Shown piece after piece: positions 1-64,000 of a stretch of DNA of 64,000 nt. This DNA comes from Leptolyngbya subtilissima AS-A7. GTDB lineage: Bacteria; Cyanobacteriota; Cyanobacteriia; Phormidesmidales; Phormidesmidaceae. The translations under genes and the position numbers were made by a program. The notes beneath the pieces were generated by a model. It did no database searches. It had not been told where the DNA came from and saw nothing but the letters and a program-made list of their open reading frames with translations. The stretch is from positions 620,001 to 684,000 of the forward strand of contig NZ_JAMPKY010000001.1 of the NCBI RefSeq assembly GCF_039962255.1, read 5' to 3'. How positions within the stretch are numbered: position 1 is the first letter of the stretch; each line of letters opens with the position of its first letter.

Positions 1-970
1 TTCGTACTCAAACTGAAATTTGGGTAGCTGAATTTCGCCGGGGCGCGATTGCATCTGGCTCATCCAGCTCTCCCAGGTGGCGGGGGTGAGCTGCGCTGAT
101 AGGGTAGCCAGGTCGGTGCCGGGGGTGGGCAAGATTACCTCAAAGCTGAGCGAGCCATTGCCGTAGGGCAGACTCACTGCCTGAAACTGGTCGGTTTCCA
201 AATATAAATAGTCGTCCTGCTGGGCCATCAGAGGGTGCTGGATGGTTTCGCCGCTGGCTAGGGTGAAGGGGCGCTCCGTTGTGCGGGCGCGGTCAAAAGC
301 TTCGCTCCAGGCTCCTTTAAAGTAGACAGCGTTGACTAGCACTAAAAGCTGGTCGGGCGGCAACTGATCGATGATGTTGGGGATGCGATCGCGGGTGTGC
401 TCTTTGACCCAGCGGTTGATGCGATCGGTGGCGGCGGGCTGGCTAAAATCGAGGGTTGCCACTTCGGCGGCATAGGCCGTTTGCATGCGCTCTACGTAGT
501 CGGGCCGCACTGGCAGGCTTTCATTTACCCATAGGGAATTGGCGATTTCGAGCGCTATCTCGGGGTCGAGCTGCGTCAAATACTCGGTTAGAGCCTGGTT
601 GCCTGCGTTGAGCTGCTCGATGTCTAGACCCTGCACCTTGAGCGTGTTGGCGATCGCCGCCTGAGTTTCTCCGCTGGCACCGTTGTAGGCCATGGCCAAG
701 GCTAGAGCCACGCTGGTCGGTGACACCAGCACATTCTCATTGGGTGTTGCTTGGCGCAGCTGCTCAAACAGAGCAAAGCCGAAGTCTAAGTGGGCCTGGG
801 TTAATTCTTTATCCACAGTAGGGGCCTGGGCTAAACGGGGGGCACCCGAGTTGTGGTCGGGAGTTGGTGCGGGGGCAGTAGGGGGCTGAGCCTGTAGCTG
901 AGCGCAGCCTAAAGTTAGGGCGGCTAGCCCGCTTAAAAGCACAGCCCGACCAATCCATCGGTGGTCCATA
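1..970 (-). CDS. Serpin family serine protease inhibitor lipoprotein, partial (C-terminus outside window)
   Basis: The gene starts at the ATG at 970 and runs off the left edge after about 323 codons. Translation gives an N-terminal signal ending in a lipobox (LTLGC), a short Pro/Ala-rich linker, then the serpin core: a helix with FALFEQL, the strongly typical NVLVSPTSVALALAMAYNG stretch, INRWVKEHT and LVLVNAVYFKGAW. Serpins trap serine or cysteine proteases through a C-terminal reactive-centre loop; that loop lies beyond the window, so inhibitory ability and target cannot be judged. The lipobox suggests anchoring on the outer face of a membrane. Family assignment is firm; the export route is inference from the N-terminus. 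Confidence 0.9.
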
Positions 971-1082
971 GGAATATTAGTTAACGCCGTTCTTACCTTG
1001 TCATGGCGACAGGGGGAGAGGGGCAGTGGTTGCAGGAATGGAAACTGATGGTCAAAGGCTCAGGCCCTACCCGACCTAAATT

Positions 1083-2204
1083 CTAGGGCTGAATTGCTTT
1101 GGCGATCGCCACACAATCCCTAAACGCCGCACTGGTTTTCACCCCCTGCCAATCCATCGACGGAATTGCCGCCTGGTAGCCCTTTGTCCGTAACGCCGCA
1201 ATTAAGTGATCGCGGTTGGGAATATCCATTTGTCCGCGTCGGCCAATTTCGCCAAGGGGATAGTAGTAGGGGGGCAGGTCAATTTCTTGGGTCATGATGG
1301 TCAAAAGCTTCGCCTGAGAGCGCCAGTTCCAGCGATCTGCTAAACCCTGCATCTCCGCTAGCATGGCCCCATCGTGCAGCGGTCCTAGCCACATCGGCCC
1401 GCTCACCACGGGGGTGTCTTGCGCACCGCAAAGGCAATTCACCCGGCCCAGGTGTCGCCAATCTGCGGTTTGAAAGTGGCCACAGTGGTGACAGTAGGCC
1501 ACGAAGCCATAGTTTTCCCCCGCCAGCGTTGGTTTGCTAACCAGGCGCACCATGACTCGATGCACCTGGCCTGTGAACAGCGAAAAGACTGGCTCTATGC
1601 CCATTCCCCGAGCCGCTGCGGTCTGGGCCGCATGGCCGATAGTCAGCCGCAACCCTTGCTCATGGGCGGCAGGGTGCGATCGCCCGCAGGCGCCGTAGGT
1701 TCTCAAACATCGCTCTGGGTCATGGCCGCTGGTGGCTCGGCCATCGGTGCTGGTTAGATACAGCAGTCCTCCTAAGCGTGTGGCCCACAACCCCGTGCTC
1801 ACGTAGGGGGCGGGACTACCAAAGTTGTCGATATCCACTAGGTCGTAAAAGTCGCGCTGCTGGTAGCAGGTGAAAAATACCTGATTGGCATCCTGATAGG
1901 TGATGCGGCAGGCATCGGCGGGCAGAGTCGCCAGGTTTTGCTCCAAAACGCCCGCCAGCTCAGGATTACCCTCGTTGGCCCACACCCAGTCAGCTCCGGC
2001 CTCTAGCCCGTAGCGCAGGGGCCGCACCCCGCAGCCGGTCATGGCATCCAGCACCCGCAAACGACCGTGGTGCTGGCGATAAATAGCTGCCGCCAACACC
2101 GCCAGGTCACGGGCGATCGCGCTTTGGGGTCGATAAAAAGCAGACCCTACAGTAAAAGTGGCTTTACCTTCCTGCACTACGGCTGGGGGCAACCCTAGGG
2201 TCAC
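1083..2204 (-). CDS. trm1: Trm1-like tRNA (guanine-N2)-dimethyltransferase
   Basis: A 373-residue class I SAM-dependent methyltransferase of the Trm1 family, which methylates N2 of guanosine at tRNA position 26 (and 27 in Aquifex). Visible signatures are the SAM-binding loop DAMTGCGVRPLRYGLEAGA near residues 53-71, NEGNPEL after it, the catalytic-type segment DLVDIDNFGSPAPYV and the following LTSTDGRATSGHDPERCLR. A four-cysteine cluster (CHHCGHF...CLCG, about residues 238-260) looks like the small zinc-binding module of the family. It starts with GTG at 2204, sharing four bases (GTGA) with the stop of the DUF2103 gene, so the two are probably translationally coupled. The exact modified position in this organism is not known. 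Confidence 0.88.
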   Translation of the reverse strand: MTLGLPPAVVQEGKATFTVGSAFYRPQSAIARDLAVLAAAIYRQHHGRLRVLDAMTGCGVRPLRYGLEAGADWVWANEGNPELAGVLEQNLATLPADACRITYQDANQVFFTCYQQRDFYDLVDIDNFGSPAPYVSTGLWATRLGGLLYLTSTDGRATSGHDPERCLRTYGACGRSHPAAHEQGLRLTIGHAAQTAAARGMGIEPVFSLFTGQVHRVMVRLVSKPTLAGENYGFVAYCHHCGHFQTADWRHLGRVNCLCGAQDTPVVSGPMWLGPLHDGAMLAEMQGLADRWNWRSQAKLLTIMTQEIDLPPYYYPLGEIGRRGQMDIPNRDHLIAALRTKGYQAAIPSMDWQGVKTSAAFRDCVAIAKAIQP

Positions 2205-2500
2205 CGAGCCGCCTCAACGGCCTTGGCGATCGCGCCCTCTAATGCCAGCTTCTCCAGTTCGGTCAGCACAAACACCTCTTGTACCGTCTTACCCTTGCGG
2301 GCAATGAGCTTAAACCCGCCGCGGATAGGCACCGACACTTTTACCCGCATCTCTGGGGAGTGGGCTCTAACGTTTGCAATTACCCCCGGGGTGACGGTCC
2401 CAATGCCAGGCTGCTCTAAAAGCCGTTCGAGAATAGGAATCAGCCCGGGCAAGTGGGTGGAGTGGTTCCAGACTAGGCGACCGTCCGAGGCTTGTGTCAT
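2201..2500 (-). CDS. DUF2103 domain protein (predicted metal-binding)
   Basis: A 99-residue protein I recognise as the small DUF2103 family found widely in cyanobacteria. Conserved-looking features are the WNHSTHLPGLIPILERL start and a basic middle (KVSVPIRGGFKLIARKGKTVQEVFV). The family is described as metal-binding on the basis of conserved residues, but no activity is established. It lies directly upstream of the Trm1-like gene with a four-base GTGA overlap, so a link to tRNA modification is possible; this is inference from position only. Confidence 0.75.
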   Translation of the reverse strand: MTQASDGRLVWNHSTHLPGLIPILERLLEQPGIGTVTPGVIANVRAHSPEMRVKVSVPIRGGFKLIARKGKTVQEVFVLTELEKLALEGAIAKAVEAAR

Positions 2501-2539
2501 TGGGGTAGTTTTAAGAAAGATTTAAGAAAGACTACTTAA

Positions 2540-2857
2540 TTATGCTTTTTCGAGGGGGGCCATCGTCAAGCCAGCGCGGGTGAGCTGGGTGTGATACAGC
2601 TCCGCTTGCTCTAGGGGGCCAACCCACACAACTGCCTGACCGTCGTGGTGCACCTGGTTAGTCAGCTCCCAGGCGCGATCGCCATCTATGCCCGGAATGT
2701 ATTTCATCAAGCACTCCGCCACATGTTGAAACGTGTTGAAATCGTCGTTGAGCACGATGATTTTGTAATTGGGATATGTCTCGCGTGTGGTTTGGCGAGT
2801 CTTTGCGGGGGCAGCGGCGGGGGCTGAGGAAACTGCTTGGGGCAAAACCGGAGTCAT
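2540..2857 (-). CDS. clpS: ClpS, adaptor of the ClpAP/ClpCP protease
   Basis: A 105-residue protein with the ClpS fold signature: a flexible Ala/Pro/Thr-rich N-terminal tail (about residues 1-27), then YKIIVLNDDFNTFQHVAECLMKYIPG, then the AWELTNQVHHDGQAVVWVG segment and ELYHTQLTRAGL. The NDDFNTF stretch forms the pocket that binds destabilising N-terminal residues, and the tail enters the ClpA/ClpC pore. In cyanobacteria ClpS1/ClpS2 work with ClpC; which paralogue this is cannot be decided here. The gene is separated from DUF2103 by about 40 bp on the same strand. Confidence 0.95.
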   Translation of the reverse strand: MTPVLPQAVSSAPAAAPAKTRQTTRETYPNYKIIVLNDDFNTFQHVAECLMKYIPGIDGDRAWELTNQVHHDGQAVVWVGPLEQAELYHTQLTRAGLTMAPLEKA

Positions 2858-3157
2858 AGGAAGTGAACCTAGCTGAACCTAAACCTAATTGTCCTGCATA
2901 CAGTTGCTAGAAGGCCGTTTGAAAGCAGCGATCGCTGATGCGATTGGCCTTTGCACAACCAATCAATCCCAAAATCCAGCTCACAGCTAGCTAGTACCAG
3001 CCATGAGCCTGTCAAGGGTTCTCAAACAACTTCTAAGCAAATTTTCTCCCCTTAGTGTATCGAATTCTGGTCGCCCCAACCCGCGCCTAGCTATTGCCCC
3101 GGGCGCGGGCTCACCTCAAATCGGGTTTAGAGGCGTCGGAGCCCCCTCGTTCCACCG
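2858..3157. other. 300-bp gap between clpS and a histidine kinase
   Basis: No coding region is supported. Positions 3080-3109 hold a GC-rich dyad (CCCGCGCC and GGCGCGGG around a 14-base loop) just downstream of the histidine kinase gene; no U-run follows on either strand, so it is at best a weak terminator. The side next to clpS should hold its promoter, but no convincing -35/-10 pair was seen. Confidence 0.35.
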
Positions 3158-4429
3158 CTAAAGCGAGAGCATGCGCTCGAGTTTAGGAATAGTTAAGGGC
3201 AAGTCGATATAGGCATCGGCGCTGGCTAAGCCGCCAGCCGCCCCATCCTCCGGCAGCAGAATAACCACTTTGATCGGCTGGGGCACCAGCGGCGGCTTCA
3301 ACTGCTGCAAGTGATTCTCCAGGGCTGGGTTGCAGGCTTCGCGATCGCCCACGAGTAGCAGGTGGGGCTGGTGCTCTTTGAGGTGCTGGTGTACCTCAGC
3401 CCAGCTGCGACAGCCGCTAACCTGCCAGCCGCAGGCCCTAACGTAGGCCATCAACGCCCGATGGTGATCAAGGTCAGTGTCTACTACCACTAGGCGCTGG
3501 CCGCCCGTGCCCACCGGCACTGGTCTCACCGCCCGCACATCGGCAAGCGAACTACCCTCTGGCCCATGCAGTGGCAGAGAGATCACAAAGCAGCTGCCCT
3601 GGCCGACCGACGATGTCACCCGCAGATGGCCACCGTGGAGCTGGGCCAGCTGTCGAGTTAGCGCTAGCCCCAGGCCAGCGCCCTCGTATTGCCGATCTAG
3701 GCCGCGATCGATCTGAGTAAACGGCTGAAAAATCTGCTCCAGCTGGTCCGCCGGAATACCAATGCCCGTGTCCTCAACCTCAAACTCCACCAGGGCCTCG
3801 CGGCTATGGACCGTCAGAGTAACTCGGCCCTGGGCCGTAAACTTAATTGCATTAGAGAGCAGGTTGAGCAGCATCTGCCGCAGGCGACGCTCGTCGGCAA
3901 TGCAGGTCGTTGGCCCTAGATCGGCCACCTGGTAGGTCAGCACCAGCCCCTTTTCGGCGGCGCGAGGCTGCATCATTGCCAGGCAGGCCTGACAGAGTTC
4001 TGTCAGCGACACCTGCGACAATCGCAGGTACTCTTGGCCCGCCTCCACCTTAGAGAGATCGAGAATGTCGCTGATGATCGCCAGTAGGTGTTCGCCGCTG
4101 CCGTGAATATAGTCCAGGTATTCCGCCTGTTTAGGATTAAGCGAGCCCACCACTTGCCGCGATAGCAGCGCTGACAGTCCTAAGATTGAATTGAGCGGAG
4201 TGCGCAGCTCATGGCTAATCATCGCCAAAAAACGGCTTTTAGCCTGGCTAGCAGCCTCTGCCGCTCGACGCTGTGCCTCTAGGGCCTGAGTGCGATGGGT
4301 CTGGCGAGCCATATCGAGCCTGCCCTGCTCGCGGCTGGTGTCTCGCTGCTTTAGCACCTGCTTCAGCTGCTCAAAGGCAGCGTCATCTCGGCAAAAGGGC
4401 CGCAGGTCTTCTAGGTCGTTGGCGGTCAT
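3158..4429 (-). CDS. Histidine kinase with C-terminal degenerate receiver domain
   Basis: From the ATG at 4429 this is a 423-residue soluble kinase. Order: an acidic/basic helical N-terminus (about 1-70, likely coiled coil), HisKA with the phospho-acceptor motif MISHELRTPLNSILGL (about 69-84), HATPase_c with the N box (LRQMLLNLLSNAIKFT), G1 (VEDTGIGIP) and G2 (YEGAGLGLALTRQLAQLHGG), and a tail of about 115 residues resembling a receiver (RLVVVDTDLDHHRALM...). The tail lacks the usual KP near its end (YIDLPLT instead), so it may not be phosphorylated. There is no membrane segment or clear sensor domain. The frame is open 24 codons further upstream to 4501, but the family-like sequence begins near 4429. 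Confidence 0.9.
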   Translation of the reverse strand: MTANDLEDLRPFCRDDAAFEQLKQVLKQRDTSREQGRLDMARQTHRTQALEAQRRAAEAASQAKSRFLAMISHELRTPLNSILGLSALLSRQVVGSLNPKQAEYLDYIHGSGEHLLAIISDILDLSKVEAGQEYLRLSQVSLTELCQACLAMMQPRAAEKGLVLTYQVADLGPTTCIADERRLRQMLLNLLSNAIKFTAQGRVTLTVHSREALVEFEVEDTGIGIPADQLEQIFQPFTQIDRGLDRQYEGAGLGLALTRQLAQLHGGHLRVTSSVGQGSCFVISLPLHGPEGSSLADVRAVRPVPVGTGGQRLVVVDTDLDHHRALMAYVRACGWQVSGCRSWAEVHQHLKEHQPHLLLVGDREACNPALENHLQQLKPPLVPQPIKVVILLPEDGAAGGLASADAYIDLPLTIPKLERMLSL

Positions 4430-4586
4430 AGGGTCATGGTAGGGCAGGCAAGCAAAGGCGTGGATGGCGGTGAATCCGGCCTGTAGCCAGATACTTCCCA
4501 ATTAAACCCCACCTGGCTGGGGCCACAACAGCCTGAAAACATTATTTAGAGCGCCACAAATTAGGCGTAGAACTGGAGAGAAGTAG

Positions 4587-5597
4587 TTAGCCGAAGTGCT
4601 GAAATCCCTGATTAAAGCTGAGCACCTTTGGGGTAGCCCCGTCGCTGGGCCACAGCTCAACCTCAGCCGCTCCCGTCGTCTCACCCACGATCGCACAGCC
4701 ATTCCCCAATGCTGCCTGTAAGGCCTCAGCCTGGGGCCAGGGCAAACACAGTACCAGCTCAAAGTCTTCGCCGCCGTAGAGGCACCAGTCGAGGGCCTGC
4801 GATCGCCCCACCCAATCGACTAACGCCTCATCCAAAGGAAGATCGCTCTCGCGCAGGACGGCTCCGACCACGCTGGCCTGGCACAGCTGCAGCACTGCAT
4901 TGGCCAGTCCATCGCTGGAGTCCATAACGGCGATCGCTCCGGCGTCTGCGCTGGCCCCCAACACCTGCCAGAGGGCGGCGATCGCATCCAGCCGGGGCTG
5001 GGGTCTTTGGTGGGCAGCAATCCAGCGATCGCGATCGGCCTGGGCCACCTCAGTTCCCCGATCGGGATGCAGCAATAGCTCTAGCCCTGCCCGCGACAGA
5101 CCGTGGTAGCCCGTCACCACAATCGCCTGCCCCGCTTGGGCCTTACTGCGGTACAGCGCCCGCTGGGGAGCAACGCTGCCCAGGGCGGTAATGGCCACGC
5201 TGACGGCGTCGGCCCGGCACAGATCGCCACCGAGCACCACCCCACCCCAGCGGTTTAGGCAGTCTGCCATCCCCTGATAAAGCCCCTCTACCCACGCTAG
5301 GGGCGTATGCCCCGGCAGGCTCAGGCCCACGGTAATGCCCTCGGGGGTAGCGCCCATCGCCGCCAAGTCTGACAGATTGGCGGCCACGGCTCGCCAGCCT
5401 ACATCGGCGGGGGCAGTGGTGCGATCGCTAAAATGCACTCCCTCTACTAGCACATCGGTAGTCACCACTAGGTGCCGCCCCGCAGGCAGGGCCACTACCG
5501 CTCCGTCGTCACCAATCATGTCCCCAGGGCAGTAGCGAAACAGCCGCTTCAGCAGCCCCAGCTCCCCTAATTCAGCAATGGTTTGCGGATGTTCCAT
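4587..5597 (-). CDS. thiL: Thiamine-monophosphate kinase
   Basis: A 336-residue ThiL that phosphorylates thiamine monophosphate to thiamine diphosphate, the last step of the cofactor pathway. Seen in sequence: MIGDDGAVVALP near the N-terminus (metal/ATP site), TTDVLVEGVHF, NLSDLAAMGATPEGITVGLSLP, the ATP-binding VLGGDLCRAD, DSSDGLANAVLQLC and YGGEDFELVLCLP. Length is normal for the family. It is a stand-alone gene between the histidine kinase and a cyclophilin, all on the minus strand. No TPP riboswitch-like structure was recognised upstream. Confidence 0.96.
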   Translation of the reverse strand: MEHPQTIAELGELGLLKRLFRYCPGDMIGDDGAVVALPAGRHLVVTTDVLVEGVHFSDRTTAPADVGWRAVAANLSDLAAMGATPEGITVGLSLPGHTPLAWVEGLYQGMADCLNRWGGVVLGGDLCRADAVSVAITALGSVAPQRALYRSKAQAGQAIVVTGYHGLSRAGLELLLHPDRGTEVAQADRDRWIAAHQRPQPRLDAIAALWQVLGASADAGAIAVMDSSDGLANAVLQLCQASVVGAVLRESDLPLDEALVDWVGRSQALDWCLYGGEDFELVLCLPWPQAEALQAALGNGCAIVGETTGAAEVELWPSDGATPKVLSFNQGFQHFG

Positions 5598-5664
5598 ACA
5601 GATGTTCCCCGGTGAGCCTAGTCCTGCGCCCAGGGGAACGCAGCAGGTATCGGAATCTTCCTAC

Positions 5665-5680
5665 CGCCTACCCATCCACC
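5665..5680. repeat. Copy of the 16-bp repeat CGCCTACCCATCCACC
   Basis: This exact 16-mer lies in the gap between thiL and the cyclophilin gene. Identical units occur in tandem at 39584-39599 and 39600-39615, and a copy with one mismatch at 17554-17569. It looks like a short simple-sequence repeat family confined to gaps; its role is unknown. Confidence 0.7.
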
Positions 5681-5702
5681 TGCCCACGTTTGACGACAAA
5701 TT

Positions 5703-6845
5703 CTAGGAAGGCTGGACTAGATTCTCTGCCCCAGACACCACCCGAATCGACTCAATGCGATCGCCCTGGGTCATCTGGTCAAGCGCCTCTTTGTTCTCCA
5801 CCACGTAGCCAAACACCGAGTAGCGACCATCGAGCAGGTTGAGACCTGCTGGGGTCATCTCCGGCTCAAACAAAAAGAAGAAAAACTGCGATGACGCGCC
5901 GTTGGGGTCATCGTTGGGGCGGGCCATACCCAGGGTGCCAAAGGCTGAGAAGGGCAGCACTGGTGCGTCTAGAAAGCGGCCCAGCTCTTCTAGGGTGTTG
6001 CCGTAGATCGGCTCGTCGTCGCCCTTCACCAAAATTTCTAGCGGGATTGCCCGGTAGGCCTTAGTTTTGGGGTCAATAAAGCCATCCTCAGAGCCATCTG
6101 GATCGCCGGTTTGTAGCACGTAGTTGTCTTCGGCACGGGTAAACTCCATGCCGTCATAGAAGCCCCGCTGCACCAGATCGACAAAGTTGCCGCCGGTCAC
6201 TGGAGCGCTGTAGCCGTCGATCACCGCCTGCATAGTGCCTTTGTTGGTGGTGATTTCTACTGTGGCTCGCCCCTTGAGCTGGGGCAGGTTGCTGTACTTC
6301 TCCGGCACCTCAAAGGGAAAGGCCTTTACCATCAGCTCTTCAATACGGCTGACATCGTCGAGCATGGCCGACCGCTTGTCCTGCACGGTGGCGCGATCGC
6401 GCTGCTCCACCGCCTCCTTGAGGGGCACTAGCTGAGCCTGAATATCGTCGAGGTAGGAAATCGCCGCCGCCCGCTTGCCGTCGGGCACTGCTGCCAGCAT
6501 CGCTTCGCGGCCGCGGACCAACACCCGCTCCAGCTTGGTCAGGTCTTTGGCCATAGGCCCCCAGCGCTTGCTCCGCAGCCACTCTGACAGGCCCTCTAGG
6601 GTGGCCTGCACCGTGCGAATGTCGGAGTTGTCGATGGGCAGTGAGTAGCGCAGCAGGGCACGACTGTCGGTAATGGCATTGCCCGGCGGCAGGTAGGCCA
6701 CCAGTGGCCCGGCAGGTAATGCCAGGGCTGGAGATAGAGAGCCCAGCCACACCCCCACCACTACAGCTAATCCCCATCCCAGCCGCACCAAGGTGGCCCA
6801 GCCTAAACTCTGCTGTTGATTCATTGCGTGCATATCCTTGGCCAT
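5703..6845 (-). CDS. Lumenal/periplasmic cyclophilin-type peptidyl-prolyl isomerase (CYP38/TLP40-like)
   Basis: A 380-residue protein with an export signal (hydrophobic about 20-42, cleavage near ALALPAG), a helical N-terminal domain (about 60-170: DIRTVQATLEGLSEWLRSKRWG...ISYLDDIQAQL) and a C-terminal cyclophilin domain (about 190-375: GRATVEITTNKGTMQAVIDG, NFVDLVQRGFYDG, SSQFFFFLFEPEMTPAGLNLLDGRYSVFGYV). This order matches the plant CYP38/TLP40 and cyanobacterial Sll0408-type proteins, which are linked to photosystem II assembly in the lumen. Several canonical cyclophilin catalytic residues appear changed, as in CYP38, so isomerase activity may be low (inference). The start could also be the Met at residue 5 or 8. 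Confidence 0.9.
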   Translation of the reverse strand: MAKDMHAMNQQQSLGWATLVRLGWGLAVVVGVWLGSLSPALALPAGPLVAYLPPGNAITDSRALLRYSLPIDNSDIRTVQATLEGLSEWLRSKRWGPMAKDLTKLERVLVRGREAMLAAVPDGKRAAAISYLDDIQAQLVPLKEAVEQRDRATVQDKRSAMLDDVSRIEELMVKAFPFEVPEKYSNLPQLKGRATVEITTNKGTMQAVIDGYSAPVTGGNFVDLVQRGFYDGMEFTRAEDNYVLQTGDPDGSEDGFIDPKTKAYRAIPLEILVKGDDEPIYGNTLEELGRFLDAPVLPFSAFGTLGMARPNDDPNGASSQFFFFLFEPEMTPAGLNLLDGRYSVFGYVVENKEALDQMTQGDRIESIRVVSGAENLVQPS

Positions 6846-7076
6846 AACTCCTTGCTCCGCCCCAGGCGGCCGTTCACCACGTAGCGCACTGCGCCCCTAA
6901 CAATCTTGTCATACTCTGGCGGCCCCTAGGCTGCAACTCAAGCCCCCAGTCCCCAGTCCAAATAGCCGCGGCAGCAACGCTGAGTCTTTGCTGGTTAAGG
7001 CTAAATCCTTCGGGAAATGGCCGCAGGGGGGTAAAATGAATTGCCAAACTTAACGACTGTCCCCGTAGCCAGCGCC

Positions 7077-7634
7077 ATGATCTCCAGCAACGACTTTCGC
7101 ACCGGTACCTCCATTGAGCTAGACGGTTCCGTCTGGCGTGTAGTCGAGTTTCTCCACGTCAAACCCGGCAAGGGCTCTGCCTTCGTGCGCACCAAGCTTA
7201 AAAACGTCAAAACCGGCAACACCGTTGACAAGACCTTTCGGGCTGGTGAAACCGTACCCCAGGCGGTAATCGAAAAGAGAGATATGCAGCACACCTACAG
7301 GGAGGGCGAAGACCTGGTGTTCATGGATATGGAGACCTACGAGGAGGTCCGCCTCACCACCAATGAAATCGGTCCTCAGGTGAAATACCTCAAGGAAGAG
7401 ATGAGCGTCAGCGTCGTCAGCTGGAACGGGCAAATCTTGGAAGTTGAGCTGCCCAACTCCATCGTGCTTGAGGTCACCCAAACCGACCCTGGCGTCAAGG
7501 GCGACACCGCTACCGGGGGTACCAAGCCTGCCATTCTCGAAACCGGTGCCCAGGTGATGGTGCCGCTGTTTATTTCGATCGGTGAGCGCATCAAAGTAGA
7601 TACCCGCACCGACGCTTACCTAGGTCGCGAATAA
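7077..7634 (+). CDS. efp: Elongation factor P
   Basis: EF-P relieves ribosomes stalled at polyproline stretches. The start was set at the ATG at 7077 because family members begin [17 protein letters not shown]; this gives 185 residues, the usual length. Three domains are evident: the N-terminal KOW-like domain with the loop [17 protein letters not shown] (modifiable position Lys32), the middle OB domain and the C-terminal OB domain ending [17 protein letters not shown]. The frame is open 12 codons upstream, but that part is not family-like. accB follows after about 85 bp on the same strand, a pairing common in cyanobacteria. Confidence 0.98.
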
Positions 7635-7718
7635 GGTTTTACTGGCTTGACGCCTGCGGCCCATGCCGCTGACTAAGCCTAGCCCATTACCCCTATAAGA
7701 CCGTATGAGACTTACGCC

Positions 7719-8210
7719 GTGGAACTAAGCGTCACCGATCTAAGAGAGTTAGTCACCGCCCTGAGCCAGAGCGACATTGTGGAGCTCACCCTCAAAAGTT
7801 CAGATTTTGAGCTCACCCTCCGCAAGCCGGGGGCCATGGTGTCGGCGGTTGCACCGGCCCCTGTCACTCCCCGTGTAGACGCCGTCGCTCCCGCTGCCCC
7901 TCCAGTAACCGAGCCGGTGTCGGCAGCGCCCGCCGCCGTCCCTGCCGCTCCACCGGGCAAGGGCAGCGATCTGCTGCCCATCAGTTCCCCCATGGTGGGT
8001 ACCTTCTACCGATCGCCTGCCCCCGAGGAACCAGCTTTTGTGGGCGTGGGCGATCGCATTACCAGCGGGCAAACCGTCTGTATCATCGAAGCCATGAAGC
8101 TGATGAATGAGCTAGAGGCCGAAATCAGCGGCGAAATCGTCGAGATTTTAGTAGAAAATGCCCAGCCTGTGGAGTTTGGTCAAACCCTGATGCTGGTACG
8201 CCCCGTCTAA
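7719..8210 (+). CDS. accB: Biotin carboxyl carrier protein of acetyl-CoA carboxylase
   Basis: A 163-residue AccB carrying biotin between the biotin carboxylase and carboxyltransferase parts of acetyl-CoA carboxylase, the entry step to fatty acid synthesis. It has an N-terminal helical part ([19 protein letters not shown]), an Ala/Pro linker (about 45-90) and the biotinyl domain with the biotin lysine in [15 protein letters not shown], ending LMLVRPV. It starts with GTG at 7719; no ATG is in frame close by. It follows efp and precedes pyrF by 27 bp, so the three may be cotranscribed. Confidence 0.97.
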
Positions 8211-8237
8211 AGTTTTGCCCCCTAAGCCCAGGCCTCT

Positions 8238-8969
8238 ATGTCTATGACCGTTGACCAGCGCATCATTGTGCCCCTGGACGTGTCCTCAGCCTCAGCCGCC
8301 CTGGACTTGGTGGATGCCCTGCCCGAGGTGAGCTTTTGGAAGGTGGGTCTGGAGCTGTTTGTCAGCACCGGGCCAAGCCTGATTCAGGAGCTTAAGGCGC
8401 GGCAAAAGCGCATTTTTCTCGACCTCAAGTTCCACGATATTCCCAACACCATGGCCGGAGCCTGTATGGCAGCGGGGCGCTATGGGGTGGACCTGCTGAC
8501 CATTCACGCGGCGGCGGGCCAGGAGGCCATGGAGGCCGCTCAGCAGGCTGCGATCGCCGGAGCTGAGGCCGTCGGCGTAGAGCCACCTCTGGTGCTGGCT
8601 GTTACCCTACTGACCAGCATTGACCCTCAAACTCTGGCAGTTGAGCTAAAAATTCCCCTGGACTCAAATAGCTACGCGCTGCAAATGGCTCTGCTCGCTA
8701 GAGACAGTGGCCTGAAAGGCGTGGTCTGCTCGCCCCAGGAGGCTAGCCAGCTGCGGCGGTTTTTGCCCGCCGACTTTGCCCTGGTGTGCCCCGGGGTACG
8801 CCCTACCTGGGCCAGCAGCCAGGACCAGCGCCGCACCATGACCCCAGTGCAAGCCCTCAATGCCGGGGCCACCTACCTGGTGATTGGCCGCCCGATCACC
8901 GCCGACCCCGACCCCGCTGCCGCCTTTGCGCGCATCTGCGAAGAATGTTCCACTGCGATCGCTCCCTAG
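8238..8969 (+). CDS. pyrF: Orotidine 5'-phosphate decarboxylase
   Basis: A 243-residue PyrF converting OMP to UMP, the last step of pyrimidine synthesis. The catalytic motif [14 protein letters not shown] and the start [20 protein letters not shown] are plain, as are [18 protein letters not shown] and YLVIGRPIT for phosphate binding. An in-frame ATG two codons later (8244) is an alternative start. The last 25 bases overlap the start of the next gene (secreted protein) in another frame. Confidence 0.97.
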
Positions 8970-9616
8970 TCCGCCAAGCGGCTCTAGCGGCGGGCACTGT
9001 AATGCTGCTGGCGTTGGGTGGAGATCTTCAAGCTCAGGAGCCGCCTGAGCCTGAGCTCAACTATTTGCGACCCGCTGAACCCTGCCCGAGCGATCCCCAA
9101 GTGCTCGCCACCCAACTTTTGGCCGACCTACCCAGCTATGCTAACCGGGTGTCTAGCCGCAACCTAGATCTATCTACTAACCCCATCCAACCTGTAACTA
9201 CTATCTTGGTGGCCAGTGCCCCTGACTTTACCCCTCTAGATTTGTCCCAGCTATCGCCCACAGGGGTAACGAGCGAAGGTGAAGCCGACACAGATTTGCA
9301 GCAGGTGTTTTTTACCACCCTAGAGCGGCAGTACTGGCAAGGGCGACCGACATCCCTGCAACATTACCACTGGCTGTTTCTCGCCCCAACCCAGGAGGGT
9401 TGGCACATGGCCCTGCTGTTTTCTAGCCTGGGCCCCTATTCAAATAGTGGACCCTTAGGCTCCAGCAGTCGCCCTCCCACCCCGCCCCAGGAGAGCAGCG
9501 ACGGCATTGTGGGTCAGGCGGTGAGGCTTTGGCTACGCGACTGTCGGGCTGAGGCAGTGTTTCCAACCGATGCTGAGGTCGAAAGCGTTTCCCCAGACCC
9601 ATCGACAAATCCGTAG
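8945..9616 (+). CDS. Hypothetical exported protein
   Basis: No function recognised. From the ATG at 8945 (inside the pyrF 3' end) it encodes 223 residues: a likely signal peptide ([22 protein letters not shown], cleavage after AQA-like site), then a Pro/Glu-rich segment and a compact domain with [23 protein letters not shown] and [26 protein letters not shown]. Two cysteines (CPSD and DCRAEA) could form a disulphide outside the cytoplasm. The 3' end overlaps the convergent cofH gene by 103 bases. Translation is probably coupled to pyrF. Exported location is inferred from the N-terminus only. Confidence 0.75.
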
Positions 9617-10737
9617 AGGGTGTCGCGCTGGCGGGCTGGGCGGCCTAGGCTAGCGATCGCCCCACGCAGTTCCGCCACCGTCATGCAGGTTCCCCCCTGG
9701 GCTCCGGCCATGGTGGTGATGTGCTCTTCCATCAGAGTGCCGCCGATGTCGTTGCAGCCCCAGGTCAACGCCTCAGTAGCACCGCTCAGCCCGAGTTTTA
9801 CCCAGCTGGGCTGATGGTTGACAATCCAGTTACCCAAGTAAATGCGGGCTACTGCCATCAGCAGCAGCGCATCGGACAGCACTGGCTGGTCGTGCCCCAC
9901 TCGGCGGCGCAGGGGCTTAGGGGCCTCCTGGCCCACAAAGGGCAGCACAATAAATTCAGTGATCGCCGCAGAATAGCCCGCCTCTAAAGACTGGCGCTGG
10001 AGCTGACGCAGCTTTTCTAGGTGAATGATTTGCTGAACGGGGGTTTCAATGTGACCCGACAGCATGGTGCTGGTGGTGGGTAGCCCCATCTCATGGGCCA
10101 GCCCCACAATCTCCAGCCAGGTGGCGCTGTCGATTTTCTCGGGGCACAGCACCCGCCGCACCTCATCGTCGAGCACCTCCGCCGCCGTTCCCGGCAGTGA
10201 CCCCACTCCAGCATCCTTAAAGGCCAGCAGCACGTCGCGATAGCTCAGCCCGTCCTGGCGGGCGATGAACTGCACCTCCTGGGGCGAGAAGGCATGCAGG
10301 TGCAGGGCCGGGAACGAGCCCTTGATGGTGTCCACCAGCTTCAGGTAGTAGTTCAGGGAGCGGCCGTTGATTTTGGCGTCAGGGTTCAACCCGCCCTGCA
10401 TACAGATTTCTGTAGCTCCTACAGCAACGGCCTCGGTGGTTTTTTCGAGCATGGGGGCAACGTCGAGCCAGTAAGCCCCCTCCGCTTCGGCATCGCGACG
10501 AAAGGCACAGAAGCTACAGTGTTGCTCACAGATATTGGTGAAGTTAATGTTGCGGTTGACCACATAGGTGACGGTCTCACCCACCTGCCGCTGGCGTAGG
10601 ATGTCAGCCGTGTCGCGAATCGCCGCCAGGGCCGCAGGATCCTGCGGCTGCAAAAGCGCTACACCCTCAGTCGGGGTAATATCGCCACCAGCCAATGCCT
10701 TAGCGAGAATCTGCTCAATTTCCATAGCTGCCAGCAT
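9514..10737 (-). CDS. cofH: 7,8-didemethyl-8-hydroxy-5-deazariboflavin (FO) synthase subunit CofH
   Basis: A radical SAM enzyme acting with CofG to build FO, the deazaflavin chromophore used by F420 enzymes and by some cryptochromes/photolyases in cyanobacteria. The Fe-S motif CEQHCSFC (CxxxCxxC) lies at about residues 70-77 in [19 protein letters not shown], followed by [11 protein letters not shown] and [11 protein letters not shown]. At 407 residues it is slightly longer than typical because of a low-complexity tail rich in Ser/Ala that lies over the convergent upstream gene. No CofG is in the window. An alternative start is the Met at residue 5. Confidence 0.95.
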
Positions 10738-10809
10738 CCACCGTTACAACATCACTTCTTTATTGTGGCGATGGACTGGGTTTCTAGCAGGCAAATTTAT
10801 TTCGCCATC

Positions 10810-10849
10810 AAAAAGCCCGTGTTTCCAAGGCTGGAAACACGGGCTTTTT
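10810..10849. terminator. Bidirectional hairpin terminator between cofH and the epimerase gene
   Basis: Perfect 18-bp inverted repeat: AAAAAGCCCGTGTTTCCA (10810-10827) and its complement (10832-10849) around a 4-base loop. A-run on one side and T-run on the other make a strong intrinsic terminator in either direction. It lies downstream of the minus-strand epimerase gene, whose transcript it most likely ends before the cofH promoter region. Confidence 0.9.
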
Positions 10850-10868
10850 GCCTAAAGCTGACAACTGA

Positions 10869-11927
10869 TTAGCCTTGGGCGACAGGCTCTAGGGTTGGGG
10901 TGGCAGAAGCCTTGGCCAGCATGTCGCTCAGCAGGCACTGGTCGCTAACGCTGCGATCGAGGGCGGTCTCCAGGGTATAGCGAGGGGTCCAGTTTAGCGT
11001 TGTCTTAGCCTTGGCGTTGGTGTAACGAAAGGGCTTTAGTCGCGCATCCAGGCTGGCGGGAATCAGCAGACCCGGCAGGCGCGCCTTGCCCTTGAGCAAT
11101 TGCTGATTCACGAACCAGGCCAAACTGGAGACGCTGCGCATCATACCCCAGGGCATGGGGATGACCTGGGGTGGGTTTTCGGTACGCTTCACCAGGGCTT
11201 TGGTGAATTGGCGGCGGGTGGGCAAATTGTCGTCTACCACGTTGATCACTTCGCCAGCGGCGGCAGCACTGCCCACCGACAGCACAATGGCCTCGGCGCA
11301 GTTTTCGACATAGGTGACAGGAATTAGGGCATTAGGGCCAATGAGCAGCCATTTGGAACCAAAATCGGCCCCGTGGCAAGCGTTCCATAGCGCTTCGCGC
11401 CCGTAGATCATGCCGGGACGAATTAGGGTAACGGTAGCACCGTTGGCGGCGCCCCATTCGCGCATCAGGTCTTCTTGAATCAGCTTAGTTTGGGCGTAGG
11501 CGTCACGATACTCGGGTTCAGACTCGATAGGAAAGGCTTCGTCAATCACCCGATTAGCCGCAGGATTGAAGTAGTCATACACCGAGAAGGTGCTGGTGGC
11601 CACCAACTTTTTCACAGCGGCGGTGGTCATAGCACCCAGCAGGTTTTCGGTGGTGAGCACGGTGCCCGCAAAGCGATCGTAGAAATCGCCGCCCTTCACC
11701 GCCGCCATGTGAATGACGCAGTTAACGTCGCTGAGGGCTTCGGCAATGCCCCGGCCCTGGCGCAGGTCGAGGCGCACCAGCTCCACCGCCGGGTGGTCAG
11801 CCCAGGCCAGACTTGAGGCATCGGCGGCGGGGCGCACCACAGCCTTAACGGTGTAGCCCTGTCGTACCGCCTCAGCCACCACGTACTTGCCTAAAAATCC
11901 CGATGCTCCAGTAATAAACAGCTTCAT
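10869..11927 (-). CDS. NAD-dependent epimerase/dehydratase (extended SDR)
   Basis: A 352-residue extended short-chain dehydrogenase with the Rossmann motif ITGASGFLGKYV at the N-terminus, VIHMAAVKGGDFYD, catalytic-region STFSVYDYF and YAQTKL (YxxxK), and RPGMIYG. Such enzymes act on nucleotide sugars or steroid-like substrates; the substrate here is not evident. Its ATG overlaps the stop of the upstream oxidoreductase gene by four bases (ATGA), so the two form a tight two-gene operon. The next genes on the opposite strand export polysaccharide, which suggests sugar modification (inference). Confidence 0.9.
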   Translation of the reverse strand: MKLFITGASGFLGKYVVAEAVRQGYTVKAVVRPAADASSLAWADHPAVELVRLDLRQGRGIAEALSDVNCVIHMAAVKGGDFYDRFAGTVLTTENLLGAMTTAAVKKLVATSTFSVYDYFNPAANRVIDEAFPIESEPEYRDAYAQTKLIQEDLMREWGAANGATVTLIRPGMIYGREALWNACHGADFGSKWLLIGPNALIPVTYVENCAEAIVLSVGSAAAAGEVINVVDDNLPTRRQFTKALVKRTENPPQVIPMPWGMMRSVSSLAWFVNQQLLKGKARLPGLLIPASLDARLKPFRYTNAKAKTTLNWTPRYTLETALDRSVSDQCLLSDMLAKASATPTLEPVAQG

Positions 11928-12982
11928 ACGCGGTTCTCCTCTGCAAGTAGGGTTTCGATTAGTCGGTTGGTTTTGTCCATATCTTCAAAGCTCACCGGCA
12001 TGGGCCGATTGTGAAGAATGGCAGCATAGGTCTGGTCGAGCAAGCGGTGCAGGCCCTCGTAAGGGGTGCGCTGCATGACTTTGTTGCGGAAGTTTTTGAC
12101 GCTGGAACCCATCAAGTCCCACCCGTTGACGAAGTGGTTGATCAGCGGTGACAGTTGCTCACCCCCGGCCCGAGGAATCACGGTGCGTAGGTAGGGCTGA
12201 AACAGGTCGGTTTCGGCGTAGCCTCGGCTACCTCTGACGAATAGAGTAAAACACTCAGGTTTGGTGTAGCAGGTAAACCGCAGGCGGGCGTGCTGCTGGC
12301 CGTTGAGCAAAATGGCATCAAGGTCATCGTACTTAAATAGATCGCCGCCCCCGTGGTTGCTCCAAGCTGCTGCGACTCGGTCTACCTCGGGCATAAACCG
12401 CAGCAGCAGATAGGCCATGTGGGTAATGACGTCGTGCACGACTCCAGCGGGCAGCTTGTGTACAGGGTTGGGCAAGTTGCGATCGGCAAATCGCCCACCT
12501 GCCTCGCGGTAGCCTAGGGCAACACGCACTTCGACCTCTTGCACCTCGCCTAGAGCACCGTCTTTGACCATCTCCTCAATTTTGAGAATGGCTTCGTTAA
12601 ACCGGTAGTTGTGGTTTTCGATCAGGTACAGGTTTTTCTCTTGAGCCAAATGCCAGAGGGTTTTGAAATCCTCATAGGTGGGCGTAATTGGCTTTTCGCA
12701 GATCACGTGAGCTTGGGCATTGAGGCAGTCAGTAACTAACTTTTGGTGAGTGTTCGGCGGGGTCAAGATGTGAACCACGTCAGGCTTGGTTTCCGCCAGC
12801 ATGGCCTGGTAATCGGTGAAGGCTTGGCCAGCATGAAATGTCTCAGCGGCGTACTTAGCGGCGGCGGCAGATAGATCGCACACCCCGACTAGCTCGCTGT
12901 GGTCAGAACTATCTAAAAAGCTCAAATGTTGTTTGGAAATAACGCCGGTACCAATGACCGCAGCCTTTAGAGATTTACCCAT
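11924..12982 (-). CDS. Gfo/Idh/MocA family oxidoreductase
   Basis: From the ATG at 12982 this gives 352 residues. The N-terminal NAD(P) domain has AAVIGTGVISKQHLSFL; the family EKP motif is in VICEKPITPTYEDF; the C-terminal alpha/beta domain carries GVVHDVITHMAYLLLRFM with the catalytic-type His. Substrates in the family are sugars, inositols or nucleotide sugars; none can be assigned. It is coupled to the epimerase by an ATGA overlap. A TTG six codons upstream (13000) could also start it, but MGKSLKAAVIG is the usual form. Confidence 0.92.
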   Translation of the reverse strand: MGKSLKAAVIGTGVISKQHLSFLDSSDHSELVGVCDLSAAAAKYAAETFHAGQAFTDYQAMLAETKPDVVHILTPPNTHQKLVTDCLNAQAHVICEKPITPTYEDFKTLWHLAQEKNLYLIENHNYRFNEAILKIEEMVKDGALGEVQEVEVRVALGYREAGGRFADRNLPNPVHKLPAGVVHDVITHMAYLLLRFMPEVDRVAAAWSNHGGGDLFKYDDLDAILLNGQQHARLRFTCYTKPECFTLFVRGSRGYAETDLFQPYLRTVIPRAGGEQLSPLINHFVNGWDLMGSSVKNFRNKVMQRTPYEGLHRLLDQTYAAILHNRPMPVSFEDMDKTNRLIETLLAEENRV

Positions 12983-13396
12983 TGAAGATACCTGTAGCAA
13001 GCCAGCTAAAACTAATCATAGAGATGTATCTAGACGGACAATTGAGCTACGCAAGGCTGAGTTTTACCCACCCCTAACTGGTGTACAGGCTATACGGCTG
13101 AACCAACAACGTGGGAAAAGCAAGAAATATTGCCAAGAAATTCAAATCTGTAGTTACACCGTAAAGTTTTTGCAAACTGCCGTACATACAAACTGAAGCT
13201 CGGTTGCCCCACCCCCAAGAGAGAAACTGGCGATGCGTCTGGTTATCGGCAACCTGCTCTGGAAGGTGCAGCAGAGGCAAGTTCAAAATCAGCGACTTTC
13301 TTCCCACGAGGCTGCGCCGAACCCTGTCCCACTGCTAGAAAAATGGGTCAATATTGGGTATTCGTCTACTGCGATCGCGTCCCTACGGTTAAGGCT
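12983..13396. other. Divergent intergenic region upstream of the oxidoreductase and OPX genes
   Basis: About 410 bp separating two divergent transcription units. It is richer in A/T than its neighbours, as expected for paired promoters. A TTGCAA at 13170-13175 could be a -35 element, but no matching -10 is convincing. Short open frames on both strands show no Shine-Dalgarno site or recognisable product and are not called. Confidence 0.4.
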
Positions 13397-14545
13397 ATGG
13401 TTTTTTGTGGTTTGGCCAGAGGCTATAGGTCTGGGGCGGCCGTCCAGAGGCTAGGGCGCTGGGGTGGTCTGACGGGCATTTGGTTGGTAATTGCGATCGC
13501 CCCAGCGATCGCCCAGACTCCACCAGCGGCCTTACCCGATCGCCTCCCAGGTTCTAGCTTGAGGCTAGAATCCGAGAGCCTAGACAATGTCTTTAATGAC
13601 TACCGCCTGGGGCCTGGAGACGGCATTTTTGTCAGCGTGCAGCGGTTTCCCGACCTGAGCTTTCCGGCCACCCTCGATATTCAGGGCAACGTGGTGCTGC
13701 CCCTAGCCGGCACCCTCAACCTCACCGGGCTCACCCTAGAAGAGGCTCGCGAAACAATTTTCGACCTCTACAACCAATACGTGGTCAATCCCGATGTATC
13801 GGTGATTCTCACCACCCAGCGCCCAGTGGAGGTGACTGTGGTAGGCGAGGTACCCCGTCCAGGGTTTTACCCCTTGCAGGCTCCGCAACTATCGGTGGCG
13901 CTGCTGACAGCGGGGGGCTCTACTACCCTTGCAGATCTGCGGCTAGTGCAAGTGGATCGGCCACTAGAGGGCGGTGACGTACTGTCGCGCACCATAGATT
14001 TGTTCACCCCCCTCCTTCAAGGTGAGCCCATTCCGCAGGTGCGGCTCCAGGATGGCGATGTGGTCACGGTGCCCCGTCTGGCCCCGGAGGACGTGGAGAG
14101 CTACGATCGCGCCCTAGTGGCCAGCTCAACCTTGGCCCGGCCTGAGATCACCATCCGAGTGCTCAACCGAGCCGCAGGGGCGCGGGGCGGAGAAGCCCGC
14201 TTTGGCGCCATTAATCTGCGCAACGGCAGCCGCTTTTTAGACGCGCTGGCCGTGGCAGGGGTTAACCCGGATGTAGCTGCCTACAACCGCATTGCCGTGC
14301 TGCGATTTAACCCCGAAACCGGCTCGGCCGATACGATTACGGTCAATGCGACGGCGGCGGTAAATGGCGATTTGAGCCAGAACATTCCCCTTCAGGAAAA
14401 CGACATTCTGGTGGTTGACCGCAACCTGCTAGCGCGGGTCAGTTATGCTCTCAATACCTTTACTCAGCCCTTTCGCGATGTCCTGGGCTTTTTGCTCTTT
14501 TTTGACTCACTGACCGATTCAGCAGACTCGTTATTTAGACCCTAG
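13397..14545 (+). CDS. Polysaccharide export outer-membrane protein (Wza-type OPX)
   Basis: An exported protein with an N-terminal hydrophobic signal (GGLTGIWLVIAIAPAIAQ), a polysaccharide export domain (YRLGPGDGIFVSVQRFPDLSF...VVLPLAGTLNLTGLTLEEARETI), and SLBB-type repeats (VEVTVVGEVPRPGFYPL...; IRVLNRAAGARGG...). It ends with a hydrophobic helix (FRDVLGFLLFFDSL). OPX proteins form the outer-membrane channel for capsule or slime, working with a Wzz/Wzc-type partner, which is the next gene. The ATG at 13397 gives 382 residues and a more normal signal peptide; the frame is open to 13343. Confidence 0.92.
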   Translation: MVFCGLARGYRSGAAVQRLGRWGGLTGIWLVIAIAPAIAQTPPAALPDRLPGSSLRLESESLDNVFNDYRLGPGDGIFVSVQRFPDLSFPATLDIQGNVVLPLAGTLNLTGLTLEEARETIFDLYNQYVVNPDVSVILTTQRPVEVTVVGEVPRPGFYPLQAPQLSVALLTAGGSTTLADLRLVQVDRPLEGGDVLSRTIDLFTPLLQGEPIPQVRLQDGDVVTVPRLAPEDVESYDRALVASSTLARPEITIRVLNRAAGARGGEARFGAINLRNGSRFLDALAVAGVNPDVAAYNRIAVLRFNPETGSADTITVNATAAVNGDLSQNIPLQENDILVVDRNLLARVSYALNTFTQPFRDVLGFLLFFDSLTDSADSLFRP

Positions 14546-14550
14546 GGTCT
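14537..14550. promoter_or_regulatory. 14-bp perfect palindrome across the OPX stop codon
   Basis: AGACCCTAGGGTCT covers the OPX stop codon and ends 18 bases before the next ATG. It could form a small hairpin in the intercistronic mRNA or be a protein-binding site. Function is unknown. Confidence 0.4.
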
Positions 14551-14568
14551 TGGACCCTGAAAACGGCA

Positions 14569-16749
14569 ATGGTTTCTCCTTTTGTTAAGCGCTATCTGCT
14601 GGCCCTAGACCGCTACAAGTGGCCTAGTTTGGCAACCCTGCTGGGGACTTTGGGTATTTCGGCGGTGGTGGCCGTGCAGCCGCCGCCGCCGCCGCTGTAC
14701 CGGGCCGAGGGGGTGCTGGTGCAAAATGCGCCAGTTGTTGCTCTAACCACCACCGGAACTGAGGTGCAGCAGCGGGGTCAGGGCATTATTTCGGAGGAAT
14801 TCCTGCTGGCCGACGTGCTGCTTCAGCAGGTGTCCCAGGAATTGGAGCGGCGGGGGATTTCGATGGATCCTGAAACCCTGCGCTACCGCACCACGGTCAA
14901 GCTAGAGGGAGAGGAAAACGTGGTGCAGCGGGTCACAGTCACCTTTCGCGGGGCCGACGAAGAGCAGACCCAGCTCACCCTCAGCCTGCTGTTTGAGGCC
15001 ATGGTGGAGCTGAGCCGAGTAACCAACCGGGCCAGAATTGGGGCTATCGTGACGGCGTTAGACGAGCGTCTGCCCGCTGTGGAGGCTGACCTCCGGGCTG
15101 CCGAACAGGCCCTCGAAGCCTACGATCGCACCGAAGGCCCAGCTATCCAAGCAGCTCTTGACGGCAGTCTATTAGGGGCGATCTCGGGCGGGCAGCAGCA
15201 GCAGCGCCAGAACCAACTCGCCCTGGCGGGGCTCGACTCCCAAATCCAAAGCCTCCAGCAGCAGCTGGGGCTGACGCCAGGGCAGGCATTTACCGCCTCG
15301 GCCTTGAGCGCTGACCCAATTATTGCCCAGCTGCGATCGCAGATTTTAGAGAGCGAAACCCAGCTCAAGCTGCTGTCGGCCACCCTGCGCGAGTCGCACC
15401 CCACCATTCAAGATCTGCGCCAGAATCTGACCGCCTACAACGCCCTGTTAGCCGAGCGCGCCCAGGAGGTGATTGGGGGCCAAGACTTAGCCGCCCTGCC
15501 CAGCGTTAGCGAAGTGCGCCAAAACAGCACCCTCGATCCGGCTCGCGCCGCCCTGGCCAACCAGCTGGTGACCCTCAGCGCCCAGCGAGCCGCCCTGGCC
15601 AGCCAGCAGCAGGTGCTCAGCCAGAGCGATGGCCAACTGCGCCAGCAGTACTCCAGCCTGCCCAACAAGCAACTAGAGCGCAACCGTCTCGCCCAGCAGG
15701 TCGCCCTCAACCAGGCCCTCTACGACCAGATTCAAGCCAAACGTATTGATGCCCAGGCCGCCGAGGCCGAGACCGCCAGCAGCCTCACCGTCGCCCAACC
15801 ACCCACCACGACGCTCCAGGCCGACCCACCCACCAGCCCCGTCGTGGTTATGGCCGTGGGCGGCTTACTAGGGATTGTTGCCGCCGGAGCCGTGGCCTTT
15901 TTGCTCGATCTGCTCGACAGTACCGCCCGCACCCCCGAAGACCTCCAAGGCATTCTTACCGATCAAGATGTGCCGGTGCTGGGGCTAGTCCCGGCTCTGG
16001 CAGCTACCTCCTCCCAGGGCTGGCCGATTCTCTACCAGCCCCAAACTCCCGACCTTGAAATCTACGAGCGACTGCGCAGCAGCCTGCGGCGGGCCGGCAG
16101 CCTGTCTGAGGCTGGGGCACCCCCACGGGTGGTGCTAGTAGTCAGCAGCCGGTCGGGGGAAGGTAAAACCACCAGCGCCTTTAACCTAGGCATTGCCGCC
16201 GCCCGCGCCGGACGCCGGACCCTGATTGTCGAAGCCGACCTGCGCCAGCCCTCTTGCGGTCAACGGCTAGGAGTCAAGCTCAACCCAGCCGCCATCTCTG
16301 AACCGCTGCACTACTATGCTGGGCGGCAGCAGGAGCCAATTCAGCTCGCGCCCTGGGTTGAAAACCTGTACCTAACTTCTAGCCCGGGCCCCCAGCCCCA
16401 CCCAGCAGCGATTTTAGAATCGAGCGAGATGGGGCAATTTTTGACCGATGCTCGCGCCCGATTTGACCTGGTGCTGATCGACGCGCCGCCCCTAGGCAAC
16501 AGCAACGACGCCCTGCTCCTCGGGGCCGCCAGCGATGGGCTACTGCTAGTGACCCGCCCCGGCTACACCGACAAAGCAGTGCTAGAGGCTTTGTTAGAAC
16601 AGTTGTTAGAAAATGAAGACCTGCCGCTGCTAGGTGCGATCGTTAATGCCGCCGATCGCACCACCACCCCGTCTGCCACCATTCCCCCAACCGATAGTGC
16701 CACCGTCACCCCCGCCCCCCAGCCCCTAATTCGCTCCATCGACTTTTAG
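14569..16749 (+). CDS. Polysaccharide co-polymerase/BY-kinase (Wzz-Wzc type) for exopolysaccharide assembly
   Basis: A 726-residue inner-membrane protein. N-terminal TM (about 19-37), Wzz-type periplasmic domain with a long coiled coil rich in Gln/Ala (about 150-400), second TM (about 425-446, VVVMAVGGLLGIVAAGAVAF), and a cytoplasmic kinase domain with Walker A VVSSRSGEGKTTSAFN (about 525), Walker A' LIVEADLRQPS and Walker B DLVLIDAPPL. BY-kinases control chain length and export of polysaccharide with an OPX partner, here the preceding gene. The C-terminus has no tyrosine in the last 50 or so residues, so the usual autophosphorylated Tyr cluster is missing; ATPase function may remain. Confidence 0.93.
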   Translation: MVSPFVKRYLLALDRYKWPSLATLLGTLGISAVVAVQPPPPPLYRAEGVLVQNAPVVALTTTGTEVQQRGQGIISEEFLLADVLLQQVSQELERRGISMDPETLRYRTTVKLEGEENVVQRVTVTFRGADEEQTQLTLSLLFEAMVELSRVTNRARIGAIVTALDERLPAVEADLRAAEQALEAYDRTEGPAIQAALDGSLLGAISGGQQQQRQNQLALAGLDSQIQSLQQQLGLTPGQAFTASALSADPIIAQLRSQILESETQLKLLSATLRESHPTIQDLRQNLTAYNALLAERAQEVIGGQDLAALPSVSEVRQNSTLDPARAALANQLVTLSAQRAALASQQQVLSQSDGQLRQQYSSLPNKQLERNRLAQQVALNQALYDQIQAKRIDAQAAEAETASSLTVAQPPTTTLQADPPTSPVVVMAVGGLLGIVAAGAVAFLLDLLDSTARTPEDLQGILTDQDVPVLGLVPALAATSSQGWPILYQPQTPDLEIYERLRSSLRRAGSLSEAGAPPRVVLVVSSRSGEGKTTSAFNLGIAAARAGRRTLIVEADLRQPSCGQRLGVKLNPAAISEPLHYYAGRQQEPIQLAPWVENLYLTSSPGPQPHPAAILESSEMGQFLTDARARFDLVLIDAPPLGNSNDALLLGAASDGLLLVTRPGYTDKAVLEALLEQLLENEDLPLLGAIVNAADRTTTPSATIPPTDSATVTPAPQPLIRSIDF

Positions 16750-16798
16750 CAGGGTAAGCCGATAGGGTAGGATCGTAGGCTGTAGCGTCTAGGAACGT

Positions 16799-16804
16799 TA
16801 AGGA
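16799..16804 (+). promoter_or_regulatory. Shine-Dalgarno site deciding the pdxJ start
   Basis: AAGGAG sits eight bases before a TTG at 16813. This supports TTG initiation of pdxJ, whose protein begins there in the family-typical way ([14 protein letters not shown]). Confidence 0.75.
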
Positions 16805-16812
16805 GCGATCGC

Positions 16813-17523
16813 TTGCCTACCCTGGGAGTCAACATCGACCACATTGCCACGATTCGCCAGGCCCGTCGCACCGTTGAGCCCGACCCTGTGGCCGCAGCGG
16901 TGCTGGCCGAGCTAGCCGGTGCCGATGGCATCACCGTGCACCTGCGCGAAGATCGTCGCCACATGCAAGACCGCGACGTGCGCCTGCTGCGGCAGACTGT
17001 GCGCACCCACCTAAATTTGGAGATGGCTGCCACTGACGAAATGGTGGCGATCGCCCTCGACGTCAAACCCGACTACGTCACCTTGGTGCCCGAGCGGCGC
17101 GAGGAAGTCACCACCGAAGGCGGGTTAGATATCGCCGGCCAGACCGATCGGATGAAATCCGTAGTTAACACCCTTCAGAGCGCCGGCATTCCAGTCAGTC
17201 TATTTATCGACGCCGCCACCGACCAAATTGAGGCTTCAGCCCAGGTCGGTGCCCAGTTCATCGAGCTGCACACCGGGCCCTACGCCGAGGCCAAAGCAGA
17301 AGCCGACCTCCACCGCGAACTCGACATTCTCGCCCAGGGAACGGCCCAGGCGATCGCCCTCGGCCTGCGAGTCAACGCCGGCCACGGCCTCACCTACTGG
17401 AACACCACCCCCGTCGCCCGCATCCCCGGCATGGAAGAGCTCAATATCGGCCACAGCATCGTCAGCCGCGCTGTACTAGTGGGCCTAGAGCGCGCCGTCC
17501 GCGAGATGAAAGCGCTGATTTAG
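16813..17523 (+). CDS. pdxJ: Pyridoxine 5'-phosphate synthase
   Basis: PdxJ condenses 3-amino-1-phosphohydroxyacetone phosphate with deoxyxylulose 5-phosphate to give pyridoxine 5'-phosphate, the last ring-forming step of vitamin B6 synthesis. Signatures: [70 protein letters not shown] and INAGHGL-like [11 protein letters not shown]. The 236-residue length is normal. It begins at a TTG with a good AAGGAG site. ycf54 follows after about 77 bp. Confidence 0.97.
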
Positions 17524-17553
17524 GGCGAGGGACAAGAAGTTTTGACTCTTCAC

Positions 17554-17569
17554 CCCCTACCCATCCACC
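17554..17569. repeat. Near-copy of the 16-bp intergenic repeat
   Basis: CCCCTACCCATCCACC differs by one base from the unit CGCCTACCCATCCACC found at 5665 and twice at 39584-39615. It lies in the pdxJ-ycf54 gap, within a pyrimidine-rich run of repeated CCCCTACC units. Confidence 0.6.
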
Positions 17570-17600
17570 CCCTACCCCTTACCTATAAAGGAGACTCCCC

Positions 17601-17933
17601 ATGACCACCTACTACTACGCCGTCGCCAGCCAAAAATTTCTGCTCGAAGAAGAACCCCTGGATGAAGTCCTCAAGGAGCGCCGCCGCTACTATCAGGAGC
17701 AAGAGCAGGAGGTGAATTTTTGGCTGGTCAAGTCCCCCGCTTTTTTAGATGCTCCCGAACTGGCCAGCATTAAAGCCCGCTGCCCCCAGCCCTCTGTAGC
17801 TCTAGTTTCCACCAGCAAGCAGTTCATTACCTGGGTCAAGCTGCGGTTTGATTATGTAGGCATTGGTGAGTTTGAGGCCCCCTCCGCTACCATTCCCGAT
17901 CCCCTCGCATCTCTAGATGCCATAGCGTCCTAA
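17601..17933 (+). CDS. ycf54: Ycf54, accessory factor of the Mg-protoporphyrin monomethyl ester cyclase
   Basis: A 110-residue protein of the Ycf54 (DUF2488) family, needed for assembly or stability of the AcsF-type cyclase that forms the fifth ring of chlorophyll. The start MTTYYYAVASQKFLLEEEPLDEVL, the stretch VNFWLVKSPAFLDAPELASIKARCP and STSKQFITWVKLRFDYV match the family closely. A strong Shine-Dalgarno (AAAGGAG at 17587-17593) precedes the ATG. It stands next to pdxJ; no other chlorophyll genes are nearby. Confidence 0.95.
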   Translation: MTTYYYAVASQKFLLEEEPLDEVLKERRRYYQEQEQEVNFWLVKSPAFLDAPELASIKARCPQPSVALVSTSKQFITWVKLRFDYVGIGEFEAPSATIPDPLASLDAIAS

Positions 17934-18033
17934 GCTGAGGGCAGGCGCGATTGCGATCAAAACCTAGAATCTCTGCCCGCGATCGCTGCTTTAGGCTAGA
18001 ATCGCTGGCAGATTACGGCGGTAACAAAGAGCA

Positions 18034-18825
18034 ATGGTAAAGGGTTTGAAACGGAGCAGCGCACAGATATCGCTTAGTTGGATAACACTGCCCCGAGCGG
18101 GAAGCATTGCCCTAGGGTTATTGCTGGCACCGCTTGCGGGAGTGTGGACCGCTGCCCAGGCCCAGTTTCCGCCCTGCCCGCCCCCGTCTGCCAACGAGTA
18201 TCTGCTGCTAGTCCGCAGCAACACCGAGGCCGAGCGCACGCGGGTACAAGACCTGCTGCCCTCCAACAGCACCGTCCTAGTTTGTGATTACCTCAACGAC
18301 ACCGTTGTGCGGGCCGGGGGGTTTACCAACCTAGAAAATGCTAATGCGTGGGCCCAGTACATGACGGAGGTAGAGGGCTTCCAGGCCTTTGTAGCCCGTC
18401 CGGCCACCACCGCGGCCCAGCCTGCACCTCCCACGGGTGGCACAACTCCGCCTGCGAACAGTGAGACTCCGCCCGCCAACAATACCCCACCCAGCGGTGG
18501 CACTCCGGCCACGGCTACTCCTCCAGCGACGACGCAGTCAGCGCCAACCGCCTACGCCCCTCAGCCGTTGGGAACGGGCTTTGCGGTGCTCGTGGACTAC
18601 CAGTACCAGCCTGAGTCGGCGATCGCCATTCAGCGTCAGGTGGGTCAGGCTGTGGGCCTAGCGGTGCATCGCCAGCGCTCCTATCTACTCATCGCCCATA
18701 GCCCAGATGTGGCCGGAGCCGCCTCTACTCTGTCCGTGCTCACCAGTCTCAACATCGCCGGTTTTATCGTCGATAGCCAGGAAGTGGTAATGCTGACTCC
18801 AGCGGTGGCTCTCACCGCTCCTTGA
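18034..18825 (+). CDS. Hypothetical exported protein with two related domains
   Basis: No known function recognised. The 263-residue product has a signal segment (AGSIALGLLLAPLAGVWTAAQAQ), a first domain (about 50-125: ANEYLLLVRSNTEAERTRVQDLL...AWAQYMTEVEGFQAFVARP), a low-complexity Pro/Thr/Gly/Ala linker (about 128-180) and a second domain (about 185-258: GFAVLVDYQYQPESAIAIQRQV...). Both domains look like short alpha/beta SPOR-like units that carry pairs of YLLL/GF strands. SPOR domains bind peptidoglycan, but the resemblance is by eye only. It is a single gene with a gap of about 100 bp from ycf54. Confidence 0.75.
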   Translation: MVKGLKRSSAQISLSWITLPRAGSIALGLLLAPLAGVWTAAQAQFPPCPPPSANEYLLLVRSNTEAERTRVQDLLPSNSTVLVCDYLNDTVVRAGGFTNLENANAWAQYMTEVEGFQAFVARPATTAAQPAPPTGGTTPPANSETPPANNTPPSGGTPATATPPATTQSAPTAYAPQPLGTGFAVLVDYQYQPESAIAIQRQVGQAVGLAVHRQRSYLLIAHSPDVAGAASTLSVLTSLNIAGFIVDSQEVVMLTPAVALTAP

Positions 18826-18851
18826 GGCTTCCTTTTCAAGACGGAAATCTT

Positions 18852-18880
18852 GTAGGGGCATTGCAGTGCAATGCCCCTAC
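18852..18880. repeat. Dispersed-type palindrome GTAGGGGCATTGCA/TGCAATGCCCCTAC
   Basis: A perfect 14-bp inverted repeat with one central base, in the gap between two convergent genes. Sequences of this type (TAGGGGCATTGC...GCAATGCCCCTA) are repeated in many cyanobacterial genomes. It can also serve as a transcription end hairpin for both genes, although no long U-run follows. Confidence 0.7.
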
Positions 18881-18910
18881 AGATCGGGTGCAACCGAATG
18901 AGATTCGGCA

Positions 18911-19366
18911 TCAGTAGGCAGGCGCGGCCAGACAAGAGATCATCGCTCCCAAAATTGACCCGGCAATCACCTGAAAAGGCGTGTGTCCTAGCAGTTCCTT
19001 CAGCCGATCTTCTCTAATCTCGGGCTTTTCTTGAAACAGCTCGTCAATGATTTGATTGAGCACTTTGGCCTGCTTGCCCGCCGCCTGACGCACTCCCGCC
19101 GCGTCATACATGACAATCACCGAAAACACGGCGGTGGCAGCAAATATTGGGCTTGCCCAGCCCAGAGTCTGGCCAATGCCGCCGGCTAGGGCCGTAACTA
19201 GAGCCGAGTGGGCGCTGGGCATGCCACCGGTTTCTACCATCACCCGCAGATTGAGCTTGCGATGGCGCACCAGCTCAATGACAGCCTTGAGCCCCTGGGC
19301 TGTAAAGCAGGCAATTAACGCCACCACGAGCACATGGTTGTTGAAGATGTCGCTAAAACTGTCCAT
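18911..19366 (-). CDS. Divergent PAP2 family membrane protein (DUF212)
   Basis: A 151-residue membrane protein of the divergent PAP2 (acid phosphatase/vanadium haloperoxidase-related) family. The family motif GGMPSAHSALVTALAGGIG is clear, as is VIVMYDAAGVRQAAGKQAKVLN. Three or four hydrophobic helices are present (VLVVALIACFTAQGL, LVTALAGGIGQTLGW, FAATAVFSVIVMY, FQVIAGSILGAMISCLAA). Related PAP2 enzymes remove phosphate from lipids or isoprenoid diphosphates; the activity of this branch is unproven. The ATG at 19366 is 14 bases after the crtE stop, so it is probably in an operon with crtE and folD. Confidence 0.9.
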   Translation of the reverse strand: MDSFSDIFNNHVLVVALIACFTAQGLKAVIELVRHRKLNLRVMVETGGMPSAHSALVTALAGGIGQTLGWASPIFAATAVFSVIVMYDAAGVRQAAGKQAKVLNQIIDELFQEKPEIREDRLKELLGHTPFQVIAGSILGAMISCLAAPAY

Positions 19367-19380
19367 CGGCGCAGGCAAAC

Positions 19381-20367
<987 letters not shown>

Positions 20368-21228
20368 CTACAGGCGGTTGCGGTAGCTGGTTACGGTGTT
20401 CTCAAGCAGCATGGCCACAGTCATTGGGCCAATGCCTCCCGGCACCGGAGTAATCGCCGAAGCCACCGGCTCTACCGAGGCAAAATCGACATCTCCCACC
20501 AGCCGAGCTGAGCCGTCGGGCTGCTCAACCCGGTTAATGCCCACGTCGATGACAACGCCGCCGGGCTTAACGTCAGCCGCTGTAATCATACCGGGACGGC
20601 CTACCGCCGCCACTAGAATATCAGCTTGCCGCATCACCGCGGCTAAATCGGGGGTGCGCGAATGAGCCATGGTCACGGTGGCGTTGGCCTCTAGCAGCAT
20701 CAGGGCCATAGGCTTACCCACCAGAATGCTACGTCCCACCACCACGGCCGTGGCCCCAGCGGGGTCAATTTTAGCAGCCTCTAGCAGTCGCATCACGCCG
20801 TAGGGAGTGCAGCTGCGCAGGCCAGGTTCGCCGCGCACCAGCCGGCCTAAATTGATCGGGTGCAGGCCGTCGGCATCTTTGTCGGGGTCGATGGTGTGGA
20901 GCAGAGCCACGGCATCGAGGTGGTCAGGCAGGGGCAGCTGTACCAAAATACCGTCCACGTTGGGGTCGGCGTTGAGCTGCTGAATCAGGTCGGCCACCTC
21001 TTGCTGAGAGACGGTGGTGGGCAGGTGCTTACCGTAGGAGGCAATGCCCACGCGACTACAAGCCCGCTCTTTGTTGCGCACGTAGGCGGCGCTGGCGGGA
21101 TTGTCACCCACCATAATCACCGCTAGCCCTGGGGGACGGCGCCCTTGGGCGATGAACGCCTGAACAGCGGTGGCCAGGTCGGTTTGAATTTGGGCCGCTA
21201 AGGCTTTGCCGTCGAGCAGTTGGGTCAT
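20368..21228 (-). CDS. folD: Bifunctional methylene-THF dehydrogenase/methenyl-THF cyclohydrolase
   Basis: A 286-residue FolD that interconverts methylene-, methenyl- and formyl-tetrahydrofolate. Signatures: [16 protein letters not shown] with the catalytic lysine, [46 protein letters not shown] for NADP binding and [18 protein letters not shown] at the end. It is the first gene of a minus-strand row folD-crtE-PAP2 with 57 bp to crtE. Confidence 0.97.
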
Positions 21229-21380
21229 GGCCGGGTGCGCTAACCTGTATCTCGGGAACGATCGCAGTTGAAACCCTAAGGCAAACTTTGCCCAGGTTGA
21301 GGATTCGACGCCTTCTCAGTGTCTCAGATTTTGATCCTCTAAACGTCTGCGATCGCCGCTCAGCGCCTTAAAAAGCTTCT

Positions 21381-21809
21381 ATGGACTACTTAAAGCGTCA
21401 GTTTACCTACTATGGAGCGATTGGGTTGGCCCTGGTGGTCGTCACCAGCTGCGGGGCCAGCGTCGATGCCGGGGTGGGCTATTCCCTGCGCGATCGCCTC
21501 AGCACCTGGCCCGGCCTCGCCTGGCTTGACCCCGTTACCCCCATAGGCGAAGCCAGCCAGAGCCAAAGCGATATGGTTTATTTAGCTGGCACCGTCGGTC
21601 GCCATTTGCCCCTGGTGGGCCAGGGACTGTACGAGCTGGTGGATGACTCGGGCTCCATTTGGGTGCTCAGCGCTGCGGCCCCGCCTCCCCAGGGAGAGCC
21701 CATCACCCTGCGGGCCACCATTCGGTATGAGCAAGTTTTGCTGCGCGGCCAAGATATTGGCGAGTACTACGCTGAAGAGTTAGAGCGCCTACCTCAGGAA
21801 TCTCGATGA
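21381..21809 (+). CDS. Hypothetical lipoprotein, probable OB-fold
   Basis: A 142-residue protein with a lipobox at the end of a hydrophobic N-terminus (GLALVVVTSCG). The mature part shows MVYLAGTVGRHLPLVGQGLYELVDDSGSIWVLS...EPITLRATIRYEQVLL, a pattern seen in small OB-fold (NirD/BOF-like) periplasmic proteins. No enzyme function can be given. It lies alone between divergent folD and psbU with its own promoter region. Confidence 0.75.
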   Translation: MDYLKRQFTYYGAIGLALVVVTSCGASVDAGVGYSLRDRLSTWPGLAWLDPVTPIGEASQSQSDMVYLAGTVGRHLPLVGQGLYELVDDSGSIWVLSAAAPPPQGEPITLRATIRYEQVLLRGQDIGEYYAEELERLPQESR

Positions 21810-21885
21810 AAACTACAGTAACGGCCCGATAGCGTTCTTCTCCGTTGTGGGGCCTGGAAAATGGTAGTCTCTTAGAAATGCTGTG

Positions 21886-21891
21886 TATAGT
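21886..21891 (+). promoter_or_regulatory. Possible psbU -10 element
   Basis: TATAGT lies 31 bases before the psbU ATG and matches the -10 consensus at four of six bases. No good -35 is found at the usual spacing. An AGGAGA Shine-Dalgarno site is present at 21905-21910, 12 bases before the ATG. Confidence 0.35.
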
Positions 21892-21922
21892 CATTCACAC
21901 TGGTAGGAGAGGATTAGGGTAA

Positions 21923-22351
21923 ATGAAACAACTGGTTGGCCTACTCGTTGCGCTGGCAGTGCTGTTTGGTTGGGTAAGCAGCCCCGCTGTAGCGCAGCCC
22001 ATCTCTGGGGCAGACCTTCTGAGCGCCCCCTTTGAGGCCACGGCCTGGCTGGCAGAATCACCGCAGAACGCGGTAGACGCCAAGCTCAAGACAGAGTACG
22101 GGGCTAAATTAGACCTCAACAACGCCAACGTACAGGGCTTTAGAAAGTTTCCTGGACTGTACCCCACCCTGGCGCGCAAGATTCTACTCAATGCTCCCTA
22201 CGAGAGCGTTGATGACGTGCTCGACCTGCCGGGTCTGAGCGAGCCTCAGCTTGAGATTCTGCGCAAGAACCTGGATAACTTCACGGTTACTGTGCCTGAC
22301 TCCGCGTTTGTAGAAGGTGGCGATCGCTTCAACAACGGCGTTTACAAGTAG
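21923..22351 (+). CDS. psbU: Photosystem II extrinsic 12 kDa protein PsbU
   Basis: PsbU caps the oxygen-evolving Mn cluster on the lumenal side of photosystem II and stabilises it with PsbO and PsbV. The 142-residue precursor has a signal peptide ([23 protein letters not shown]) and the mature helix-hairpin-helix part: [26 protein letters not shown] and [20 protein letters not shown], ending FNNGVYK. It precedes nadB by about 110 bp; the two may or may not be cotranscribed. Confidence 0.97.
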
Positions 22352-22460
22352 GCAGCGGGCCATCCCTCTATTTGGCTTAGCTGCCCCCCTTAGTAGCCCT
22401 GGTTGGTCAGGTTGGCCCAAGGTCAACGCTGGTTAGCCAGGGTTTTTAGCACCTTACTAT

Positions 22461-24182
22461 TTGAATCATTCTTGGGAGTCGTCTTTGACCCAGCCTGATT
22501 TATCGCTGCCTGCGCCGTCCAATCACCCTCCTAACCAGCATTTCGACGTGCTAGTGATTGGGGGAGGTGCTGCCGGGCTTTACTCGGCGCTATCGATTCC
22601 GCCCCAGTGGCGCATTGGCCTGGTGACCAAAGATACGCTGTCAATTTCCGCCAGCGATTGGGCCCAGGGGGGTATTGCTGCCGCCATTGGCGTAGACGAT
22701 GCCGTCTCGCTTCACGTAGCTGACACCTTGGTAGCCGGAGCCGGACTGTGTGATCCTCAATCTGTAGAGCACCTGGCTAGTAAGGCTGCTCCCTGTATTC
22801 AGCGCCTGGTGGATCTAGGGGTCGCCTTCGATCGCACCGAGGGCCAGCTGGCCATGACCCTAGAGGCCGCCCACTCGCGCCGCCGCGTGCTCCACGCTGC
22901 CGACACTACTGGGCGGGCGATCGTGTCGATTCTGGCCGAGGCGGTGCTCCAGCGGCCCAACATTACCGTGTTTGAAAGCGCCTTCGCTCTCGATCTATGG
23001 ATGGTTGAAGGCCGCTGCCGTGGCGCATTGGTAGCCCATAGTCAGCAGCTTCAGTGGCTGTCGGCTCAGGCCACGGTGCTAGCTACAGGTGGCGGTGGCC
23101 AGGTCTATGCCCAAACGACTAATCCTACCGCCAGCACGGGTGATGGCGTGGCTATGGCCTGGCGGGCTGGAGCCCAGCTGCGCGATCTAGAATTTGTGCA
23201 GTTTCACCCCACATCCCTGGCGGAACCGGGGGCACCGCCCTTCTTAATCAGCGAAGCGGTGCGGGGAGAGGGTGCGCATTTAGTCGATCGCCAGGGCTAC
23301 CGCTTTGCCTTCGACTATCATCCCGACGGCGAGCTGGCTCCGCGCGATGTGGTCAGCCGCGCCATTTTTCACCACCTGCAAAAGACCGGTGACAACCGCG
23401 TCTGGCTTGACATGCGGCCCATACCGCCCGATCGCTTGCAGTACCGTTTCCCCAACATTTTGCAGGTGTGCCGCACCTGGGGCATCGACCCCCTCACTGA
23501 CCCCGTGCCGGTTTCCCCCGCCGCGCACTACTGGATGGGCGGCATCACGACGGATCTTCGCAGCCAAACCACTATTCCAAGCCTTTATGCCGTGGGCGAA
23601 AACGCCAGCACCGGGGTCCACGGCGCCAACCGTCTAGCCAGTAACTCTCTGCTGGAATGCCTAGTCTACGGCGCCGAACTGGCCAACCTGCCCCTGCAGG
23701 CGGACAGCAAGGTTGATCTTAGCGCCGCCTCAGCAACCTCAGCCCTAGATGAGGCCGCCTTGTGGTCCCAAGACACCGCCGAAGACGCCCTGCTAACGCT
23801 TCATCAACAGCGCGAGCAGCTAACCCAGCTGATGTGGGATGCGGCCGCCATCAGCCGCGAGCAGGTGCGGCTGGAGGAGGCGATCGCCGCTCTGAGCCAG
23901 TGGCGCACCGAGTGGCAACAGCACCCGTGGCAATCTCTGCACCAGCTGTCGCCCGGCCAGGCCTACTCCTTACCTGACATCGACTGGCCGTTGGTGCGAG
24001 CCTGGGGTGAACTGGGCAACCTCTACGACATCGCCTGGCTAATTCTCAACAGCGCCGCCTTTCGCACCGAGAGCCGGGGCGGCCACTTTCGCCAAGACTA
24101 TCCTCAACCCAGCCCTCAGTGGCAGGTGCATACAGTGGTCGAGAGCGATCGCTGGTATACCTCTTCTCCTGTGGACCAGTAG
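22461..24182 (+). CDS. nadB: L-aspartate oxidase
   Basis: An FAD enzyme oxidising aspartate to iminoaspartate, which NadA then turns into quinolinate for NAD synthesis. FAD-binding GGGAAGLYSAL in VLVIGGGAAGLYSAL, ASDWAQGGIAAAIG, THGADTTGRA-like HAADTTGRAIV, LATGGGGQVYAQTTNP, FVQFHPTSL, MGGITTD, and the C-terminal RTESRGGHFRQDYP. Length is 573 residues, slightly long because of a polar N-terminal extension of about 28 residues. The frame starts with TTG at 22461; another TTG at 22485 is possible, so the exact start is uncertain. Confidence 0.95.
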   Translation: MNHSWESSLTQPDLSLPAPSNHPPNQHFDVLVIGGGAAGLYSALSIPPQWRIGLVTKDTLSISASDWAQGGIAAAIGVDDAVSLHVADTLVAGAGLCDPQSVEHLASKAAPCIQRLVDLGVAFDRTEGQLAMTLEAAHSRRRVLHAADTTGRAIVSILAEAVLQRPNITVFESAFALDLWMVEGRCRGALVAHSQQLQWLSAQATVLATGGGGQVYAQTTNPTASTGDGVAMAWRAGAQLRDLEFVQFHPTSLAEPGAPPFLISEAVRGEGAHLVDRQGYRFAFDYHPDGELAPRDVVSRAIFHHLQKTGDNRVWLDMRPIPPDRLQYRFPNILQVCRTWGIDPLTDPVPVSPAAHYWMGGITTDLRSQTTIPSLYAVGENASTGVHGANRLASNSLLECLVYGAELANLPLQADSKVDLSAASATSALDEAALWSQDTAEDALLTLHQQREQLTQLMWDAAAISREQVRLEEAIAALSQWRTEWQQHPWQSLHQLSPGQAYSLPDIDWPLVRAWGELGNLYDIAWLILNSAAFRTESRGGHFRQDYPQPSPQWQVHTVVESDRWYTSSPVDQ

Positions 24183-24213
24183 ATGGGTAAGTGGGGAAGC
24201 CAGTTTTGAGTGC

Positions 24214-24269
24214 TTAGTTTTGAGTTTTGAATTTCTGATGTGGGGAAAACATTCAAAACTCAAAACTAA
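24214..24269. terminator. 19-bp hairpin between convergent nadB and DUF2227 genes; dispersed-type repeat
   Basis: Left arm TTAGTTTTGAGTTTTGAAT (24214-24232) and its exact complement (24251-24269) around an 18-base loop. The TTTTGAG-type sequence is a widely repeated element in cyanobacterial genomes. Its position between convergent genes suits a bidirectional terminator, though the stem itself is A/T-rich. Confidence 0.7.
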
Positions 24270-24291
24270 CTGGGTTTTACCCACCGCTCCA

Positions 24292-24819
24292 CTACCGCCG
24301 CTTCCGCTTCTTGGATCGCTTCCGCTTGCCCTTAGACGCTGAGGATATCCAGTCGGCTACATAGTGGCTCAGGGCCCCGAGTTCTAACCCCACCACTAGG
24401 GCCAGCCACCAGGGCCAGTAGGTAACTAATCCCCAGCTGAGCCCGTTGATCAGGTCCTCCCAAGAAAGGGCGGTGCGCTGGGCGCTGTTGAGCAGATTGA
24501 CGAGCAGCAGCCCGCCCATGCTTACCCATAGCGACAGGTAGAGCACCCGCACCACGGTGCCAATAATCGGCCCGTGGGACCAGTGCGATCGGTGGCGAAT
24601 GCGGCTCCGGTAGGGGAGCCAGATCCACCGCAGCCAGCCCCAACGTTTGTATTGCACTGAGTGAATATCGAGATCGGGGCCCAGCATCCAGCCGCCTAGC
24701 AAAAATCCTAGACAGACCACTGCGGTTAGCTGGCCGCTGAGGGTGACGCGAAAGGCAGCCAACACCACCAGGGGTAAGGCCCAAAGAGTAATGCGATCGT
24801 GAGTGCGACCTGAGGACAT
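24292..24819 (-). CDS. DUF2227 putative metal-binding membrane protein
   Basis: A 175-residue protein of the DUF2227 family common in cyanobacteria. It has several hydrophobic segments (TLWALPLVVLAAFRVTL, AVVCLGFLLGGWML, VLYLSLWVSMGGLLLVNLL, YWPWWLALVVGLELGAL) and conserved His/Asp groups: GPDLDIHSVQYKRWG, RHRSHWSHGPIIG and LSHYVADWIS, consistent with a metal site at the membrane face. A very basic tail ends the protein (about ten Lys/Arg). The arrangement resembles the YdjM/LexA-regulated hydrolase-like membrane proteins, but no activity is known. Confidence 0.85.
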   Translation of the reverse strand: MSSGRTHDRITLWALPLVVLAAFRVTLSGQLTAVVCLGFLLGGWMLGPDLDIHSVQYKRWGWLRWIWLPYRSRIRHRSHWSHGPIIGTVVRVLYLSLWVSMGGLLLVNLLNSAQRTALSWEDLINGLSWGLVTYWPWWLALVVGLELGALSHYVADWISSASKGKRKRSKKRKRR

Positions 24820-24877
24820 GGCACAGATGTACCAAGATTTGGCCCTTCTGGCAAGGGGTAAGGGCTCAGCCGCTCAG

Positions 24878-26950
24878 CTAGGCTGCCGTTGCTCCGGTTA
24901 CCTGGAGAATCGTGTGAATGAGCACTTCCGCCTCTACCGGCTTGGGCAAATGCTGCTGAAATCCGGTGGATAGGGCTTGGGCCTCGTCAGAAATGCGGGC
25001 GTGGGCGGTAATGGCGATCGCCGGAATCTGACCCTGGGGTGCAGGCAGCTGCGTTCTAATCTTCTGCATCAGGGTGTAGCCATCCATATCGGGCATGCTG
25101 ATGTCGCACAGCAGCACCGCCGGCTGGGTTGTACTCAGCAGGTGAAAGCCCTCCTGCGCGGTGGCCGCCGCCGTGACAACCGCCCCCTGAGAAGCTAGCA
25201 GAAAGGTTAGATAATCGCGGGTGTCGGTGTCATCGTCAATGATCAAAATCGCCATATTCGCCAGGGCATGGGGACCAGCCTCGGCAAGCTTGTTTTCTGG
25301 CGGCGTGGGGGGCGTGGGGGCAAACGGGGAGGGCACCAGCGGCAGGGCCACGGTAAAGGTGGTGCCTTGATTTACCCCAGGGCTTTCAGCCCAGACATAG
25401 CCCTGGTGCTGCTCTACTAGGTAGTAAACAATCGCCAGCCCCAGACCCAACCCTCCCTGGGCGCGGGTGGTACTGCTGTCGGCCTGGCGAAACCGGTCAA
25501 AAATGTGGGGCAAAAAGTCGATGTCGATGCCCATGCCCGTATCGCTGATGCGCAGCTGAGCATAGCCTGGCGTATAGGCATCTGGGGGAGTTACTAGGGT
25601 CTTGGGCAGGTCGGTCACCATCGAGAGATGCACCTCTACACGCCCCTGATGGGGGGTAAATTTGATCGCGTTGGTGAGCAAATTCCAGACTACCTGCTGC
25701 AACCGCAGGGCATCTCCCACAATTTCTAGGCGGGCGGTGTCTTGAACGTTGTCAACTAAGGCAATCGCCTTGGCCTCTGCCGCTGGCCGCACTGTCTCTA
25801 ACGCCGACTGGGCGATCGCCGCCAGATCTAGCGGCCGGCAGTGGAGCTGTAGCTTGCCCCGCACGATCTGGGACACGTCGAGAATGTCTTCAATGAGCTG
25901 TTTTTGAGCAATGGCGTTGCGCTCGATGGTGGCGATCGCGTACGCCGTCTTTTGCGGATCTAAATCGCGCGATCGCAGCAGGTGCGACCAGCCCAAAATC
26001 GAATTCAGCGGCGTCCGCAGCTCATGGGACAGGACCGCGATAAACTCATCCTTCATCCGGTTGGCCGTCTCCGCCTCTTGGCGGGCCGCCTGCTCGCGAA
26101 TCACCTGGGCGTTGGCTGCCTCGGCCTGCTTGCGCTCGGTAATGTCTTCAACGGTGCCTACGTAACCGAGAAACTGCTTTTGCTCCGACACCAGGCGGGC
26201 CGAACGCACCGAAACCCAGCGAGAGCCATCATCCCTAGCCTGAACCCGAAACTCCTGGGAATATTCCTGCCCGTCGGCCATGAAAGCGTGCCAGGTCGAT
26301 TGGGCGATCGCCGAGTCGTCGGGATGCACAGAGCCCAACCAGCTCTGCTCGGGGACGGCGTCGGCTGAGCCACAAATAGATTGATAGCGGGGATTGGTGT
26401 AGAGGCAGCGGCCCTCAGTATCAGTGACAAACACCCCCAGCGGCGAACAAGTGCTGAGCAGACGAAACCGCTCTTCACTCATCTGTAGCTCAGTGTTAAT
26501 TGCCTCTAATTGAGAGGCCTGCTGCTGCAAGATTTCGGTCTTTTGTCGCAGGGCTTCAGTCTTTTTAAATAGCTCAATAAAAATGGTTACCTTTGACAGC
26601 AAAATATTGGGTGAAATTGGCTTGATTAAATAATCAACCGCTCCCAGGGCATAGCCCTTGAACATAAACTGTTCGTTGCTGCTAAAGGCGGTGAGAAAAA
26701 TAATTGGTGTATCGCGCGATCGCTGGCGCTGGCGAATCAGTGTGGCCACCTCAAATCCATCCATCAGAGGCATTTGCACATCCAGCAAAATCACCGCAAA
26801 GTCGTCTTGCAGTAGACAGCGCAGCGCCTCTTCTCCCGAGGTTGATTTGACTAAATTGGCTCCCAAATCGCCCAAAATAGCTTCTAGGGCCACCAGGTTT
26901 TCGGGCTGATCATCGACGAGGAGAATGTTGACGGTTGCCTCGGTTTGCAT
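24878..26950 (-). CDS. Hybrid histidine kinase, REC-PAS-HisKA-HATPase-REC
   Basis: A soluble kinase of 690 residues from the ATG at 26950, whose TGATG overlap with the cheB stop favours this start over the TTG at 26956. Order: receiver 1 (about 8-125, NILLVDDQPENL, phospho-site FAVILLDVQMPLMDG), coiled-coil linker, PAS/PAC (about 160-275), HisKA (VLSHELRTPLNSILGWSHLL, about 310), HATPase_c (VWNLLTNAIKFT, ISDTGMGID, AQGGLGLGLAIVYYLVEQH) and receiver 2 (about 565-688, ILIIDDDTDTR, AVLLCDISMPDMDGY, KP). Last gene of the CheR/CheB operon. Confidence 0.95.
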   Translation of the reverse strand: MQTEATVNILLVDDQPENLVALEAILGDLGANLVKSTSGEEALRCLLQDDFAVILLDVQMPLMDGFEVATLIRQRQRSRDTPIIFLTAFSSNEQFMFKGYALGAVDYLIKPISPNILLSKVTIFIELFKKTEALRQKTEILQQQASQLEAINTELQMSEERFRLLSTCSPLGVFVTDTEGRCLYTNPRYQSICGSADAVPEQSWLGSVHPDDSAIAQSTWHAFMADGQEYSQEFRVQARDDGSRWVSVRSARLVSEQKQFLGYVGTVEDITERKQAEAANAQVIREQAARQEAETANRMKDEFIAVLSHELRTPLNSILGWSHLLRSRDLDPQKTAYAIATIERNAIAQKQLIEDILDVSQIVRGKLQLHCRPLDLAAIAQSALETVRPAAEAKAIALVDNVQDTARLEIVGDALRLQQVVWNLLTNAIKFTPHQGRVEVHLSMVTDLPKTLVTPPDAYTPGYAQLRISDTGMGIDIDFLPHIFDRFRQADSSTTRAQGGLGLGLAIVYYLVEQHQGYVWAESPGVNQGTTFTVALPLVPSPFAPTPPTPPENKLAEAGPHALANMAILIIDDDTDTRDYLTFLLASQGAVVTAAATAQEGFHLLSTTQPAVLLCDISMPDMDGYTLMQKIRTQLPAPQGQIPAIAITAHARISDEAQALSTGFQQHLPKPVEAEVLIHTILQVTGATAA

Positions 26951-27525
26951 CACCAATCTCCTGTCGCGGCGCAGAGGTGAATCAAGCGGGGCGCAATCTG
27001 CGAGAGCGGCAATATAGCATCGACGGCGATCGCCGCGATCGCGGCCCTCGGCAGTACCGGGCTCTCCGCCGTGTCTGGGTCTTGCACAATCGTGACCCCG
27101 CCCCGCGCCTTCAGGGTGGATAACCCTTTTACTCCATCCTGGTTGGCTCCGGTCAAAATCACACCAATCACACGTTCGTTATAGCTGTCAGCGGCAGACT
27201 CTAGCAGCACATCAATTGACGGACGCGCATAGGAAACCGGCTCATCAATAGACAGAGAAAAATATCCGTATTCTACCAGCAAATGATAGTCGGCAGGGGC
27301 GAGATAAACATGCCCCGCCTGGATGCGTTCCTTATCTTCAACTTCGTGCACTGGCAAAACCGTAAACTGTTGTAAAAAATTACCCAACCCTTGAGCAGAC
27401 TCGCGGTGGCGATGCTGCACAACGGCCAGCGCCGCAGAAAAATTTTGGGGAAGGGCACCGAGCAGAGTTTTTAAGGCCGACAATCCGCCTAGGGAAGTGC
27501 CAATTACAATCAGTTCATAGGCCAC
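26950..27525 (-). CDS. cheB: CheB-type methylesterase domain protein without receiver
   Basis: A 191-residue stand-alone CheB catalytic domain. In chemotaxis CheB removes methyl groups from receptor glutamates. The catalytic triad regions are visible: Ser in GTSLGGLSAL, His in VVQHRHRESAQGL and Asp in LTGANQDGVKGL. It lacks the regulatory N-terminal receiver of classical CheB, so control probably comes from partner proteins. It starts with GTG overlapping the cheR stop (TAGTG) and ends overlapping the next kinase (TGATG). No methyl-accepting receptor is in the window, so its substrate is unknown. Confidence 0.93.
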   Translation of the reverse strand: MAYELIVIGTSLGGLSALKTLLGALPQNFSAALAVVQHRHRESAQGLGNFLQQFTVLPVHEVEDKERIQAGHVYLAPADYHLLVEYGYFSLSIDEPVSYARPSIDVLLESAADSYNERVIGVILTGANQDGVKGLSTLKARGGVTIVQDPDTAESPVLPRAAIAAIAVDAILPLSQIAPRLIHLCAATGDW

Positions 27526-28355
27526 TAATTGCGTCTCCTATACAGCTTTTCGGCTTTTGCCAAGTCATCGTAGGCAGTTTCATACTTAGTGAATCGAATA
27601 GTTTCCTGCTTGCCCAAACCAAGAATGCCAAACTTACATAGGCTGTTATAAAACAGCCCATGAACTTGGTTTTGCAGGGTTTGATTAAAGTAGATCAGCA
27701 CATTGCGACAGATGATCACATTAAACTCATTAAACGAGCCATCGGTTACCAGATTGTGCTCGCCAAAAACCACCCGCTCCCGTAGGGCAGGTCGCAAAAT
27801 AACGTTGTTGTATTTGGCCGTATAGTATTCCGAAAACGTGCGCAGGCCACCGGCTTTTAAATACAGCTGAGTGTAGTCCTGCATTTGCTTGGAGGGATAG
27901 ATGCCCTGCCGAGCGATTTGCAAAACCCGGTCATTGGCATCGGTGGCGTAGATGCGGCAGCGGTGGTAAAGCCCTTCCTCCTGCAGCAGAATTGCCATCG
28001 AGTAGACCTCCTGCCCGGTAGAGCAGCCCGCGTGCCAAATGCGAAGAAAGGGATAGGTGCGCAGTAGCGGCACCACCTGCTGTCGGAAAGCCACGTAGAA
28101 ACTTGGGTCCCGAAACATGGCCGTGGTGTTCACAGTTAGACCAAGCAGCAGCCGCTCGGCACAGGCGCGATCGGTCAGCACCTGTGCCCGCAACTCGGCT
28201 ACGGTGGCGATTTCTTCAGTTTTGAGAAAGCTTTGAATGCGGCGCTTGAGGGAGGCAGAAGCATAGTTGCGAAAATCGTAGCCATACCGATGATACAGCC
28301 CTTCAATAAGCAAGTGAACGTCCAAATCGTCTGGTTTCAAAATCGTCGCCAGCAC
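27525..28355 (-). CDS. cheR: CheR-type protein-glutamate methyltransferase
   Basis: A 276-residue CheR: N-terminal all-helical domain (YHRYGYDFRNYASASLKRRIQSFL), then the SAM-binding catalytic domain (NTTAMFRDPSFYVAFRQQVVPLL, IWHAGCSTGQEVYSMAILLQE, IYATDANDRVLQIARQGIYP, FNVIICRNVLIYFN). CheR adds methyl groups to glutamates of chemoreceptors; here no receptor lies nearby. It starts with GTG at 28355 and is coupled to cheB by a one-base overlap. It follows the large hybrid kinase after 156 bp and is most likely in the same transcript. Confidence 0.95.
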   Translation of the reverse strand: MLATILKPDDLDVHLLIEGLYHRYGYDFRNYASASLKRRIQSFLKTEEIATVAELRAQVLTDRACAERLLLGLTVNTTAMFRDPSFYVAFRQQVVPLLRTYPFLRIWHAGCSTGQEVYSMAILLQEEGLYHRCRIYATDANDRVLQIARQGIYPSKQMQDYTQLYLKAGGLRTFSEYYTAKYNNVILRPALRERVVFGEHNLVTDGSFNEFNVIICRNVLIYFNQTLQNQVHGLFYNSLCKFGILGLGKQETIRFTKYETAYDDLAKAEKLYRRRN

Positions 28356-28511
28356 CCCATAGCCCGTTCAAACCACCTATTCAGAGCTGTTGTCAGAAGT
28401 ATGCCATCTCAACCCAAATCGCTCTTTTAGGCTGGCCAAAGCTTGGCTTATTGTTACCCAGTTTTCCCTCTGAAACGTATGTCAAAGGGGAGATCTTGGC
28501 AGCGATCGCCA

Positions 28512-31500
28512 CTACTGGTACAGCCACAGGCGCAGCAGCGTCAACAGCTGCTCGGTGTCAACGGGCTTGGTGATGTAGTCGGAGGCTCCGGCTTCGATGC
28601 ACTTCTCGCGATCGCCCTGCATAGCCTTGGCGGTCAAGGCAATGATTGGCAGCGATCGAAACTGCTCCTGTTTACGGATCAGCCGGGTGGTTTCGTACCC
28701 GTCCAGCTCTGGCATCATCACATCCATCAGCACGAGGCCGACATCGGTATTGGCACGCAAGGTTTCGATGCCTTCGCGCCCGTTCTCGGCAAACACCACG
28801 GTCATATCGTACTGTTCTAGCAGGCTGGTGAGGGCAAAAATATTGCGCACGTCATCGTCAATGATCAGCACTTTTTTGCCCGCCAGGGCTGGGTCGCTGT
28901 GCTGCAATCGCTCCAGCATTTGCTGTTGCCCCGGCGGCAGATTGGCCTGTACCCGGTGCAGAAACAGGGCCGTTTCATCCAGCAGCCGCTCGGGCGATCG
29001 CACGTCTTTAACGATGATGGTTTCAGCCAGGCGGCGCAGCTGGGTTTCCTCTGCCTCAGTCAAGTCTTTGCCGGTATAAACAATAATCGGCAGCCTCACT
29101 AGGGCTGGGTCTTGCTTGATCTGCTCCAGCAGATCAAACCCGTTCATGTCGGGCAGGCCCAGGTCGAGCACGATGCAGTCGCAGGGCTGGGCGCGCAGGG
29201 TCTCTAGGGCGGCAGCACCGGTGTGCACGGCGGTGCTGGTGACATCGCCACCGCCAATCAGCTCAATAATGCTCTGGGCCTGCACCGGGTCATCTTCAAT
29301 CACCAGCAGGTAGCGCACCCGGCGCTCTACAAACTGTTTGATGTCGATTAGAGTCTGGGTCAAAATTTCCGGCGCTACAGGCTTTTGAATATGGGCGATC
29401 GCCCCCATCTGAAATTCCTGCTGCTGCTCGTCGTTGATCGTCAGAATGTGGACCGGAATGTGGCGAGTGGTGGGGTTGTGCTTCAGCTGTTCAAGCACCG
29501 TCAGACCGTCCATATCGGGCAGGTGCAGATCGAGGGTAATAGCATTGGGCACAAACTGCTGGGCCAGCGCCAGGCCGGTCTGTCCCTGGAGCGCAATCAA
29601 CACCTTAAATCCCTGCCCCCGCGCCATATCTAATAAAATGCGGGCAAAGTTAGGATCATCTTCAATTACCAGCAGCACTCGCTCGGCTGCGTTTTGCCTC
29701 CCTGGCAACAGTCGCGATCGATCGTCCTCCAAGTTGCCCGGTAGGGGCGGCAGTGCGTCCCCACTTGGGGCAGGGGCCACAACTGGGGCTAGCTCAGGGG
29801 TTGCAGAGCGGCGGTCTTGGGAAGCTAATTTTGTTCCCTCACGCTGGGCTCTGATCTGAAGCACTTCCCCATCGGTCGAGGGGGCAACGTAGCGGAGGGG
29901 TAGGTACAGGGTAAAGGTGCTGCCCTGGTCAGGCTCACTTTGCAACTCCAGGGTACCCCCGAGCAGCTGGGCTAGCTGTAGGCTGATCGATAGCCCCAAC
30001 CCAGTACCGCCATAGCGGCGGCTGGTGGTGCCATCGGCCTGCTGAAACGCTCCAAAAACGGTGTACTGCTTTTGGGGTGCAATGCCAATGCCGGTATCGG
30101 TAACCGCAAAGGCCACCCGCTCCTCGGCTACCGGAAAGATATCCACCGTGACCCGGCCCTGCTCTGTGAACTTGATGGCATTAGAGATCAGGTTTTTGAG
30201 CACCTGCTGTAGCCGCCGAGGGTCGGTGGCCAGGGTAGTGGGCAAACCCTCATCCACGACAACCTCAAATCGCAGCCCCTTGCTGGCGGCGGTGGGCTGA
30301 AACGTGCGCTCTAGCTCAAACTGAATCGCCGTAAAGGCCAGCGATTCGATCACTACCTCCATGGTCCCCGACTCAATTTTGGCCATGTCGAGAATGTCGT
30401 TGATCAGCGAGAGCAAGTCTGCGCCGGCAGAGTGGATCGTGCGGCTATAGTCAACCTGCTTCTCGGTCAGGTTGCCGTCGCTGTTGTCGCTGAGCATCTT
30501 GGCCAAAATCAGCAGGCTGTTCAGGGGTGTCCGCAGCTCGTGGGACATGTTGGCCAAAAATTCTGATTTATAGCGCGACGACTGGGCCAGCTGGCCAGCC
30601 TGATCTTCTAGCTCCTGGCGGGCCAGCTCAATTTCTTGGTTTTTGCGCTCTACCTGCTGCTTCTGGGTTTCCAGCAGCTCTGCTTTCTCCTCCAGCTCCT
30701 CGTTGAGCTGCTGCAGCTCTTCGTTCGACTGCTGCAATTCTTCCTGCTGCTGCTGCATCTCCAGCTCTGACTCCTGCAGCGACTGGGTGCGCTCTTCGAG
30801 CAGCTGATTGCTCTGCAACAGCTCCTGCTGCTGCTGGCGCAGTTCTTCGGTCAGCACCTGCGATCGCTCTAGCAGTCTCTGGGTTTGCATGTAGGCGGCG
30901 ATCGCGTTGATCATCACCCCGGTCAAGTCGCTGGCCTCATCCAAAAAGGCTAGCTGTAGGTTGTCAAAGCGGTGGAAAGACGCCAGTTCTAGCACCCCCT
31001 TCACCGCATTCTCAAACATCAGGGGCAGCACCACAATCGTTAGGGGCGGTGCCGAGCCTAGCCCAGAGCGAATCTGAATGTAGTCCTCGGGCACCTGAGT
31101 GAGCACAATGCGCCGCTTTTCTAAAGCGCACTGCCCCACCAACCCCTCCCCCAGGTCAAACGCGTTCGACAGGTGCTTGCGCTCCTGGTAGGCATAGCTG
31201 CTCAACAGCTTGAGCCGAGGTGGTTGGCTGGTAGAGTCCAACAGGTACAGCACCCCCTGCTGTGCGTCTACCAGGGGCGCCACATAGGTCAACATCAGCT
31301 CTGCTACGGTTTCGAGACTGCGCTGACCCTGCAACTGCTGAGACAAATCCGCCAGGTTAGACTTCAGCCAGCGCTGCTCTTCGTTCGCCCGAATCGTCTC
31401 CCGCAGGTTGGTCACCATTTGACTGAAGGTGCGGGTCAGAATGCCGGTCTCGTCTTGGGAGTTGCTGTCCGGTAGGGAGACGGACAAATCGCCGTCAGCC

Positions 31501-32171
31501 AGCCGTTCTGCGGTATTAGAGAGTCTGCGCAGGGGGTCAGAGATGTTGCGCGATAGCCACCATCCCACCAGCGACAGCACAACAAACGAGATTGGAATGC
31601 CAAAGGCGATCGTGTAGAGCGTCTGCTGCGAAGAGATCTGGGCCTGGCTGGCCCGCGCCTTAAGCATTTTCTCCTCTAGCTCAATCAGCTCCGCAATTTG
31701 GGCGCGGATCTGATCCATGAGCAGCTTGCCGCGATCGGTCAGAACATAGGCCTGTGCCGCCGCAAACCCCCCAGTGTTTCGCAGTTCAATACCCTCCGCT
31801 AGTCGGGCCAGCCTGGCATCAATTAACGGTTGAAGATTAGCTAGGCGACCCTGAAGGAGCGGGTCGTCGTCGGTGAGCAGCACCAGGGACTCGTACTGGT
31901 CGTCAATCTCCATCAGCGCACTATTGTAGGGTTCTAAATACTGAGGTTGGCCGGTAATCAGATAGCCTCGCTGGCCAGTTTCGGCGTTGATCAGCTCAGT
32001 TTTTAGCCCGTTGAGATAGCCCAAAATTTGGTATGACTGCTTTTCCCGCTCGGCACTACGAATTAGGCTGGTGGTAGTGCGGTAAGCAATGGCACCTAGC
32101 ACAGCCAAGAGCGTTAGCCCCAGGGCAAACCCTGCCCCAATGCGTGTGCCAATTTTGAACCGATTTGCCAT
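28512..32171 (-). CDS. Membrane hybrid histidine kinase, CHASE3-HAMP-GAF-HisKA-HATPase-REC-REC-REC
   Basis: A 1219-residue sensor. TM1 (about 10-30), CHASE3-like extracytoplasmic part (about 35-180, GLKTELINAETGQRGYLITG), TM2 (about 184-206), HAMP (about 207-260), GAF (about 285-430), a long Gln/Glu-rich coiled coil (about 430-530), HisKA (FLANMSHELRTPLNSLLILAK, about 541), HATPase_c (LKNLISNAIKFT, VTDTGIGIA, YGGTGLGLSISLQLAQLLGG), then three receivers (starting about 833 VLLVIEDDPNF, 960 YLLVIEDDPVQ and 1095 VLIIDDDVRN), each with Asp and Lys sites. It is the first gene of an operon with cheR, cheB and another hybrid kinase, so three receivers plus two in the partner give a branched phosphorelay. 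Confidence 0.96.
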   Translation of the reverse strand: MANRFKIGTRIGAGFALGLTLLAVLGAIAYRTTTSLIRSAEREKQSYQILGYLNGLKTELINAETGQRGYLITGQPQYLEPYNSALMEIDDQYESLVLLTDDDPLLQGRLANLQPLIDARLARLAEGIELRNTGGFAAAQAYVLTDRGKLLMDQIRAQIAELIELEEKMLKARASQAQISSQQTLYTIAFGIPISFVVLSLVGWWLSRNISDPLRRLSNTAERLADGDLSVSLPDSNSQDETGILTRTFSQMVTNLRETIRANEEQRWLKSNLADLSQQLQGQRSLETVAELMLTYVAPLVDAQQGVLYLLDSTSQPPRLKLLSSYAYQERKHLSNAFDLGEGLVGQCALEKRRIVLTQVPEDYIQIRSGLGSAPPLTIVVLPLMFENAVKGVLELASFHRFDNLQLAFLDEASDLTGVMINAIAAYMQTQRLLERSQVLTEELRQQQQELLQSNQLLEERTQSLQESELEMQQQQEELQQSNEELQQLNEELEEKAELLETQKQQVERKNQEIELARQELEDQAGQLAQSSRYKSEFLANMSHELRTPLNSLLILAKMLSDNSDGNLTEKQVDYSRTIHSAGADLLSLINDILDMAKIESGTMEVVIESLAFTAIQFELERTFQPTAASKGLRFEVVVDEGLPTTLATDPRRLQQVLKNLISNAIKFTEQGRVTVDIFPVAEERVAFAVTDTGIGIAPQKQYTVFGAFQQADGTTSRRYGGTGLGLSISLQLAQLLGGTLELQSEPDQGSTFTLYLPLRYVAPSTDGEVLQIRAQREGTKLASQDRRSATPELAPVVAPAPSGDALPPLPGNLEDDRSRLLPGRQNAAERVLLVIEDDPNFARILLDMARGQGFKVLIALQGQTGLALAQQFVPNAITLDLHLPDMDGLTVLEQLKHNPTTRHIPVHILTINDEQQQEFQMGAIAHIQKPVAPEILTQTLIDIKQFVERRVRYLLVIEDDPVQAQSIIELIGGGDVTSTAVHTGAAALETLRAQPCDCIVLDLGLPDMNGFDLLEQIKQDPALVRLPIIVYTGKDLTEAEETQLRRLAETIIVKDVRSPERLLDETALFLHRVQANLPPGQQQMLERLQHSDPALAGKKVLIIDDDVRNIFALTSLLEQYDMTVVFAENGREGIETLRANTDVGLVLMDVMMPELDGYETTRLIRKQEQFRSLPIIALTAKAMQGDREKCIEAGASDYITKPVDTEQLLTLLRLWLYQ

Positions 32172-32226
32172 AGCGTGTCATCACCAAGCTAATGCACTAC
32201 TGCGAGGAATTGCCGGAGGCGCTTTG

Positions 32227-32250
32227 CTGCTTGGGTCAAGGCCCAAGCAG
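32227..32250. other. 9-bp hairpin upstream of the hybrid kinase
   Basis: CTGCTTGGG and CCCAAGCAG around a 6-base loop, 56-79 bases before the kinase start on the minus strand. It could be a leader hairpin or a second terminator for tkt; no U-run follows it. Confidence 0.4.
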
Positions 32251-32380
32251 TCCTAGGGTTCAATTCACCATCCACACTGTAATCTTTGCACCTCTTACCC
32301 TGGCATCCGCTCTTTAGGGACCGGTTTCCCTGAATCTGACGAGTAGCCCTCACCTCACCCGACTAGGCCATCAATAGTTA

Positions 32381-32415
32381 AAGGCTCCAGGGCTTTTAGA
32401 AAAGCCTGGAGCCTT
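32381..32415 (-). terminator. tkt terminator
   Basis: AAGGCTCCAGGGCTTTT and AAAGCCTGGAGCCTT form an imperfect stem of about 15 bp with one bulged base, located 44-78 bases downstream of the tkt stop. Only a short U-run follows on the minus strand, so efficiency is uncertain. Confidence 0.65.
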
Positions 32416-32458
32416 GATTTAGGCGATCGCCTCCATCCCAGAGGTAAATCTAGAACTC

Positions 32459-34465
32459 TTAACCCAGCAGTGCCTTGGCCCGGCTGACTACGTTCTCGAC
32501 CGTGAAGCCAAACTTCTCCATCACCAGGTCGCCAGGGGCAGAAGCCCCAAAGCGATCAACGCCAATCACGTCGCCTTCGGCACCCACGTAGCGGCACCAG
32601 CCCATGGTGATGCCCGCTTCTACTGCCAGGCGCTTGGTCACTGCCTTAGGCAGCACTGACTCCTGGTAGGCGGCATCTTGGATGTCAAACAGTTCCCAGG
32701 AAGGCATAGAAACTACGCGCACCTTGGTACCAGCGGCCCGCAGTTCCTGAGCGGCATTGACGCAGAGGCTAACTTCGCTGCCCGTGCCAATCAAAATTAG
32801 GTCGGGAGTGCCGTCACAGTCGTCGACGGTGTAGGCCCCTTTGGCCACGCCTTCGATCGAAGAGCCAGGCAGGTTAGGCAGGTTTTGACGGCTAAAGGCC
32901 ATCAGCGTGGGGGTCTTGCGATGCTCCACGGCGATCTTGTAGGCCCCAGAGGTTTCGGTGCCGTCGGCAGGGCGAATCACGATCAGGTTGGGAATGGCCC
33001 GCAGGGAGGCAATGGTTTCTACCGGCTGGTGGGTGGGGCCGTCTTCGCCCAGACCGATGGAGTCGTGGGTCATAACGTAGATCACCCCGGCCTGGGAAAG
33101 GGCCGACAGGCGAATCGCCGCCCGCATGTAGTCGGCAAATACCAGGAAGGTAGCGCAGTAGGGAATCAGGCCCGAGTTGTGCAGGGCAATGCCGTTGCAG
33201 ATTGCGCCCATGCCGTGCTCGCGTACGCCAAAGCGCAGGTTGCGGTTTTCGTAGGCTCCTTTCTGGAAGCTGCCGGAGATTTTTAGTTCGGTCAGGTTCG
33301 AGTGGGTGAGGTCAGCAGAGCCACCGATCAGCTCGGGGATGGCTGGAGCCAGGGCGTTAAGGGTAACTTCGGAGTTCTTCCGAGTGGCCAAAGCCTTGTC
33401 TTCGGGGGTGTAGGTGGGCAGAGCATCGGCCCAGCCGTCGGGCAGCTGGCCGGAGAGCATGCGCTCAAACTCGGCGGCCTCGGCGGCGTACTTGGTGCGG
33501 TAGGTAGCGAGGGTTTCTTCCCATTCGGCCTGCAGGCTAGCGCCGCGCTCAACCGCTTTGCGCATGTGGTTAAGGGCATCTTCGGGCACTTCGAAGTCGC
33601 CGTAGCTCCAGCCCAGGTTTTCACGGGTGAGCTTGATCTCGTCGCCGCCCAGGGCCGCACCGTGAACCCCAGCGGTGTTTTGCTTGTTGGGAGAACCGTA
33701 GCCGATGGTGGTGGTGACTTTGATCATCGAAGGGCGATCGCTAACGGATTTAGCTTCTTCGATCGCCTTAGCGATGGCGTCTAAATCGGTGTTGCCGTTC
33801 TCCACGTGCACCACGTGCCAGCCGTAGGCCTCAAAGCGCTTGCCCACGTCTTCGGTGAAGGAGATATCAGTGGAGCCGTCGATGGAGATGTGGTTGTCGT
33901 CATAGAGGGCGATCAGCTTGCCCAATCCCAGGTGACCCGCTAAGGAGCAAGCTTCGCCAGAAACCCCTTCCATGTTGCAGCCGTCGCCCAAGATCACATA
34001 GGTGTAGTGATCCACTAGGGTGGCATCGGGCTTATTGAACTTGGCAGCTAGGTGAGCCTCGGCCATCGCCAAACCCACGGCGTTGGCAATGCCCTGGCCC
34101 AGAGGACCGGTGGTGACTTCAATGCCGGGGGTTTCAAAGTTCTCGGGGTGGCCTGGGGTGCGAGCGCCCCACTGGCGGAACTGCTTAATGTCATCCAGCG
34201 TCACACTGTCAAAGCCGCTCAAGTAGAGCAGGGCATATTGCAGCATGCAGCCGTGACCCGCCGACAGCACAAAGCGATCGCGGTTAAACCACTGGGGGTT
34301 TTTGGGGTTGACCCGCAGAAACTTATCCCACAGCACATAGGCCATGGGCGCAGCTCCCATGGGCAGACCGGGGTGGCCAGATTTGGCCTTTTCTACCGCA
34401 TCAATCGCTAAGAAGCGAATGGAATTAATACAGAGTTCTTCCAGGGATTGGGTTGCAACAGCCAT
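32459..34465 (-). CDS. tkt: Transketolase
   Basis: A 668-residue thiamine diphosphate enzyme moving two-carbon units in the Calvin cycle and pentose phosphate pathway. N-terminal TPP-binding part [23 protein letters not shown]...[10 protein letters not shown], substrate His regions [14 protein letters not shown] and [17 protein letters not shown], middle domain [18 protein letters not shown] with the catalytic Glu, and TPVETI-like [17 protein letters not shown]. Length is normal. It follows acpP and fabF on the same strand, an order conserved in several cyanobacteria; a consensus -10 lies 208 bases upstream. Confidence 0.98.
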
Positions 34466-34672
34466 AGGTTCAACAGCTTAACGACGGTTTTTTGAAGCAG
34501 CAGCACGCAGCACTAGGACTAGCCCAGGGGCTAACAAAGTTATCGGCTTAAATCGATCAAGACCCCACACACAGCCTTGCCTTTCAGCAGACCCCGCAAC
34601 CAGACGATTGTCAATACCCTCTGGCTAGGCAAGGCACAAAGCTCAAGTGCCGAACGGCACAGATTTTAGGTC

Positions 34673-34678
34673 ATTATA
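34673..34678 (-). promoter_or_regulatory. Candidate -10 element for tkt
   Basis: On the minus strand TATAAT is a perfect -10 hexamer, just after the fabF stop and 208 bases before the tkt ATG. A -35 at 17 bases is poor (TACGGA). A 14-base hairpin GTGCCGTTCGGCAC (34647-34660) lies in the first transcribed bases and could alternatively end fabF transcripts. Confidence 0.45.
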
Positions 34679-34696
34679 CCTATCAATCGATTCAAT

Positions 34697-34714
34697 CCGT
34701 AGCTCTAGCTACGG
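34697..34714. other. 8-bp hairpin across the fabF stop codon
   Basis: CCGTAGCT and AGCTACGG around two bases form a perfect dyad covering the last fabF codons and its TAG stop. It could stabilise the 3' end of the acpP-fabF message; no U-run follows. Confidence 0.4.
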
Positions 34715-35964
34715 TATTTCTTAAACACTAGGGTAACGTTGTGGCCTCCAAAGCCAAAGGAGTTGGAAATCGCCACATCAATCGGCATGGGGCGACTCTG
34801 GTTGGGAATATAGTCGAGGTCGCAGTCGGGGTCGGGGTCGTGGAGGTTGATGGTGGGGGGGGCGATGTCGTTGGCGATCGCCAGACAGGTTGCCACCGCC
34901 TCAATCCCCCCGGAGCCTCCCAGCAGGTGCCCAGTCATCGACTTGGTCGAGCTCACCGCCACCTTATAGGCCACATCCCCCAAGGCGGTTTTGATCGCCT
35001 GGGTTTCGGTAGGGTCATTGGCCCCCGTACTGGTGCCGTGGGCATTGATATAGCTAATGTCACTTGGCGAAATGCCCGCGTCCTTCAGGGCTAGCTGAAT
35101 ACAGCGAGCTGCCCCTATCCCACCGGGCACTGGCGACGTCATGTGGTAGGCGTCACAGGTCATGCCGTAGCCGACGATTTCACCGTAGATCGTCGCTCCT
35201 CGGCTCAGGGCATGCTCTAGTTCTTCGAGAATGAGGATGCCGCAGCCTTCGCCGATCACAAAACCGTCGCGGGTTTTGTCAAAGGGGCGGCTGGCGGTAG
35301 TGGGGTCGTCATTGCGGGTGGAGAGGGCGCGGGCCGAGGCAAAGCCTGCCACCGACAGGGGCGTGACTGCTGCCTCGGTGCCACCACAGATCATCGCCTG
35401 GGCGTAGCCGTGCTGAATCAGCCGAAAGGCGTCGCCAATGGCGTTAGACCCAGCGGCGCAGGCGGTGACGGCACAGGTACTTGGCCCCTTGGCACCGGTA
35501 TGGATGGCGGTTAACCCCGCCGCCATGTTGGCAATCATCATCGGAATCATGAAGGGGCTACAGCGGCTAGGGCCCCGATCGAGATAAATTTCCTGCTGGT
35601 CTTCTAAAACCTTGAGGCCACCGATGCCAGAACCAATACAGGTACCAATCTGTTCAGCATTGAGATCGGTAATGGTGAGCCCCGAGTGCTCAAGGGCGCG
35701 CTGACCAGCAATCACCGCAAACTGGGAGAAGCGATCCATGCGCCTGACTTCTTTCTTGTCGAGAAAGTCGCCAGGGTCGAACCCCTTAACCTCCGCCGCA
35801 ATTTGCGACGCATGCTGGGAAGGGTCGAAGTGGGTAATGCGCGCCGTGCCGCTGCGCCCAGCTACTAGCCCAGCCCAGTACTCCTCCAGGTTGTTACCAA
35901 TGGGGGTAATGGCATCCATGCCAGTCACCACAACGCGCTTTGAGTCAGAGTTTGCCATAGCCAA
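34705..35964 (-). CDS. fabF: 3-oxoacyl-ACP synthase II (KAS II)
   Basis: FabF condenses acyl-ACP with malonyl-ACP during fatty acid elongation. The catalytic Cys is in TCAVTACAAGSNAIGDAFR, the two His residues in NAHGTSTGANDPTE and KSMTGHLLGGSGG, and the N-terminus RVVVTGMDAITPIGNNLEEYW and C-terminus NSFGFGGHNVTLVFKKY are typical. 419 residues, normal length. It lies 147 bp downstream of acpP, its substrate carrier. Confidence 0.98.
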   Translation of the reverse strand: MAMANSDSKRVVVTGMDAITPIGNNLEEYWAGLVAGRSGTARITHFDPSQHASQIAAEVKGFDPGDFLDKKEVRRMDRFSQFAVIAGQRALEHSGLTITDLNAEQIGTCIGSGIGGLKVLEDQQEIYLDRGPSRCSPFMIPMMIANMAAGLTAIHTGAKGPSTCAVTACAAGSNAIGDAFRLIQHGYAQAMICGGTEAAVTPLSVAGFASARALSTRNDDPTTASRPFDKTRDGFVIGEGCGILILEELEHALSRGATIYGEIVGYGMTCDAYHMTSPVPGGIGAARCIQLALKDAGISPSDISYINAHGTSTGANDPTETQAIKTALGDVAYKVAVSSTKSMTGHLLGGSGGIEAVATCLAIANDIAPPTINLHDPDPDCDLDYIPNQSRPMPIDVAISNSFGFGGHNVTLVFKKYRS

Positions 35965-36111
35965 ATTTCAGGTAAACCAGGTCGAGGTTAAGGGGGGCCG
36001 GGCCGGCCAACTGTAAAACCGATCGCATGGGGGGCACCCCTCGGCTCCCCCCATAGCTATCAGTACAGGCACTACCCTATTCCCAGGCTAACTACTGGGA
36101 TTGGGAATGGC

Positions 36112-36351
36112 CTAGGCGGCTTTGTCTTCGATGAAATTGACGGCATCCTGCACGGTGGCAATGCCCTCTGCCGCTTCGTCAGGAATTTCGATGCCAAATT
36201 CTTCTTCCAGAGCCATCACCAGCTCTACGGTATCGAGAGAATCGGCGCCCAGGTCGTTGGCGAAGCTAGCTTCGGGCTTCACGTCAGCCTCTTCAACCCC
36301 TAGCTGCTCGCTGACAATCTTTTTGACCTTTTCAAAAGTCTCTGCGCTCAT
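36112..36351 (-). CDS. acpP: Acyl carrier protein
   Basis: ACP carries growing acyl chains on phosphopantetheine bound to Ser in [20 protein letters not shown]. Start at the ATG at 36351 gives the standard 79 residues ([21 protein letters not shown]...) with GGAG five bases before it; the open frame 14 codons further upstream is not family-like. The protein is very acidic, as expected. fabF follows on the same strand. Confidence 0.98.
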
Positions 36352-36505
36352 GATCTCCAACGCCTCGTTAAGTACGGAATTAATCGACAACAAAAAACCT
36401 TATCACCCTGCGACCCCATCGAGACGAATATCTGACGTCAAGCCCCAGCATAAGGTCGCTCAATTTTGGCCATCGTCCCTCGAGCAAAGTCGGAAGGGAA
36501 ATGTT

Positions 36506-36518
36506 TCAGAATTTCTGA
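36506..36518. promoter_or_regulatory. Dyad TCAGAATTTCTGA upstream of acpP
   Basis: A perfect 6-bp inverted repeat with one central base, 155 bp upstream of the acpP ATG and downstream of maf. It has the size of a regulator half-site pair, but does not match a cyanobacterial operator that I know. Confidence 0.3.
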
Positions 36519-36587
36519 CTTCGACAGTGCTTGGCCAGCTACAGTTACCAATTTTGAGCATCCCTCCATAATATCGGAAAAAGAACC

Positions 36588-37184
36588 CTACCAAAAATCT
36601 GTCGCCCGGTAGCCGAGTTCCTCTAGCATAGAGCGCAGCAGCGGCAGGCTGAGACCAATGACGTTGGTGTGGCAGCCCTCAATTTTTTCGATCAGCAGCC
36701 CCCCTTTGCCGTCAATGGAAAAGGCCCCAGCGCAGGCCAAGGGCTCTCCCGAATTGACGTAGGCCACAATTGTGGCATCGTCAACCTCAGAAAAGTAAAC
36801 GCGGGTAGCGGCGCTGCGCACCAGAATTGAGCCACTGGGGGCAATTAGGGCGTGGCCCGTATGAATCTCGCAGGACTGGCCCCGCATCGCTTGCCACCGG
36901 GCGATCGCATCTTCTCGGTCTTTGGGCTTGCCATAGATTTTGCCCCGAAAGGCCATCACCGAGTCGCACCCTAGCACCAGGGCACTGGGAAACTGAGGCG
37001 CAACTGATTCAGCTTTGCAGCGAGCTAGCGTGGCCACATATTTAGGCGGGTCAGTGACAGCGACTTGATCTTCGTCAAAGTTGCTGGGGCAGACAAAGGG
37101 GTGAATGCCTGCCCCAACCAGCAGCAGGCGACGGCCCTTCGAGGCTGAAGCAAGAACAAACTGGGGGCGAGGGGAAGTAGGCAT
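36588..37184 (-). CDS. maf: Maf family nucleoside triphosphate pyrophosphatase
   Basis: From the ATG at 37184 this gives 198 residues. Maf proteins hydrolyse modified or canonical nucleoside triphosphates (house-cleaning). Signatures: [67 protein letters not shown] and [30 protein letters not shown]. The usual LASxSPRR start is altered to [13 protein letters not shown] at 37202 would add six residues. It is followed by acpP after a gap of about 236 bp. Confidence 0.93.
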
Positions 37185-37383
37185 GGCTAACTGTGACGGC
37201 AATTGAAAGGAGTTATTCCAGGATAGAGACCCCCCAGGGCTTTTATGCTACAGAGCGTTTGCCGTTGAGATTTTCCCTACCCGCTAGACAAAGGGAGGAA
37301 ACAAGAGCACAGCTTCTACAGCAGGGGCGTGGGAAAGGTTGGCGCACTGTGTATCGGCTGTGTCGGCCAGTTGAAGTATCCCC

Positions 37384-37416
37384 CTGTCAACCGTGCCCTT
37401 GCTGCCCGGTTGACAG
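37384..37416 (-). terminator. Hairpin downstream of the CyanoP gene
   Basis: CTGTCAACCG and CGGTTGACAG form a perfect 10-bp stem with a 13-base loop, 12-44 bases after the CyanoP stop on the minus strand. No U-run follows, so it is either a weak terminator or an mRNA-stabilising hairpin. Confidence 0.45.
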
Positions 37417-37427
37417 AGGGAATAGGC

Positions 37428-37970
37428 CTAGGACACCTTAAACGAGGCCACCGACTGCTTCATCAGGTCGCGGACTTTATCCCAGCGGCCTTCGTCGGTA
37501 GAGGCGTTGAAGGTGTAGAGCTTGCCTCGGCGCACAATGGCGCTGGCTAGGTTGTGGCGCGGCCCGGCTGGCAGATCGGCCAGGTATTCCAGAATGTAGT
37601 AGGTCTTGTCATCGGCAGTGTCAATGCGCTGGGCACTGAGCAAATCGACGTTGCTATCATCCCCTGCTAGGGCGCTGAAGCTTTTAGAGAGTTTATAGCC
37701 CACTTCGGTGGGGGTGCCGAGCGCATCAAGGTCTTTGCCCTCGGGCACTTCGCTGATCACCACGCTGATGTTTTCGGTCTCGTGAATGATGTCATGAAAG
37801 ACGATTTCGGCGGCACCGGGCACTTTGACCTCAACCCAGCCGGTAGGGTACATAAACTCGTAGCCCGAATATTGGTCGGCGTAGGCCTGAAGACCACCGC
37901 CGCCACCCACACAGCTCTGAAGGGTGACAGCAAAAACAATCAAAAGCACTGTGGTCAGCCGCTTCAGCAT
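37428..37970 (-). CDS. PsbP-family photosystem II lipoprotein (CyanoP)
   Basis: A 180-residue precursor with a lipobox (VFAVTLQSC) followed by a Gly run, giving a membrane-anchored lumenal lipoprotein. The mature part is PsbP-like: YADQYSGYEFMYPTGWVEVKVPGAAEIVFHD, ENISVVISEVPEGKDLDALGTPTEVGYKL and KTYYILEYLADLPAGPRHNLASAIVRRGKLYTFNA, ending in a helix. CyanoP is a photosystem II assembly factor in cyanobacteria. It stands alone between maf and the lipoprotein methyltransferase gene. Confidence 0.94.
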   Translation of the reverse strand: MLKRLTTVLLIVFAVTLQSCVGGGGGLQAYADQYSGYEFMYPTGWVEVKVPGAAEIVFHDIIHETENISVVISEVPEGKDLDALGTPTEVGYKLSKSFSALAGDDSNVDLLSAQRIDTADDKTYYILEYLADLPAGPRHNLASAIVRRGKLYTFNASTDEGRWDKVRDLMKQSVASFKVS

Positions 37971-38028
37971 GGGTCAATATCCTCGGATCTTGATTATCAA
38001 TAATAATTAATTGTCTCACACGGGCTGC

Positions 38029-38751
38029 TTAAGCCGGCTTCTGAAAAAACAGCAGGTGCTGCTCGGGTAGGCGGTCATCGGTCTTAACCCAGTTCAGGCC
38101 AACAGCGGCCATTTCGCGGCGCACCTGGGCAACGCTCATCTTGTGCAACCGCTTGATCATAACCATGGGGTTTTCGGCTTTGTACTCCGCCAGCACGACT
38201 CGTCCACCGGGCTTGAGGGCGGATACAACACCCTCCATGACCTCGCGAGGGCTGGCAAACTCGTGGTAAGCATCGACCATTAGCGCTAGGTCAATAGAGC
38301 CAGGCGGCAGATTCGGATTATCGGGCTGGCCCAACACTGGCTCTACATTCTCGATGCCCTTAGCCTCTAGCTCGGCCTGGAGCATGGCCAGCATTTCAGG
38401 CTGAATATCCACGGCCAGCACCTTTCCTTGGGGCACCAGGGGGGCAATGCGACGGGCGAAATAGCCAGTGCCTGCGCCCACATCGGCCACGATATCGGTG
38501 GGGGAAAGATCAAGGGCGGCGATCGCTGCCTGGGGTCGTTCTTGCAGTACTCGACTGGGGCGATCGAGCCAGCCAGCCCCCTGGTGGCCCATGGTCTGGG
38601 CAATTTCCCGGCCCAGGTAAACCCGGCCAATGCCGTCGGTACTGGGGGTCACCGTTTGATACTCGGTACTAGCCTGGAGCGTGGCCGTTCCGCAGGCGGT
38701 TAGCCCCCACAGCACAGCGACCAACACCAGGCAGCGCAGGGTGAATGCCAT
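38029..38751 (-). CDS. Predicted lipoprotein with class I SAM-dependent methyltransferase domain
   Basis: The ATG at 38751 gives 240 residues beginning with a classic lipoprotein signal (MAFTLRCLVLVAVLWGLTACG). The rest is a complete Rossmann methyltransferase: DIVADVGAGTGYFARRIAPLV, VLAVDIQPEMLAML, SIDLALMVDAYHEFASPREVM and LKPGGRVVLAEYK. The combination is odd because SAM is cytoplasmic; either the domain has lost or changed its role, or the signal does not export it. An extended version starting at 38826 would put the hydrophobic stretch internally. The methyl acceptor is unknown. Confidence 0.85.
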   Translation of the reverse strand: MAFTLRCLVLVAVLWGLTACGTATLQASTEYQTVTPSTDGIGRVYLGREIAQTMGHQGAGWLDRPSRVLQERPQAAIAALDLSPTDIVADVGAGTGYFARRIAPLVPQGKVLAVDIQPEMLAMLQAELEAKGIENVEPVLGQPDNPNLPPGSIDLALMVDAYHEFASPREVMEGVVSALKPGGRVVLAEYKAENPMVMIKRLHKMSVAQVRREMAAVGLNWVKTDDRLPEQHLLFFQKPA

Positions 38752-38858
38752 TTGGCTGAGAAGCTTGCGCCCGGTGGGCTGGGCTAGAGAAGGGCGACCT
38801 ATCATAAAACAGCTACTGAACAACAAGACTTTCCCACTCGGACATCAACCATTAGTAA

Positions 38859-39446
38859 CTAGGCTTCTACCGGAGCGGGAGCCGGTTCTAGCAGAGTAAC
38901 CAACGCCAAATTCACTTGGTCTTCAGTGGGCTGGCTGAGTTCGGCGCGTATGTTAGGGCCAAAGAACGACTCAATTTTGGCTTTCTTCTCCACCCAGGTA
39001 GAAAAAGGCACCATGGATGAGTCAAACTCCAGCACCAGAGCATAGTTGCCGTCGACCTCGGTCTCATGCAGCCCGCTGAGTTCAGGACACTCCTGCCCTG
39101 AGGGGCTCAGCCCTAGCTTTTGTAGTGCGACATCGAGGTGGGCTTCCTGGCCGTAGCGGTAGCGGGTCACGTCGAGGCGCACCTGATTTTGAGTAGAGGT
39201 AGCCTGCTCTTCGCGCAGCTTTGTCACCTCCGGCGAGGTGGGCTGGGTATAGGGCACAGGCTCCAGCTCAGCGGCCCGCAGCGCTAACCCGCCCAGCAAT
39301 ACAGGAATGCCGTAGAAGAAACCGACCAGGTTGAGGGTGGAGTTGTCTTGAAAGTAGGCTACAAACCCGACGATGGTGAGCACCCCGCCCACCGCCAGCA
39401 GCACCAGACTCAGGTTAATTCGCCCCAACTTAATTCGCCCCAGCAT
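38859..39446 (-). CDS. DUF2854 membrane protein
   Basis: A 195-residue protein of the DUF2854 family shared by cyanobacteria and plant plastids. Two hydrophobic helices lie near the N-terminus (LSLVLLAVGGVLTIVGFVAYF and LVGFFYGIPVLLGGLALRAAELEPVPY), followed by a soluble domain (about 90-190) with TRYRYGQEAHLDVALQKLGL. No activity is known. The ATG at 39446 is chosen because the open frame beyond it runs into the simple-sequence repeat at 39506-39625. Confidence 0.88.
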   Translation of the reverse strand: MLGRIKLGRINLSLVLLAVGGVLTIVGFVAYFQDNSTLNLVGFFYGIPVLLGGLALRAAELEPVPYTQPTSPEVTKLREEQATSTQNQVRLDVTRYRYGQEAHLDVALQKLGLSPSGQECPELSGLHETEVDGNYALVLEFDSSMVPFSTWVEKKAKIESFFGPNIRAELSQPTEDQVNLALVTLLEPAPAPVEA

Positions 39447-39505
39447 ACAACCCTCGGTGGAAAGATTACTTCTGACTATCATGCCGCCTTGTGGGTGAGA
39501 AAGGT

Positions 39506-39625
39506 AGGGAGGGGGCGGATAGTGGGCGGGTGGGCGAGTGGATGGGTGGATGTGTGGATAGGTGGATGAGTTGGGCACCTACCCGCCTACCCATCCACCC
39601 GCCTACCCATCCACCCATCCCCATC
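39506..39625. repeat. Simple-sequence repeat block with G-rich and C-rich halves between divergent genes
   Basis: The left half on the plus strand is G-rich with several runs of three or more G (39508-39537) and repeated GTGGAT units (to about 39567). The right half is C-rich and contains two perfect tandem 16-bp units, CGCCTACCCATCCACC at 39584-39599 and 39600-39615. The halves are imperfectly complementary, so the strand could fold into a long hairpin, and the G-rich half has near-canonical G-quadruplex spacing. Confidence 0.8.
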
Positions 39626-39687
39626 CCGCTACAAAGTTGTTTATGCTGTCGAAGGATAACCTAGGCCACAATCTTCAGGGGGACGTT

Positions 39688-39861
39688 ATGGAACTGCAGA
39701 TGATTCGCGATCGCATTGCCACCATTCGCTCTAAGCGAGAGGCGCTAATTCAGTTGCTGGAGCAGCCTGATCTCGGCACCCTGCGCATCGACGTTAACCA
39801 GGCGATCGAGGAAATGGACGATCTGCTAGAAGAATTTGACCGTACCTTTCCGGTGGGATGA
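39688..39861 (+). CDS. 57-residue conserved-looking small protein
   Basis: Not a family I can name. The ATG at 39688 has a strong Shine-Dalgarno (AGGGGGA) at the right distance. The product is helical and charged: MELQMIRDRIATIRSKREAL, then a Leu-rich middle and the acidic IEEMDDLLEEFDRTFPVG. No signal peptide or membrane segment. A longer form from the ATG at 39643 would add 15 residues. It diverges from DUF2854 across the repeat block and precedes the ferredoxin gene. Confidence 0.65.
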   Translation: MELQMIRDRIATIRSKREALIQLLEQPDLGTLRIDVNQAIEEMDDLLEEFDRTFPVG

Positions 39862-39995
39862 TAGGTTGAGATTTGGATTGCAATTCGCCCTATCCCGGTT
39901 TAGAGACTGAGTTTTGCCGGTAGGAAAGCTCAAGGGTCTGACATGGACTGGCGACTGTTCTTTCAACTACTCACCTAAACTTCCGTCAACTTGCT

Positions 39996-40313
39996 ATGGC
40001 CACCAGCTACTCTGTCGAAATTCATCACCAGGGCACCACTCAAACCATTACCGTTCCGGAAGACCAAACTATTCTGGCGGCGGCCCACGCGGTGGGGCTA
40101 GACTTGCCGACCTCCTGTGGAGCGGGGGTGTGCACGACCTGCGCTGCTTTAGTGCTAGAGGGCGAGGTCGATCAGAGTGAAGGCATGGGGGTGAGCACCG
40201 AACTGCAGGCTGAAGGCTACGCGCTGCTGTGCGTCGCCTTCCCGCGCTCAGACATCAAGCTTGAGACTGAGAAAGAAGATATTGTCTACCAAAAACAATT
40301 TGGCCAGGGTTAG
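39996..40313 (+). CDS. Plant-type [2Fe-2S] ferredoxin
   Basis: A 105-residue ferredoxin with cluster ligands in LPTSCGAGVCTTCAALVLEG (CxxxxCxxC) and the fourth Cys in YALLCVAFPRSDIKL. The N-terminal beta-grasp strands (SVEIHHQGTTQTITVPEDQTIL) fit. The sequence differs from the main photosynthetic PetF (for example ITVPEDQTILAAAHAVG), so it is likely one of the alternative ferredoxins; its partner is unknown. It lies in a plus-strand row with a small protein and DUF3326 gene, after a repeat-containing gap. Confidence 0.93.
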   Translation: MATSYSVEIHHQGTTQTITVPEDQTILAAAHAVGLDLPTSCGAGVCTTCAALVLEGEVDQSEGMGVSTELQAEGYALLCVAFPRSDIKLETEKEDIVYQKQFGQG

Positions 40314-40320
40314 ACCGTAG

Positions 40321-40337
40321 GGTGGGCAATGCCCACC
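40321..40337. repeat. Palindrome GGTGGGCAATGCCCACC (copy 1)
   Basis: A perfect 8-bp inverted repeat with one central base, directly after the ferredoxin gene. It belongs to the GGTGGGCA/TGCCCACC type of interspersed palindrome frequent in cyanobacteria. A related copy lies 72 bases downstream at 40409-40421. Confidence 0.65.
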
Positions 40338-40408
40338 ATTAAGCTGGTTTCTGAAAGCAGTTATCCCCTCCTACTTGGGGTTCTTCTGTCTCCGCAATGC
40401 TTTAGCGC

Positions 40409-40421
40409 TGGGCACTGCCCA
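40409..40421. repeat. Palindrome TGGGCACTGCCCA (copy 2)
   Basis: A 6-bp inverted repeat with a single central base followed by CC, a shorter relative of the copy at 40321-40337. The two could pair with each other across the gap or act as separate hairpins before the next gene. Confidence 0.5.
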
Positions 40422-40456
40422 CCATACACAAGGCAAAATCGCTCTTTTTTGGGTAA

Positions 40457-40642
40457 ATGATGGCGTTAGCCACTCACTTTATTACTCTGAACATCAATCT
40501 GGGAGATGCTCAGGAGGACCTAGTGGGGATGATTGAAGCGGCCCTGGCTAAGCGGGGCGAACCCCTGCGCTGGGCGATTACTCAAGTAAACCCAGCTACT
40601 CAAACCGCTACGGTGGAAGCGGTAGTCACTACGCAAGCCTAG
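40457..40642 (+). CDS. 61-residue small protein upstream of DUF3326
   Basis: No family recognised. The ATG at 40457 (or 40460) gives a neutral small protein, MMALATHFITLNINLGDAQE..., with an alternating strand-helix-strand pattern (LVGMIEAALAKRGEPLRWAI, TATVEAVVTTQ) that could fold alone as a ferredoxin-like half. The stop is 11 bases before the DUF3326 start, so the genes are probably cotranscribed and may form a complex. Confidence 0.7.
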   Translation: MMALATHFITLNINLGDAQEDLVGMIEAALAKRGEPLRWAITQVNPATQTATVEAVVTTQA

Positions 40643-40653
40643 TCTGAGCTGCT

Positions 40654-41796
40654 ATGAATGCCAATCCGAGTCGGCGTCCTTATACTGCGGTGCTGGTGGT
40701 GCCCACTGGCATTGGGGCAGCGGTGGGCGGCTATGCGGGGGATGCGCTGCCGGTGGCGCGGGCGATCGCCTCAGTAGTCGATACCTTAATCACCCACCCC
40801 AACGTGATGAACGGGGCGCAGCTCTACTGGCCGCTGCCCAACGCCTGCTACGTCGAGGGCTACGGGCTAGATCAGTTTGCTGCTGGGCGCTGGGGATTGC
40901 GCCCGGTGCATCGCAATCGCATTGGCCTGGTGCTGGATGCGGCGATTGAAGATGACCTGCGCTGGCGACATCTGCAAGCGGCGGATGCGGCTCGGGCCAC
41001 CTTGGGCTTAGATTTGACCGATTACGTTGTTACCGATGCACCCTTGGGGGTGGAGCTGCGAAGGGCGGCATCGGGAGCAACCTGGGGCACAATTGGTCGG
41101 CCCGACAGTTTGCTGCGGGCGGCAGAGCGGGCGATCGCCGCTGGAGCCAATGCGATCGCCGTAGTAGCCCGCTTTCCTGAAGACACCGATGCTGAGACCC
41201 TGCAAGACTATCGCCAGGGCCACGGCGTAGACCCCTTGGCGGGAGCCGAGGCGGTGATTAGCCATCTGGTGGTGCGCACCCTGCAAGTGCCTTGCGCCCA
41301 CGCCCCAGCCCTGAGCCCGCTGCCGCTAGATCCGTCGATTTCGCCAAAGTCTGCGGCCGAGGAACTGGGCTATACGTTTTTGCCCTGTGTGCTGGCGGGG
41401 CTGAGCCGAGCGCCACAGTTCGTGACCGGGCCAACCCTGGGACAGTCCGGCCCCACTCTCTGGGCTGACCAGGTTGACGCCATTGTGGTGCCTGCCAGCG
41501 CCTGCGGGGGCAGTGCCCTGCTGAGTCTAGGGCGGCGATCGCTGGCGATCGCCGTCGAAGCCAACTCCACCGCCCTCGATGTCAGCCCCGAAGCTCTCGG
41601 CATACCGGCGGTGCGGGTGTCGTCTTACCTAGAGGCGGTGGGGCTACTGGCGGCCCATCGGGCGGGCGTACATCCTCAAGCGCTGACCGCCCAGGTGCCG
41701 CAAATTCAGGCTTTGGGCTCTCTCCAAGCGGGTTCTTCCTTTGGGCAGATAGAAAACATCTCTCCAGTTTCTACAATTTCACCTGGAGGAGGTTGA
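40654..41796 (+). CDS. DUF3326 family protein
   Basis: A 380-residue protein of the DUF3326 family, present in most cyanobacteria and without known activity. Characteristic stretches are TAVLVVPTGIGAAVGGYAGDALPVAR near the N-terminus, NACYVEGYGLDQFAAGRWGLRP, GIGRPDSLLRAAERAIAAGANAIAVVARFPED-like middle, AEELGYTFLPCVLAGLSRAPQ and the Gly/Ser-rich PASACGGSALLSLG. The Gly-rich N-terminal loop hints at nucleotide or phosphate binding (inference). It follows the 61-residue protein closely. Confidence 0.9.
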   Translation: MNANPSRRPYTAVLVVPTGIGAAVGGYAGDALPVARAIASVVDTLITHPNVMNGAQLYWPLPNACYVEGYGLDQFAAGRWGLRPVHRNRIGLVLDAAIEDDLRWRHLQAADAARATLGLDLTDYVVTDAPLGVELRRAASGATWGTIGRPDSLLRAAERAIAAGANAIAVVARFPEDTDAETLQDYRQGHGVDPLAGAEAVISHLVVRTLQVPCAHAPALSPLPLDPSISPKSAAEELGYTFLPCVLAGLSRAPQFVTGPTLGQSGPTLWADQVDAIVVPASACGGSALLSLGRRSLAIAVEANSTALDVSPEALGIPAVRVSSYLEAVGLLAAHRAGVHPQALTAQVPQIQALGSLQAGSSFGQIENISPVSTISPGGG

Positions 41797-41931
41797 GCGG
41801 GCCTAACATCCTACTGTCAATCTATTGTGGAAAAAAGGCTACCGATCGCCCATGGTATCAACCCCCTAGGGGCACGCCTTGGTGCCACCGCTAATGCGAT
41901 TGAACCTCCGCTATCGTCGCAGGAGCATGTC

Positions 41932-42363
41932 ATGACAAAGCGTACCGTCAACGTTCTGCTCGTCGAAGACGATGAAGTGGATGTAATGAACGTTCAGCGG
42001 GCCTTCAAGCGCAACCGCATCGAGAATCCTCTGTATGTCGCTAACAACGGGCTGGCAGCGCTCAACATGCTGCGCGGTAGCGACTCTAGTCCACCGTCAG
42101 TGCCAGAGCATCGCCGTCTGGTGCTGCTCGATATCAACATGCCCAAAATGAACGGGCTAGAGTTCCTGCAAGAACTGCGTCAGGATGAATCGCTGAAGTC
42201 TACGCCAGTCGTCGTACTGACCACCTCTGATGCCGACCAAGATCGGCTTGAGGCTTACCGATTGAACGTAGCCGGATATATCTTAAAGCCAGTCACCTTT
42301 GCTACCTTTGCAGATGTGGTGGCGGCTCTCAACCAGTACTGGGCGTTGTGTGAGATTCCATAA
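41932..42363 (+). CDS. Single-domain response regulator (Rcp1-like)
   Basis: The ATG at 41932 has an AGGAG site at 41921-41925 and gives 143 residues made only of a receiver: VNVLLVEDDEVDVMNVQRAF, phospho-Asp in RLVLLDINMPKMNGLEFL, Thr in VVVLTTSDADQDR and Lys in GYILKPVTF. Similar proteins (Rcp1 type) accept phosphate from phytochrome-like kinases. The hybrid kinase gene follows after 49 bp. An open frame upstream to 41827 is not receiver-like. Confidence 0.94.
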   Translation: MTKRTVNVLLVEDDEVDVMNVQRAFKRNRIENPLYVANNGLAALNMLRGSDSSPPSVPEHRRLVLLDINMPKMNGLEFLQELRQDESLKSTPVVVLTTSDADQDRLEAYRLNVAGYILKPVTFATFADVVAALNQYWALCEIP

Positions 42364-42412
42364 CCAGACCTACTGGAATCCGCCATGGGTAGCAGAATCA
42401 GGTACTGAGCGG

Positions 42413-43687
42413 ATGGGCAAAGTGCTAGAAATTTTGTTAGTGGATGACGATGCTGTCGATCGCATGGCCATCTGCCGCGCTCTAGCTCGTGCCGACTTAC
42501 CAGTTGAAGTCACTGAGGTAACCAGTGCCGAGCAGGCGATCGCCAACCTCAAAAGCCGTACCTACGACTGCGTTTTTCTAGACTACCGCCTGCCCGAGCA
42601 AGACGGTCTGTCGCTGATCCGTCAGTGGCGGGCCGAGGGTGTAAGCATTCCGCTGGTGGTGCTGACTGGCCAGGGCGATGAGCAAATTGCCGTCGACCTG
42701 ATGAAGGCTGGCGCTAGCGATTACCTCGTTAAGACCCGAGTGTCGCCCGATCGCCTAGCGCTGCTGCTGCGCAATGCCCTGCGCATGTACGAAGCGGAGC
42801 GGCGAGAGGCCAAAGTTATGGCCCAGCTTCAGCAAACCAACAAGCTGCTCACCCAGCAAAACGAAGAGTTAGAGCGCCAGCGTCGCTACATTGAAGACCA
42901 GAACCTCAAGCTGCTAGAGGCCTACCGGGTTAAGTCTGAGTTTTTGGCCACTATGTCCCACGAGCTGCGTACGCCGCTGAACGCGATCTTGGGGTTTTCG
43001 CAGATTCTCGATAGCCAGTCGAAGGGGCCTCTAACCTCCCATCAAGCCGAGATGATCAAGCGCATTTTCACCAACGGCAAGAACTTGCTCAACCTGGTGA
43101 ACGACATTCTTGATCTCTCTAAGCTAGAGGCCCAGCGGCTGACGCTGAACCTGACCCAGGTGAATCTCCACAACCTGGTGCAGACGACGTTGTTAGACTT
43201 GCGATCGCTGGCTGACGGCAAAGCCCTCACCTTAAAAAGCACCCTCCAGCTCAATAACCCCATAGTGGTGAACGACGAACACCGGCTGCGCCAGGTGCTC
43301 ACCAACCTGGTATCCAACGCCATCAAGTTTACCGATCGAGGCCAAGTGCACATCACCCTCACAGAGACAGCCTCTGATCAGATTTCTCTCACCGTGGCCG
43401 ATACCGGCATTGGCATTGCCGAAGAGCAGTTGCCCCACATTTTTGAGGCGTTTCGCCAGGTTGACCAAACCATTCGTCGCCAGCGCCCCGGCACCGGGCT
43501 GGGATTGGCCATTGTCCAGTCGCTGGTTGGCATCATGGGCGGCACCATTGTCGTCAACAGCAAGCAGGGGCAGGGAACAACCTTTGTCGTCACGCTGCCT
43601 CGGCAAATTTCACTGCCGCCAGAAACCTTTAGCCTAGATACTGATCTAGCTGCTCAACCGCTGACCCTGAGCCTACACACGGAGTAA
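42413..43687 (+). CDS. Hybrid REC-histidine kinase
   Basis: From the ATG at 42413 it has 424 residues: an N-terminal receiver (about 3-120: EILLVDDDAVDRMAICRAL, phospho-Asp in CVFLDYRLPEQDGLSL, KTRV in place of KP), a coiled coil (QLQQTNKLLTQQNEELERQRR), HisKA (FLATMSHELRTPLNAILGF, about 185) and HATPase_c (LTNLVSNAIKFT, VADTGIGIA, PGTGLGLAIVQSLVGIMGG). No membrane segment. Probably acts with the response regulator just upstream, which could be its phosphate acceptor or donor. Confidence 0.93.
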   Translation: MGKVLEILLVDDDAVDRMAICRALARADLPVEVTEVTSAEQAIANLKSRTYDCVFLDYRLPEQDGLSLIRQWRAEGVSIPLVVLTGQGDEQIAVDLMKAGASDYLVKTRVSPDRLALLLRNALRMYEAERREAKVMAQLQQTNKLLTQQNEELERQRRYIEDQNLKLLEAYRVKSEFLATMSHELRTPLNAILGFSQILDSQSKGPLTSHQAEMIKRIFTNGKNLLNLVNDILDLSKLEAQRLTLNLTQVNLHNLVQTTLLDLRSLADGKALTLKSTLQLNNPIVVNDEHRLRQVLTNLVSNAIKFTDRGQVHITLTETASDQISLTVADTGIGIAEEQLPHIFEAFRQVDQTIRRQRPGTGLGLAIVQSLVGIMGGTIVVNSKQGQGTTFVVTLPRQISLPPETFSLDTDLAAQPLTLSLHTE

Positions 43688-43839
43688 GATAGGGCCAGGT
43701 CTGCCAAAGAGGGGTTCAAAGCATGGACGAACACCCCAGCGGTTTGGGATCTAAAGCATCTATCCACCCTGAGTAAAGCCACCATCCATTTACGGTGGCA
43801 ACGTGGGAAAATAAGGTTCGCATTTTTGGAAAATTGCCT

Positions 43840-45120
43840 GTGAAAGCTCTTGTGGTCGGCAGCGGTGGCCGTGAACATACCCTGGCCTGGTCGCTGCTGC
43901 GATCGCCCAAAATTACTGAGGTGGTCTGCGTGCCGGGCAACGGCGGCACCGCTACCCTACCCCACTGCCGCAACCTGGCCATGGCCGCCACTGACTTTGA
44001 GGGCATTGCTCGCTTTGCCCTGGTCAACAACCTAGAGCTGGTTGTGGTTGGCCCCGAACAGCCTCTGGCCGAGGGAATTACCGACTATCTGCAAGAGCAG
44101 GGACTCAAGGTATTTGGCCCCTGCCGAGCGGGGGCGCAGATTGAGGCCAGCAAGGCCTGGGCCAAGGCGCTGATGGTTGAGGCGGGCATTCCCACCGCCA
44201 AAGCCGAGGTTTTTGAAAAAGAAGCGGCCGCCCTGGCCTACCTAGAGCAGCAGGGTGCCCCGATCGTGGTGAAGGCTGACGGGCTAGCGGCGGGCAAGGG
44301 CGTCACTGTGGCCCACACCCTAGATGAGGCCACTCAAGCCGTCAAAGATGCGTTTAGCGGCAAGTTTGGGATCGCCGGCCACCAGGTGGTGATCGAAGAA
44401 TTTATGACCGGCCAGGAGGCTTCGGTCTTGGCCATCACCGATGGGCATACCATTCGCCCCCTGGTGCCTGCCCAAGACCACAAGGCCATTGGCGAGGGCG
44501 ACACCGGCCCCAACACGGGCGGCATGGGAGCCTATGCCCCTACTCCGGTGGTGACCCCTGCCATTATGGAGCGGGTGCAAAAGGAGGTGCTAGAGCCGGC
44601 GATCGCTACCCTGCGCCGTCGCGGCATCGACTATCGCGGCATTCTCTACGCGGGGCTGATGATTACGCCTGAGGGCGAGCCCAAAGTGGTGGAGTTTAAC
44701 TGTCGCCTAGGCGATCCCGAGACCCAGGCCGTGCTGCCCCTGCTCGAAACTCCGCTGGAGCAGGTGATGCTCGCCTGCATTGAAGGGCGGCTCGACACCC
44801 TAGAGCTGAAATGGAAGCCGGAAGCCGCCGCCTGCGTGGTGGTGGCCGCCGAGGGTTACCCCGACAAATATCCAAAAGGCATGGAAATCGTCGGTTTTGA
44901 GGAAGCCGCCGCCACCGGAGCGCTGGTGTTTCACGCGGGCACTCGCCGCCGGGGCAACAGCATTATCGCCGATGGCGGACGAGTGCTGGGGGTGACGGGT
45001 CTGGGCGAAACCTTTGAGGCGGCGATCGCCAATGCCTACGAGGCGATCGACAAAATTTGCTTTGAGGGCATGTATTACCGCCGCGACATCGGCTACCGAG
45101 TCAAAAACTTGAACAGCTAG
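43840..45120 (+). CDS. purD: Phosphoribosylamine--glycine ligase (GARS)
   Basis: PurD joins phosphoribosylamine and glycine in purine synthesis. The GTG at 43840 gives 426 residues beginning KALVVGSGGREHTLAWSLL as in the family; an open frame reaches back 15 codons to another GTG. ATP-grasp features: VVKADGLAAGKGVTVAHTLDEA, VIEEFMTGQEASVLAI, PAQDHKAIGEGDTGPNTGGMGAYAP, YRGILYAGLMIT and VEFNCRLGDPETQAVLPLL. Its 3' end is three bases from the convergent DUF3598 gene. Confidence 0.97.
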   Translation: MKALVVGSGGREHTLAWSLLRSPKITEVVCVPGNGGTATLPHCRNLAMAATDFEGIARFALVNNLELVVVGPEQPLAEGITDYLQEQGLKVFGPCRAGAQIEASKAWAKALMVEAGIPTAKAEVFEKEAAALAYLEQQGAPIVVKADGLAAGKGVTVAHTLDEATQAVKDAFSGKFGIAGHQVVIEEFMTGQEASVLAITDGHTIRPLVPAQDHKAIGEGDTGPNTGGMGAYAPTPVVTPAIMERVQKEVLEPAIATLRRRGIDYRGILYAGLMITPEGEPKVVEFNCRLGDPETQAVLPLLETPLEQVMLACIEGRLDTLELKWKPEAAACVVVAAEGYPDKYPKGMEIVGFEEAAATGALVFHAGTRRRGNSIIADGGRVLGVTGLGETFEAAIANAYEAIDKICFEGMYYRRDIGYRVKNLNS

Positions 45121-45123
45121 GGG

Positions 45124-45954
45124 CTAAGTTTTTTCCTCAGTCACCAGCGTCAGGCTTTCCCAGGTGCCTCGATCGTCGTAAGTGCGAATTAATCGCTGCC
45201 GCAGAGTTGGCGTAATTAGCCAGCCTGCTTCTAAAAACAGCGGCTGCCCCGACTGAATCTCGGTGGGGAAAGTAGCCGAAGCTCCCGCCGGTAAAAGTAG
45301 GACGGTCACTGGCTGGCTGCCCTGCTCAAACCGCACGGTCGAGCCCACTAGCTGGCCCTGGGACTGAATGGCGGGGCTGTTGCCAAAGGTGAGGGTTTGG
45401 GTAATAGCGCGATCGCCCCCCGGCTGAATTTCTAACCGAGTCGCCATCGATCGCTGGGGCTGCCAGTCAGGAAATACTGTGGTTGCCTCTCCTACCCAGG
45501 TGCCAATTAGCTGATCCACCGTGAGCGTGGGGCGCGGGGTGGGTTCGGTGCCGACCAAATGCTCTCGGATGAGTGTCAGGCTGCCGAGAGTGGGCTGCCG
45601 AGGAAACACCTGGGCTACGCGCAGGCGCTCGCTGCCGTGGATCAGGCCCAGCTCGGCCCCAAACTCGCTCACCGGGCTGCGCTGCATCGACCCCTGGGAA
45701 AAAGCACCGGTCTCGCAAAACAGCACTCCCCGCCCCAGGGAACTGTATTCCAACACCGTTTCGCTAGGGGGCTGGCCAGGGGGGCGCTTGCGAATCTCCT
45801 GGCGCATGGTGTTGCCCTCGTTCAGCGGGATCAGCGCCACCTCCGAGGGCGTATCCTGCAAAATTTCCCTCGTCGGCGACACTTGGGTAAACGAGCCCAC
45901 CCAGGTGCCTTGGTTTTTGAGTAAACGCGCCCACTGAGTCGAAGCCGAGGTCAT
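45124..45954 (-). CDS. DUF3598 family protein
   Basis: A 276-residue protein of the DUF3598 family of cyanobacteria and plastids. The N-terminal half begins WARLLKNQGTWVGSFTQVSPTREIL, the C-terminal half begins LIGTWVGEATTVFPDW; both look like lipocalin-type beta barrels related in shape to the CpeS/CpcS phycobilin lyases. Whether it binds a pigment is unknown. It is convergent with purD with only three bases between stops, and upstream of moaB on the same strand lies 23 bp away. Confidence 0.85.
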   Translation of the reverse strand: MTSASTQWARLLKNQGTWVGSFTQVSPTREILQDTPSEVALIPLNEGNTMRQEIRKRPPGQPPSETVLEYSSLGRGVLFCETGAFSQGSMQRSPVSEFGAELGLIHGSERLRVAQVFPRQPTLGSLTLIREHLVGTEPTPRPTLTVDQLIGTWVGEATTVFPDWQPQRSMATRLEIQPGGDRAITQTLTFGNSPAIQSQGQLVGSTVRFEQGSQPVTVLLLPAGASATFPTEIQSGQPLFLEAGWLITPTLRQRLIRTYDDRGTWESLTLVTEEKT

Positions 45955-45977
45955 AGTGCGGTAAATAAACGGTAGCG

Positions 45978-46466
45978 TCAGGCTTGCATCAGGCTAACCA
46001 GGTGAGGCAACTCCGGCAAAATCAGCGCCTCCATAGCCAGGGTCACCGCTTTGCTAGACCCCGGTAGCGAGAAAACTAGAGTGGCTTGATAAACCCCAGC
46101 TACAGCGCGAGAGGCTATGGCGCGGGAGCCAATTTCCTGAAAGCTGAGATAGCGAAAGATTTCCCCAAACCCCGGCAGGGTTTTCTCTAGCAGGGCGGCG
46201 ATCGCATCGTAGGTAGTGTCGCGAGGGGCAATTCCCGTTCCCCCGGTGAGAATGATGCAGTCAACCTGCGCGGCCAAGGTCTGGCACAGCGGGCGAATCT
46301 GCTGCGGCTCGTCGGGGACGATGCGATAGTCGCTCACCTGGTGGCCCGCCTCGGCCAGCAGGGTTTGCAGGAGTTGCCCGCTGCGATCGCTCTCGACGGT
46401 GCGGGTGTCGCTCACGGTGACTACCGCGCAGCGCACCGGTCTGCCTAATGCCGGGGGATGGGCCAT
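45978..46466 (-). CDS. moaB: Molybdenum cofactor biosynthesis protein MoaB/Mog type
   Basis: A 162-residue protein of the MoaB/Mog family, which adenylylates molybdopterin before metal insertion. Conserved segments are CAVVTVSDTRTVESDRSGQLL, DCIILTGGTGIAPRDTTYDAI, FGEIFRYLSFQEIGSRAIASRAVAGVY and VFSLPGSSKAVTLAMEALILPELPHL. MoaB and Mog are hard to separate by sequence alone. It is downstream of psb28 with 14 bp between them. Confidence 0.94.
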   Translation of the reverse strand: MAHPPALGRPVRCAVVTVSDTRTVESDRSGQLLQTLLAEAGHQVSDYRIVPDEPQQIRPLCQTLAAQVDCIILTGGTGIAPRDTTYDAIAALLEKTLPGFGEIFRYLSFQEIGSRAIASRAVAGVYQATLVFSLPGSSKAVTLAMEALILPELPHLVSLMQA

Positions 46467-46480
46467 GGTTGGGGTGGCAC

Positions 46481-46816
46481 CTAGCTCTTGGTAAAGCCCA
46501 ACCCGTTTTGCTCAGCGTAGCGGTTCATAAACCGCATAAAGCGATCCCACTCGGCTTCGCTTCTCATGATGTAGGTGGCCTCGATGCCGGCTGGTTCACC
46601 GTTAACAAACCGACCATTGACCTCGCGGCTGACCAACTCGCCCTCCTCGTCGACCAGGTACATACCGGTGATCTCCACCCCTTCCTGCTGGGAGAGCGCC
46701 TGGGGATGGTCAAAGTAGAAGGTGGCCGTACCGTCGGAGCCATCCTTGGCGCGGGTGAGCCGCACATCGGGAATCACTGGTTCTGCAACGCCACGGGCAA
46801 ATTGAATCTCGGCCAT
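46481..46816 (-). CDS. psb28: Photosystem II assembly protein Psb28
   Basis: A 111-residue cytoplasmic-side factor that binds CP47 pre-complexes during photosystem II biogenesis. The start [72 protein letters not shown] and [20 protein letters not shown] are all family-typical. It starts about 125 bp from the unknown lipoprotein gene and is followed closely by moaB. Confidence 0.97.
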
Positions 46817-46940
46817 GCCAAACGTCCTAATCTAAGATTGCCATTTATAAAAATTCATTCTCGCACGATACCGGAACTGGAGCTGACGCGGGGATCAACT
46901 CTGCCGCAGTCGCAGGATCAGGCTGCCCCACCCAGTAGCT

Positions 46941-47627
46941 TCAAGGAGTGCTGTCGGGGGGCTCAGCCATCGGATCGGCGGTCAGTACCGTGAACGATTC
47001 GGCCAGGGCCACGGCTTCCTCGGGGCTGACATCTTCGCAGGCCTGGAGCGACTCAAATAGGTCGCCAATGTAGGTCGCCCCCACCAGTCGGTAAGCGCCA
47101 GAAAGGCCTATCATCCAGTCGGTGAACAGGTTTGAGTCAGGGAACTCGGCTCGCAGATTGGCATCGGTATAGGGGCCATAGTGGAGGCCGTAGTCTTGGT
47201 CGTCAAACAGCGGCGGCTGAATAGGCAAGCGGCTTTCGGTGGCGGGGGAGTCGCCAATGCCCTGAGCGGCAAACTCGACGGCAAAGCACTGACTGCCTTG
47301 GCCAGGGGCCGCTCCTTCTGAGGCATTGCTTTGGTAGACCACCAGGTACCCAGGGCCGGAATCGCTTGAGTCAACCCGCATTTCCACGATCGCAAAGGAT
47401 GGCGGCACCTGCCCTGGCACCACCACCTCAATCCCTAGACTGGTGAGCTGGCTGGTTTGGGTGGGCGACATCTGGGCCAAAAAAGCGCCTTCGGGGGGCG
47501 GCGGTGGTCCTTCGGCGACGGGGGTAGTGAGGGGGGCAGAGGTGGCGGTTGGAGGTTGGCGATCGCAGGCACTGACCAGCCCCATGACTAGCAGCAGCGC
47601 CGTTGCAACCTTTGTTTGGGTTGTCAT
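46941..47627 (-). CDS. Hypothetical lipoprotein
   Basis: No family recognised. 228 residues with a lipobox (LLLVMGLVSAC), a Pro/Thr linker and a globular domain (about 60-215: FAIVEMRVDSSDSGPGYLVVYQSNAS..., QCFAVEFAAQGIGD, LHYGPYTDANLRAEFPDSNLFTDWMIGLSGAYRLVGA, ACEDVSPEEAVALAESF). Two Cys in the domain may form a disulphide. It is probably tethered outside the cytoplasmic or thylakoid membrane. It is the first gene of a minus-strand row with psb28 and moaB, but 125 bp separate it from psb28. Confidence 0.75.
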   Translation of the reverse strand: MTTQTKVATALLLVMGLVSACDRQPPTATSAPLTTPVAEGPPPPPEGAFLAQMSPTQTSQLTSLGIEVVVPGQVPPSFAIVEMRVDSSDSGPGYLVVYQSNASEGAAPGQGSQCFAVEFAAQGIGDSPATESRLPIQPPLFDDQDYGLHYGPYTDANLRAEFPDSNLFTDWMIGLSGAYRLVGATYIGDLFESLQACEDVSPEEAVALAESFTVLTADPMAEPPDSTP

Positions 47628-47760
47628 GGTGGCTCTATCACCCGCTAAACAATGTCGCCGCTATCTTATCGCGTTGCCCGATCGCCCCAACCACCGAAAA
47701 ACCGCTATCCCAGTTAAACCTATGGCATGATAATCCCCTGTTGACCTGGAGTCCTGCTCG

Positions 47761-49188
47761 TTGGCTAAGCTACCGCCCCTGCCTATTTCGGTAAAAGTGT
47801 TCTACGGCGTGGGGGAGTTAGCGGCATCGGTGCCCGCCAGCCTGTCAGCGTTTTTTGTGCTGTATTTTTTTACCACCGTGGCGGGGCTGAGCCCGGCTCT
47901 AGCAGGCTCGGTGCTGCTGTTTGGCCGCGCGTGGGATGCCATTGACGACCCGCTGATCGGTTGGCTGAGCGATCGCACCGTGTCGCCAGCCGGCCGGCGC
48001 TATCCCTGGATGCTGGGCGGGGTAATTCCCATGGCGATCTGTTCGGTGCTGCTGTGGATGGTGCCCCCTTTTGCGAGTCAGTGGGGGGTATTTGCCTATT
48101 ACATTGTGCTGTCGCTCTTTGCCTTTGCTGCTTTTACCGCCGTGCAGTTGCCCTACACGGCCTTGGCCGCCGAACTGTCTGACGACTACGACGAACGCAC
48201 CGACTTAATCGGTATGAAATCGGCCTTTAGTATTGGGGCCAGCATTTTAGCCTTGGTCATGGCCCAGGTGGTGTTTGCCCGGGTGGCCGACCCGGCTCGG
48301 CAGTTCTTCATTTTGGGATTACTCTCAGCCAGTTTGGCGGTGGTGATTATTGGCCTATGCGTAGCGGGCACCTACCGCCGCTATTGGCAGGTGCAGCAAA
48401 GTCGCCCGCCGCTAACAGGGGGCCACCACTCTCCAGCGCTGCTGACCCAGCTGCGCAGCGTGTTTAGTAACGCGGCCTTTCGAGAAGTGTTAGGTCTCTA
48501 CCTCTGCGGCTGGATGAGCGTGCAGGTGACCGCCGCTATGCTGCCCTATTTTGTTGGTGCCTGGATGGGCTTGCCGGCGACTCACTTTGCCCAAATGGCC
48601 CTGGCGGTGCAGGGAACCGCGATCGCTATGCTCTGGGTGTGGGACTGGGTGGCTAAACGCACGGGCAAGCGCACGGTGTTTTTAACGGGGGCACCCCTGG
48701 CGGCGATCGCCCTTGCTGGTCTAGCTACGGTGCAGCCTGGCCAGGTGGTCTGGATGTATACCCTGGGTGTGATTGCGGGCATGGGGGTAGCTACCCTCTA
48801 CATGGTGCCCTTTGCGATGCTACCCGACGTGATTGACCTCGATGAACTCAACACCGGCCTGCGCCGGGAAGGGCTGTACTTCAGCGCCTTGGTATTTCTG
48901 CAAAAGCTGGGGCTAGCCATGGCGCTGTTTATCTCTGGTCAGCTGTTGAGCTTGACCGGCTACGCGGCTAATACCGACACCCAGCCCGTCGCTGCTCTCA
49001 ACGCCATCCGTTTGCTGATTGGTCCATTACCGGCGCTGCTACTGATAGTGGGGCTTTGGTTTTGCTACCGTTACCCGATCAATCGCGATCGCCATCAGCA
49101 AATTTTATTGGCCCTACAGCAGCAGCGCCAGCAGCGGTTTGACAACGAGGCCAACCCTGGCTCAGACCCCTCTGCCCCTGGGGCCTAA
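47761..49188 (+). CDS. GPH-family sugar:cation symporter (MFS)
   Basis: A 475-residue transporter with about 12 membrane helices. The family pattern is clear: VFYGVGELAASVPASLSAFFVLYFFTTVAG, LLFGRAWDAIDDPLIGWLSDRT (conserved Asp), GRRYPWMLGG, PYTALAAELSDDYDERTDL and the second-half AMLPDVIDLDELNTGLRREGLYFSALVFLQKLGLA. Relatives (MelB, XylP type) carry sugars with Na+ or H+; the substrate here is not evident. It starts with TTG at 47761. No sugar-hydrolase gene is nearby. Confidence 0.92.
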   Translation: MAKLPPLPISVKVFYGVGELAASVPASLSAFFVLYFFTTVAGLSPALAGSVLLFGRAWDAIDDPLIGWLSDRTVSPAGRRYPWMLGGVIPMAICSVLLWMVPPFASQWGVFAYYIVLSLFAFAAFTAVQLPYTALAAELSDDYDERTDLIGMKSAFSIGASILALVMAQVVFARVADPARQFFILGLLSASLAVVIIGLCVAGTYRRYWQVQQSRPPLTGGHHSPALLTQLRSVFSNAAFREVLGLYLCGWMSVQVTAAMLPYFVGAWMGLPATHFAQMALAVQGTAIAMLWVWDWVAKRTGKRTVFLTGAPLAAIALAGLATVQPGQVVWMYTLGVIAGMGVATLYMVPFAMLPDVIDLDELNTGLRREGLYFSALVFLQKLGLAMALFISGQLLSLTGYAANTDTQPVAALNAIRLLIGPLPALLLIVGLWFCYRYPINRDRHQQILLALQQQRQQRFDNEANPGSDPSAPGA

Positions 49189-49223
49189 CCGCATCGCTGG
49201 CCCTAAAGCCAAGAATTTTTCGT

Positions 49224-49233
49224 ATGACGTCAT
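49224..49233. promoter_or_regulatory. Perfect 10-bp palindrome ATGACGTCAT
   Basis: Located about 190 bp upstream of the fasciclin gene and 36 bp after the transporter stop. Its TGACGTCA core is the size of a dimeric regulator site; no matching regulator is known to me in cyanobacteria. Confidence 0.3.
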
Positions 49234-49414
49234 CTTCCCTAAGGTAGATTGTTGGCCGCCGCTGCCAGAGTTCGTTTCTACCTATTGGGGGAGGGAGAGC
49301 CTTAGAGGCGCCGTTAAGGTATGTAAAGTGCTTTGGGCGCTGCTTGAAAGCGCTGCCCTCGCCCCCGATTTCGCACTTTTGTGCATGCAGTTTTGAGTGT
49401 AAGGATTGTTTTTG

Positions 49415-50029
49415 ATGGCTATTTTGCGTTCCTCTCAGACAAAGCGGTGGATGGTTGGTTTGGCCAGCGTGGGTGCTGCGGCTCTGCTAGCTGCCTGTGG
49501 CGCTTCTGAGCCTACAGCTGAGACAGAGGTTGGGCAGGCCCCCACAACCACCGAAGAGCCCACTACTGCAACTGACCCCACAGCTGAAAGCACCACTGCC
49601 GAAGGCGACACCGTAGTGGATGTGGCCGCCAGTGACGAAGATTTCAGCATTCTCGCCGAAGCTATTGAAGCTGCTGACCTCACCGAGACGCTCAGTGCCT
49701 CTGGCCCTGTGACGGTGTTTGCCCCCACCAACGAAGCTTTTGAAGCTCTGCCCGAAGGTACCCTAGACAAGCTGCTGCTGCCCGAAAACCAGGACGTGCT
49801 GCGTCAGGTCTTGACCTACCACGTGCTGGAAGATGCAGTCCCCGCTGCTGAAGTCACCACGGGCGAAGTTCCTACCGCCGCTGGTACTCCGGTTTCCATT
49901 CAGGTGGATGACACCACCGGCGAAGTCATGGTCAACGAAGCCATGGTTGTTACCCCCGACATCCAGGCCAGCAACGGCGTTATCCACGCCATCGACCAGG
50001 TCATTCTGCCCCCCGGTCTGACTCTCTAG
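49415..50029 (+). CDS. Fasciclin-domain lipoprotein
   Basis: The ATG at 49415 with an AAGGA site at 49401-49405 gives 204 residues. A lipobox (VGAAALLAACG) precedes a Thr/Glu-rich linker (about 30-65), then one FAS1 domain: EDFSILAEAIEAADLTETLSASGPVTVFAPTNEAFEALPEG, LRQVLTYHVL and NGVIHAIDQVILPPGL. FAS1 domains mediate adhesion at the cell surface. It is a monocistronic gene with a strong terminator at 50101-50146. Confidence 0.93.
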   Translation: MAILRSSQTKRWMVGLASVGAAALLAACGASEPTAETEVGQAPTTTEEPTTATDPTAESTTAEGDTVVDVAASDEDFSILAEAIEAADLTETLSASGPVTVFAPTNEAFEALPEGTLDKLLLPENQDVLRQVLTYHVLEDAVPAAEVTTGEVPTAAGTPVSIQVDDTTGEVMVNEAMVVTPDIQASNGVIHAIDQVILPPGLTL

Positions 50030-50041
50030 AGTCAATTTATT

Positions 50042-50070
50042 GGTCAGATGCTAGCGCGTAGTGTCTGACC
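50042..50070. other. 7-bp hairpin after the fasciclin gene
   Basis: GGTCAGA and TCTGACC around a 15-base loop. It precedes the stronger terminator at 50101 and may protect the 3' end of the fasciclin message. Confidence 0.35.
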
Positions 50071-50100
50071 CAACCTTGTCAACTCTCTGACTCCCTAAAC

Positions 50101-50146
50101 AATCCCTAGGAGCGACTTTTAACCAAGTTATCTCCTAGGGATTTTC
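50101..50146 (+). terminator. Terminator of the fasciclin gene
   Basis: AATCCCTAGGAG and its exact complement CTCCTAGGGATT form a 12-bp stem with a 19-base loop, followed by a short T-rich stretch. It lies between convergent fasciclin and plsY genes and can serve both. Confidence 0.75.
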
Positions 50147-50155
50147 TCTGTTGGG

Positions 50156-50806
50156 CTAGCTGCCTTGGTCGGGAGACTGCTGCCCTAGCCGCGGTTCGGT
50201 ACCAGCTAGGAGGCGATCGATATTGCTGCGGTGGCGCAGAATCACGTAGGACGCTCCCAGTGCTCCTAGCACCGCATAGGGTAGGGGCTGGCCAGTGACA
50301 ACCATAAGAATGCCAGCCGCGATCGCCGCCACTATCGAGCTCAGCGACACAATGCGGCTGAGGGCTAGGGAGAGGCCAAAGGCGATCGCTGCCCCCAGGG
50401 CCACGGGCCAGGCTAGGCCGATTAGCACTCCCAACCCCGAAGCCACCGACTTGCCGCCGGTAAAGTTAATCCACACCGACTTGCTGTGGCCCACCAGGGC
50501 CAACAACCCGGCCCCAACCGCCACCCACGGCTGCCAGAGGGCATCTAGGGCCGTTAGAGCTGCCACTTGATGCCAGACCGCCGCTACCAGCAGCACCGCT
50601 AGCAGCCCTTTGAGCAGATCGATCGCTAGGACGGCGATCGCAGCCCCTTTACCCACGGTTCGCAGCACGTTGGTGGCCCCAGTCCCCCCCGAGCCATGCT
50701 GCCGAATATCAATGCCCTTGACTCCCTTAGCCACCAGGTAGCCAGTGGGAATCGAGCCTAAGAGATACGCCGCTGCTAACAGCAGCACAATTGCTAGAAC
50801 CGCCAA
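50156..50806 (-). CDS. plsY: Glycerol-3-phosphate acyltransferase PlsY
   Basis: A 216-residue integral membrane enzyme that transfers acyl from acyl-phosphate to glycerol 3-phosphate, starting phospholipid synthesis. Conserved motifs: LLGSIPTGYLVAKGVKGIDIRQHGSGGTGATNVLRTVGKG, GLLALVGHSKSVWINFTGGKSVASGLGVL and ILRHRSNIDRLLAGTEPRLGQ. Five or more hydrophobic helices. Stand-alone minus-strand gene convergent with the fasciclin gene. Confidence 0.97.
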   Translation of the reverse strand: MAVLAIVLLLAAAYLLGSIPTGYLVAKGVKGIDIRQHGSGGTGATNVLRTVGKGAAIAVLAIDLLKGLLAVLLVAAVWHQVAALTALDALWQPWVAVGAGLLALVGHSKSVWINFTGGKSVASGLGVLIGLAWPVALGAAIAFGLSLALSRIVSLSSIVAAIAAGILMVVTGQPLPYAVLGALGASYVILRHRSNIDRLLAGTEPRLGQQSPDQGS

Positions 50807-51024
50807 CGCCCTATGTCCTTAAAACGTGGTGTAACCCAAAACATGGTGCGACTTAGAGCATCCCCCACTCGGTCTGCCTTTAAAAGGCTGTGGATGCCGC
50901 TCACCAATTCCAGTCTAGGAGGATTGGGGCGCTACATCGGGGGACGGCGAGAAATCTAAGGACGAGCCAGGCCAAGTGGCCTTGACCAATCCAGCAGGGC
51001 TAAGTACTCGGGAACGTCCGCTGC

Positions 51025-51306
51025 TTAACTGACGGTGCACAGGCGCTCGATCACCTGCTCAGCCGTAATCAATCGCTTCAGCACCACCTGCCCAATCGGT
51101 TCGCTGGTGACGCCCTCGGGCTTAACCTCGATCATCAGCACGGTCTCTTCAACCTGATAAAGCCAGAGGGTTTCCCCCTGTTCTTGAATTGACAAATTGA
51201 GGCGGCGTATATGGGGCTTACGCTGCCAACCCAACTCATTCCACAGGCCACCAAACTCCCATACCCGGCCCGTCACCCAACCATCCGAAAGAAAAAAGTA
51301 TTTCAC
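51025..51306 (-). CDS. Conserved-looking 93-residue protein
   Basis: No named family recognised, but the composition is that of a real protein: MKYFFLSDGWVTGRVWEFGG, WNELGWQRKPHIRRLNLSI, LWLYQVEETVLMIEVKP and VVLKRLITAEQVIERLCTVS, suggesting an antiparallel beta sheet with a C-terminal helix. No signal or membrane segment. It sits alone between plsY and the VOC protein gene, with 218 bp before plsY. Confidence 0.65.
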   Translation of the reverse strand: MKYFFLSDGWVTGRVWEFGGLWNELGWQRKPHIRRLNLSIQEQGETLWLYQVEETVLMIEVKPEGVTSEPIGQVVLKRLITAEQVIERLCTVS

Positions 51307-51412
51307 CGCTCACTCTGCCACACCATATATCAATGGCATTATGCACCGTGACGACCCACTGGCCGCAGGCTTCACCTATTTAAACGTCAATGATAGTTAA
51401 ATCGGCCGACCC

Positions 51413-51802
51413 ATGATTCAGATTGCAGCGCTCGACCATCTGGTGCTCACCGTGGCCGATATTTCCCGCACCCGTGAGTTTTACCAGACTGTGCTGGGCA
51501 TGGCGGCGGTGACTTTTGGTGGCGATCGCCATGCCCTTCGCTATGGCCAACAAAAAATCAATCTCCACCAGGCTGGGGCATCTTTTGCCCCCCACGCCCA
51601 GGCACCCACACCCGGCTCGGCAGATCTGTGCTTTCTCATTACCGGCTCCTTAGACGCCGCCTTGGCCCACCTCCAGACCTATGGGGTGCCTGTTATCGCT
51701 GGGCCAGTGCAGCGTACCGGGGCTACAGGGATGCTGCTGTCGATCTACATTCGCGATCCTGACGGCAACTTAATCGAGCTGAGCGTGCTGGCAGATGCTT
51801 AG
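51413..51802 (+). CDS. VOC family (glyoxalase/dioxygenase-like) protein
   Basis: A 129-residue vicinal-oxygen-chelate fold protein with two beta-alpha-beta-beta-beta modules: LDHLVLTVADISRTREFYQTVLGM ... ALRYGQQKINLHQAG and SADLCFLITGSLDAALAHLQTYGV ... SIYIRDPDGNLIELSVL. Likely metal ligands are His in LDHL, His in INLH and Glu in LIEL. The pattern matches small glyoxalase-like proteins of unknown substrate (YfaA/STM3117 type). Single gene. Confidence 0.92.
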   Translation: MIQIAALDHLVLTVADISRTREFYQTVLGMAAVTFGGDRHALRYGQQKINLHQAGASFAPHAQAPTPGSADLCFLITGSLDAALAHLQTYGVPVIAGPVQRTGATGMLLSIYIRDPDGNLIELSVLADA

Positions 51803-51852
51803 TCAGAATAGCTTTAGTAGGTCATAAAGTCCCCGCAGCCCTCGCCCTAAAT

Positions 51853-51875
51853 CCCTCTCCCAACTTGGGAGAGGG
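51853..51875. repeat. REP-like palindrome CCCTCTCCCAA/TTGGGAGAGGG
   Basis: Perfect 11-bp arms around one central base. This GGGAGAGGG-type palindrome is widely repeated in bacterial genomes, with a second version 22 bases downstream. Confidence 0.7.
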
Positions 51876-51897
51876 ACTTTGAAGTCTGATTCCTGCT

Positions 51898-51921
51898 CCC
51901 CTCTCCTCCCTGGGAGAGGGG
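51898..51921. repeat. REP-like palindrome CCCCTCTCC/GGGAGAGGGG
   Basis: A near-perfect inverted repeat similar to the copy at 51853; followed by GCTGGGGGAGAGGGCTG, which is a further partial copy of the same purine-rich motif. Confidence 0.65.
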
Positions 51922-52082
51922 CTGGGGGAGAGGGCTGAATTACGGCAAGAAAGCATGTTTGTGATCTACTGAGCCTAGGCCCTAGGTGGACAGCTCGTCC
52001 GACTGGCCCAAACTTTTTGGCAATTTTCCGGATGGAGGCTACCTCATTCGTATTAGAGAAAGGTAGATGCACCCTGATTGTT

Positions 52083-52122
52083 AAGCCCTGGGATACCTGG
52101 AGGGATCCTAGGGCTTTTTTTT
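52083..52122 (+). terminator. Strong hairpin terminator upstream of ddl
   Basis: AAGCCCT and AGGGCTT close a stem-loop that includes additional pairs (GGATACC against GG-ATCC), followed by a run of eight T. It would end a plus-strand transcript arising in the gap 51803-52080 or read-through from the VOC gene. Confidence 0.75.
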
Positions 52123-52213
52123 GCCTGATTTTTGCCTGAGACTAGGGGCAAGTTATGTGGCCTCGCTGCTGTGATACCCTATCCGCAATTGGCGCGATGG
52201 TGAGGAACTCCAC

Positions 52214-53299
52214 ATGGCAACAGCAACGGTAGGGCTATTGTTTGGCGGCTGCTCAGGGGAGCACGAGGTATCGATTCGCTCGGCTCAGGCGATCGCCCGC
52301 GCCCTGGCCAGCGGCAGCAATGCCCAAAAATACACCGTGCTGCCGGTCTACATTCGCAAAGACGGCGTTTGGCAGGCTGGATCTAGCGCTGAGGCGGTTC
52401 TGACCGCTGGTGTGCCCCCCCAGGATATGCCCGACGCGCCAGCCGCCACCGCCCGCGATCGCCTACCTCAGTTTGATCAGATAGCTGACATTGACATTTG
52501 GTTCCCGGTGCTGCACGGTCCCAACGGCGAAGACGGCACGGTGCAGGGCCTCTTGACCCTGATGCAGCAGCCCTACGTCGGTGCTGGGGTGCTGGGATCG
52601 GCGGTGGGGATGGATAAAATTGCCATGAAAACGGCCTTTGCCCAGGCCGGGCTGCCCCAGGTGAAGTACCTGGCGGTGAGCCGGGCAGAGGTATGGTCCA
52701 ATCCCTGCGTGTTTCCGAAGCTGTGCGATCGCATCGAAACCGAGCTGGGCTACCCCTGCTTTGTCAAACCCGCCAACCTGGGCTCGTCGGTGGGCATTGC
52801 CAAAGCCACCAACCGCAAAGAGCTAGAGGCCGCTCTCGACAATGCCGCCAGCTACGATCGCCGCATTATCGTCGAAACCGGAGTGGTCGCCCGTGAGGTA
52901 GAGTGCGCCGTGCTGGGCAACGACAATCCCAAGGCTTCAGTGCTGGGCGAAATCACCTTTCAAAGCGATTTCTACGACTACGAGACCAAATACACCAGCG
53001 GCCAGTCGCAGCACACTATTCCAGCCCAAGTGCCCGAAGCGATCGCCCGCCGTATTCAAGAGATGGCGATTACGGCGTTTCAGGCGGTGGATGCTGCCGG
53101 CATCTCGCGAGTCGATTTCTTTTACGTAGAAGCTACTGGAGAGGTGCTGATTAACGAGATCAACACCCTGCCGGGGTTCACCGCTACCAGCATGTACCCA
53201 ATGATGTGGGAGGCCAGCGGCGTCGGCTTTGAGGAACTGGTAGACACCCTGATTCAGCTAGGATTTGAGCGCACCGGCAGCAGCCCAGCTCAGAACTAG
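52214..53299 (+). CDS. ddl: D-alanine--D-alanine ligase
   Basis: An ATP-grasp enzyme making D-Ala-D-Ala for peptidoglycan. 361 residues with [25 protein letters not shown] at the N-terminus, [67 protein letters not shown], and [40 protein letters not shown] at the end. A GAGG site precedes the ATG. It is a single gene. Confidence 0.98.
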
Positions 53300-53675
53300 G
53301 CGTTCACGGCTTAGTCGTCCGGCAACGACGGCTTAGACCCAACTCTGCTTGGTTAAACCTCGGTTTAAAAGGGCGAATGCCATAGAGCCTCTGGCTCGGC
53401 TACGCCTACGCACCTACGGTTCCACCCTTTGAGACTTGGGATTATGTAATGCGGATCTAGTACTAGAGGTAACGTCCAAGCTTCGGGATTTAGGTATTCT
53501 CCAGGCCTTGCACCCTATTCTCTGCTGCAACTTCACAGCTGTTGAGAATGAGTGGCTTTCACCCTAGGGGCGCTGCCGACAGCAGAGGCTTTTGTATCAA
53601 AAATAACAATCAAGGGGGAAGGCCTGGGGCAGCATACCCTTGAGGGTGCCTAAAATGGGCACCGGGGCTAACCTC
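53300..53675. other. 376-bp gap between ddl and the response regulator
   Basis: No gene is supported. Visible structures are a direct repeat CGGCTTAG at 53309 and 53328 region flanking a GTCGT/ACGAC dyad, and a palindrome TTAAACC-TC-GGTTTAA at 53353-53368. A purine-rich AAGGGGGAAGG block lies at about 53612-53622. The upstream end next to ddl may hold its terminator, but no U-run hairpin was found. Confidence 0.35.
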
Positions 53676-54353
53676 ATGCGTGTTTTGCTGGTAGAAGACG
53701 ACGGACGCCTGGCCGACTCCCTGGCCGAGATCTTGCTGGCTCAGCGCTACATTGTTGACTTTGCCCGCGATGGCGAAGCCGGGTGGAACCAGATCAGCGC
53801 GATCGCCTACGACCTGATTTTGCTCGATGTCACTCTACCGAAGCTCGATGGCATGGGGCTATGTCGGCGGATGCGCGATCGCGGTCTCACCACCCCTGTG
53901 CTTATGCTCACCGCCCGCGACACCAGCTCCGACAAGGTCATGGGCCTCGATGCCGGGGCCGATGCCTATATGGTCAAACCCTTTCATCTAGAAGAACTGC
54001 TGGCCCAGGTTCGCGCCCTACTGCGGCGAGGCCAAACCAGCTTTACCCCAGTGCTGAGCTGGGGTGCCCTCATCCTCGACCCCAGCAGCTATGAGGTCAG
54101 CTACAATCACGCCCCCATTCACCTCACGCCGAAGGAGTTTGCCCTGATGGAGGCGCTGCTGCGCTATGGGCGACGGGTGCTGAGCCGCAGTGCGATCTTG
54201 GAGCACATTTGGACCTGGCAGGAAGCCCCCAGCGAAGACACCATCAAAACCTATATCAAAAACCTGCGCGCCAAGCTCAAGGCCGCTGGAGCCCCTAAGG
54301 ATGTAATTGAAACGGTGCACGGGCTGGGGTATCGACTGAGGGCGATCGAGTAG
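53676..54353 (+). CDS. OmpR-family response regulator
   Basis: A 225-residue transcription factor from the ATG at 53676 (the frame is open to 53640, but family members begin MRVLLVEDD). Receiver: MRVLLVEDDGRLADSLAEIL, phospho-Asp in YDLILLDVTLPKLDGMGL, Lys in AYMVKPFHLEELLAQ; then a winged-helix DNA-binding domain (YNHAPIHLTPKEFALMEALLRYGRRVLSR...EDTIKTYIKNLRAKLKAAG...YRLRAIE). It sits directly upstream of an ABC transporter operon that ends facing a CHASE histidine kinase, which could be its partner. Confidence 0.95.
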   Translation: MRVLLVEDDGRLADSLAEILLAQRYIVDFARDGEAGWNQISAIAYDLILLDVTLPKLDGMGLCRRMRDRGLTTPVLMLTARDTSSDKVMGLDAGADAYMVKPFHLEELLAQVRALLRRGQTSFTPVLSWGALILDPSSYEVSYNHAPIHLTPKEFALMEALLRYGRRVLSRSAILEHIWTWQEAPSEDTIKTYIKNLRAKLKAAGAPKDVIETVHGLGYRLRAIE

Positions 54354-54427
54354 AGAGCGATCGTCCAAGGCAAGGTCTACAGCGTGCATAGAGGGAATTA
54401 GCCTCGACTCAAAAAAATCACCATAGC

Positions 54428-54461
54428 CAGATCTAGGGATTTTCAAAATCTCTGGTTTTTT
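54428..54461 (+). terminator. Terminator of the OmpR-type regulator gene
   Basis: Two-part stem (outer CCAGA/TCTGG, inner GATTTT/AAAATC) with a bulge, followed by TTTTTT, about 75 bases after the regulator stop. Confidence 0.6.
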
Positions 54462-54479
54462 AATAAGAATTATTGTTGT

Positions 54480-54510
54480 AAGGAACCGCCTATATTCTCC
54501 CCGGTTCCTT
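54480..54510. promoter_or_regulatory. 9-bp dyad AAGGAACCG/CGGTTCCTT
   Basis: A perfect inverted repeat separated by 13 bases, 159 bp before the binding-protein gene, not followed by a U-run. Its position and symmetry suit an operator for the ABC operon. Confidence 0.4.
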
Positions 54511-54668
54511 CACCAATTAACCCTTAAAAACTCCCCGTTGAGTCTGTAGATTTAGTTCCCAAGTTCTAACGGTTTAGGCATCAAGTTATTCCTTGGATTA
54601 GAAAGTATTAATTATTTTCTGTATCCGTTGATGCAATCGTATCGCAATTTTGGGAATTTGTGAAAACC

Positions 54669-55685
54669 ATGGTGAATATTTGCAGGCGACATTTTCTTCA
54701 ACTCAGCGTAGGGGCAGGGTTGGCCGTGGCCGCCCATGCCTGTAGCCAGCCCCAGTCAAAGGTTGCCCAGGGGGACGGCAGTGAATCTCCGGGTAAAATC
54801 GCGATCGGTTTCTGGCCGGTGGCATCAGGGCTGCCACTGTTCGTAGCGGTAGAAAAAGGCTACTTTCAAGAGGCAGGTTTAGAGGTGGAAGCGGTCAAAT
54901 TTGCCAACCCCAACCAGGTGGCTGAGGCACTAATTGCCGGACGGTTGCAGGGCACAGGCAATGGTGTCGCCAGTGGGGCATTAGGCTTGGCAGAAATCAC
55001 CTCGCCGGGGCTGTTTAAGATTCTGACCTCTAACCCCAGCAACGTTGATTACGTCCTCGATCAGGTGATTGTGGGACAAGATAGCGATATTAAAACAATT
55101 CAAGATCTCAACGGCAAAGCCTTTGCTACCGGGCCAGGGGCGCAAAATTTAGCGATCGCAGAAGCCATTCTCAACGCTGCTGGGGTAGCTGACCCCAAGG
55201 TGCAGCAGCTTGAGATTAGCCAGCACGTAGCGGCGATCGAATCGGGGCAAATTGACGCCGCCTACACCCTAGAGCCCACTGGCACAGTGGGGGCCGTCAA
55301 GGGCATTACCCGCGTACTCGAAAACGGTGTCGTGTCGAAGTACATTCTGGGTGATGCCAAAGCGCCCTGGTTCGGAGGTTCCGCTGCCCTCAGCAGCAAG
55401 TTCGTAGGGCAGTATCCCGAGACCACAGCAGCCTACGCCGAAGCCTACCGCCGCGCCGTGCAAGACATTCGCGACAACCCCACTGAGGTGCGCCAGTATC
55501 TCACGGGCTACACCGCCATTGAGGGCGAGTTGGTAGAAAAGGTGCCTCTGGTGGGCTACACCATGTACGACGAATTCACCCCAGAAGACATCGCCTATTT
55601 CCAAAAATACTTCGACTTCATGACCGAAAAGAAAATTTTCTCGCGCCCCATTGATGTAGCCGCGCTGATGTACAAACCCGCTTAA
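54669..55685 (+). CDS. ABC transporter substrate-binding protein, predicted Tat-exported lipoprotein
   Basis: A 338-residue binding protein of the SsuA/NMT1 type (nitrate/sulfonate/taurine/pyrimidine-precursor group). The N-terminus has a twin-arginine motif followed by a hydrophobic stretch and a lipobox (CRRHFLQLSVGAGLAVAAHAC), so export through Tat and lipid anchoring is predicted. The mature part has KIAIGFWPVASGLPLFVAVEKGYFQEAGLEVE and NPNQVAEALIAGRLQGTGNGVASG, GKAFATGPGAQNLAIAEAILNAAGV and TLEPTGTVGAVKG. A GTG at 54660 could also start it. First gene of a three-gene ABC operon. Confidence 0.93.
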   Translation: MVNICRRHFLQLSVGAGLAVAAHACSQPQSKVAQGDGSESPGKIAIGFWPVASGLPLFVAVEKGYFQEAGLEVEAVKFANPNQVAEALIAGRLQGTGNGVASGALGLAEITSPGLFKILTSNPSNVDYVLDQVIVGQDSDIKTIQDLNGKAFATGPGAQNLAIAEAILNAAGVADPKVQQLEISQHVAAIESGQIDAAYTLEPTGTVGAVKGITRVLENGVVSKYILGDAKAPWFGGSAALSSKFVGQYPETTAAYAEAYRRAVQDIRDNPTEVRQYLTGYTAIEGELVEKVPLVGYTMYDEFTPEDIAYFQKYFDFMTEKKIFSRPIDVAALMYKPA

Positions 55686-55745
55686 GCCAACAACCCATAG
55701 CAGATTTAGAGCAACTTAAACTCTTCAGCAAGCAGAAGACTACCC

Positions 55746-56540
55746 ATGATGCTCGATACTCAACCCAATCAAGCGATCGCACCCCCTGAACACTTTGTCT
55801 CAGTCAAAGGACTCTGCAAATCCTTCGGCAATGCCGTTCTATACGACAACTTCAACCTCGATCTGCCCAGCAACCAGCTGGTGTCGGTCTTTGGCCCCAA
55901 CGGCTGCGGCAAATCGACGCTGATCAACATGATCAGCGGCCTCACACCCTTCGATTCAGGGGAAATTTTGATCCACGACAAGCCGATTCGCCGCGCCCGC
56001 ATTGGCTACGTGTTTCAGAACTACCGGGAGGCGATGCTGCCCTGGCTTAGCGCTTTTGACAACATTGCCTACCCACTGCGGGTGAAGGGGGTGCCCGAGG
56101 CGGAATGCCGCGATCGCGTTGAAACCCTAATTCAAACTTTCAACATTCAGCTCGATCTTAAGCGCTACCCCTACAGCTTTTCGGGGGGGCAACAGCAGCT
56201 GATTTCGATCATGCGGGCGCTGGTGGCCGACCCAGAGGTGTTGTTTTTAGACGAGCCCTTCTCGGCGCTGGATTTTGAAACCACGCTATTTGTGCGCGAC
56301 AAGCTCCAAGAGATTTTTGAGACCACCAAAATTCCCATGTTTATGGTGGTGCACAACCTAGAAGAGGCGGTGTTTTTAGCCGACACGGTGCTGCTGCTCA
56401 GCAAGCGCCCCACCCGCCTAGTGGAAATGGTGTCGTTCAACGCGCCGCGCCCCCGCACCCTCGACACTCTATCTTCGCCAGAGTTCATTGAGACCAGCCG
56501 CCATTGCCTAGATATCTTTCGCCAGGAGATGCGCAAATGA
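55746..56540 (+). CDS. ABC transporter ATPase (SsuB/NrtD-like)
   Basis: A 264-residue ATPase: Walker A VFGPNGCGKSTLINMISGL, Q-loop YVFQNYREAMLPWLSAFDNI, signature SFSGGQQQLISIMRAL, Walker B VLFLDEPFSALD and H-loop MFMVVHNLEEAVFL. The signature is FSGGQQQ rather than LSGGMRQ, and the Q-loop region REAMLPW matches ATPases of the nitrate/sulfonate group. It follows the binding-protein gene after 60 bp and its stop overlaps the permease start (ATGA). Confidence 0.95.
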   Translation: MMLDTQPNQAIAPPEHFVSVKGLCKSFGNAVLYDNFNLDLPSNQLVSVFGPNGCGKSTLINMISGLTPFDSGEILIHDKPIRRARIGYVFQNYREAMLPWLSAFDNIAYPLRVKGVPEAECRDRVETLIQTFNIQLDLKRYPYSFSGGQQQLISIMRALVADPEVLFLDEPFSALDFETTLFVRDKLQEIFETTKIPMFMVVHNLEEAVFLADTVLLLSKRPTRLVEMVSFNAPRPRTLDTLSSPEFIETSRHCLDIFRQEMRK

Positions 56541-57343
56541 CTACTACCCTCTTAAAACCCCAGCGCCGCGCTATGGGCCGCCCGTTCCTGCAAAATCTGG
56601 ATCGATTGTTGCCCCTAGTGGGGGTGGGGGTAATGTTTGGTCTCTGGTGGTTAATCGCCGTGTCGGGCTGGGTCAACCCGGTGCTGCTGCCCACTCCCTG
56701 GGCCACCTTGGGCACTCTCGTCACCGCCATGACCACCGGGGATATGTTCACCGACTTTTTTGCCAGCGTGGTGCGCACCTTTAGCGCTTTTGCGCTGGCG
56801 GCGGTGGTGGGCGTGCCCTTGGGGGTGCTGCTGGGCAGTTCTGAAAAGCTCTATCGCAGCGTGGAATTTTTGATCGACTTCTTTCGCTCGACCCCGGCCA
56901 GCGCGCTGATTCCTATGTTCATTCTTTTCTTTGGAGTGAGCGATTTTTCGAAGGTGATTATTGCTGCCTTTAGTGCTCTGCTGCTGATTGTGTTTAACAG
57001 CGCCTACGGGGTGCTGAATGCCCGTCAGTCGCGCATTTTGGCGGCTAAGGTGATGGGGGCCAACCGCTGGCAGGTATTCAAAGACGTGCTGGTGATGGAG
57101 AGCCTGCCGCAGACCTTTATCGGCCTGCGCAGCGGCATCAGCATCGCCCTGGTGATTGTGATTGTGGCGGAAATGTTTATCGGTACAGAACTGGGGTTGG
57201 GTAAACGGATTATCGACGCTCAGCAGGTGCTGAATGTGCAGGATATGTACGCATCGATTTTGATTACTGGGCTGCTGGGCTACGCGCTGAACGTGCTGTT
57301 TTTGCTAGGCGAAAAGCGCGTGATTCACTGGAGCGGTAAGTAG
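56537..57343 (+). CDS. ABC transporter permease (SsuC/NrtB-like)
   Basis: The ATG at 56537 overlaps the ATPase stop by four bases (ATGA), giving 268 residues with six hydrophobic helices. The family EAA-like coupling loop is VMGANRWQVFKDVLVMESLPQTFIGLRSGISIAL. A typical N-terminal part PLVGVGVMFGLWWLIAVSGWVNPVLLPTPWATLGTLV matches binding-protein-dependent permeases of the nitrate/sulfonate/taurine class. The operon ends with the terminator at 57428-57453. Confidence 0.95.
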   Translation: MTTTLLKPQRRAMGRPFLQNLDRLLPLVGVGVMFGLWWLIAVSGWVNPVLLPTPWATLGTLVTAMTTGDMFTDFFASVVRTFSAFALAAVVGVPLGVLLGSSEKLYRSVEFLIDFFRSTPASALIPMFILFFGVSDFSKVIIAAFSALLLIVFNSAYGVLNARQSRILAAKVMGANRWQVFKDVLVMESLPQTFIGLRSGISIALVIVIVAEMFIGTELGLGKRIIDAQQVLNVQDMYASILITGLLGYALNVLFLLGEKRVIHWSGK

Positions 57344-57427
57344 AAAGACTGGATGGGCGATCGCCGCTAGTGTTTGTGAGCAGGCTCATCTGGGGATACT
57401 AGCGTTGACATGGAAAGAGGTTTGAGA

Positions 57428-57453
57428 GGCCAGGACAACCCTGGCCTTTTTTT
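57428..57453. terminator. Terminator between the ABC operon and the convergent CHASE kinase
   Basis: GGCCAGG and CCTGGCC form a perfect 7-bp stem around ACAAC, followed by seven T on the plus strand. It ends the ABC operon; the kinase gene on the minus strand ends 7 bp away. Confidence 0.9.
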
Positions 57454-57459
57454 GTGGAT

Positions 57460-59229
57460 TTACTCTAGGGGTAGCTGCACCGTTACGCTGGTACCCTCGC
57501 CCTTGGCGCTGTCGATGTGCCAGGTGCCTCGGTGCAGGGTGACAGCTGTGTGAACGATCGCTAACCCCAGCCCGCTGCCAGGCCTGTCGCCCACGTTGCT
57601 GCCCCGCTGAAAGGCCTCGCGAATACAGGCAAGGTCAGCGGTAGGAATGCCCCGGCCGCGATCGCGCACCGTGAGCGTCGCCATCTCGCCACAGCAGCTC
57701 AGGAAAACTTCGATGGGCTGACCTTCAGAGGAATAGTTGGCGGCGTTGAGCAGCAGGTTGGTGAGCAGCGATTGCCCCAGTCGCCGATCCCAAAAGGCTT
57801 TGATTGGCTCAGGTGGGTAGCTAAAGCTGAGGGACTGACTCACCTGGGGCTGCACCTCATCGATCACCTGCTGGCAAAATTGAACCGCGTCTAGCAGTAC
57901 CGGGTTAAATTCCAGCTTGCCCGCCTCGGCTCGGGTGAGGGTGAGCAGGTCGGCGATCTGCTGCCCCATGTGCCGAGCCGTGAGCAAAATGCGATCGAGT
58001 TTGGTCTGGGCCGAGCCTGCCTGCGATCGCGCCACATCCTCTTGCAGCGACTCTGCCGACAGCAAAATGGTGCTCAAGGGCGTGCGCAGCTCGTGGGAAG
58101 CCATGGAAAAGAACCGCAGTTTTAACTCTCCAAGCTGCCGAGTGCGAACCAGTTCGGCCTGTAGGTTGTGCAGAAATAGAGCCAAGCTGCCGGTTAGCAA
58201 TAGCCCGGTTAGCAGGGTGAGCGGTGCGCCGTAGCTGCGGCGCAGGCCGTAGGCGGTAGCGGGGGCAAATACCACCTGCCACTGGCGCTGGCCTAGGGTC
58301 AGCAGGCGGGTGCAGTCTGCTGGGCGAGGGCACACTGCTGGGTGGGGTTGCACCAAACTGGTTGGCCCGGCTACTACGGTTTTGCCCGCCGCCTCGTACT
58401 GACCCAAAAACTGCTGTTCTGACGAAGCGTTTTGGTCATAGAGGGCAAAATCAATCTCATAGCTCAGCGGTTGCAGCACCTCCTCAACTACATCTGCCAC
58501 GCGAAACACCCCCAGCAAAATGCCGGAAAACTTGGCCTCGCGGGTTGGCTGATCGGGGGGCACGACCCCATTGGAGTAGAGCGGCAGCACCACCAAAAAG
58601 CCAAACTGGTCGCGCGGCTCTTGCACCAGGCGAATGCGCTCGGTGGCCATGATTTTGCCGCTGGCCCGAGCCGGGGCAATGGCGGCGGCCCGCGTAGCAC
58701 CGGAGCTGAGATCGTAGCCCAAGGCCGCCTCATTGTTGAGAAATGGCGCGACGTAGGTGACGGGAATGTATTCTGCCCGCTCTTTGGCCCGCTGTAGCCG
58801 ATTTTCTGGCGATAATTCAGTAATTTCAAAGTCGGGATAGCCCTCGGCCTGCACCCTGGCCTCAAAGGCGGCGCGATCGCCCTGGCGCACGAGCGGAGCC
58901 CACTCCAACGCTTGAATGCCAGGGTAGGTGGAGAGCGATCGCGCCACAAACCTAGCGAAGTCTTGGCGAGATACAGGTTCCTCGGCCACCTGGTAGTAGT
59001 TGTACAAAAAGGTCAGCACGTCGGTGTAGCGGTTGAGACTGCGCTGTAACGCCGTGGACAGATTCTCGATTTGCTGCTGAAACTGCGCCTGTCGCCGCGA
59101 GGCCTCCCATTGACTGACCAGCCAAGCCGCTCCCACCGATAGCCCGATGCCCAGGCCTAGGGTGAGTCCCATAATCACTGGGTAGCGCACCGAAGAATTA
59201 GGAAAAACGTCTTTCAAAGCCGCATCCAA
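57460..59229 (-). CDS. CHASE-domain sensor histidine kinase
   Basis: A 589-residue membrane kinase. TM1 (about 19-39), extracytoplasmic CHASE domain (about 75-290: FARFVARSLSTYPGIQALEWAPLV, YPDFEITELSPENRLQRAKERAEYIPVTYVAP, EAALGYDLSSGATRAAAIAPA...), TM2 (about 335-355), HisKA (FFSMASHELRTPLSTILLSAESL, about 377) and HATPase_c (LLTNLLLNAANYS, VRDRGRGIPTAD, GDRPGSGLGLAIVHTAVTLHRG). CHASE domains sense small extracellular ligands. The gene converges on the ABC operon whose other side carries an OmpR regulator, so a kinase-regulator pair around the transporter is likely. Confidence 0.95.
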   Translation of the reverse strand: MDAALKDVFPNSSVRYPVIMGLTLGLGIGLSVGAAWLVSQWEASRRQAQFQQQIENLSTALQRSLNRYTDVLTFLYNYYQVAEEPVSRQDFARFVARSLSTYPGIQALEWAPLVRQGDRAAFEARVQAEGYPDFEITELSPENRLQRAKERAEYIPVTYVAPFLNNEAALGYDLSSGATRAAAIAPARASGKIMATERIRLVQEPRDQFGFLVVLPLYSNGVVPPDQPTREAKFSGILLGVFRVADVVEEVLQPLSYEIDFALYDQNASSEQQFLGQYEAAGKTVVAGPTSLVQPHPAVCPRPADCTRLLTLGQRQWQVVFAPATAYGLRRSYGAPLTLLTGLLLTGSLALFLHNLQAELVRTRQLGELKLRFFSMASHELRTPLSTILLSAESLQEDVARSQAGSAQTKLDRILLTARHMGQQIADLLTLTRAEAGKLEFNPVLLDAVQFCQQVIDEVQPQVSQSLSFSYPPEPIKAFWDRRLGQSLLTNLLLNAANYSSEGQPIEVFLSCCGEMATLTVRDRGRGIPTADLACIREAFQRGSNVGDRPGSGLGLAIVHTAVTLHRGTWHIDSAKGEGTSVTVQLPLE

Positions 59230-59247
59230 CCGCAGGGTAATGCCCCA

Positions 59248-60249
59248 TTATCTCTGACTGAGCCATCCCAGACCTGCTATGACGGCTACGCCGAGGCCAG
59301 TCCACAGCAGGAAAGCGTAGCGGGTGAGGGCAAGGGCAGCAAGGATGCGATCGCCTGTAATCGGCATCACCGCATCCCCCAGCAGCGGCTTCTCCTTCAC
59401 CTGCCCCCTATAAGTATTCCGTCCGCCCAGTTGCACCCCTAGAGCGGCGGCGTAGGCGCACTCGCTCCACCCGGCGTTGGGGCTGGGGTCTGCTGGGGCA
59501 TCGCGGCGACATAGCGCCCAAACTTGCCAGGGCCGACCCGAGAGCAGGGCAATGGTGAACACCGTCAGACGGCAGGGTAGCCAGGTTAAAGCATCTTCAA
59601 AGCGGGCGCTAAACCAGCCCACGTGGGTGTAGGGCGCTTCTCGGTAGCCAACCATCGAATCTAGCGTGCTAGCCCCTTTATAGGCTAGAGCCACAGGCAC
59701 GCTGCCCAGCGGCAGCAAGGCCCCCACCAGAGCATAAAACAGCGGCGCCATCACCCCATCTGTGGCGTTCTCGCTCACGGTTTCTAGCACGGCTCGCAAT
59801 ATTTCGGGCTCGTCCAGAGCTGCGGTGTCGCGGCCTACATAGAGGGCGAGACGCTCCCGCGCCAGGGAAATATCGCCCGACTCCAGCGGGGCCAGCACAT
59901 CTGCCGCTGCCCGCCGCAGGCTGCGCCCGGCAAAGCAGCTAGCCAAGAGCACAACTTCGCAGCCCATTCCAGCAACAGGGTGAAACATCCCGCTCAGGCG
60001 CACCATGCTCCACCCGACCACTCCACTGCTGAGAATGACGCTCAGCCCCAGCATGACGCCCAGCGATCGCTCCCCACCCGGCGGCAGCTTAAGGCGAAAA
60101 ATGCTCTGCGAGCCCCAGGTAATCGCCTGGCCGATCGCCTGCACCGGGTGAGGCCAGCTCCAGGGGTCGCCGACGATGCGATCGAGCCCAGCCGCCAGCA
60201 CCACCACCGTTACCTGCTCGGCCCAGTTAAACCATAAAGCTGACATCAT
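59248..60249 (-). CDS. cbiB: Adenosylcobinamide-phosphate synthase
   Basis: CbiB (CobD) attaches aminopropanol to adenosylcobyric acid in cobalamin synthesis. The ATG at 60249 follows AGGGGG directly and overlaps the end of the Rrf2 gene, giving 333 residues; a Met one codon later is equally possible. Signatures: LDRIVGDPWSWPHPVQAIG, YVGRDTAALDEPEILRAVLETVSENATDGVMAPLFYAL, AYKGASTLDSMVGY, GWFSARFEDALTWLPCRL and PSPNAGWSECAYAAALGVQLGG. About eight membrane helices. No cobalamin riboswitch was recognised near it, consistent with it being read from the Rrf2 transcript. Confidence 0.94.
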   Translation of the reverse strand: MMSALWFNWAEQVTVVVLAAGLDRIVGDPWSWPHPVQAIGQAITWGSQSIFRLKLPPGGERSLGVMLGLSVILSSGVVGWSMVRLSGMFHPVAGMGCEVVLLASCFAGRSLRRAAADVLAPLESGDISLARERLALYVGRDTAALDEPEILRAVLETVSENATDGVMAPLFYALVGALLPLGSVPVALAYKGASTLDSMVGYREAPYTHVGWFSARFEDALTWLPCRLTVFTIALLSGRPWQVWALCRRDAPADPSPNAGWSECAYAAALGVQLGGRNTYRGQVKEKPLLGDAVMPITGDRILAALALTRYAFLLWTGLGVAVIAGLGWLSQR

Positions 60250-60670
60250 CCCCCTGGGCCGCCTGCCAACTGCGGGCATCAAAATACAAGTCTTCCAGGG
60301 AAATACTATAAAGGGCTTCCTTCAGCTTTTGGGACAGCCGGTTCCACACGGCGAAGGTAACCCAATCTTCGGCCTGGTCGGCCTGGGGGCTGTGGCGAGG
60401 TAACGGGTCAACCTGTTCGCCGACGGCTGCTAATATTTGGCCCAAAAAAATTTGGTCAGCGGGCTTAGCTAATCGGTAACCACCCTGGGGACCGCGCACC
60501 GATTCCACAATGCCCGCCCGCCGCAGTTCAATCAAGAGCTTTTCTAAGTAAGGCGGTGGGAGCCCCTGGCGCGTTGCAATAGTGTGCACTGAGACCGGGT
60601 GGCGAGAGGGATGTAACGTCAGGTCGAGCAGTGCTTTAACACTGTAATGTCCGCGAGTTGTTAATTTCAT
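60227..60670 (-). CDS. Rrf2 family transcriptional regulator without cysteines
   Basis: A 147-residue winged-helix regulator: MKLTTRGHYSVKALLDLTLHP, SVHTIATRQGLPPPYLEKLLIELRRAGIVESVRGPQGGYRLAKPADQIFLGQILAAVGEQ. Classical members (IscR, NsrR, CymR type) use a Cys triad at about residues 92-106 for Fe-S binding; this one has no Cys at all (PLPRHSPQADQAEDW there), so it must sense something else or bind constitutively. It overlaps cbiB by about 23 bases and diverges from the cyAbrB gene. Confidence 0.93.
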   Translation of the reverse strand: MKLTTRGHYSVKALLDLTLHPSRHPVSVHTIATRQGLPPPYLEKLLIELRRAGIVESVRGPQGGYRLAKPADQIFLGQILAAVGEQVDPLPRHSPQADQAEDWVTFAVWNRLSQKLKEALYSISLEDLYFDARSWQAAQGDDVSFMV

Positions 60671-60699
60671 CTAAGCTAAATCACCCGTCGGTTATTACT

Positions 60700-60752
60700 A
60701 TTCTACGGTGTTCACAGAGGACAAAAATACTGCTTTTTTGTGCCGTAGTGCT
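60700..60752. promoter_or_regulatory. Inverted CTACGG/CCGTAG pair upstream of the Rrf2 gene
   Basis: CTACGG at about 60701 and CCGTAG at about 60744 face each other, 30-80 bases before the Rrf2 start. A smaller GTAG/CTAC dyad follows. This would fit an autoregulatory operator, but it is only a pattern. Confidence 0.3.
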
Positions 60753-60817
60753 ACACAATTAGGGAGACAAAAAAAGAGAATGCGAAAAACTATTTCGCTG
60801 TAGTATCATTTTGCATG

Positions 60818-60845
60818 TTGACATTAAAGTAGAGCCAGGTAGAAC
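60818..60845 (+). promoter_or_regulatory. Candidate cyAbrB promoter
   Basis: A consensus -35 TTGACA (60818-60823) is followed after 16 bases by TAGAAC (60840-60845) as a weak -10, about 60 bases before the ATG. An AGAACAG/CTGTT(T)CT dyad overlaps the start region and could be an operator. Confidence 0.5.
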
Positions 60846-60905
60846 AGTTTTGCTGTTTCTGCCCCAAATGTCTGGAGCAAACCGTTGTGAACGAGAATAC
60901 AGTTA

Positions 60906-61310
60906 ATGGTTAAAGCAACTCAGATAGAACCACTGGTCGGCAAAGAATTACTGCAAAAAGTCAAAGATCTTGACGAGCTCAGCAAAGAAGAGAAGGCTAA
61001 AGCCTGCGGCTATTACACATTGACCAAGGCGGGCAACCCCCGGGTCAACATGATGAAATTCCTCAACGCCTTGATTGAGGCAGAGGGCATTCAGCTTGAC
61101 AGCGCCCAGAATGGCAACGGGCGCGGCGGACGAAGCGCCAGTTTTCGTATCACGGTGCAGTCTAACGGCAACTTGCTAATTGGCTCGACTTACACCAAGC
61201 AAATGGGGCTTAGACCCGGCGACGAGTTTGAAATTACCTTAGGGCGCAAGCACATTCGTCTCAAGCAGTTGGGGGAAAACGGTCTTCTGATTGACGACGA
61301 AGACGAATAA
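60906..61310 (+). CDS. cyAbrB family transcriptional regulator
   Basis: A 134-residue cyanobacterial AbrB-like regulator. The conserved N-terminal part VGKELLQKVKDLDELSKEEKAKACGYYT, the middle NMMKFLNALIEAEGIQLD and the C-terminal AbrB DNA-binding swapped-hairpin part SASFRITVQSNGNLLIGSTYTKQMGLRPGDEFEITLGRKHIRLKQ are clear. Family members control nitrogen, carbon and hydrogenase genes; whether this is cyAbrB1 or cyAbrB2 is not decided. A strong terminator lies at 61384-61421. Confidence 0.95.
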   Translation: MVKATQIEPLVGKELLQKVKDLDELSKEEKAKACGYYTLTKAGNPRVNMMKFLNALIEAEGIQLDSAQNGNGRGGRSASFRITVQSNGNLLIGSTYTKQMGLRPGDEFEITLGRKHIRLKQLGENGLLIDDEDE

Positions 61311-61383
61311 AAGTACTGGTGGTAAGTACTCCCTCAGCTTTCGAACAATTGTGATCCGTTCTTAGGTCGCTTGAGTACAATGG

Positions 61384-61421
61384 GCGAACCAAGTCTACGA
61401 TAGGTTGGTTCGCTCTTTTTT
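61384..61421 (+). terminator. cyAbrB terminator
   Basis: GCGAACCAA and TTGGTTCGC form a perfect 9-bp stem with a 12-base loop, followed by a T-run (TCTTTTTTA), about 75 bases after the stop. Confidence 0.9.
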
Positions 61422-61578
61422 AGTGCTCTCTAGCTACCGAACAAGTTTACTATTTGCTCTCCTTTGCAGAGTTTAAACAGCATGAGCGGCTATTTTTTGC
61501 TGTTGAGGTCTAGCATGTGAGGGGTCGCCAGCATCGGGTAGGTTGAGGTTTAAAGATGCAGAATTGTACGGTTAGTCC

Positions 61579-63048
61579 ATGAACTTTCCTATAGTTTTAG
61601 ACATTGCCCTAGGGCTAGTCTTTATCTTTTTTGTGCTGAGCCTGCTGGCCAGCGAGGTTCAAGAAATTATTGGCACGCTTTTGCAGTGGCGAGCTGAGCA
61701 TCTAAAGCAGTCCATTGAGGTGCTGCTAGCGGGTAATGACAGAGATAGAGAAGCGTCGGCCCAGGCCTTAGCCGATGCCCTTTACGAAAGCCCTTGGATT
61801 CGCAGTTTAAACCAGGAGGCGAAGGGGTCGATTGCGCGATCGTTCCGGCGCATTTCACACTTGCTTGGCCGCGTCTACCGCACCCTTACCGGCCAGCGCA
61901 ATGTATTTGGGGCGGGTAAAACTAGCGGCCCTAGCTACATTCCACCCGAGGCTTTTGCCAACAGTCTGCTAGAGCGCATGCAGCTGGGCAATCTGTGGCA
62001 GGTACTGGCCAACGATCGCATTCAGGGCTTTGCTCGCGATCGCGTGCTGGGTCCTGTAACCAATATTCTCAGCGACCTCAAGGCCAGCACCGGCAACGAG
62101 TTTTTGCTCAATACCGAGCTCCAGCAGCTGGAGCAGGGCATTCACACCATAATTGATGACTTTCGGGCGGGCATTGTCTCGCTGCCCGAAAGCCTCGATC
62201 GCGTCGTCAACCGCCTAGATGAGTTTGGGCTGATGGCGGCTGACGTGCTACCCGACGGCCATCCCCTCACCGAAACCTTTTTGCGCCGCCTAGAGTACAT
62301 CAAGCGTGGGCTGGCCAGTACCCCCACCGAGCGGGCGGCGATGCTCAGCAAGCTGCGGCCCAATGTGGCGCAGCTGCTCGACATTTTTGATGACAACAGC
62401 CCTGCCTATAGCGAGTTGAGACGTCTGGCTCAGGGCGGTAACCTCGATGCCCAAGCTTTGATCGATCGCTTGGCCCAGGCCCCCATTACCCCGGCTTTGC
62501 GCAGCAGTCTAGCGGCGATCGCTCGCAAGGTCGAAGTCACCGCCGCCGACGCCCGCGATGACGTGAAGCTGTTTGGCCTCGAACTCGAAAAGTGGTTCGA
62601 TCGCGGCATGGAGCGAGCCACCGGCGTCTACAAGCGCAACGCTAAGGCAGTCGCGCTGCTGATCGGCATTGCCACAGCGGTCTCTATCAACGCCGACTCA
62701 TTTCACATTGCCACTCGCCTGGCCGTAGACCCGATTCTGCGCAACTCGATTACCCAAACTGCCGACCAGCTGGCAGCTGAATCGACCGGAAATTTTGACC
62801 AAGACATTAAACAGGTGCAGACCGCCGTCAACCAGGCCCTCGACGAGATTCCCTTTCCGCTAGGCTACAACGAGGTGGTGGTGCAGCAGCAGCTAGTGGC
62901 CGAGCAGTCGTGGCCGGTTCCCTTTGTGCCGCGCCGTCTGCTGGGCTGGCTAGTCAGCGGATTTGCCATTTCTATGGGGTCGACCTTCTGGTTTAACGTG
63001 CTGAAGAAGGTGGTGAATGTACGGAATACGGGGGATAGGGGGAAGTAG
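61579..63048 (+). CDS. 489-residue membrane protein of unknown function
   Basis: No named family recognised. An N-terminal hydrophobic helix (VLDIALGLVFIFFVLSLLASEVQEI, about 5-30), a long helical soluble middle (about 35-345) with ILSDLKASTGNEFLLNTELQQLEQ and DDNSPAYSELRRLAQGG, a second helix (AKAVALLIGIATAVSINADSF, about 352-373) and a third near the end (LLGWLVSGFAISMGSTFWFNVL, about 452-474). Conserved look: EVQEIIGTLLQWRAEHLK just inside the membrane. The gene precedes an NlpC/P60 peptidase by 55 bp, so a shared envelope role is possible. Confidence 0.75.
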   Translation: MNFPIVLDIALGLVFIFFVLSLLASEVQEIIGTLLQWRAEHLKQSIEVLLAGNDRDREASAQALADALYESPWIRSLNQEAKGSIARSFRRISHLLGRVYRTLTGQRNVFGAGKTSGPSYIPPEAFANSLLERMQLGNLWQVLANDRIQGFARDRVLGPVTNILSDLKASTGNEFLLNTELQQLEQGIHTIIDDFRAGIVSLPESLDRVVNRLDEFGLMAADVLPDGHPLTETFLRRLEYIKRGLASTPTERAAMLSKLRPNVAQLLDIFDDNSPAYSELRRLAQGGNLDAQALIDRLAQAPITPALRSSLAAIARKVEVTAADARDDVKLFGLELEKWFDRGMERATGVYKRNAKAVALLIGIATAVSINADSFHIATRLAVDPILRNSITQTADQLAAESTGNFDQDIKQVQTAVNQALDEIPFPLGYNEVVVQQQLVAEQSWPVPFVPRRLLGWLVSGFAISMGSTFWFNVLKKVVNVRNTGDRGK

Positions 63049-63103
63049 GTAAGGGGATGAGGTAGATAGGGAAAATGAGGAAGATGGGGAAGTGGGGGTG
63101 ACT

Positions 63104-63820
63104 ATGGATTTGAATACGACAGCCTCTAGTCAAGAAGCATTATTGGCATCCTCAGGGCAGGAATATGTCTGTGGTCAGGCGCTCAACCTCTATAAAACTG
63201 ACGGGTTGGAGGGGTTGGTGACCCAGGCAGCGGTGGGGCGGCATCTGCGGCTGATGCAGGCATCCCCCCAAGCTTACGCGGTGATCCTTCGCGAAGATGA
63301 TTATTCTGGCTGGATCAGCGCTGCTGATGTCGATACGCTCAAGCCCGCTGAGCAGCCCTATCAGCCTGTCTCCCTCGATCGCAGCGCCATTGAACCTCGC
63401 CTGCCGGAGGCGATCGCCTTTACGCAACGGGCGATGGCTACCCCCAACACTTACCTCTGGGGCGGCACCGTCGGCCCCAACTACGATTGCTCAGGGCTGA
63501 TGCAGGCAGCCTTTGCCTCGGTGGGCATTCGTCTGCCCCGCGATTCATACCAGCAGGAGGCCTTTACCCAGCCCATCGGCTGGGATGAGCTGCTGCCGGG
63601 TGACTTAATCTTTTTTGGCACCCCAGAACGCACTAAGCATGTGGCCCTCTACCTGGGTCAGGGCGACTATATTCACAGTTCAGGGATTGACCAGGGCCGC
63701 AACGGCATTGGCATCGACTCATTAACCGATCTGTCGCACCCGGTGAGCGAGGCTTACCATCGGCAGCTGCGCCGGGCGGGGCGGGTGATGACCAGTTACT
63801 GCCCAGGGGGCGCGCTATAG
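63104..63820 (+). CDS. C40 (NlpC/P60) peptidoglycan endopeptidase with SH3-type domain
   Basis: A 238-residue cell-wall peptidase from the ATG at 63104. N-terminal SH3b-like part (about 10-95: YVCGQALNLYKTDGLEGLVTQAAVGRHL...YAVILREDDYSGWIS), then NlpC/P60 with catalytic Cys in NYDCSGLMQAAFASVG, His in KHVALYLGQGDYIHSSG and a second His in YIHSSG. The architecture matches the cyanobacterial gamma-D-glutamyl-L-diamino acid endopeptidases of known structure (Anabaena/Nostoc). A GTG at 63092 is an alternative start. No signal peptide is visible, as in those relatives. Confidence 0.94.
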   Translation: MDLNTTASSQEALLASSGQEYVCGQALNLYKTDGLEGLVTQAAVGRHLRLMQASPQAYAVILREDDYSGWISAADVDTLKPAEQPYQPVSLDRSAIEPRLPEAIAFTQRAMATPNTYLWGGTVGPNYDCSGLMQAAFASVGIRLPRDSYQQEAFTQPIGWDELLPGDLIFFGTPERTKHVALYLGQGDYIHSSGIDQGRNGIGIDSLTDLSHPVSEAYHRQLRRAGRVMTSYCPGGAL

Positions 63821-63853
63821 TCCAAGCAGCGTTTGCCTGTTTGAGGGGTGCTC

Positions 63854-64000
63854 TTGTCGTTTTTGCATGCTGCTTGGCTAACGCGCCTAAAGCCCCTAGC
63901 TCGCTGGGTGGTAGTGGGTGCGGCGATCGCCTTCTTACTCCACACCCTGGTGCGCCACTGGGCTGAGATTAGTGCCCTGCGCATTGGCCCCCAGGGTTGG
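63854..64000 (+). CDS. Partial membrane protein, possibly lysylphosphatidylglycerol synthase-like (UPF0104)
   Basis: A frame opening with TTG at 63854 runs in frame to the window end (49 codons). Its start, SFLHAAWLTRLKPLARWVVV then GAAIAFLLHTLVRHWAEISA, has one membrane helix after a basic segment and resembles the beginning of UPF0104/AglD-type integral membrane proteins in cyanobacteria. The call is tentative because most of the protein is missing. Confidence 0.5.
   Translation, partial: MSFLHAAWLTRLKPLARWVVVGAAIAFLLHTLVRHWAEISALRIGPQGW

Follow-up and report, generated by a model that had tools for sequence, protein, structure and literature searches.

Genes and promoter features at the locus

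The window, a stretch of 64,000 nucleotides from Leptolyngbya subtilissima AS-A7, carries a five-gene locus: an OmpR/PhoB-type response regulator, an ABC importer encoded as binding protein, ATPase and permease, and a convergent CHASE sensor histidine kinase. The original prediction had described the same layout, and both its gene positions and its domains are confirmed (Table 1). The regulator joins a receiver to a winged-helix effector domain and falls below the cut-off of the RppA equivalog model NF041734 (221.6 against 250 bits); the kinase combines CHASE, HisKA and HATPase_c domains. Within the importer operon, the permease ATG overlaps the ATPase stop codon. An Rfam scan of 53200-60000 returned no match.

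The importer belongs to the NitT/TauT-type class, with an NMT1 domain, a type II binding fold, and an ATPase and permease in the operon. As predicted, its binding protein has a twin-arginine motif followed by a cysteine, although the residues preceding that cysteine, A-H-A, do not form a textbook lipobox. Such a Tat-lipoprotein trait had been thought uncommon for this class, but it proves ordinary: the twin-arginine motif with H-[AGS]-C is present in the window's protein and in 20 of 26 aligned homologues. In the same genome, the motif and a later cysteine can be seen by eye in at least three further binding proteins (L001, L004 and the 366-aa ORF of L237).

Table 1. Features of the locus, in window positions.
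Feature	Position	Strand	Basis
OmpR/PhoB-type response regulator	53676-54353	+	Response_reg PF00072 92.7 bits, Trans_reg_C PF00486 84 bits, both above cut-off
Left arm of dyad AAGGAACCG, inverted arm of box	54480-54488	+	sequence, arm covariation
Tandem box, proposed regulator binding site	54496-54536	+	ungapped alignment of 22 promoters, lag-11 autocorrelation peak, matrix test
Tandem box units 1-4	54496-54502, 54507-54513, 54518-54524, 54530-54536	+	
Right arm of dyad CGGTTCCTT	54502-54510	+	sequence
-10-like hexamer TGTAGA (by eye)	54545-54550	+	offset identical in aligned promoters
NtcA-like site GTA-N8-TGC	54621-54634	+	GTA-N8-T(A/G)C in 19/22 promoters
NMT1/SsuA-like binding protein, Tat motif and Cys	54660-55685	+	PF09084 66.8 bits (cut-off 20.5); fold
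Binding protein, alternative start (ATG)	54669	+	
ABC importer ATPase	55746-56540	+	PF00005 109.2 bits
ABC importer permease	56537-57343	+	PF00528 70.5 bits
CHASE sensor histidine kinase	57460-59229	-	CHASE PF03924 173.3, HisKA PF00512 54.4, HATPase_c PF02518 79.9 bits, above cut-offs

Kinase-regulator pairing and importer exchange

The kinase and the regulator behave as one pair, as had been proposed. Their genes lie within 5.5 kb of each other in 38 of 50 kinase-bearing genomes, with the importer present or absent (regulator places being taken from the matches listed, among which that of G259 is absent), and regulator and kinase distances agree closely over 35 pairs (Mantel r 0.906; 0 of 2000 permutations as high). 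Two of the 50 genomes have them far apart: in G233 the kinase gene carries an inner stop, and in G124 it sits at a contig end. Of 30 binding-protein genomes, 14 have the full gene order, and two have a divergent kinase beside the regulator. The kinase-regulator wiring is well supported at the level of gene comparison.

At this locus, the importer is exchanged under one shared switch. Elsewhere, the slot between regulator and kinase holds a xanthine-type NCS2 permease in the importer's place (G042, G023, G024, G271), or an SBP_5/Dpp-type importer is found alongside the pair. The NCS2 locus of G042 has the same outer flanks as the window's locus, and in G005, G048, G047 and G001 the NCS2 gene directly follows the regulator at a contig end. 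Across 63 genomes, NCS2 homologues of at least 70% identity stand directly after the regulator in 7 of 7 cases; an NCS2 match (E<=1e-100) occurs in 1 of 8 genomes with a regulator-linked importer versus 42 of 55 others, a comparison that ignores kinship. Against the xanthine permease model pbuX (TIGR03173, cut-off 414.15), L111 scores just below (406.3) and L148 above (420.3). A kinase tree, built without row L121 (by eye a CheB/CheR-type hybrid kinase), places a second NCS2 lineage (G005, G048) as sister to the window's clade, with weak inner forks. Neighbour labels derive from blastp against reference ORFs and from visual inspection, with family assignments checked for a selection of proteins. 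The regulator-NCS2-kinase contig of G271 is possibly contamination (5% reported).

The tandem promoter element

One promoter element is common to all three importer types: tandem TCTYCMC-like units 11-12 bp apart, followed by a -10-like hexamer. The original prediction had the regulator control the operon through a dyad at 54480-54510. That dyad is exact and the region very probably right, but the conserved element is a set of four tandem units, and the dyad amounts to an inverted arm overlapping units 1 and 2. Over 22 related promoters, its arms form 124 of 198 possible Watson-Crick pairs, against 109.9 +/- 3.5 with the right arms re-dealt (1 of 2000 shuffles as high, the shuffle keeping kinship among promoters); in 9 of the 22, pairing covers no more than 4-5 of the 9 positions. 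Relatives show some G-U pairs at the dyad, yet an RNA hairpin there seems less likely, as conservation is strongest in the tandem repeat ahead of the -10-like hexamer.

A matrix built from 22 promoters, those of regulator-linked binding proteins and regulator-linked NCS2 genes, gave nothing above 15 bits in 2,871,604 shuffled positions. It matches 16 of 18 SBP_5 operons, none of which was used in building it, and 0 of 809 control ORFs. A larger SBP_5 set yields 21 of 23, a figure biased upward because L222, L223 and L224 (and partly L230) were chosen for their core match there; the 16 of 18 is free of this bias.

The element is also rare. In the window's genome, the mismatch-free core occurs once, at the window's locus, and that site alone scores by the matrix; cores with up to two mismatches are not commoner than the reversed control (25 versus 26). 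Fifty genomes contain 47 mismatch-free core matches versus 3 for the reversed pattern. Eight of the 47 have neither an importer nor a BiuH operon nearby, and four of these eight (L221, L227, L228, L229) have no box by the matrix. Twelve of the 50 kinase genomes lack a mismatch-free core match, several of them having a degenerate box by the matrix. Among binding-protein genes unlinked to the regulator, one passes the matrix (L101, in G233), L095, L099 and L100 reach 2.7 to 9.7, and the remaining scores are negative; a simpler three-unit score passes L095, L098, L099, L100 and L101. Control of the BiuH operon by the box was considered and rejected, with 0 of 16 BMP promoters found by the matrix and 1 of 16 (G124) by the three-unit score, versus 26 of 860 controls.

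Importer control through tandem 11-bp repeats by an OmpR/PhoB-type two-component system is familiar from the pho box. The window's locus shares with it the regulator and kinase domains and tandem units 11-12 bp apart ahead of a -10-like hexamer, but differs in its CHASE sensor, unit sequence, single genomic target and exchangeable importers. A search of mostly open-access literature returned no account of the locus or its box.

Downstream of the box, GTA-N8-T(A/G)C occurs in 19 of 22 promoters, versus 1.8 expected. The sites of the regulator-linked ABC group mostly have TGC, not TAC, and their TAN3T spacing is irregular. For comparison, NtcA-activated promoters are described as GTAN8TAC centred near -41.5, then a -10 box (PMC3898017). 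This NtcA-like site may add general nitrogen control.

Candidate mechanism and substrate

Taken as a whole, the locus is probably a dedicated two-component switch for the uptake of a purine- or ureide-class nitrogen compound, with cargo that is exchangeable in relatives. The CHASE kinase and the OmpR-type regulator would form one two-component system, in which a periplasmic signal leads the kinase to phosphorylate the regulator. The phosphorylated regulator would bind the tandem units together with the inverted arm and activate the importer operon, activation being presumed over repression, and NtcA could bind its putative site downstream. The importer would then supply the cell with nitrogen in the form of xanthine/urate-type bases or of breakdown products like biuret-type ureides. 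The switch would in relatives act on a non-homologous importer instead, either the NCS2 xanthine-type permease or the SBP_5/Dpp-type ABC importer. Three unrelated importers beside one pair and one box suggest that all import one kind of nitrogen-rich compound; against this stands the naming of the SBP_5 models, usually peptide or nickel types and not obviously purine or ureide.

The earlier view that sequence does not reveal the substrate seems too pessimistic, since the replacing importers and the neighbouring enzymes point to purine/ureide-type nitrogen. Importer orthologues without the pair often lie beside biuret hydrolase, formamidase or AtzE-type genes: binding-protein orthologues occur within BiuH clusters (G043, G207, G271) and beside AtzE/AtzH (G348), a BiuH correlation that ignores kinship. 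The L100 locus (G157) has BMP, NupC and AH_C, without BiuH on its contig. The window's genome has xdhA, xdhB and BiuH above their cut-offs, with the importer beside the pair and the BiuH cluster about 235 kb off. Binding proteins of BiuH clusters form a clade apart from the regulator-linked ones, so their substrates may differ. Clusters of biuH and bmpA-nupABC are described in nitrifiers (PMC12625717); BiuH, a second isochorismatase and BMP-Nup genes also occur in these cyanobacteria, whose cluster differs in that a NitT-type importer joins it in some genomes.

The kinase matches the CHASE cytokinin receptors PcrK and AHK4 weakly in sequence (E 5e-8 and 2e-6) and differs from them in its partner, an OmpR-type regulator beside an importer. 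Of 42 kinase rows, 41 keep an Asp at the position of the adenine-binding Asp of AHK4, and the remaining row is a wrong ORF. To our knowledge, the signal has been identified for few CHASE kinases other than the cytokinin receptors. It is conceivable, though doubtful, that the CHASE domain in this lineage of cyanobacterial kinases is a receptor for a purine-type or ureide nutrient, and that three or more unrelated importer families for the nutrient came under one regulator and box as cargo was exchanged at the locus. If so, the sensing of cytokinin, an adenine derivative, by CHASE kinases would be a variation on nutrient-purine sensing. With kinase, regulator, specific DNA box and controlled importer nameable together, the sensor's signal becomes testable, and the xanthine-type permease that sister genomes carry instead provides a short list of candidate ligands. 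More broadly, seeing what takes an unnamed importer's place under the same switch offers a way to narrow its substrate.

Alternatively, the wiring may be right while the cargo substrates differ, the kinase sensing a general stress or nutrient-status cue to which each importer answers separately. One switch common to three unrelated importer families, together with the peptide and nickel naming of SBP_5, fits this account. It is nevertheless unlikely, given a core found mismatch-free once in the window's genome and the blank matrix result among control genes, both of which fit a dedicated switch, and given that the companions noted (AH_C, BiuH, NCS2) have nitrogen-rich substrates in common.

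It is improbable that this is an ordinary SsuA/TauA/NrtA-type importer for sulfonate, taurine or nitrate, accompanied by a local two-component system. The binding protein shares its NMT1 family and fold with SsuA, TauA, NrtA/CmpA and ThiY, and in fold it comes closest to SsuA-like proteins (2x26_A, Z 27.6), although many relatives score nearly equally and the comparison does not discriminate the substrate. Yet the importer reaches the cut-off in none of the NCBIfam subfamilies listed, and lies far below it for the best binding-protein model, SsuA_fam (TIGR01728, 95.3 versus 163.5 bits), for taurine binding (TIGR01729, 22.5 versus 304.25) and for the nitrate ATPase (TIGR01184, 140.6 versus 291.8), as also for SaoA and SaoP, the next best models for ATPase and permease. 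Moreover, the orthologue neighbours listed, read by eye, include amidohydrolases and no sulfonate enzyme.

It is highly improbable that the kinase works with a cbiB/Rrf2 group and that its position facing the importer is accidental: cbiB precedes it here and also lies near the kinase in L079, L080 and L111, but L112 and the loci of other families have the regulator, not cbiB, beside the kinase, in keeping with the closeness of the pair among the matches listed. In the window, 18 bp separate the start of the kinase gene from the cbiB gene ahead of it, and cbiB in turn overlaps an Rrf2-type gene; the three share the minus strand, so the kinase may be co-transcribed with the other two in the window's clade.

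The regulator-importer-kinase locus and its conservation

The window's locus, from a Nodosilinea/Leptolyngbya-like cyanobacterium judging by the nearest named loci, encodes an OmpR/PhoB-type regulator (RR), an NMT1-family binding protein (SBP), an ABC ATPase, a permease and a convergent CHASE histidine kinase (HK). The importer genes read as a single operon, since the ATG of the permease overlaps the stop of the ATPase gene. On the minus strand, the HK gene begins 18 bp behind cbiB, and cbiB in turn overlaps an Rrf2-type gene. The Tat-lipoprotein trait of the binding protein, originally considered surprising, proved ordinary. An IF-3-like (infC) ORF lies, by eye, between the permease or NCS2 gene and HK in five compared loci (L079, L082, L111, L112, L147); the window's slot holds no such ORF, and its permease and HK stops are 117 bp apart.

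The RR-importer-HK arrangement is real and conserved, and very probably regulated as one unit. Among 388 genomes of the class, HK matches (E<=1e-90) occur in 50 and RR matches (E<=1e-80) in 189. RR and HK lie within 5.5 kb in 38 of the 50 (35 convergent, 2 divergent, 1 codirectional), and their distances agree closely (Mantel r 0.906, 35 pairs; 0/2000 permutations as high), with species kinship contributing to the agreement. The original prediction was right to pair the two proteins. In ten HK genomes, mostly draft assemblies, RR is on other contigs or absent (G259) among the matches listed; in the last two both genes are on one contig at a great distance from each other, with the kinase at a contig end (G124) or carrying an inner stop (G233). 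By eye, a transposase-like gene separates RR and HK in G046, and a large CheB/CheR/PAS hybrid kinase does so in G057.

SBP matches (E<=1e-60) occur in 30/388 genomes. The full order with convergent HK is kept in 14 (families f1, f3, f24, f28, f34), including G045, whose HK spans a contig break; in two (G034, G040) HK is divergent, beside RR. Among the remaining 14, SBP sits in a BiuH cluster in G043, G207 and G271, adjoins BMP, NupC and AH_C genes in G157, an AH_C gene in G081, and AtzE and AtzH in G348. It lacks importer partners on the stretch in G241, G084 and G276, and no BiuH, BMP-Nup, AH_C or AtzE-type neighbour was seen beside it in G225 and G082. SBP lies at contig ends in G310 and G124 and is broken in G233, where a transposase-like insert (by eye) also splits ATPase and permease, suggesting a decaying system.

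A tandem-unit promoter box

In 22 loci the region upstream of SBP or NCS2 can be aligned gap-free and shows TCTYCMC-like tandem units spaced 11-12 bp (autocorrelation peak at lag 11), followed by a -10-like hexamer. A weight matrix built on these promoters (threshold 15 bits) found nothing in 2,871,604 shuffled positions and 0/809 among control ORFs of the same loci. It detected the box in 16/18 SBP_5 promoters, none used for training; the misses were G213, with a core match about 480 bp upstream, and G011. Later loci, some fetched for their core match, bring the count to 21/23. Counts including training loci are 7/7 for NCS2 and 16/28 for SBP, and BMP promoters gave 0/16. A cruder three-unit score yields SBP_5 22/23, NCS2 7/7, SBP 20/28, BMP 1/16 (G124) and controls 26/860. 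The core pattern gives 47 matches in the 50 HK genomes vs 3 for its reverse, being present in 38 and absent in 12, and the window genome's sole mismatch-free match is this importer promoter. In G233 the box is kept, though RR and HK lie elsewhere.

The dyad first proposed as the control site is part of this larger box, as an inverted arm that overlaps units 1-2, and covariation between its arms exceeds that in shuffles. It is very likely that the regulator controls the importer through the box. In 19/22 promoters, GTA-N8-T(A/G)C occurs 72-100 bp after the box (1.8 expected). The motif is also present in 13/23 SBP_5 upstream regions (3.0 expected), where it is mostly exact GTA-N8-TAC. PMC3898017 gives GTAN8TAC as the NtcA consensus; NtcA binding here is offered as a suggestion only, because the right half is mostly TGC in the ABC group.

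Cargo exchange and probable substrate class

In G042, G023, G024 and G271, a 472-aa pbuX-type NCS2 permease stands in the RR-HK slot instead of the ABC importer. The outer flanks in G042 (glyoxalase-like, D-Ala ligase, cbiB, Rrf2, AbrB-like) are the window's, indicating exchange in place. G005, G048, G047 and G001 show RR, the same NCS2 type, then a contig end; NCS2 homologues of at least 70% identity in the order's 63 genomes directly follow RR in 7/7 cases. In the kinase tree, NCS2 and ABC loci intermix within a single supported clade. Most kinases outside it have an empty RR-HK gap, and most have an SBP_5-DppB-DppC-ATPase-ATPase operon that adjoins HK or lies within a few kb of it. In G189, a 196-aa ORF between ABC permease and HK is similar to NCS2 permeases in their N-terminal part; the two cargo types may once have shared a locus.

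The importer substrate is probably of the purine/ureide class; four lines of evidence agree in direction, and none is proof. The first is the exchange with a xanthine-type permease. NCS2 matches (E<=1e-100) occur in 1/8 RR-linked-importer genomes vs 42/55 others in the order (p 9e-4) and 14/18 within the genus (p 3e-3), kinship not removed. Neighbours of SBP orthologues include BiuH (414.5 bits, cut-off 370), formamidase (584.8, cut-off 406; in G207 and G271, not G043), AtzE (710.3, cut-off 461), AtzH/HpxZ (133.3, just below 135), and BMP-Nup and AH_C genes. The window's own genome encodes xdhA (490.1, cut-off 467), xdhB (1026.7, cut-off 849.5) and BiuH (417.8, cut-off 370), and it carries two AH_C genes. 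BiuH-type matches (E<=1e-40) occur in 30/30 SBP genomes vs 145/358 others, and above-cut-off scores in 27 and 119, kinship again not removed. PMC12625717 links the BiuH and BMP-Nup clusters of nitrifiers to products of purine breakdown, and PMC7948467 gives uric acid oxidation as the likely source of triuret. Against this substrate class, SBPs within BiuH clusters form a separate clade, and the names of SBP_5 families refer to peptides or nickel.

The CHASE domain weakly matches PcrK (6k62) and AHK4 (3t4j). In 41/42 kinase rows an Asp stands at the position of the Asp with which AHK4 binds adenine; the remaining row is a wrong ORF. This would be compatible with a purine-like ligand but does not test for one, since CHASE domains in general may carry the motif.

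Small AH_C-like ORFs (C-terminal domain of allophanate hydrolase) recur near HK, SBP_5 or BiuH operons. Elsewhere in the window's genome, a second NitT-type ABC importer is accompanied by a type III glutamine synthetase and, by eye, a Rieske-type ORF, with xdhA, xdhB and an XdhC-type gene at a distance of about 10 kb. G023 carries a related importer of the NitT type, whose SBP is about 30% identical; its neighbours are an isochorismatase, a CN hydrolase of the nitrilase type and, by eye, a subunit of nitrile hydratase, and it may import nitriles.

Table. Positions of features in compared loci
Feature	Locus	Positions	Check
AH_C-like ORF	L125	9777-10175	family model
AH_C-like ORF	L239	7577-8101	family model
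AH_C-like ORF	L161	1900-2331	blastp
AH_C-like ORF	L130	16991-17377	blastp
AH_C-like ORF	L133	12486-12902	blastp
AH_C-like ORF	L138	12989-13378	blastp
xdh region	L237	C9:172000-191999	
NitT-type importer (G023)	L141	7372-17540	
NCS2-like ORF (G189)	L093	5631-6221	
RR-HK insert (G046)	L120	10202-11557	
RR-HK insert (G057)	L121	6264-10523	
Decaying system (G233)	L101	8963-14287	
Decaying system (G233)	L164	8289-10067
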